Source of the DNA: a virus
Direction: 5' to 3' (one strand)
Length of the DNA: 23,262 nt
Virus record (IMG/VR): IMGVR_UViG_3300044638_006031
Location: 1 to 23,262 of that record
Under the pieces are notes generated by a model. The model did not search any database. It saw only the letters and a program-made list of their open reading frames with translations, and was not told where the DNA came from. Below, one piece after another: positions 1-23,262 of this stretch; position 1 is the stretch's first letter, and each line of letters begins with the position of its first letter. Position numbers and translations under genes: made by a program.

Positions 1-247
1 GATAACCTTCGTTATCTACAACCAACTTTCCAGCATTTGCAAAAGTGCTTAGACGAGACACCTTATCCGTGATCCGCACCAAAAATCCCTGCTCCGTGTT
101 GCAGATTCCCATTGCTTCACATCTTTCAAAATTCGCAAACGGCTGTTCTCCGCTGTTACCAGCGTAATCATGATTTTTCTTCTTCATGATATCAAGAGCA
201 ATCTTTGAAAGCTCTTCATGGTGCTTAAATAGTTCTTCTCTGTTCAT
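1..247 (-). CDS. DUF1599 / Nmad1-type protein, N-terminal part (runs off the left edge)
   Basis: This open frame begins with ATG at 247 and continues past base 1, so only the first 82 residues are visible. The ATG overlaps the dUTPase TGA as ATGA (244-247), which argues for this start and for translational coupling. The visible part contains KNHDYAGN (residues 24-31), PFANF (36-40), a GI followed by LVRITDKVSRL (about 57-67), and then a stretch ending at VVDNEGY. That layout is typical of the short phage and bacterial DUF1599 family, also called nucleotide modification associated domain 1. The family's biochemical role is not firmly established; the link to modified nucleotides comes from gene-neighbourhood arguments. 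Sitting directly after dUTPase fits nucleotide metabolism, but that is inference. Confidence 0.72.
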   Translation of the reverse strand, partial: MNREELFKHHEELSKIALDIMKKKNHDYAGNSGEQPFANFERCEAMGICNTEQGFLVRITDKVSRLSTFANAGKLVVDNEGY

Positions 248-750
248 ACTCCAGTACTCCCGAAGCCACCGCTTCTATCTGTTTTCTGTTCCGGCCTTTC
301 TCTCAGATGCAAGTAAGTAAAATATTCCTTTCTTACAAGTTCAATCTGGGCAATTCGTTCGCCATGAGAAATATCATAAGAAATATCACTGGTATTTACT
401 ACTGGAATCATTAGCTCCTCAACATAATCAGAATCAATAACTCCTTCACAATTGGCCAGAATCAATCCCTTCTTGATTGAAAGACCAGATCGTGGGTGCA
501 TTCTCAGAGAATAGTGCTCAGGAATATCGAAGATGATTCCTGTTGGAATCAGGATTCTTTCTTTAGGTCCAATACGAATACCTACCGTATTTTCATCCGT
601 AGTAGTTGTACTCTTATTGTTATACCTATCGTAAGTTACGATTGTACTGTTCTTTAGATATGCATAAACATCAACACAAGCCGAGTTTTCGGTTTCTAGT
701 GATGGGCATTGTACCGTTGGGTGTAATTTATAAATTCCTAATGATTGCAT
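244..750 (-). CDS. dut: dUTP diphosphatase (trimeric dUTPase family)
   Basis: Hydrolyses dUTP to dUMP and pyrophosphate, keeping uracil out of phage DNA and feeding dTMP synthesis. All five trimeric-dUTPase motifs are visible (numbering from the ATG at 750): ACVDVYA (24-30), PRSG (86-89), GVIDSDY (103-109, with the catalytic Asp and the Tyr of motif 3), HGERIAQ (129-135), and the C-terminal glycine-rich DRSGGFGSTG (158-167). The length of 168 aa is usual. There is an insert of about 15 residues after motif 1. The frame can be extended to a GTG at 765, but that codon lies upstream of the predicted -10 box; I prefer the ATG at 750, which falls at the predicted transcription start. No Shine-Dalgarno sequence precedes it. 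The gene is coupled to the following DUF1599 gene by a 4-bp overlap. Confidence 0.93.
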   Translation of the reverse strand: MQSLGIYKLHPTVQCPSLETENSACVDVYAYLKNSTIVTYDRYNNKSTTTTDENTVGIRIGPKERILIPTGIIFDIPEHYSLRMHPRSGLSIKKGLILANCEGVIDSDYVEELMIPVVNTSDISYDISHGERIAQIELVRKEYFTYLHLRERPEQKTDRSGGFGSTGV

Positions 751-756
751 AATCAA

Positions 757-784
757 ATAATACACTAAAAACTAGGAATGTCAA
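757..784 (-). promoter_or_regulatory. sigma70-like promoter for dut, predicted leaderless
   Basis: Read on the minus strand there is a consensus TTGACA (784-779), a 16-nt spacer, TATTAT (762-757), six bases, then the dut ATG (750). With the usual spacing of about 7 nt after the -10 box, transcription would start on the A of the ATG. This is the only gap above 100 nt at the left end, and it opens the dut-DUF1599 unit. A recognisable -35 box suggests host-sigma70, early-type expression. Function is inferred from sequence only. Confidence 0.62.
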
Positions 785-860
785 GATGATATTTACTGCC
801 AAATGCCCAACCAATTACAAATATTACCATATTTTTGTTGAATTAATTTAGCGTGAGTAA

Positions 861-1433
861 TCACACGGGAAATCCAAAATAATCAGACGGTTCCCAAAAT
901 TTAATGGATTCGCAAACAGATCCGTACTTGGTGTTTATTCTGCTTTTATAAGTCTCAAGTGATTCGTATGGAAGTTCAGCACCCCAGGTGTCAAACCACC
1001 CAAGATTGTAGTTTTTATCTGGAATCCAAGAGTGTACGTCTGCATGAACAAGAGTGAACCTAGAGTCTTTTGGGCAATGATCCCAAACTAGATCAATCAC
1101 TTCCTGATATTTTTCTACAATTGTTACAGAAAGAACATTGGGTTCAAGTATTAGTTTATGATTCACCATTCCCAATCCAAGACCGCCTATGAGAATGTGT
1201 CCAGACATATTGTCCCACAAAGATTGATGTGCAATGTATTCGCTTCTGTTATCCGTCATTACAAATTCTATCTGATCGTGCCATAAAATGGTGTAATCAT
1301 CATGTGGTTCTAATTGATCTGATGTTTGATGTCCTGATACTTCAATTAGAACCTCTGGAATTGTTCCTGTTTTCTTAATGACACGATAGGAACCACGAAC
1401 GTCTTCTGGAATATTTACTTTTATTCTATTCAT
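861..1433 (-). CDS. Spermidine-synthase / SAM-methyltransferase-fold protein
   Basis: A 190-aa protein with the Rossmann-type core of spermidine synthases and class I methyltransferases. A beta-hairpin N-terminus is followed by GGLGLGM (83-89), the nucleotide-binding loop; an acidic residue ending strand 2 (E107 in TIVEKYQEVIDLV); D132 in VHADVHSW; and a WFDTW strand (146-150). SAM or decarboxylated-SAM binding is inferred from this pattern. The usual catalytic Asp pair of polyamine synthases cannot be assigned with confidence, so it may be a methyltransferase or a non-enzymatic homologue. The ATG overlaps the preceding adhesin stop as ATGA (1430-1433), so it is co-translated with the fibre genes, which is an unusual setting for polyamine synthesis. 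No convincing terminator follows. Confidence 0.62.
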   Translation of the reverse strand: MNRIKVNIPEDVRGSYRVIKKTGTIPEVLIEVSGHQTSDQLEPHDDYTILWHDQIEFVMTDNRSEYIAHQSLWDNMSGHILIGGLGLGMVNHKLILEPNVLSVTIVEKYQEVIDLVWDHCPKDSRFTLVHADVHSWIPDKNYNLGWFDTWGAELPYESLETYKSRINTKYGSVCESIKFWEPSDYFGFPV

Positions 1434-2191
1434 CCGTATGCCTTTATTCTTACTTGTCCTGCACCACCAGCACCGCCGTTTGCGCTAATAGCAGAAGCAG
1501 CATATCCACCACCACCGCCATTTCCTGGTTGAGATCCTGTTCCGCCAACTGTGCTTCCTGATGTTCCTCCTGCGGCAACAGTAGTATTTCCAAAAACAGA
1601 AGATCCTGCGTTAAGTGCTCCGTTGCCACCGTTGCTTGATGATGCACTCGGAGCACCACCACCGGAACCTGGTAAAGCACCTAGCTCGAAACCGAAGTCG
1701 CCATTAGATCCAGCACCACCGCCACCGCCTGATGCAGTAGTGTTGTATGTTGATTCTGTTTCTCCCCCTCCTCCACCACCAGCAGTTGGTACTGTAGTAA
1801 ACAAAATTGTATTGCCACTTCTAGTATGGGAATTTAAAGTAGTTTGTGTGCCACTTCCTCCAGAATTTGTTCCGCTTCCTGCACTTCCGGCAGTACCTAC
1901 AGTAAAATTCAAAGTATCATTAGCTTGCAAACCACCTTGCAAACTGCCTCTATAAGTGCATTTTACATAACCACCACCACCACCACCGCCGCCGCCGGAA
2001 TATCTTATGTTTCCTCTAGAAGTTAATGTTCTCCCTGCTCCACCGCCACCGCCGCCGCCAACCATTTCTATTTCAAGATAAATTGTTCCGGCAGGAACTG
2101 TAAAACTTTGTGTTCCTGTAGATGTTATATCGGTGGTTGATATTAGGCGAGGAGTACGAATATAACCCGCCTTGAATGATGGAATTATCAT
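1430..2191 (-). CDS. Glycine-rich distal tail-fibre adhesin-like protein
   Basis: A 253-aa protein. Residues about 24-44 form the entry segment common to phage glycine-rich domains (GTQSFTVPAG, then a hydrophobic strand). Polyglycine runs follow at 45-51, 66-74, 138-143, 155-159 and 225-229, separated by variable Ser/Thr/Asn-rich loops, ending in GAGGAGQVRIKAYG. Polyglycine segments with variable loops are the hallmark of Gp38-type receptor-binding tips of T-even fibres, which use a polyglycine II sandwich, and of the broader Gly-rich fibre domain. The role as a receptor-binding tip is inferred from composition and from its place directly after a repeat-containing fibre gene (4-bp overlap, 2188-2191). 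The long proline-rich frame on the opposite strand is only the complement of glycine codons. Confidence 0.68.
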   Translation of the reverse strand: MIIPSFKAGYIRTPRLISTTDITSTGTQSFTVPAGTIYLEIEMVGGGGGGGAGRTLTSRGNIRYSGGGGGGGGGYVKCTYRGSLQGGLQANDTLNFTVGTAGSAGSGTNSGGSGTQTTLNSHTRSGNTILFTTVPTAGGGGGGETESTYNTTASGGGGGAGSNGDFGFELGALPGSGGGAPSASSSNGGNGALNAGSSVFGNTTVAAGGTSGSTVGGTGSQPGNGGGGGYAASAISANGGAGGAGQVRIKAYG

Positions 2192-3597
2192 GTGGATAGT
2201 GTTCCGGCAATGTTGTAAATATTGCTAGAATAAGATATAATCGTTGCAGCACCGTGCTGACCAGCAAGTTTCAATAATCCACCATAACTATTCAATGTTA
2301 CACCAGCAGCAGCAGTAAATCCTACTTGACCAGCACCTAATTGAATTGCTGTACAATTAAATCCAACGGGAAGTCCGGTTGGAATTGTAACAGTAACGGC
2401 AGATCCATTGTTAAATGTTAGAATTTCGCCATTATCTGTGCTTAATACAGAATATGTTGTACCTGTTTGCGTGTTAATTGCACTTGAGGAAATTCTATAT
2501 CCTGTATCAGAAGAGACTGTTCCTGCAAATGTTGCACCAGAAGAAGCACTCAATCCACCAGGAAGATTCAATGTTCCGTAAATTGTTGCTGAAACTTGTC
2601 CAGTAGCACCAATGACTGCTGTGTTTGAACCCAGTCCAAGAGCCTCTGTTCCAATCACGATTTCATTGGTTTGTCCGTTGGCAGATGCTCTTGACCACTG
2701 CCCAATGTAAATTCCGCCTGTACCTGTTAGTCTGGAAAGCGCAAATACTTCTTCATTTTGTAAATCATTTGGATAATCATATAAAGTAAATTGTCCTCGC
2801 CAACTTCCCGCTTTGTAACCAATAGCAACATTTGCTGCACCGGAAGTATTATTTTCTAAAGCATCAACACCAATCGCTACATTTCTAAATCCAGTGGTAG
2901 TGTTTTGTAGAGAAGAAGAACCTATTGCAGTATTATAATAACTTGCTGTAGACGAGGAAAGAGTAGAATAGCCTATAGCAACATTTTCAACGCCACTTTC
3001 ATTTTCAAATAGTGAGTTTGCTCCTATAGCAACATTATTGTTTCCGTATTGAATATCTCTTGCTGCTTGATATCCTATGGCAACATTATTAATTGCACCA
3101 GCAGAATCACGCATTGCCTCTGTACCTATGGCAACATTGAATGATCCTGCCGGACATGCAGTTGCGCCGATTACTATACTATTCTGATCTCCAGCTGCAC
3201 CTATTCCGACACGAATTCCGTTGATTGTTATATCACTTGCAAATGTAACTCCACCAGATCCAGAAATTCCCTGTGTGAATTGTTGCAATCCACTAAATGA
3301 CTGAGCGATGTTGGTAAAGGCAACATTCGTAATTGCTCCAGTATTTCCATTGATTGATGAAACGCCTTGAACAGCACCAGTCTTTCCATTGAAACTACTT
3401 ACAAGTTCTACCCCGGTACTGGAAGCTGAAATTACTAGAGGCCCTGTACCATTATAATTTGCAAAACTTATTCCACTGCCAGCAGATATCCCATAAATGC
3501 TCTTATTGACCCACCCATCACCATTGTAAATGTAATGAATGCCACCGAAATCATAGGTATTACCGACTGAAGGATTGCTTGGGAAACTAATTGGCAT
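2188..3597 (-). CDS. Tail-fibre-like protein with NVAIG head repeats
   Basis: A 469-aa structural protein. Residues 1-30 carry a PSNPSVGNTY...GGIHYIYNGDGWV module seen in many phage fibre proteins. Residues 60-110 have NGKTGAV and NGNTGAI loops and an AQSFSGLQQFTQG segment like other fibre stalks. Then come seven units with N-V/T-A-I-G at exact 17-residue spacing (N154, 171, 188, 205, 222, 239, 256), and degenerate copies at 139-144 and 311-330. This resembles the left-handed parallel beta-roll of YadA-type trimeric adhesin heads. The C-terminus is Ser/Thr/Gly rich; no S74 chaperone domain is seen. A trimeric fibre is the likely form. A late-promoter-like box lies 8 nt before the ATG, and no Shine-Dalgarno sequence is evident. 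Confidence 0.8.
   Translation of the reverse strand: MPISFPSNPSVGNTYDFGGIHYIYNGDGWVNKSIYGISAGSGISFANYNGTGPLVISASSTGVELVSSFNGKTGAVQGVSSINGNTGAITNVAFTNIAQSFSGLQQFTQGISGSGGVTFASDITINGIRVGIGAAGDQNSIVIGATACPAGSFNVAIGTEAMRDSAGAINNVAIGYQAARDIQYGNNNVAIGANSLFENESGVENVAIGYSTLSSSTASYYNTAIGSSSLQNTTTGFRNVAIGVDALENNTSGAANVAIGYKAGSWRGQFTLYDYPNDLQNEEVFALSRLTGTGGIYIGQWSRASANGQTNEIVIGTEALGLGSNTAVIGATGQVSATIYGTLNLPGGLSASSGATFAGTVSSDTGYRISSSAINTQTGTTYSVLSTDNGEILTFNNGSAVTVTIPTGLPVGFNCTAIQLGAGQVGFTAAAGVTLNSYGGLLKLAGQHGAATIISYSSNIYNIAGTLST
2806..3138 (-). repeat. 51-bp coding repeats (17-residue NVAIG units)
   Basis: Seven consecutive units each encode Asn-Val/Thr-Ala-Ile-Gly followed by a 12-residue loop. Their Asn codons lie exactly 51 bp apart in the fibre gene. 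The loops vary strongly while the core pentapeptide is held, so this is a protein-structural repeat and not a recent DNA tandem duplication. Confidence 0.85.
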
Positions 3598-3605
3598 ATG
3601 TCATA

Positions 3606-3613
3606 TATTTATG
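3606..3613 (-). promoter_or_regulatory. T4-late-type promoter box (CATAAATA)
   Basis: Minus-strand CATAAATA, a 7/8 match to the T4 late consensus TATAAATA, ends 8 nt before the ATG of the NVAIG fibre gene and lies next to the stop codon of the collagen-like gene. Late promoters of this type are read by gp55, whose gene is in this window. The leader would be only a few bases long. AT-rich sequence makes chance matches possible. Confidence 0.45.
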
Positions 3614-3617
3614 GTTG

Positions 3618-4952
3618 TCAACTGATCCAAACTTGAGATCCGTTTTTGGTTACTGAAGTATAAATTATTCCATCATCTGTGTTGTACCATCTATCTCCAG
3701 GATTGGGAGTTCCGGGTGCAGTATCTCCTTCGTAAAAACGAGTGGCATAAGATCCATCAGAATATTTTAAACCAGCTGGTATACTTAAATCTGATGTACT
3801 TGGATCTAAATTAAAGCCTGTTACTCTTTTTAAATCTACTCCAGTGCTATCTACTAATTGAACATCTCCATCGTTGCCTTTAGTAGTAATAGAAGAAGAT
3901 CCAGCCGCAGCATCAACTCTTACATTTGACCCGGATCGCGTAACAGTAAGATTATTGCCGAAGTCAATAAAAGCGACACCAGTACGAAGTACAACGCTAC
4001 CATTTCTTTTTACTCCTAAACCGCTACCCCCGCTATTGTGTAGCGGATCTATTGTCATTGGATTAACTGGTATTGCAGCTAGTTTATCATTGACAAACTT
4101 TATGTCAAAAGAAAGTTCCTTTTTCTTTTCATCATATCTTAACGGATAAGAAGCTGAAACGACACCAGACTCTCCTTGTTCGCCTCTTTCCCCCTGTGGT
4201 CCTTGGGGACCAATAGGCCCAACTGGTCCTTGTTCCCCCTGTGGTCCCTGTGAACCTGCCTTGCCGTTTTTTCCGGCTGGTCCTATTGGTCCCTTTTCGC
4301 CTTGTGGTCCCTGTAGCCCGATAGGACCTTCTGGACCGATTGGACCCATAGGACCAACTGGACCCTGTTCTCCTTGTGGTCCCTGTTGTCCCTTTTCGCC
4401 TTTTTGTCCTATTGGTCCTTGCTTTCCATCAATACCAGCAGGACCTTGTTCGCCCTGTGGCCCCTGTTCTCCCTGTAAGCCTCTTGGACCCATATGACCC
4501 TGTGGGCCGGGTGGACCCTGATCGCCCTTATCACCCCTTTCCCCGTCCTTGCCATCTCTGCCAGGAAGACCTTCTGCCCCGGCATCACCCATGATACCCT
4601 GTCGGCCTCTTGGTCCCTGTGGGCCTTGAATACCGGGTGGGCCTGCTGTTCCGGGAGTTCCTGGAAGACCTATTTGTTCGATTATTTGAGTTTTAATCTT
4701 CTGGGGAGAAGATATTGTTTTTACTGGTTTACTTGGTTCAGGAATAGCAGAAAAATATTCATTTAAATTATTTTCGTGCTTTATGCAAATAATTTCTCCA
4801 TCAGAATCTTTTAAGAATAATGATGTTTTGCCTGAACCTAATTGATAACTTTTAGAATACCATTGCGCCCCAACGCATTCGAAGATTGTATCTCTTTTGA
4901 GATTTGCGATGGTTCTCTTTAGAACTATTTTGTTTCCTAGAGAGAAATTCAT
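3618..4952 (-). CDS. Collagen-like tail-fibre protein
   Basis: A 444-aa protein in three parts. Residues 1-94 form a small globular head of unknown type. Residues 95-262 are 56 uninterrupted Gly-X-Y triplets, rich in GPQ, GEQ and GPI, which should form a collagen triple helix. Residues 263-444 are a C-terminal region with an [17 protein letters not shown] segment and an [18 protein letters not shown] motif (408-424) common at the ends of phage fibre proteins. Collagen-like stalks are known in phage fibres, where they act as trimeric spacers. The start is fixed by a TAATG junction: its ATG shares a base with the TAA of the 41-aa gene upstream. The next gene begins 20 nt after its stop with its own late-promoter-like box. 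Confidence 0.85.
4167..4670 (-). repeat. Collagen Gly-X-Y repeat tract (56 triplets)
   Basis: A run of 504 nt encodes 56 perfect Gly-X-Y triplets without interruption. Many are charged (GEQ, GEK, GER, GDK) and many are Pro-containing, as expected for a bacterial or phage collagen triple helix that is stable without hydroxyproline. Confidence 0.92.
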
Positions 4953-5077
4953 TATCTATAGTATTGCTCAATAGTTGATTCTTTTTTGATTTTTACTTTT
5001 CTTACAATACCAGTAGCAACATGAGTGCTATTTTGATATGTAAAAGTCTTTTTAAAAGTTTTTATGACTATCTTCAT
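4952..5077 (-). CDS. 41-aa basic protein in the fibre operon
   Basis: A short gene locked in place by overlaps at both ends. Its ATG (5077-5075) overlaps the TGA of the upstream 141-aa gene as ATGA, and its TAA overlaps the ATG of the collagen-like gene as TAATG. The 41-residue product begins [16 protein letters not shown], ends STIEQYYR, and is strongly basic with no membrane segment. I do not recognise a family. The double coupling is the main evidence that it is translated. It could be a small structural or assembly factor, but no function can be claimed. Confidence 0.66.
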
Positions 5078-5499
5078 AACAATCCACCATCTTCGTTTTG
5101 AAGTTCGAATCTGCCCTTGCTTAACATGTCGCTAAATGTAGTTCCTTTAAATACTTCTATATTATAGAAATGTCTTCCGGCTGGAAGTTGTCCCATTACA
5201 TCAGACTCAAACTTGAAAAAAATTGAACCAGTAGAAGAGGTATCATTTTCGTTTTTATTAGGTGCTATGAAGCGTTTAGAAACATCAAACGATAGTCCAG
5301 ATAAACCAGAAACATAATAAGTTACTCCAGTTAAACCAGCGTACATCAGAAGATTGTCACTTATTGGCAAACTTCTGAATACTTTAAACTCTATTCTTTC
5401 GAATGTTGCTGAAATTGCAGCGTCGTTTTCATCGTAATAACTCAAAAGAAAGTTGAAATTATTACCTTTTATTGCCGAAAGATCTATTTGTGGAGTCAT
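5074..5499 (-). CDS. Putative virion structural protein, beta-rich
   Basis: A 141-aa protein with alternating hydrophobic strands and no signal peptide or membrane segment. It opens with IDLSAIKGNNFNFLLSYYDEN, and its C-terminal half has LPAGRHFYNIEVFKG and an ending LSKGRFELQNEDGG. This pattern (opening strand, an FERIEFKVFRS strand, a glycine-containing turn, a final 'GRF' strand) is seen in small phage baseplate or fibre-associated beta-sandwich proteins. The family assignment is only by resemblance. It starts the fibre operon, 2 nt after the stop of the TPR glycosyltransferase, and overlaps the 41-aa gene by 4 bp. Confidence 0.55.
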   Translation of the reverse strand: MTPQIDLSAIKGNNFNFLLSYYDENDAAISATFERIEFKVFRSLPISDNLLMYAGLTGVTYYVSGLSGLSFDVSKRFIAPNKNENDTSSTGSIFFKFESDVMGQLPAGRHFYNIEVFKGTTFSDMLSKGRFELQNEDGGLL

Positions 5500-5501
5500 T
5501 T

Positions 5502-6716
5502 TTAAACCTTATGCTTCTTCTTCTTATTTATCTTCTTTAACTCCTTTTGTTTTTGCTTCTCCATCATTTCCGTAACGCCTCTTTGTTGTTGTATTTGAGC
5601 AACAATATTTTTATATGATTCAAAATTATTTTTGATTCTGGCTTCGTGTTCTGGAGGAAATTTCTTTTCGCATAAAAGCTTATGACATACTTGCATTCCT
5701 AAGTGAAATTTTCCAACACTATGTGCTACAGCACCAAGCTCATCTAATATACCCCAAGAATATGGTATTTCTTCAATGAAAAGAGTATCTTCATGCGGTC
5801 TTGGTATTTCCATAGCAAGACGAGCATAGTTGTATGCTGCTTTTGGTCTATCATGCATTCTATGCAATCTAGCCAACTGATATAATGGTTCCGCTCTCGT
5901 TGGTCTTGATTCGTATGATCTCATGAACGCATCATAAATTTCTGGCCAAGAATGTTGTAAGAATGTCTTGCATATAGCTACTCTATAAAGAGCAAAGAAA
6001 ACTTCTTCTTCCCATCCTCCCATTTCTGCTCTTTTTTGATATGCTACCAAAGCTTTATCCCACTGATGAGAATCAAAATAACTTTGAGCAAGATAGAATT
6101 GATATCTTATATTTTCAGGATCATCTGCAAGAGCTTTTTCTAAATTTTCAGCATCTCTTGAATATTTTTGTATTGGATCGATTCCAATGTTTCTAGCACC
6201 TTCTGTTCTGGCAACAATTGAGTATTTTCCAGAAAGCTTTTCTATTTTGTATGGTTTTGGCTCTGAATCTGGGTATTCGTGTAGAACGCCAATATACTTC
6301 CAATCACGGTTATTTTTGAAAATTTGGGTTCTCCACCATGTGAATTCTCCTCTACTGAATTGTAGAGTATAGGCATCGACATCTGTTCTTTCAGGCATTA
6401 CAAATTCGCCTTCTACCGTATCATCAGCGTCGATTACCCAAGCATAGTCTGACTTGCCCTTGGCGTTCTGGAATGCCTCTGTACGAGATCCTATCTTGCC
6501 TGCGTGATCACCGAACCCCTTCCAATCAGACTGGTAAATTTCTCCTGGAATACCCTTCTCAGCAAAGAACTTACGAATCATATCCTGAGTTCCATCAGTA
6601 GAACCAGTATCAGTGATATCGTAACGGTCTATGTACTTGTAGATTGATTCAAGGCAACGAAGAATGACATGTGTTTCATTCTTCACGATCATGCATAGTG
6701 TAATTGTAGGCTTCAT
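5502..6716 (-). CDS. Family 2 glycosyltransferase with C-terminal TPR region
   Basis: A 404-aa protein. Residues 1-110 show the GT-A/GT2 fold: ITLCMIVKNE (5-14), DTGSTDGTQ (36-44) and the metal-binding DADD (96-99). From about 184 to 310 there are helical TPR-like units (DDPENIRYQFYLAQSYFDSHQWDKALVAY and later similar segments). The last 18 residues are lysine-rich. GT2-TPR proteins are common in T4-like phages and in bacterial peptide or protein glycosylation, with the TPR part probably selecting the acceptor. It lies immediately before the fibre genes, so a fibre protein is a reasonable candidate acceptor, but that is inference. Sugar donor unknown. Confidence 0.84.
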   Translation of the reverse strand: MKPTITLCMIVKNETHVILRCLESIYKYIDRYDITDTGSTDGTQDMIRKFFAEKGIPGEIYQSDWKGFGDHAGKIGSRTEAFQNAKGKSDYAWVIDADDTVEGEFVMPERTDVDAYTLQFSRGEFTWWRTQIFKNNRDWKYIGVLHEYPDSEPKPYKIEKLSGKYSIVARTEGARNIGIDPIQKYSRDAENLEKALADDPENIRYQFYLAQSYFDSHQWDKALVAYQKRAEMGGWEEEVFFALYRVAICKTFLQHSWPEIYDAFMRSYESRPTRAEPLYQLARLHRMHDRPKAAYNYARLAMEIPRPHEDTLFIEEIPYSWGILDELGAVAHSVGKFHLGMQVCHKLLCEKKFPPEHEARIKNNFESYKNIVAQIQQQRGVTEMMEKQKQKELKKINKKKKHKV

Positions 6717-6725
6717 ATTATATCT

Positions 6726-6754
6726 ATTCTACTTTTTGGGGATGATAAAATCAA
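6726..6754 (-). promoter_or_regulatory. Possible sigma70-like promoter before the GT2-TPR gene
   Basis: Minus strand TTGATT (6754-6749), 17-nt spacer, TAGAAT (6731-6726), then 9 nt to the ATG at 6716. It sits in one of the few gaps (34 nt) and overlaps the upstream stop codon. Both boxes are imperfect, so this is tentative. Confidence 0.28.
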
Positions 6755-7644
6755 GTGTTATTCTTAATCCAAGTTTCAACATCTATCTTTGGCTTCCATC
6801 CTAGATGACTTATTTGTTCTATATTTGCTAAAGTTGATTTAGCTTCTCCCTCTCTTGGGGGCAAATACTTGGTTGGACCACCAATCATTTTTGCTATTTC
6901 GTTTACTGAATAATTCTTTCCCGTACCAACATTCAATGTTCTGGTTAGTAATCTAGTATCACCATAATCATGATTGGCCAAAAGAATGTTTGCTTCAACA
7001 ACATCAGAAACATGAACAAAATCTCTTCTTTGTTCTCCATCACCAACAATTGTAAGTGGTTCTCCAGCTACCTTCTGTCTTCCGAAGATGCCAATTACAG
7101 GCGCATATTGGCCCTTCACTGGTTGCCTTTCTCCAAAGACATTAAAATATCTAAAAATGTGTGTTTCTAATCCATACATTTTAGAATACAATTTGCATAA
7201 TTCTTCTGCATTTTGTTTGGTTACAGAATATGCATTTAGGCAATCTGGTATGGCTGCTTCATTACTCTTTCCACTATTACCATAAATTGCGGAAGTCGAT
7301 GAAAGAAGTACTTTTTTGACTTGGTATTTTCGTGCTAGCTGAAGAACCGTTCCTGTTCCAAGAACATTGACTTCTATTGCCTTAAGAGGATCTTCTATAC
7401 AATTCTGTATTCTCGCCTCTGCTGCCAGATGAAATACTACATCAACATGATTATACATGTCACTCGTCATGACATAATCAGTTACACAGTGATGATTATA
7501 TCTTGCTTTTTTATTGAAGTAAAATTCATTATGTGCGTCTGACGAGAGATTGTCAATGACATTTACTTCATGACCATCTTCTATAAGACGATCAACTAGA
7601 TTCGATCCAATAAATCCACAGCCACCAGTTACTAAATATTTCAT
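6751..7644 (-). CDS. NAD-dependent sugar-nucleotide epimerase (GalE-like extended SDR)
   Basis: A 297-aa extended short-chain dehydrogenase/reductase. The Rossmann motif TGGCGFIG is at residues 6-13 and the strand-2 acidic residue is in VIDNLSS. HLAAEARIQNCIEDP (72-86) is characteristic of UDP-hexose epimerases. The catalytic set is S116/T117 with Y139-x3-K143. The later RRDFVHVSDVV segment is the C-terminal sugar-nucleotide-binding signature. UDP-glucose or UDP-GlcNAc 4-epimerase activity is the best guess, but substrate cannot be read reliably. It is somewhat shorter than bacterial GalE (about 338 aa). It does not look like GDP-mannose 4,6-dehydratase. It lies at the downstream end of the glycan cassette, after a 37-nt AT-rich gap. 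Confidence 0.85.
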   Translation of the reverse strand: MKYLVTGGCGFIGSNLVDRLIEDGHEVNVIDNLSSDAHNEFYFNKKARYNHHCVTDYVMTSDMYNHVDVVFHLAAEARIQNCIEDPLKAIEVNVLGTGTVLQLARKYQVKKVLLSSTSAIYGNSGKSNEAAIPDCLNAYSVTKQNAEELCKLYSKMYGLETHIFRYFNVFGERQPVKGQYAPVIGIFGRQKVAGEPLTIVGDGEQRRDFVHVSDVVEANILLANHDYGDTRLLTRTLNVGTGKNYSVNEIAKMIGGPTKYLPPREGEAKSTLANIEQISHLGWKPKIDVETWIKNNT

Positions 7645-7681
7645 TTTATTTTTTTCTTCTTAAATAAAAATATAAATAATT

Positions 7682-9250
7682 TTATTCGAAAATATAATCG
7701 TCCAAAACTACATAATCAATTTCAGTTTCGGTCAACACATTTATTGCATCTTCAAATCTTGTTAAAATTGGTTTTCCCTTTATATTAAACGATGTATTTA
7801 AAATTATAGGAATATGTCCAAGTTTTTCCATTTCATCCAATATAGAAAACATAAATTCATTAGATTCTTTTGTTATAGACTGTACTCTTGTAGTTGAATC
7901 TTCATGTACTGCTGATGGAATTTTTTCTTTCCATTCTTTTCTTATGAATGGAGCAAATCCCATATATTCGCAGGATCCATCAGTATCAAAATATTTATTT
8001 AAATCTTGAAGTCTTACCATTGGAGCAAATGGTCTAAACCATTCTCTAAATTTTACTTTGGCGTTTAATTTTTCTTTCATATTTGAAATAGAAGGATCGC
8101 ATATAATGCTTCTATTTCCAAGTGCTCTCGGTCCACATTCAGATAAACCTCTAGCAACACCAATAATTTTTCCTTCAACAATCAATTTTGCTATTTGTTT
8201 AGCATTTGTTTTTTTATTTTTGTAAGTTTTTTTGTAATATTCTAATTTAGATTTATCTATAAAATCAAAACCAGAATATTTTATATCAACTTCAGCTGAT
8301 GGTGGATTTGTATAAACTAATGCGCCAAAAGCTAGTCCACAATCGTTGGGATTAGGCGGAATAAAAATATTATTGTTTATTAATCTTCTCAATGATTCGT
8401 TGAAAAGAACATTTAATGCACATCCACCGCTTAAACACACTGGTAAATTATATCTTTTTACAATAGGTAAAATTAAAGAAAAACTTAATTTTTCAAAAAC
8501 ATATTGATTTGTTGCTGCTAAATCATATGCAATTTTCTCTTCGATAGAATCTAAAACATGTAGATTAGGTAGTCCTATTTTCTCGCCCAGCAACTTTAAT
8601 CGTTCTGCTTCCTTTCCATTATTGATTGTATTTAGATAATAAGATTCTATATGATGAATCCATTCCGGGACAATTTTTCCATACGCACAAAGACCCATTA
8701 GTTTTCCTGCATATGATAAATAATTTCCTTTCTTGATTTCTTTTATTGGTAATGCCATAAATGTATATGCATTAGCTAAATCTATATTTGAGGAATAAAT
8801 TTTTGTAAAATCATTATTAATTTTATTTGCATAAAAAATATTAAAATATTCTACGCTATTATCTAATTCTATTCCACCTCCATCAAAAGACACTATTATA
8901 GATTCATCAAATTTTGATGTGTAAAAAGCACATGCTGCGTGGCTAATATGATGACCTACAAATCTAAATTCGTTTATAGAAAAAATTTTACTTAATAAAC
9001 TTTTAATATTTTCTAATGATTCAGTTGTATGTTTTACTATCAAGCCTTCAGTAAAAAATATACCAGGATATTCTTTTTCTATAATATCTTTAATTTCTTT
9101 TAAATAATGTTCTAAGTTTGGATTTGCGAATGCAAGAAAATATCTTTCATTCGTAAATCTTTCTAGTTCATATATTCTATATTGATTATTTGGAAGTTCT
9201 ATTGCTATAGACGCATCATGCGATAAATAAAAGCTTATTCTACTTTTCAT
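7682..9250 (-). CDS. Carbamoyltransferase (NodU/CmcH/TobZ family)
   Basis: A 522-aa protein with both domains of the O-carbamoyltransferase family, which transfers carbamoyl from carbamoyl phosphate, through carbamoyl-AMP, to a hydroxyl group. The N-terminal Kae1-like domain has SHDAS (10-14), GHHISHAACAFY (99-110, metal-binding histidines), SFDGGG (121-126), GKLMGLCAYGK (182-192) and LSGGCALN (273-280). The YrdC-like domain has CGPRALGNRS (372-381), FREWFRPFAP (401-410), STTRVQ (452-457) and LNTSFN (484-489). All core motifs look intact, so an active enzyme is likely; length is near the family norm. The acceptor is probably a sugar, given flanking sugar-nucleotide and glycosyltransferase genes. 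It is very AT-rich, like the genes upstream, and lies 15 nt from the PLP-enzyme gene. Confidence 0.9.
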   Translation of the reverse strand: MKSRISFYLSHDASIAIELPNNQYRIYELERFTNERYFLAFANPNLEHYLKEIKDIIEKEYPGIFFTEGLIVKHTTESLENIKSLLSKIFSINEFRFVGHHISHAACAFYTSKFDESIIVSFDGGGIELDNSVEYFNIFYANKINNDFTKIYSSNIDLANAYTFMALPIKEIKKGNYLSYAGKLMGLCAYGKIVPEWIHHIESYYLNTINNGKEAERLKLLGEKIGLPNLHVLDSIEEKIAYDLAATNQYVFEKLSFSLILPIVKRYNLPVCLSGGCALNVLFNESLRRLINNNIFIPPNPNDCGLAFGALVYTNPPSAEVDIKYSGFDFIDKSKLEYYKKTYKNKKTNAKQIAKLIVEGKIIGVARGLSECGPRALGNRSIICDPSISNMKEKLNAKVKFREWFRPFAPMVRLQDLNKYFDTDGSCEYMGFAPFIRKEWKEKIPSAVHEDSTTRVQSITKESNEFMFSILDEMEKLGHIPIILNTSFNIKGKPILTRFEDAINVLTETEIDYVVLDDYIFE

Positions 9251-9265
9251 ATCATTACTTTATTT

Positions 9266-10420
9266 TTATATACTATTTAAAATATTACAAAGACGCAAAA
9301 CATCTTCCGTTGATACAAATTCATTATTTCCAACATAATAAGACTTATTATGAATAAATTCTGATGTTTTACAATCCTGGTGAATAGGAAATATAAAGCT
9401 ATTTGCTTTGGTGCAAAGAGGATGTCTTAGCAGATTTCCAGCTATTAACGGTCTATTTTCTATGCCATTTTGTGTAAGAATTTCAGAAACTTTTGTTGAA
9501 TCTGAGGTTAAACATATTATTGGAAATGCATAAAGACTAACACCTTCTCTATTAAAATTAGAATAGTATTTTGTTGAATCAATATTATCTAAAAATGTTT
9601 TTAGATTATTATTTCTTATTTTAATAGAATTTTCTAATCTTCCCATTTGAGAAATTCCTAGAGATGCGTGTAAATCGGTATTTCTTACATTATATCCAGG
9701 ACATAGAAAAGTAAATCTTCTATCAACACCATCAACTAGTAATTTTTCTTGCCTTTCTGGTGATAATTCTCTCAACATTCCATGAGATCGTAAAAGTAGT
9801 AATCTTTCATAAAATTCATCATCATTAGTGCATACCATTCCGCCTTCAATTGTTGTCATGTGATGACCATAATAAAAAGAAAAAGTTGATGCTTTACCAA
9901 AAGTTCCTACTTTTTTACCATTCCATTCAGAACCATGTGATTCGCAACAATCTTCAAATAACATTACACCATTATCTTCACATATAGAAAGCAATCTTTC
10001 GCTTATAGCTGGAAATCCTAAAACATGCGTAAGAAAAATATATTTTACGCCATAACTTTTTATATAAATTTCAAGATCATCTAAATTTGGACCTAAATCT
10101 TGTAAATTTGTATCTGTCAAATACAACCCACAATTTTTTGATAATTGCATTATTGGAGTTATATTAGTTGACCAAGTACAGCTTTGTGCTGCCCAATTTT
10201 TTGATCCATATAAATCCAAAGCTGCCTGAACCAATATTAAATTGGCAGAAGATCCAGAATTAACAAATACACTATGCTTGACACCAAGCCATTCAGACCA
10301 CTTTTTTTCAAATTCTTTTACTTTTTCCCCAGCAGTTAATTTAGATACATTTATTACATAATCTGCTAAATTTTTCCTATCATTTTCAGATATCGCATCA
10401 TCGTGCATTAATTTCCACAT
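9266..10420 (-). CDS. DegT-fold PLP enzyme, probable GDP-4-keto-6-deoxymannose 3-dehydratase (ColD-like)
   Basis: A 384-aa fold-type I PLP enzyme of the DegT/DnrJ/EryC1 family. SGSSANL (55-61) binds the phosphate, FEDCCESHGSEWNGKKVGTFG (155-175) carries the Asp that pairs with the pyridine nitrogen (D157), and the active-site segment reads SFYYGHHMTTIEGGM (181-195). Sugar aminotransferases of this family have a Schiff-base lysine in that segment; here there is His186-His187. A Lys-to-His change marks the deoxygenating branch (ColD; RfbH/E1). The Cys cluster that holds the iron-sulfur centre in E1/RfbH is absent (only C240 in that region), which favours a ColD-like 3-dehydratase. The partner SDR is directly upstream, sharing one base. 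Substrate specificity is inferred from motif and context. Confidence 0.78.
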   Translation of the reverse strand: MWKLMHDDAISENDRKNLADYVINVSKLTAGEKVKEFEKKWSEWLGVKHSVFVNSGSSANLILVQAALDLYGSKNWAAQSCTWSTNITPIMQLSKNCGLYLTDTNLQDLGPNLDDLEIYIKSYGVKYIFLTHVLGFPAISERLLSICEDNGVMLFEDCCESHGSEWNGKKVGTFGKASTFSFYYGHHMTTIEGGMVCTNDDEFYERLLLLRSHGMLRELSPERQEKLLVDGVDRRFTFLCPGYNVRNTDLHASLGISQMGRLENSIKIRNNNLKTFLDNIDSTKYYSNFNREGVSLYAFPIICLTSDSTKVSEILTQNGIENRPLIAGNLLRHPLCTKANSFIFPIHQDCKTSEFIHNKSYYVGNNEFVSTEDVLRLCNILNSI

Positions 10421-11340
10421 TATAAATTCTCCATTACAATTTTGTAGGTTTTTTCTATACCATCTTTTAGAGACATAAATTTGTAATATCCAATTATATC
10501 TATTAGTTTTTTTGTCGATACATCTTTTCTATAAACACCGTTTAAAGATTCTAATCCATTAAATTCTATTATTCCTTCATAAGAAATAATATCTTTAATA
10601 ATTGAAGAAATATCTTTTACGGACAAATTTTCATTTGTTGCTACATTATACTCTCCAGAAATATTATTATCAATTATATTTTCTATAATATTTGCGGCAT
10701 CTCCAGCATACATAAATTGTCTAAGAGGACTACCAGTCCCAAGCAAAGTTATTTTTTTATCTTTATTAAGCTTTGCATAATGCATTTTTTTTATTAAGGA
10801 AGTTACTAAATGACTTTTAATATCATTCTTAAAATTATCATGCTCTCCATAAAGATTACACAAATAAAGAGTACAATAATCTAAGTTATATTGTTTTTTT
10901 GCTGCTCGCATCATATATCCAGCAAATCTTTTAGAATAAGCATAAGAATTATTTGTTGGTTCTGGTTCTCCACTATCAACAAATTCTTCTGTAAGTGGAT
11001 AATTGTTTGATGATTTTGGATAAATGCATGTGCTAGACGCAAAAATTAATTTAACTTTATTTTTAGCACAATAATTTATTACATTTGTATTTAATAAATT
11101 ATTAATTAATATAAAGTCATAAGGATTTTCTATATTATCTTTAATTCCTCCTACTTTACCAGCAAGATGGACTATTACAGATGGTGAATACGAATCTAAA
11201 ATTTTTTTTGTATGAACATTATCCGTTAGATCTACATCATTGGATGATAGATAAATAAAATTATTATTTTTATCCCGTAAAGATTTTCCTAATAAACCGC
11301 TACCGCCAGTTACTACAATTTTATCTATAAATGTTTTCAT
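10420..11340 (-). CDS. GDP-L-fucose synthase / GDP-colitose synthase-like SDR (Fcl/ColC type)
   Basis: A 306-aa extended SDR close in size to GDP-fucose synthase (about 320 aa). It has TGGSGLLG (11-18), HLAGKVGGIKDNIENPYDF (58-76), SSTCIYP (102-108), EPTNNSYAYSKRFAG (127-141) with Y133-x3-K137, and NLYGEHDNF (162-170) followed by KSHLV (175-179). The Cys (C105) and His (H177) positions match the pair that performs the epimerisation in GDP-fucose synthase, so a C3/C5 (or C5-only) epimerase plus C4 reductase is expected. Next to a ColD-like dehydratase, the ColC role (GDP-colitose formation) is as likely as GDP-fucose formation; sequence alone does not decide. The start overlaps the preceding GT2 gene by ATGA. 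Confidence 0.82.
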   Translation of the reverse strand: MKTFIDKIVVTGGSGLLGKSLRDKNNNFIYLSSNDVDLTDNVHTKKILDSYSPSVIVHLAGKVGGIKDNIENPYDFILINNLLNTNVINYCAKNKVKLIFASSTCIYPKSSNNYPLTEEFVDSGEPEPTNNSYAYSKRFAGYMMRAAKKQYNLDYCTLYLCNLYGEHDNFKNDIKSHLVTSLIKKMHYAKLNKDKKITLLGTGSPLRQFMYAGDAANIIENIIDNNISGEYNVATNENLSVKDISSIIKDIISYEGIIEFNGLESLNGVYRKDVSTKKLIDIIGYYKFMSLKDGIEKTYKIVMENL

Positions 11341-12083
11341 AAAGTATCTAATCTATCGTTTATTGATTTTTGCCTTATATAATTTGCAGTAGCTTCTTGT
11401 CTAGCAACATTTACTCTATCTTCACTTATTGGATTTGTTCTGTTATAGACATATAATATTTCTTTTAAATGCATCGTTCTTTCTCTGGCCATCTCTAGCA
11501 TAGGAAACATGAATGCATTGTCTCCAGCCATATCAAAATAATTTCCATTTTCATCTTTTAAATCAACTTCATTTATTTTGAGGAATAAATCTCTTTTAAA
11601 TGTTCTTAAATGAGATGCTAACCATTTTGGATATTTCTTAAATGTACCATTTAACTTAACATCGTATGGAAAATCATGATAATGGTGACTGACATCTTGA
11701 TAAGGATAATGACAATAGGTCCCATATGTCATCCATATGTTATTGTTTAGATAATAATTATTTAATATTTCTAAAACAGTATTAGTTGAAAGCCAATCAT
11801 CAAGATCAACTGTTATTATTATATCACAATCTTTTGCTTCTTTTACGCCCAATAAAGTATTTTCTGTCTGAAATTGTCTTTTATTGTTTCTTATTACTTG
11901 AATTTTATCTGTATATTTTTCTTCATAATTTTTTAATTTTTCATAAGTTCCATCTGTACTTTGTGCATCTATACAAATAATTTTAAAGTTATTGTAAGTT
12001 TGAAGTAACATAGATGCTAAAGATCTATCTACCCAATTTAAACAATTGTAGCCGCAGCACACAAAACCATATTTTAAATTCAT
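11337..12083 (-). CDS. Family 2 glycosyltransferase
   Basis: A 248-aa GT-A enzyme. The N-terminus reads YGFVCCGYNCLNWVDRSLASML, then IDAQSTDGTYE (39-49), and TVDLDDWLS (91-99) supplies the DxDD metal and nucleotide-sugar site. A mid-protein HLRTFKRDLF and a C-terminal GDNAFMFPML (about 187-196) act as the usual acceptor-side acidic element. These features support a soluble, single-domain GT2 inverting transferase; donor and acceptor are unknown. It overlaps both neighbours by 4 bp and is part of the AT-rich chain. Confidence 0.83.
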   Translation of the reverse strand: MNLKYGFVCCGYNCLNWVDRSLASMLLQTYNNFKIICIDAQSTDGTYEKLKNYEEKYTDKIQVIRNNKRQFQTENTLLGVKEAKDCDIIITVDLDDWLSTNTVLEILNNYYLNNNIWMTYGTYCHYPYQDVSHHYHDFPYDVKLNGTFKKYPKWLASHLRTFKRDLFLKINEVDLKDENGNYFDMAGDNAFMFPMLEMARERTMHLKEILYVYNRTNPISEDRVNVARQEATANYIRQKSINDRLDTL

Positions 12084-12898
12084 TTTAATTCTCTCATAAA
12101 TTTCAAATAATCAGCTAATTTTTCCTTATCAAACATTTTAATCATATTAAAATAACCAATATTATTTTGATAATGTGGATTAACAACACTATTATATTTA
12201 GATGCTAAAGTTGGACAACAACTATCTTTTGTTCTAGAATGATCTAAATGAAAAAGTAAACCAGGCTCTTCATATATTTCAAATAAATTTGATTTTATTC
12301 TAAAAATAATTTCTGCGTCCTCTGGACCATATCCTTTAAAATACTCGCTCATTAATCCAACATTATCTAACATATGTTGTTTATTTGCCATCAATATTCC
12401 ACCAGGAGGATTTGGAGATACTAACGATTCTCCTTCTATCAATGATAAATTATTTTTTAAATAATCTAAATTTATTTTGTTATTTTCTAAAAGTTTTTCT
12501 CTAAATGTAGGTATTGAACTGTGGTTAGATTTTGGTATATTTACTAATTCAAATTTAAATGGTTTAGAATAATAATATTTTCCATTTTCCAACATTTCAA
12601 AAGAAGAAATAAATTGTTTTTCTGTAACTAAAACATCAGAATCATAAATTGCAAAATATTCTGTATCAATATTTTTAATACCAAAATTTATTAATTTGGA
12701 TTTATGAAAATAATCAGCATTAAAATTTATTGATAAATGCTCATATTCTCCATCAATTTTTGGTAAATAATTACCTTGTTCTACTATTAAAATTTTTGGT
12801 TTATGCGAATAACCATTTAAAAATTTAATTATAGTTTTTATATTATAAAGCCTGTCTTCACTATCAAATTTAAATGGTATTATACATGTTAAATTCAT
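12080..12898 (-). CDS. GT-A glycosyltransferase with galactosyltransferase (GT7/GT27-type) C-terminal domain
   Basis: A 272-aa protein opening with LTCIIPFKFDSEDRLYN, an N-terminal GT-A strand and loop. A YDSDV metal site is at 85-89. The C-terminal pattern NPPGGILMANKQ (163-174), a hydrophobic helix, FKGYGPEDAE (187-196) and a downstream HLDH is the acceptor-side signature of the Glyco_transf_7C group (beta-galactosyl and GalNAc transferases, chondroitin-polymerase-like domains). A transferase for Gal, GalNAc or a related sugar is the best guess. It overlaps the GT10 gene upstream and the GT2 gene downstream by 4 bp each. Confidence 0.75.
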   Translation of the reverse strand: MNLTCIIPFKFDSEDRLYNIKTIIKFLNGYSHKPKILIVEQGNYLPKIDGEYEHLSINFNADYFHKSKLINFGIKNIDTEYFAIYDSDVLVTEKQFISSFEMLENGKYYYSKPFKFELVNIPKSNHSSIPTFREKLLENNKINLDYLKNNLSLIEGESLVSPNPPGGILMANKQHMLDNVGLMSEYFKGYGPEDAEIIFRIKSNLFEIYEEPGLLFHLDHSRTKDSCCPTLASKYNSVVNPHYQNNIGYFNMIKMFDKEKLADYLKFMRELK

Positions 12899-13713
12899 AA
12901 TATTTTTTTTCTTTCTTCATATTTAAAAATTCCATCTAAAAAATATTTTTCAGAAGTTGGTTTAACAAAACTATTAGCTATCTCATAGTTTTTTAAAATA
13001 TGCGGTAGCATTTTTTCATATAATTTAAAATTTACATTTAAAATATCATTTAATGAATTTAAAACAATTATTCCATTAATATCAAATATTTCTCCAATTG
13101 AAGGATCTCCCCAATATATTGGAACAGTTCCAGTTAAAAAACAATCTAATATTTTTTCTGTAAAATAACCATTGACCTTTGAATTTTCTATTACAAGAGA
13201 AAAGCAATAATCATCTAAACCTTCATTTTTTGATTCAATATAATTAAATTGAGAACCATACAACGATATATTATAATTTAATTTTTGTAATTCTTGTATA
13301 TAGATGTGTCTTAATATATGACCACTTGTAACTTTTTTTCTAGAACAAATTGTTGATAATAATTTTGTTTTTTGTGATAATTTAGGAATTACCCATGCTG
13401 AAAATGGAGGTGTATTGTAAAATATTTTTTTATTATCCGTATAATCTTTACAATAAGTAAAAATCATATCTGCATTTGTTTTTTGAATAATATTCAAAAA
13501 ATTTTTAGAATATATTAAATTTAAAATTTCTGGACATTCAATTAAATATAGTAATTTTGGTTTGTCTGTTTCTATAATTTTTTCAGAATCTATGTAAAAA
13601 ATATAATCAGATTCTTCTAAATTATTTGTAATTTTATAATCTTTAACTGAAAAATTAAAAGATGCCCATGCTGGCTCCATACCATTATATTTGTTTATAT
13701 AAATCTTTTTCAT
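12895..13713 (-). CDS. GT10 fucosyltransferase-family glycosyltransferase
   Basis: A 272-aa GT-B protein. The C-terminal half carries the family 10 donor-site signature from 171 to 202: FSLVIENS, then GYFTEKILDCF, then GTVPIYWG, matching the conserved block of alpha-1,3/4-fucosyltransferases that binds GDP-fucose. The N-terminal half is the more variable acceptor domain (LLYLIECPEI at 54-63 and MIFTY at 83-87). It is shorter than bacterial GT10 enzymes such as H. pylori FucT and has no heptad repeats or membrane anchor. A GDP-deoxyhexose donor fits the ColC/Fcl- and ColD-like genes downstream. Linkage and acceptor unknown. Confidence 0.85.
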   Translation of the reverse strand: MKKIYINKYNGMEPAWASFNFSVKDYKITNNLEESDYIFYIDSEKIIETDKPKLLYLIECPEILNLIYSKNFLNIIQKTNADMIFTYCKDYTDNKKIFYNTPPFSAWVIPKLSQKTKLLSTICSRKKVTSGHILRHIYIQELQKLNYNISLYGSQFNYIESKNEGLDDYCFSLVIENSKVNGYFTEKILDCFLTGTVPIYWGDPSIGEIFDINGIIVLNSLNDILNVNFKLYEKMLPHILKNYEIANSFVKPTSEKYFLDGIFKYEERKKIL

Positions 13714-14483
13714 ATTAAAAGCATATCATTTCTATAGATCTTTTCCCAATTTTTAAAAGGAGGTATATTATACCATTTATTTGGAGCTACTATCTTTTTG
13801 TCTAAATTTTCATTTATCCAAGATGCCCACCAAGAATAAGAACTGTTAGAAATTATATTATGATCACATAAAGACATAAGAATAAAATCTATTTCTGGAT
13901 CGTTATTCATTATGATGTTTGGTATTTGTTTAAATACATGCGAACACCATAATTTATCATCTGTAAAAATTATATAAAAATAATTTGGTCCAAAAAAATT
14001 GACTGCTCTTTGAAAATAATTTTCATCACAAACATAATGAATATGTTTTGCTATAGGATGTAAATAATCTCCTCTGCGAACATGTATTGCTACTAATTCT
14101 TTATTTTTTTCTTCTTTTAGTTTTTTAATAAAATTTATACAAGTATTATGTTTTTCTTTGTCAAAAGTAAATATATTTCGTAAATCATATTCATTTTCTT
14201 TAATGTAATCTGCATTTTGAAAATATCCCAAAATATCTGTACCATCATTTATTAATGATGCATCTATCGTTTCAGAATTATCTGTTTGTAAAAATAATGT
14301 ATTTTGTTTAATATCATCAGAATTCTCGGCTGGTAATTTAAACATTTTAGACAATAAAGAATTATATTTAAAATCAAAACCTATTTGTATATTTTTTTTC
14401 TTTCCAATATGGTATAAAAATGCAAATTGAAACATTTGATTTCCCAACCAACCATATTTTCCCAATTTTTTAAATGTGATCAT
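13710..14483 (-). CDS. GT11 alpha-1,2-fucosyltransferase-family glycosyltransferase
   Basis: A 257-aa protein with the family 11 motifs in order: GWLGNQMFQFAF (11-22, the canonical N-terminal G-L-G-N-Q-x-F-Q), AIHVRRGDY (132-140, donor-binding HxRRxDY), FTDD (173-176), and HNIISNSSYSWWASW (208-222). GT11 members include bacterial alpha-1,2-fucosyltransferases and the colitosyltransferase of some O-antigen clusters. With the GT10 gene and the deoxyhexose genes nearby this supports transfer of an L-fuco-configured sugar. No membrane segment is seen. Coupled to both neighbours by 4-bp overlaps. Confidence 0.88.
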   Translation of the reverse strand: MITFKKLGKYGWLGNQMFQFAFLYHIGKKKNIQIGFDFKYNSLLSKMFKLPAENSDDIKQNTLFLQTDNSETIDASLINDGTDILGYFQNADYIKENEYDLRNIFTFDKEKHNTCINFIKKLKEEKNKELVAIHVRRGDYLHPIAKHIHYVCDENYFQRAVNFFGPNYFYIIFTDDKLWCSHVFKQIPNIIMNNDPEIDFILMSLCDHNIISNSSYSWWASWINENLDKKIVAPNKWYNIPPFKNWEKIYRNDMLLI

Positions 14484-15106
14484 GATCTAATTTCCAATTC
14501 ACACTTTGTAAGATACTCCCATTTATTTGCACTATCAGCGGCATCTGCCTGATAAAAAACTGGTTTATTTGGAGTTAATACCTGAAAATATCTTTGAAGA
14601 AAGGCACAACCGACATCAAATGGAGTATGTCGATTATAAACCAAATCTTTTGACATAATTATTGCTTCTTTTCTATATCTTTCGCTTGTGTATAGAATTG
14701 AATGTGTTGCCAAAATTCCAGCAATCCTTTTATACTCTGTATTGTATTGGATACAAGTATATCCTCTATTGCCTATACTAACTCCAAGATATAATGCATC
14801 TGTTTCGTCTGGAACTTCTAATATAGGATTAAAGTTTTCTTCAATGACTTCAGCATCATCTTCAAGAATTAAAAATGGCGTTTTTAGATCTGAAAGTTCA
14901 AATATATCAATGTGTGATTGAGCACAACCAACATAGTGCTTATTTGCTGGTATAGTTTCCGGTGGAGATGGAATAACTCTAGCAGACTTTCTAATAGTGT
15001 TCTTGAAGCCTAGCTTCTCAAACATCTTAGTCATTCGTTCTGCGTTTTTAGTTGCTGTGTCTAGATTAATCCAATATACTGGTATTTCACGAAGATCTAT
15101 TTTCAT
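14480..15106 (-). CDS. Family 25 (LPS-type) glycosyltransferase
   Basis: A 208-aa protein with the family 25 layout: IPVYWINLDTATKNAERM (8-25, the N-terminal INLD...R signature), GCAQSH (60-65), and FLILEDDAEV (78-87), the metal-site LEDDA. Family 25 includes LPS beta-1,4-galactosyltransferases and procollagen galactosyltransferases. The latter act on collagen, and this phage has a collagen-like fibre 10 kb away; that coincidence is noted without claiming a link. The ATG lies inside the end of the preceding 102-aa gene (20-bp overlap). Base composition is less extreme than in the genes that follow. Confidence 0.78.
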   Translation of the reverse strand: MKIDLREIPVYWINLDTATKNAERMTKMFEKLGFKNTIRKSARVIPSPPETIPANKHYVGCAQSHIDIFELSDLKTPFLILEDDAEVIEENFNPILEVPDETDALYLGVSIGNRGYTCIQYNTEYKRIAGILATHSILYTSERYRKEAIIMSKDLVYNRHTPFDVGCAFLQRYFQVLTPNKPVFYQADAADSANKWEYLTKCELEIRS

Positions 15107-15395
15107 AATTAATAAATTTGTTAGAGTATTCTAAAAGTTCTTGAGAATTAGTCAAGATATAATCAAAGCGAGATTCTACTTCGGCAAGATTCTGTAATGC
15201 AAATTCAGTCATCACAGGATCATCTATGAAGGCTAAAGTTGTTTTAGTCTTATCTTTGCTATAGAGAAATACGGCTTCATCTATACCTCTACCCCAGTAA
15301 ACCTCTACTGGCTTGGTAACATTTCTCTTATTTAAAAACTTGTAAACGACATCTTTTATGTCGAGGGGCATATAATCTTCATTACAAATATACAT
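15087..15395 (-). CDS. Small protein, possible orphan N-terminal domain of a glycosyltransferase
   Basis: A 102-aa product with no firm family match. Its second half (TLAFIDDPVM, a 15-residue helix, then RFDYILTNSQELLEYSNKFIN) has the same arrangement as the N-terminal acceptor domain of the GT10 enzyme in this window (LLYLIECPEI, helix, ADMIFTYCKDY...). It stops just where the catalytic half would begin. It could therefore be a remnant or a free-standing domain of a GT-B transferase, or an unrelated small protein. The start is fixed by a TAATG overlap with the regA stop (15393-15397), and its 3' end overlaps the GT25 gene by 20 bp. Confidence 0.5.
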   Translation of the reverse strand: MYICNEDYMPLDIKDVVYKFLNKRNVTKPVEVYWGRGIDEAVFLYSKDKTKTTLAFIDDPVMTEFALQNLAEVESRFDYILTNSQELLEYSNKFINYENRSS

Positions 15396-15805
15396 TATTT
15401 TTTACCGATATGATATTTTTGAATTAAAGTCCAATCCTTCTTTTCCGAATGGGGAAGAATCTTAATTTGATTAATCCCTAACTGTGGTTCTTTGTATTTA
15501 TCTGGGTTTGTGGGCTGAATTAATCCCCATTCGGTAAGAAGTTTCACTATTACATTTCGTCTGCCAAGATCATTCTCATCCATATCGCTCTTCAAGCCAT
15601 CAAGAACAAACATCTCCTTGAAGTGCATGATTGCGTATCTTCCTCTCTTGTGCAGAATATGACATGATTGATAAAGCTTCTTTTCTTGCTTGGAAGAAAC
15701 GCCTAACCTAGTTAGTGTTTCCTTTACCTTTAAAAAGTCTTGTTCCGACTTTAGCTTTACTTCTACGCCTAAACCTTGAAAAATATCCTCGTCAATTTGG
15801 CTCAT
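15395..15805 (-). CDS. regA: RegA translational repressor
   Basis: RNA-binding repressor that blocks ribosome binding on early mRNAs in T4, including those of the clamp-loader genes and its own. The match is strong: FLKVKETLTRLG, LYQSCHILHKRGRYAIMHFKEMFVLDG, a LLTEWGLI helix, and DWTLIQKYHIG near the C-terminus, all in the T4 order. Length is 136 aa from the ATG at 15805 (T4 RegA is 122). The frame extends to a TTG at 15820, but GGAG (15814-15811) sits 5 nt before the ATG at 15805 and lies inside that extension, so the ATG is preferred. In T4, regA is followed by DNA polymerase gene 43; here a glycan cassette takes that place. Confidence 0.93.
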   Translation of the reverse strand: MSQIDEDIFQGLGVEVKLKSEQDFLKVKETLTRLGVSSKQEKKLYQSCHILHKRGRYAIMHFKEMFVLDGLKSDMDENDLGRRNVIVKLLTEWGLIQPTNPDKYKEPQLGINQIKILPHSEKKDWTLIQKYHIGKK

Positions 15806-15823
15806 AATATCTCCATACAAGGA

Positions 15824-15831
15824 TATTTATT
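15824..15831 (-). promoter_or_regulatory. Late-promoter-like box (AATAAATA) before regA
   Basis: Minus-strand AATAAATA, 7/8 to the T4 late consensus, overlaps the gp62 stop. Transcription from it would give a leader of roughly 12 nt containing the regA GGAG. RegA is not a classical late gene in T4, so this may be a chance match in AT-rich sequence. Confidence 0.3.
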
Positions 15832-16198
15832 AAATTTTAAATGTTTCTACATGCTTTACAATAGCATCCTTTTGGTCCTGGGTCAAAAGAACCTCATATT
15901 CACATGCTTTACGATAGGAGACATCGTAATACTTGATAATAGCCTGAATTACATCACTCTTGTCTTTCTTGGCCCATCCGCTGAACCGCTTTCGCTTACG
16001 GACAGCCAATCTGTAGTAATCGTACTGCATTCTCTTGTCTAGGAATGGGTACTTGTTCATTTCATTGGCATAGGCCACGGTATCCATAAAATAAGAGAGA
16101 GACTTGTTAACTATAAAAGGAACATAATCCCGACCATCTTGGTCGAGAATATCTTCTTTAGTATAGTTGATGGATTCTAGAACCTTCCCTAGATTCAT
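15830..16198 (-). CDS. 62: Clamp loader small subunit gp62
   Basis: With gp44 it forms the ATP-driven loader that opens the gp45 ring and places it at primer-template junctions. The 122-aa product is shorter than T4 gp62 (187 aa), as is common in marine relatives. The family signature is clear: PFIVNKSLSYFMDTVAYANEMN (27-48), FLDKRMQYDYYRLAVRKRKRFSGWAKK (52-78), then a small C-terminal helical region. Position right after gene 44 (4-bp ATGA overlap) and before regA is the conserved T4 order. Start ATG at 16198 set by that overlap. Confidence 0.9.
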   Translation of the reverse strand: MNLGKVLESINYTKEDILDQDGRDYVPFIVNKSLSYFMDTVAYANEMNKYPFLDKRMQYDYYRLAVRKRKRFSGWAKKDKSDVIQAIIKYYDVSYRKACEYEVLLTQDQKDAIVKHVETFKI

Positions 16199-17145
16199 TT
16201 GCTGATACCCTTAAACTCGCAGTTCATCATGATTTCCACCATCATAGCTGTGAGATTGATCTCTTGATCAGCTACGAAAGCAGACTTATATTGATACTCA
16301 GCAATGATGGTAATTGCTTGCGGAATGCTGCTTGGGACTAGCATCTCCTGTAGATTGTCGTAGATCTTACGGAAGATATCAGTGCTATTATCCAGATTCT
16401 TTACGATCCATTCACGAACAGACTTGAAGTTCTTTTGTGCCATGAAAGCAATTAGCTTGGCAACATCAACATCCTTGACTTCAGAGAGAATTCCAATGTC
16501 GATCTTTCCAGACACAGAATACCGCTGAAGTTCATTGATGATTCGCCTGAAATCCGGGAAATGCTTGATTACAAGTTGTCTAACTGCATCGTTATTGTGT
16601 TCGATATTTTCAGCAGTTAGAATTTTGCAAGCTCGCTTGTACATTTCAAGACCAAGCGTGGAGTTTTCTCCTGTTTGAATATTGAAGTTGATCTCTGTGC
16701 AGCGAGAGTGAAGAGGTTCAATGATTCGATACTTCCAGTTACAGGTCATGATGAATCGGCAGTTGGCTGCAAATTCCTCAATGGCCCCACGCAAAGCAGG
16801 CTGAATGCTCTGGGCATTGGAGTAATCGAACTCGTCCAGAATCACTACCTTTTTGGCACTGGTCAATGATACAGTGCTAGCAAAGCCACGAATCTTTGTT
16901 CGCAGAGTATCGATATTACCATCTTCTGAGCAGTTGATAAGAATATAATCGCAGCCTAGATCATTGCAGAGAGCCTTGGCAACGGTAGTCTTACCGCACC
17001 CAGGCTTACCGACAAACATCATGTTCTGCAATTCACCACCCTTAATCATTTCGCTAAAGGTGGCTTTTAGTTCTTTTGGAAGAACACAATCAGATAGCGT
17101 CTGGGGTCGATACTTCTCGACCCACAGGTACTGGTCAGTTGTCAT
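16195..17145 (-). CDS. 44: Clamp loader large subunit gp44 (AAA+ ATPase)
   Basis: A 316-aa AAA+ protein (T4 gp44 is 319). Residues 8-14 (WVEKYRP) are the entry motif of clamp-loader ATPases. Walker A GKPGCGKT is at 46-53, Walker B VILDEFD at 101-107, sensor 1 around TCN (134-136), and SRC (147-149) supplies the arginine finger in trans. A C-terminal collar domain follows. It forms the gp44(4)-gp62(1) loader that acts on gp45. The start ATG (17145) lies 2 nt after the gp45 stop. This block is the most GC-rich of the window, consistent with a vertically inherited core. Confidence 0.96.
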   Translation of the reverse strand: MTTDQYLWVEKYRPQTLSDCVLPKELKATFSEMIKGGELQNMMFVGKPGCGKTTVAKALCNDLGCDYILINCSEDGNIDTLRTKIRGFASTVSLTSAKKVVILDEFDYSNAQSIQPALRGAIEEFAANCRFIMTCNWKYRIIEPLHSRCTEINFNIQTGENSTLGLEMYKRACKILTAENIEHNNDAVRQLVIKHFPDFRRIINELQRYSVSGKIDIGILSEVKDVDVAKLIAFMAQKNFKSVREWIVKNLDNSTDIFRKIYDNLQEMLVPSSIPQAITIIAEYQYKSAFVADQEINLTAMMVEIMMNCEFKGISK

Positions 17146-17147
17146 GA

Positions 17148-17858
17148 TTAGCTCCCGCTATTGCTGCTAGATTCCAGAGCGATCCAATAGGTAAGATTTA
17201 GATTCTTTGAAGTAAACTTGCTGATAACCTTGCTTCCGATTTGGACATCGTAAGAACCAGGGATCATCTTGAGGTTTTCCATCTTTAGACGGAACTCAAA
17301 ATCATCATCAAAATCCGAGTCTAGGCAGTCTTCGGTGCTCCCAAGGCTAATTGAGTAGGTATTTGTCGTGTTGTCCTTGACATCACAGACCTTGGCAAAT
17401 ACCTCCCCGTCCTCAGCATAGATCGACATATCAGCGACCTGAAGGACTCCAGAAGCCTTCTGAAGCTCGTTCAGCTTCTTGTCCGAGAGGTTGAACTCTA
17501 GGACCACAGAAGGCATCGTAAGGGCTTTTGGCGGGTTGCTGGTGATCAGCTTTGGCTCACAGTAGAAGTACTTGACTGAAGATCCGGTATCGTTTGAAAT
17601 TTCAAGGTACTTATCGTGGAACTCCAGTTCCGGGTTTTCAAATAGCGACAGAATACCTAGGAACTGGGATAGATCCCAGATACCGAATTCCTGATCAAAT
17701 GTCTCCTCTACCGTGGCTTCGGCCACGATATTCTTATAAGAAGACATTGTCGCAAGCTTGTTTCCGGGACGGATCAGTAGATTGCTATTGATCGTTGAGA
17801 AGTTCTTCAGGATCTGAAGAGTGGGCTTGCTGAGAGTTAGTTTGGATGTAGTTTTCAT
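17148..17858 (-). CDS. 45: Sliding clamp gp45 (DNA polymerase processivity factor)
   Basis: A 236-aa homologue of T4 gp45 (228 aa), which forms a trimeric ring around DNA, tethers the polymerase, and in T4 also activates late transcription together with gp55 and gp33. The N-terminus (LTLSKPTLQILKNFSTINSNLLIRPGNKL) and the two-domain beta-rich layout agree with the clamp family, as does its position directly before 44 and 62. AAAGGT (17876-17871) about 12 nt before the ATG is a plausible but distant ribosome binding site. A 21-nt gap separates it from the 53-aa gene upstream. Confidence 0.93.
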   Translation of the reverse strand: MKTTSKLTLSKPTLQILKNFSTINSNLLIRPGNKLATMSSYKNIVAEATVEETFDQEFGIWDLSQFLGILSLFENPELEFHDKYLEISNDTGSSVKYFYCEPKLITSNPPKALTMPSVVLEFNLSDKKLNELQKASGVLQVADMSIYAEDGEVFAKVCDVKDNTTNTYSISLGSTEDCLDSDFDDDFEFRLKMENLKMIPGSYDVQIGSKVISKFTSKNLNLTYWIALESSSNSGS

Positions 17859-17879
17859 AATATAAAATTCACCTTTCGA

Positions 17880-18041
17880 TCAGGTATTGTCCTGCAAATA
17901 GTCGTAAAAGTCAAGGCTCCCGTCACGCAAATCATGCATCAATTTCTTCGTGGCGTGACGCAAATCACGAAGTTTTTTCTTTCTAAAGAATCTTGCGAGT
18001 TTTCTGGCCCGAATGATTTTCCAAAGTGGATGTTTTTTCAT
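17880..18041 (-). CDS. 53-aa highly basic protein between genes 46 and 45
   Basis: A short gene filling the otherwise empty 179-nt space before gene 45. Its ATG (18041-18039) overlaps the TGA of the 101-aa gene as ATGA, and the frame runs 53 codons to TGA at 17880. The product is strongly basic in the first two thirds (ARKLARFFRKKKLRDLRHA) and acidic-aromatic at the end (DFYDYLQDN). It contains an 11-residue internal duplication around RDLRHATKKL / HDLRDGSL, which at DNA level is GTCACGCAAATCA (17922-17934) against GTGACGCAAATCA (17955-17967). T4 also has small genes (45.1, 45.2) here, but I see no match. A nucleic-acid-binding role is possible but unproven. Confidence 0.62.
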   Translation of the reverse strand: MKKHPLWKIIRARKLARFFRKKKLRDLRHATKKLMHDLRDGSLDFYDYLQDNT

Positions 18042-18343
18042 AAGATACCTACCCAAGAATACGAGTTGCCGTCGTAGATATACTCATACAACATACCATT
18101 CGTTGTATTGAGCCATCTTTGACCAACAACTGGTTCGTAAGGGGCAGACCCTCCTGTATGTACTCCAGCAGAGTTCAAGAGCTTCCAACCCCTTTTTTCG
18201 CCATGCTCAGGAGAAAATCCGCTTGTCTCAAAAGATGCAACAAAATATTTGCCCTCTTTTTCAACAATATCTCCCTCGCCGTATACCTTGAGTGTACCGT
18301 CTGGGTTTGAAATTTTAAATTTTCCAATAAAATTCAAACTCAT
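18038..18343 (-). CDS. 101-aa protein with fibre-type C-terminal motif
   Basis: Two modules are visible. Residues about 20-55 (YGEGDIVEKEGKYFVASF..., then RGWKLL) resemble the short sugar-binding-like repeats with a 'GDIV...G..Y.A....G....W' layout found in phage structural proteins and in CBM5/12-type domains. Residues 64-97 (GGSAPYEPVVGQRWLNTTNG, Y.Y..DG...WV) match the module that ends the collagen-like fibre of this window ([18 protein letters not shown]). A structural or fibre-associated protein placed between gp46 and gp45 is out of character for the replication block. The start is set by a TAATG overlap with the gp46 stop. Function is inferred only from the motif. Confidence 0.62.
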   Translation of the reverse strand: MSLNFIGKFKISNPDGTLKVYGEGDIVEKEGKYFVASFETSGFSPEHGEKRGWKLLNSAGVHTGGSAPYEPVVGQRWLNTTNGMLYEYIYDGNSYSWVGIL

Positions 18344-20058
18344 TAGTTTTGTACCAGTTTGCTAAAATTGTTTTTCTTTTCTAGAGTAACCGTATTCTTG
18401 AACTTGTCGTGTAGTTGATCTGTCTTGTGGCTGATTACAAAGACATTACAACCCTTCTTCAGGCCGTTGAGCAACTTCATAAGTTCATCGGTTCCGATAG
18501 AATCCAGCGAAGAATCAAATACTTCGTCAAGGATGAGTAGGTTGCAGTGAAGACTGTTCTTCATTCTTGCAACTTCTCGCCATGCTAGGAGCAGAGAAAT
18601 GTCGATTCTCATCTTTTCTCCTTCACTGAAACTCAAATACGAAAATTCGTCACGATGCCTACTTTCAATCTTTTCGTTAAATTCACCGTCAAGATTGAAC
18701 TTCACAAAGAATCCCATATTACTGAGGTTCTTATTCACTAACTTATTTATAATCGGAAGATAGTGATTTATAATCTTTCCCTTGATTCCACTATCTTTCA
18801 AGAGATCCACTACAAGTTCGTGATCATTTTGCTGTTTTTCAAGAGAAATCAAAGCAGTTTCTTTTACTTTCTTCTCAATTTTAACAGATTCTAACTGTTC
18901 TTTTGTAGAAGATATCTGATCTTCGTTGACGGAATGCTTATCAGCCTCATATCCTGCCTTTACCTTTTCTAGGCTAGCCACTTCTCGTTCAAGTGACTTG
19001 ACCTCTCTAACAAGTTCTTTGATTCGCTCTTGAACCTCTTTGCTCTTAGTTAAAATATCGTTATGCCAAGCTATTGAATTAATAATCTCTTCTGCATTGG
19101 TTCCTAGTTTGGCTAGTTTATTCTTCTTAGCCGAAACAATAGAACATTTATGGGATTCTTCAATGGCTTGCTTACAAGTTGGACAAGTCTCATTATTATT
19201 AAAGAATTCTAGTTCTTCATTTATGGTATTGATATTAACAGTAAGATCGGCCTTCTTCTCTCTCAAAAGAGCCAAATCTTCGTCTGTAATCTTATATTGT
19301 TCTAGCTTCTTACCTTCCTGAAGAATTTCTTTGTTTAAAATTTTAATTTTTCGTTTAGATCCATCAATCTCTTCAGTCGCCTCTTTAATTTTATTTTCCA
19401 ACATTTCAAGGCTCTTCTCCATGTTGGATTGTAAATTTTTGAGATTAGTTTCATAAAGTTTTATCTTTTCGTCTATAACTCTTTGGTCAAGCTTATTAAT
19501 CTTAATGCTCTCCCTTATCTGTGAAAGCTTGCCTTTTAGTATCAAGTTCATTGACGAGAAGACATCAATATCTAGGATTGTTTCAATGACCTGGCGGCGA
19601 TCAGCCGGGGGTAATTCCATAAAAGGAACAAACGAAGACTTACCAAGAATAATGACTTGCATGAAAGTCTTTCTGTTCATCTTGAGGATCTGATTCTCAA
19701 GCATGTCTTGGTAATCTTTAGTCTTGGCTGCTTGCTCTATCATCTCCCCATTCTTATAGATCTCAAAGACCTTTGGGGCAAGGCCACGGCGAATCATGTA
19801 CTCAGTCTTGTTGATCTCAAACTCTAGTTCGACTAGGCACTTACCTTTATTTACGCTATTTACAAGTTGCGGTATATTAATGTTTCTAAACGGATTGCCG
19901 AAGAGGGCAAATGTGATGGCATCAAGAAACGCAAATGACTTACCGTTTCCGTTTGATCCGCTGACAAGAGTTGTTTGACTTTTCTGGAAATCAATCTCAG
20001 AAAAGGTGTTTCCAAATGAGCCGAAATTCTTGAATTTAATCTTTTTAAAGTTAATCAT
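18343..20058 (-). CDS. 46: Recombination exonuclease subunit gp46 (SbcC/Rad50-like)
   Basis: A 571-aa SMC-type ATPase (T4 gp46 is 560) that pairs with gp47 to resect DNA ends for recombination-dependent replication and to degrade host DNA. Walker A GSNGNGKS is at 34-41. A long coiled coil runs from about 180 to 405, broken by the zinc hook CPTC (292-295). The ABC signature SFSEGEKMR is at 476-484, Walker B LLILDE at 507-512, and the H-loop ISHK at 542-545. All catalytic elements are intact. Its ATG lies 8 bp inside the end of gene 47, the usual T4 coupling. Confidence 0.96.
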   Translation of the reverse strand: MINFKKIKFKNFGSFGNTFSEIDFQKSQTTLVSGSNGNGKSFAFLDAITFALFGNPFRNINIPQLVNSVNKGKCLVELEFEINKTEYMIRRGLAPKVFEIYKNGEMIEQAAKTKDYQDMLENQILKMNRKTFMQVIILGKSSFVPFMELPPADRRQVIETILDIDVFSSMNLILKGKLSQIRESIKINKLDQRVIDEKIKLYETNLKNLQSNMEKSLEMLENKIKEATEEIDGSKRKIKILNKEILQEGKKLEQYKITDEDLALLREKKADLTVNINTINEELEFFNNNETCPTCKQAIEESHKCSIVSAKKNKLAKLGTNAEEIINSIAWHNDILTKSKEVQERIKELVREVKSLEREVASLEKVKAGYEADKHSVNEDQISSTKEQLESVKIEKKVKETALISLEKQQNDHELVVDLLKDSGIKGKIINHYLPIINKLVNKNLSNMGFFVKFNLDGEFNEKIESRHRDEFSYLSFSEGEKMRIDISLLLAWREVARMKNSLHCNLLILDEVFDSSLDSIGTDELMKLLNGLKKGCNVFVISHKTDQLHDKFKNTVTLEKKNNFSKLVQN

Positions 20059-21103
20059 CTATAGTAAGGGATTCTTGATAAAGATCTTTAATGATGTTCT
20101 TGATATCGTCTTTGTTCGTGATCTCGGATAGATCATCTATCTCTTTGCAGATCATCGTTATTGTATCCATATTCATATCAATATCAATAGACGAATAATT
20201 TATTTCAATTTCTTCATCTACGACCGTCACATCATACGGCTTGGCTTCATTCAGCTTTGTCATGAACTTTTCGTAAAAGACTGGCTTGTTTCTTCTCTGG
20301 ACAATCAGTCTTACATACTTATCCTTGAAACTAGGAAAGTCAAGTTTCTCAAGTTCATCGGATAGAGAATCGTCATAAACGATTCTATGAAACAGCTCTT
20401 CTGTGTTTTGGATAAATTCTAGATCTCTAGTCTTGGTATCGAAGACATGAAATCCTTTTCGTTCATTAACATCCGTGAAACCCATTTGATATTGAGTGCC
20501 AAGATATTCGATATTCTTATGTCTTGATTTTAGGTGGAAATGTCCAGACATAACAGTTTCAAACTTATCGAACATTTCTCTCTGAAGTCCAGTATCATGA
20601 TATACTCCACGAAGAACTTCAAATCCAACGATCTCAAAGTGACCTAATAAGATATGGGCCTTTGTGTTTTTTATGAACTCAACACAGGCATCCATGTTAT
20701 CTTCGCACATCCAAGGAACAGCACCGATAGAAACATCTGGATAGGCAAGTTCCTTTGGCTCGTTCACCACTTCAATATGAAAATACTTCTCAAGAAGTTC
20801 CTGTGGCGAATTGGTCTTATTTGTATTCCTGAAGTAGGTATCATGGTTGCCAATTATAATCTTCATTGACATACCCATCTTTTCCATAGGCTCAATAACT
20901 CTAGTACGAACCTGATTCAGGGTATTAAAATTAACATACTTACGACGATCAAAAAAATCTCCGAGATGAATTATATTTTCAATATTGTGTTTTACGCAAT
21001 ATGGAAAAAATTGCTTCTCAAAGAACTGAATAAAATGTTCTAATAGAACAGGAGAATCATTCTTTGCGCCGAAATGAGTATCGTTAATTATTGCAATTTT
21101 CAT
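20051..21103 (-). CDS. 47: Recombination nuclease subunit gp47 (SbcD/Mre11-like)
   Basis: A 350-aa metallophosphoesterase (T4 gp47 is 339), the nuclease partner of gp46. The metal-binding motifs are in order: NDTHFG (7-12, D8 and H10), HLGDFFDRR (46-54, D49), GNHD (85-88, N86 and H87), a LLGHFE segment and SGHFHLKS further on. The C-terminal part is the capping and gp46-binding region. The start ATG overlaps the gp55 stop by 4 bp. All metal ligands expected of Mre11-type enzymes are present. Confidence 0.95.
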   Translation of the reverse strand: MKIAIINDTHFGAKNDSPVLLEHFIQFFEKQFFPYCVKHNIENIIHLGDFFDRRKYVNFNTLNQVRTRVIEPMEKMGMSMKIIIGNHDTYFRNTNKTNSPQELLEKYFHIEVVNEPKELAYPDVSIGAVPWMCEDNMDACVEFIKNTKAHILLGHFEIVGFEVLRGVYHDTGLQREMFDKFETVMSGHFHLKSRHKNIEYLGTQYQMGFTDVNERKGFHVFDTKTRDLEFIQNTEELFHRIVYDDSLSDELEKLDFPSFKDKYVRLIVQRRNKPVFYEKFMTKLNEAKPYDVTVVDEEIEINYSSIDIDMNMDTITMICKEIDDLSEITNKDDIKNIIKDLYQESLTIDD

Positions 21104-21693
21104 TTACGCTTTTTCTTTTTCTTCTTTTTAATCTTCACATCTTCAAACTTAGTTACATCGTTTTCTGAAAGACTGAAAATTTCTCTGAAGCTAGCTGAAC
21201 TATCTTTTGCAAAATAATTTTCTTTAAACCATCGATGAAATTTTTCATCGGCATTATCTTCCATTATCTTATATTTGATATAAGACTGCTTCTTTTCTTT
21301 TTCTATGCGTCTTAGAAATGCAAAGTATATGATCTGCGTAAAATAAGAAAAGGGATTTTTTGATTTTTCTGGATCAAAATTGTGAGCATACATCAAGCAA
21401 TTTTCTACCCCATCACCAACCATCTCTTCTCTGTATGGATAGTTCATGAAATTCGGTCTATACGAAAGATGCTCTGCTATTTTTAGAAAAGATTCTGCTA
21501 TGTAATTTGATATTGGTGGTTTTTTGCGCCCAGAATCTTCAGCTGCGTTATATTTCTTTTTCCATTTTATCATCTCAGCCAAAAATTCTTTATTATCCAC
21601 ATAGTGGGAGGTTTCTTCCTCTTCTTCTACTATGGGTACTAAATCTGGCTCTATTATGTCATCTGATTCTTCTATTTTTTTCTTTTTTCTCAT
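21100..21693 (-). CDS. 55: Late-transcription sigma factor gp55
   Basis: A 197-aa homologue of T4 gp55 (185 aa), the sigma2-like factor that recognises TATAAATA-type late promoters when RNA polymerase is coupled to the gp45 clamp. The core signature is FDPEKSKNPFSYFTQIIYFAFLRRIEKEKKQ (106-136), preceded by a YIAESFLKIAEHLSYRPNF helix. Both ends are unusual: a basic-then-acidic N-terminal extension (KKKK, then EEEEE) and a C-terminus of seven consecutive lysines plus RK. In T4 the extreme C-terminus of gp55 contacts gp45, so the lysine tail deserves checking. The predicted promoter places +1 at the ATG. Confidence 0.93.
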   Translation of the reverse strand: MRKKKKIEESDDIIEPDLVPIVEEEEETSHYVDNKEFLAEMIKWKKKYNAAEDSGRKKPPISNYIAESFLKIAEHLSYRPNFMNYPYREEMVGDGVENCLMYAHNFDPEKSKNPFSYFTQIIYFAFLRRIEKEKKQSYIKYKIMEDNADEKFHRWFKENYFAKDSSASFREIFSLSENDVTKFEDVKIKKKKKKKRK

Positions 21694-21699
21694 TGCCCA

Positions 21700-21727
21700 A
21701 TAATATCATAAATCCAGAAAAAATCAA
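21700..21727 (-). promoter_or_regulatory. sigma70-like promoter for gene 55, predicted leaderless
   Basis: Minus strand TTGATT (21727-21722), 16-nt spacer, TATTAT (21705-21700), six bases, then the gp55 ATG (21693). The -10 box, spacer length and distance to the ATG are identical to the promoter before dut, although the rest of the sequence differs. No Shine-Dalgarno sequence precedes the ATG. Confidence 0.5.
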
Positions 21728-21748
21728 TTGACAAAATTTGGTTTTATC

Positions 21749-21802
21749 GATACACTTCGCTGTGTAGGCGATCAACAAGGGAATTTGTAACTAATTAGTT
21801 AC
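21749..21802. promoter_or_regulatory. Hairpin and 16-bp palindrome upstream of gene 55
   Basis: The 105-nt gap before gene 55 holds two symmetric elements. One is an imperfect stem: on the minus strand ATCG, CC, TACAC, a six-base loop, GTGTA, T, CGAT. The other is the perfect palindrome GTAACTAATTAGTTAC (21787-21802), which includes the stop codon of the Sm-like gene. Neither is followed by a T-run in the direction of transcription, so neither is a standard intrinsic terminator. They may be an operator, an RNA-processing site or a Rho-independent-like remnant; function is unknown. Confidence 0.4.
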
Positions 21803-22521
21803 TCTTTAGTATCATCAGATATATCATCGATATACTTACGAGGATCGTCAGGGAAGTCTTCTAAATTAATTCCCTTTCTCTTCATCTTTTCTTTTTCTTT
21901 ATCTGTGAGGAATTCCATTTCTGGAATTAAAAAATCTTCTTCCTCATCTTCATCTCGTAAAGAACCAAACCCATCAAAATCTAAAAGCCCATTTTCTATC
22001 ATATCTTGAAATACATCTGGAGGAATGGAAAAGAACATTCCTACATTTGTATTTGAATTCATAAAAGGAAATGGCATTGATGGTGGCTTTGCTAAAGGAT
22101 TTTTTGGTTCTGCTGTTTGAATATCACCTTCAATTATATCATCAAATAATGAATTCAGCATATCCTGCAATCCTTCTGGATTTTCCATTATCTCTTTTGT
22201 TTTTTCTTCTGCTTTCTTACGAGATTCTTTGTAGTTTTCTTCGGTCTTCAAAGATTTTTGATACAAAATAACTGTACTCTCAGATGGCATTAACACAGAA
22301 GCAATATGATCTCTTGGAAGATCAATATGTGTTTGGTCTGTAAATTCAAGCCAATTTCTTAGAAGTGTTATCTCTCTAGTTACTCCAAATGAGTCTGGAG
22401 ATATATGCGTCTTAATCACCATTGGTTTTAAGATGCTAATAGTAGAATCATTCTCCCCGGATAATAATCCGAGAACTTCTTCACCACTCCTCAGCTTAAA
22501 CAATCTGCAAGTAGTTTCCAT
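21799..22521 (-). CDS. Sm-like-domain conserved protein between uvsW and 55
   Basis: A 240-aa protein. Residues 1-95 look like the small beta-barrel (LSm-type) domain found in a conserved gene at this place in marine T4-like phages: CRLFKLRSGEEVLGLL, then a ILKPMVIKT strand, RNWLEFTDQ and a SVLMPSESTVILYQKSL strand. A charged helical linker and an acidic tail (DEDEEEDF, LTDKEKEKMKRKGINLEDFPDDPRKYIDD) follow. Function is not established; RNA binding is the family-level expectation of an Sm fold, not something shown here. Start ATG at 22521; AAGGA lies about 11 nt upstream, within a late-promoter-like GATAAATA context. Confidence 0.65.
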   Translation of the reverse strand: METTCRLFKLRSGEEVLGLLSGENDSTISILKPMVIKTHISPDSFGVTREITLLRNWLEFTDQTHIDLPRDHIASVLMPSESTVILYQKSLKTEENYKESRKKAEEKTKEIMENPEGLQDMLNSLFDDIIEGDIQTAEPKNPLAKPPSMPFPFMNSNTNVGMFFSIPPDVFQDMIENGLLDFDGFGSLRDEDEEEDFLIPEMEFLTDKEKEKMKRKGINLEDFPDDPRKYIDDISDDTKE

Positions 22522-22526
22522 ATGAC

Positions 22527-22534
22527 TATTTATC
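22527..22534 (-). promoter_or_regulatory. Late-promoter-like box (GATAAATA) before the Sm-like gene
   Basis: Minus-strand GATAAATA (7/8 to the T4 late consensus) ends 5 nt before the ATG, in the 16-nt gap after uvsW. If used, the transcript would be essentially leaderless. The same stretch contains AAGGA, so it may instead serve as a ribosome binding region in a read-through message. Confidence 0.33.
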
Positions 22535-22537
22535 CTT

Positions 22538-23262
22538 TCAGAGATCTATTGTAACCAATTTATGAGAAAATTGTTCGCCATCATAAATTTTTATTCGCTC
22601 AAGAAAATGATTGAATGCATGATTTCGATATTTCTTATGTCTCAAATCATCAACTAAATCAAAGACCATTACACGATCTTTTGTTTCTGACATTCTTAAA
22701 CCACGACCGATAGACTGAAGAACACGCACAACTGATTTTGACGGATGAAGAAATACAATGTTGTGAATGTTCTTGATATTTATACCAGTGCTGCAAGTTC
22801 CATAAGAAGCAACAAGAATAGAATTTTCTGACTTATCTACAATTTTACGAATCTGTTCTCTATCTTCAGCATCAGTCATTCCAGAAATAAAGTAACACTT
22901 CTTATCAGTGCAAGTTTTTTGTATTGATTCGAAGAATGGAAGACCATGCTTTTGTACTTGCGAGAATAGAACTAAAGTATTTCCTTTGAGAGAAGCACAA
23001 AGTTTTTCTGCAACTTTATTTCTTCTCTCATGTGATATAATGTAATCTATTTCTTCTTGATATGTTTTTCTTTTCATCGTATCGCATTCTTCTTTTGCGT
23101 ACTTCAATTGAATGCAATTGATATCAAGATTAGAAAGCACTTTATTATCGATTAGATCTTTTGTGCTCGTAACACGAATTGGTGGGCCAAATAATCCTTC
23201 AAGAACTAGTTTATGTACCTGGATATTATCAAGTGTTCCTGTAGTCCCAATGCGAACATGAC
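22538..23262 (-). CDS. uvsW: UvsW-type DNA/RNA helicase, C-terminal part (runs off the right edge)
   Basis: The open frame continues to the right window edge, so the N-terminal half (Walker A and B) is outside; about 241 residues are visible. They begin at a RIGTTGTLDN segment (helicase motif III region), continue through GLFGPPIRVTSTKDLIDNK and NLDINC as in T4 UvsW, and contain the second RecA domain: NTLVLFS (motif IV), SILVASYGTCSTGINI (motif V) and VLQSIGRGLRM (motif VI, with the arginine pair). T4 UvsW (503 aa) unwinds R-loops and branches Holliday-type structures and switches replication from origin to recombination mode. The GTG at 23140 is inside the conserved domain and is not the start. 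Confidence 0.95.
   Translation of the reverse strand, partial: HVRIGTTGTLDNIQVHKLVLEGLFGPPIRVTSTKDLIDNKVLSNLDINCIQLKYAKEECDTMKRKTYQEEIDYIISHERRNKVAEKLCASLKGNTLVLFSQVQKHGLPFFESIQKTCTDKKCYFISGMTDAEDREQIRKIVDKSENSILVASYGTCSTGINIKNIHNIVFLHPSKSVVRVLQSIGRGLRMSETKDRVMVFDLVDDLRHKKYRNHAFNHFLERIKIYDGEQFSHKLVTIDL

Follow-up and report, generated by a model that had tools for sequence, protein, structure and literature searches.

What would a phage do with an enzyme of the kind that places carbamoyl groups on hydroxyls, encoded within a cluster of sugar-modifying genes? The gene in question lies in the window, the whole 23,262-base stretch analysed here, which is a viral-contig record and a fragment of a longer genome. 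Read along its minus strand, the window starts with a UvsW-like helicase fragment, followed by genes for gp55-like, gp47, gp46, the gp45 clamp, gp44, gp62 and RegA; after RegA come the glycan island (15106 to 6751), a TPR-bearing GT2 glycosyltransferase, tail-fibre and structural genes, and a dUTPase (Table 1). The names gp44, gp45 and RegA rest on family matches and gp46 on phage matches; those of gp47, gp62, gp55 and UvsW come from sequence resemblance and gene order. The best gp46 matches are T4-like cyanophages (about 44% identity), which places the source, an uncultured T4-like phage, in their broad group.

Table 1. The carbamoyltransferase gene and its neighbours, with positions in the window.
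Feature	Position	Strand	Matches and remarks
Collagen-like tail-fibre protein, a short way downstream of the island	3618..4952	minus	PF01391, several tail-fibre PHROGs
GT2 glycosyltransferase with TPR repeats	5502..6716	minus	PF00535 and TPR, phrog_13126
GalE-like SDR, nucleotide-sugar epimerase/dehydratase	6751..7644	minus	PF01370, PDB 4zrm
TobZ/NodU-type O-carbamoyltransferase (Kae1-like N domain and YrdC-like C domain), 522 aa	7682..9250	minus	PHROG 1601
ColD-like PMP-dependent sugar 3-dehydratase, DegT fold	9266..10420	minus	PF01041; 2gms ColD
GDP-L-fucose-synthase/ColC-like epimerase-reductase (SDR)	10420..11340	minus	GDPFucSynFcl, PDB GDP-L-fucose synthases
GT2 glycosyltransferase	11337..12083	minus	PF00535; 59% identical in L046
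Putative GT7C-like glycosyltransferase	12080..12898	minus	weak PF02709 below cut-off, phrog_15655
GT10 (fucosyltransferase family) glycosyltransferase	12895..13713	minus	PF00852
GT11 (alpha-1,2-fucosyltransferase family) glycosyltransferase	13710..14483	minus	PF01531, phrog_2644
GT25-like glycosyltransferase, first island gene	14480..15106	minus	PF01755 marginal, phrog_24091; 57% identical in L046

Integrity and spread of the carbamoyltransferase

The open reading frame has an ATG start and 522 codons with no internal stop, and its product matches both family domains well above their cut-offs (PF02543, Carbam_trans_N, 72 bits against 24; PF16861, Carbam_trans_C, 194 bits against 27), as well as the PHROG 1601 profile over its full length (residues 8-521, E = 2e-115). 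In GdmN, iron is bound by two His and two Asp, which class III carbamoyltransferases conserve, and H27 acts as the base (PMC9633730). By comparison with that enzyme, the window protein has four metal ligands (H100, H104, D123 and D303), which are invariant in every homologue covering those positions in an alignment of about 160, and its H11 aligns with the catalytic base (TobZ H14, GdmN H27). The base His and the adenylation-site motifs are likewise kept in this alignment, and the protein retains GPRALGNRS (373-381), K400, R402, R406 and the NTSFN motif (485-489). Moreover, its AlphaFold2 model (mean pLDDT 93.9) superposes end to end on TobZ and GdmN (Z of about 38), with 498 residues aligned to TobZ 3ves (Z 38.5, rmsd 2.6). 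Family, residues and predicted fold thus confirm an intact class III (TobZ/NodU/CmcH-type) O-carbamoyltransferase, as the preliminary description had read it from the two domains and their recognisable motifs; with ligands, base and adenylation-site motifs in place and the fold predicted from end to end, the loss of essential residues that it had named as the argument against this reading is not seen.

Cyanophage 'carbamoyltransferase' genes have been placed in nucleotide synthesis (PMC9146016, PMC10436341), a reading under which the window gene would be an auxiliary pyrimidine-synthesis gene of the aspartate carbamoyltransferase (pyrB) type. The only Pfam matches of the window protein are the two carbamoyltransferase domains above, with no aspartate or ornithine carbamoyltransferase family among them, and its next fold matches after TobZ and GdmN are HypF and TsaD. 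Family and predicted fold rule out an aspartate or ornithine carbamoyltransferase, leaving the pyrimidine reading with next to no probability, and a TobZ/NodU-type phage carbamoyltransferase should not be taken for a sign of pyrimidine metabolism. Judged from the descriptions in the two papers, their pyrimidine-synthesis 'carbamoyltransferase' genes may themselves be misread O-carbamoyltransferases.

The enzyme had also been called unusual on a phage, which does not hold. A tblastn search detects relatives in 140 phage records; all are below 60% identity, and 97 cover at least 80% of the query. Further, an alignment-based pattern scan of IMG/VR viral contigs yields at least 566 stretches that encode relatives; when the window protein was used as a single query, viral contigs gave no match, and the same was true of the GT7C-like protein. 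PHROG 1601 already bears the name 'Nol-like carbamoyltransferase', and a 2010 comparison of T4-like phages tabulates a carbamoyltransferase for several cyanophages (PMC3037559). The window enzyme is therefore an unremarkable example of an enzyme type that is already known but little studied, common in marine phages and poorly understood, with relatives in many bacterial genomes as well. In a tree of phage and bacterial homologues, it sits in a 24-tip phage clade (support 0.96), whose richness in phages is partly a product of sampling because the homologues were the top scorers against an alignment begun from the window protein.

The glycan island and its recurrence in phages

The island genes abut or overlap on one strand, and their GC content is 27.2%, compared to 37-40% in the flanks; all three islands tested are AT-rich in this way (27-29% GC against 37-45%). 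Deoxyhexose and fucosyltransferase-family neighbours, as first described, are present in the form of a ColD-like dehydratase, a GDP-fucose-synthase-like (Fcl) SDR, GT10 and GT11. In particular, the ColD-like protein has ColD (2gms) as its best PDB match (178.9 bits), and in that comparison a His replaces the PLP-binding Lys of aminotransferases (alignment FSFYYGHHMTTIEGG against FSSFYSHHIATMEGG). The Fcl-like protein scores 200 bits against NCBIfam GDPFucSynFcl, under its cut-off of 500; it is closest to GDP-L-fucose synthases, as one would expect for ColC. The 23 kb window yielded no clear GMD gene; its other SDR is GalE-like.

The carbamoyltransferase/Fcl/ColD combination recurs in phages. 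The search for it that had been proposed located all three genes together in nine other viral contigs (L041, L042, L045, L049, L057, L058, L081, L089 and L109). For example, in L041 the carbamoyltransferase, Fcl and ColD genes overlap in series and are followed by a GMD-like gene, and in L081 (2386-10406) the set is divided: the interval from gp45 to gp44 contains Fcl and ColD, and that from RegA to TPR-GT2 contains the carbamoyltransferase together with GT25, GT11 and GT10. ColD is enriched in the window enzyme's clade, at 8 of 23 tips compared to 2 of 62 other phage tips (Fisher p = 3e-4, with tips counted as independent and shared ancestry uncorrected). The phages S-CAM7 and ACG-2014f have an epimerase, an Fcl-like enzyme, ColD and GT11 in a row, with tail-fibre genes close by and no carbamoyltransferase found within the 45 kb read; the epimerase-Fcl-ColD order suggests a GDP-sugar substrate for the ColD-like enzyme.

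Two contigs illustrate the modularity of the island. The sister contig L046 has a backbone colinear with the window (gp55-like, 47, 46, 45, 44, 62, RegA and TPR-GT2; 43-60% identity), and its island sits in the interval between UvsW-like and gp55-like genes (5255-12524), whereas that of the window sits between RegA and TPR-GT2 (6751-15106). L046 keeps the window order of GT25, GT11, GT10, GT7C, GT2, carbamoyltransferase and SDR, the last being 61% identical to its window counterpart, and a further glycosyltransferase occupies the place of Fcl and ColD. Since neither ColD nor a close Fcl was seen in L046, the carbamoyltransferase is separable from them, and the carbamoylated residue need not be a dideoxyhexose. 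In L011, an FkbM-domain methyltransferase (6982-7674) has GT10-Fcl-ColD on one side and an SDR on the other, filling the carbamoyltransferase slot in a window-like order; this is a possible exchange of one hydroxyl-capping enzyme for another. The L011 island adjoins the gp32 gene.

The likely acceptor: DNA, host glycan or virion glycan

For another phage carbamoyltransferase with the same two domains, 5-carbamoyloxymethylcytosine chemistry was proven in vitro (MetaGPA; PMC8670742), and the preliminary description had listed hypermodification of phage DNA among the possible roles of the window enzyme. Residues, phylogeny and neighbourhood all disfavour it. The six DNA-type enzymes (the 5hmC carbamoyltransferase of PMC8670742, the one that has been assayed, with those of Xp15, Effie, BF503P2, BF486P2 and L202) form a separate clade with a support of 1.0, and the window enzyme falls outside it. 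In window numbering, all six have T380, N400 and M406, and five of six have C378; at these positions the window enzyme, like TobZ, has R380, K400, R406 and G378; two of the three differentiating residues flagged in PMC8670742 (TobZ G421 and R423) correspond to positions 378 and 380. Moreover, homologues of thymidylate synthase or hydroxymethylase occur at 5 of 5 DNA-clade loci, compared to 1 of 89 other phage sequences (L120, a weak match), and none was found within the window, itself a genome fragment beyond which a hydroxymethylase gene may lie. It is thus very improbable that the window enzyme makes 5-carbamoyloxymethylcytosine. A few residues and the gene neighbourhood divide the DNA-modifying clade from the glycan-island clade, so that annotation becomes testable. 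The relatives of the 5hmC carbamoyltransferase in Xp15, Effie, BF503P2 and BF486P2 (L203, L204, L205 and L206) lie near the hydroxymethylase or thymidylate-synthase homologues, and several of them are annotated merely as hypothetical or Nol-like.

A sugar is the favoured acceptor because of the methyltransferase found in the same slot, the company of the island genes and the missing dimerisation domain: at 522 aa, the window enzyme has no room for the GdmN-type C-terminal dimerisation domain, and class III enzymes without it usually act on polar recipients (PMC9633730). By analogy with TobZ and GdmN, the product would be a cytosolic enzyme whose YrdC-like domain converts carbamoyl phosphate and ATP to carbamoyl-AMP, and whose Kae1-like domain, with a metal on the four ligands and H11 as the base, delivers the carbamoyl to a hydroxyl. 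Most likely, this hydroxyl would belong to a sugar made by the island, be it a nucleotide sugar or an oligosaccharide still being extended. The island enzymes would suit a deoxyhexose of the GDP-L-fucose or GDP-colitose type, and the GT10, GT11, GT2 and GT25-type transferases may assemble the glycan that bears it. The gene therefore probably serves to O-carbamoylate a sugar, at a hydroxyl, in a glycan that the phage itself makes, most likely one attached to a virion protein, for instance a tail fibre.

The same genes could instead rewrite the surface polysaccharide of the host (LPS or O-antigen), with O-carbamoylation masking the receptor against superinfecting phages. In favour of this reading, the set of carbamoyltransferase, Fcl, ColD, GT10 and GT11 is typical of surface-polysaccharide synthesis, and relatives of the carbamoyltransferase occur in many bacterial genomes. 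Modification of the host O-chain is also what the authors of PMC7029224 favour for glycosyltransferases in the host-recognition islands of pelagimyophages. Against it, the ten glycan proteins of the window have no transmembrane-like stretch and no match to a flippase, polymerase or lipid-carrier transferase family, an argument that is not decisive for a 23 kb fragment, beyond which flippase, polymerase and GMD genes may lie. A lytic T4-like phage would also have little time to replace a surface glycan, a consideration that likewise does not decide the matter. With ten soluble-looking proteins and no export genes found in the fragment, a carbamoylated glycan on the virion is more likely than one on a host polysaccharide, and the host reading is judged unlikely.

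The closeness of tail-fibre genes to the island, downstream of it in the window and also seen for the Fcl-ColD-GT11 islands of S-CAM7 and ACG-2014f, speaks for a virion target; the L046 island stands away from structural genes. As a general rule, tail-fibre adjacency found no support, with collagen-like ORFs at 3 of 94 phage loci and 1 of 80 bacterial control loci. The collagen-like tail-fibre protein of the window has a long Gly-X-Y stretch. The TPR-GT2 gene adjoins structural genes and stays at their border in L046 too, where the island is elsewhere; its product could be a protein-glycosylating initiator.

A narrower version of the virion-glycan reading is that the phage carries an O-carbamoylated 3,6-dideoxy-L-hexose, similar to a carbamoyl-colitose, on its own tail fibres, and that related phages swap the cap (carbamoyl or methyl) as a diversifying module; in this specific form, the proposal is a long shot. 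A literature search for carbamoylated or colitose-bearing phage glycans found nothing specific, and virion carbamoylation, if true, would add to phage glycans a chemical group for which that search turned up no report. Of the initial interpretation, the family assignment, the intactness of the enzyme and its link to a deoxyhexose/fucosyltransferase cassette stand; the claim of rarity falls, and the DNA role has lost ground.

Comparison with known systems

The antibiotic-pathway class III O-carbamoyltransferases TobZ, GdmN, NovN and VtdB share the whole-protein fold, metal ligands, base His and adenylation-site motifs of the window protein at 23-27% identity, though their acceptors are an aminoglycoside, an ansamycin and other natural products, and GdmN has the extra dimerisation domain. 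The rhizobial Nod-factor carbamoyltransferases NodU and NolO belong to the same family, but the window protein reaches 160.8 bits with the NodU equivalog NF041651, whose cut-off is 1000. In NGR234, NolO adjoins the sugar O-methyltransferase NoeI, an arrangement comparable to the swap of carbamoyltransferase and methyltransferase seen here. The phage 5hmC carbamoyltransferases (MetaGPA, Xp15, Effie and BF503P2) are phage-encoded and have the same two domains and catalytic ligands, but differ in their clade, YrdC-domain residues and DNA-metabolism neighbours.

Among PHROG 1601 phages, the Synechococcus phages Bellamy and SynMITS9220M01 are T4-like marine phages with full-length homologues (about 38% identity) and carbohydrate gene clusters, which differ from the window in having heptose-type genes and no ColD or Fcl match in the stretch read. 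The IMG/VR contigs L041, L042 and L057 carry, within one stretch, genes for Fcl, ColD, GMD-like, GT10 and GT11 proteins and for a carbamoyltransferase of 39-43% identity, which in these contigs, unlike in the window, is encoded upstream of Fcl.
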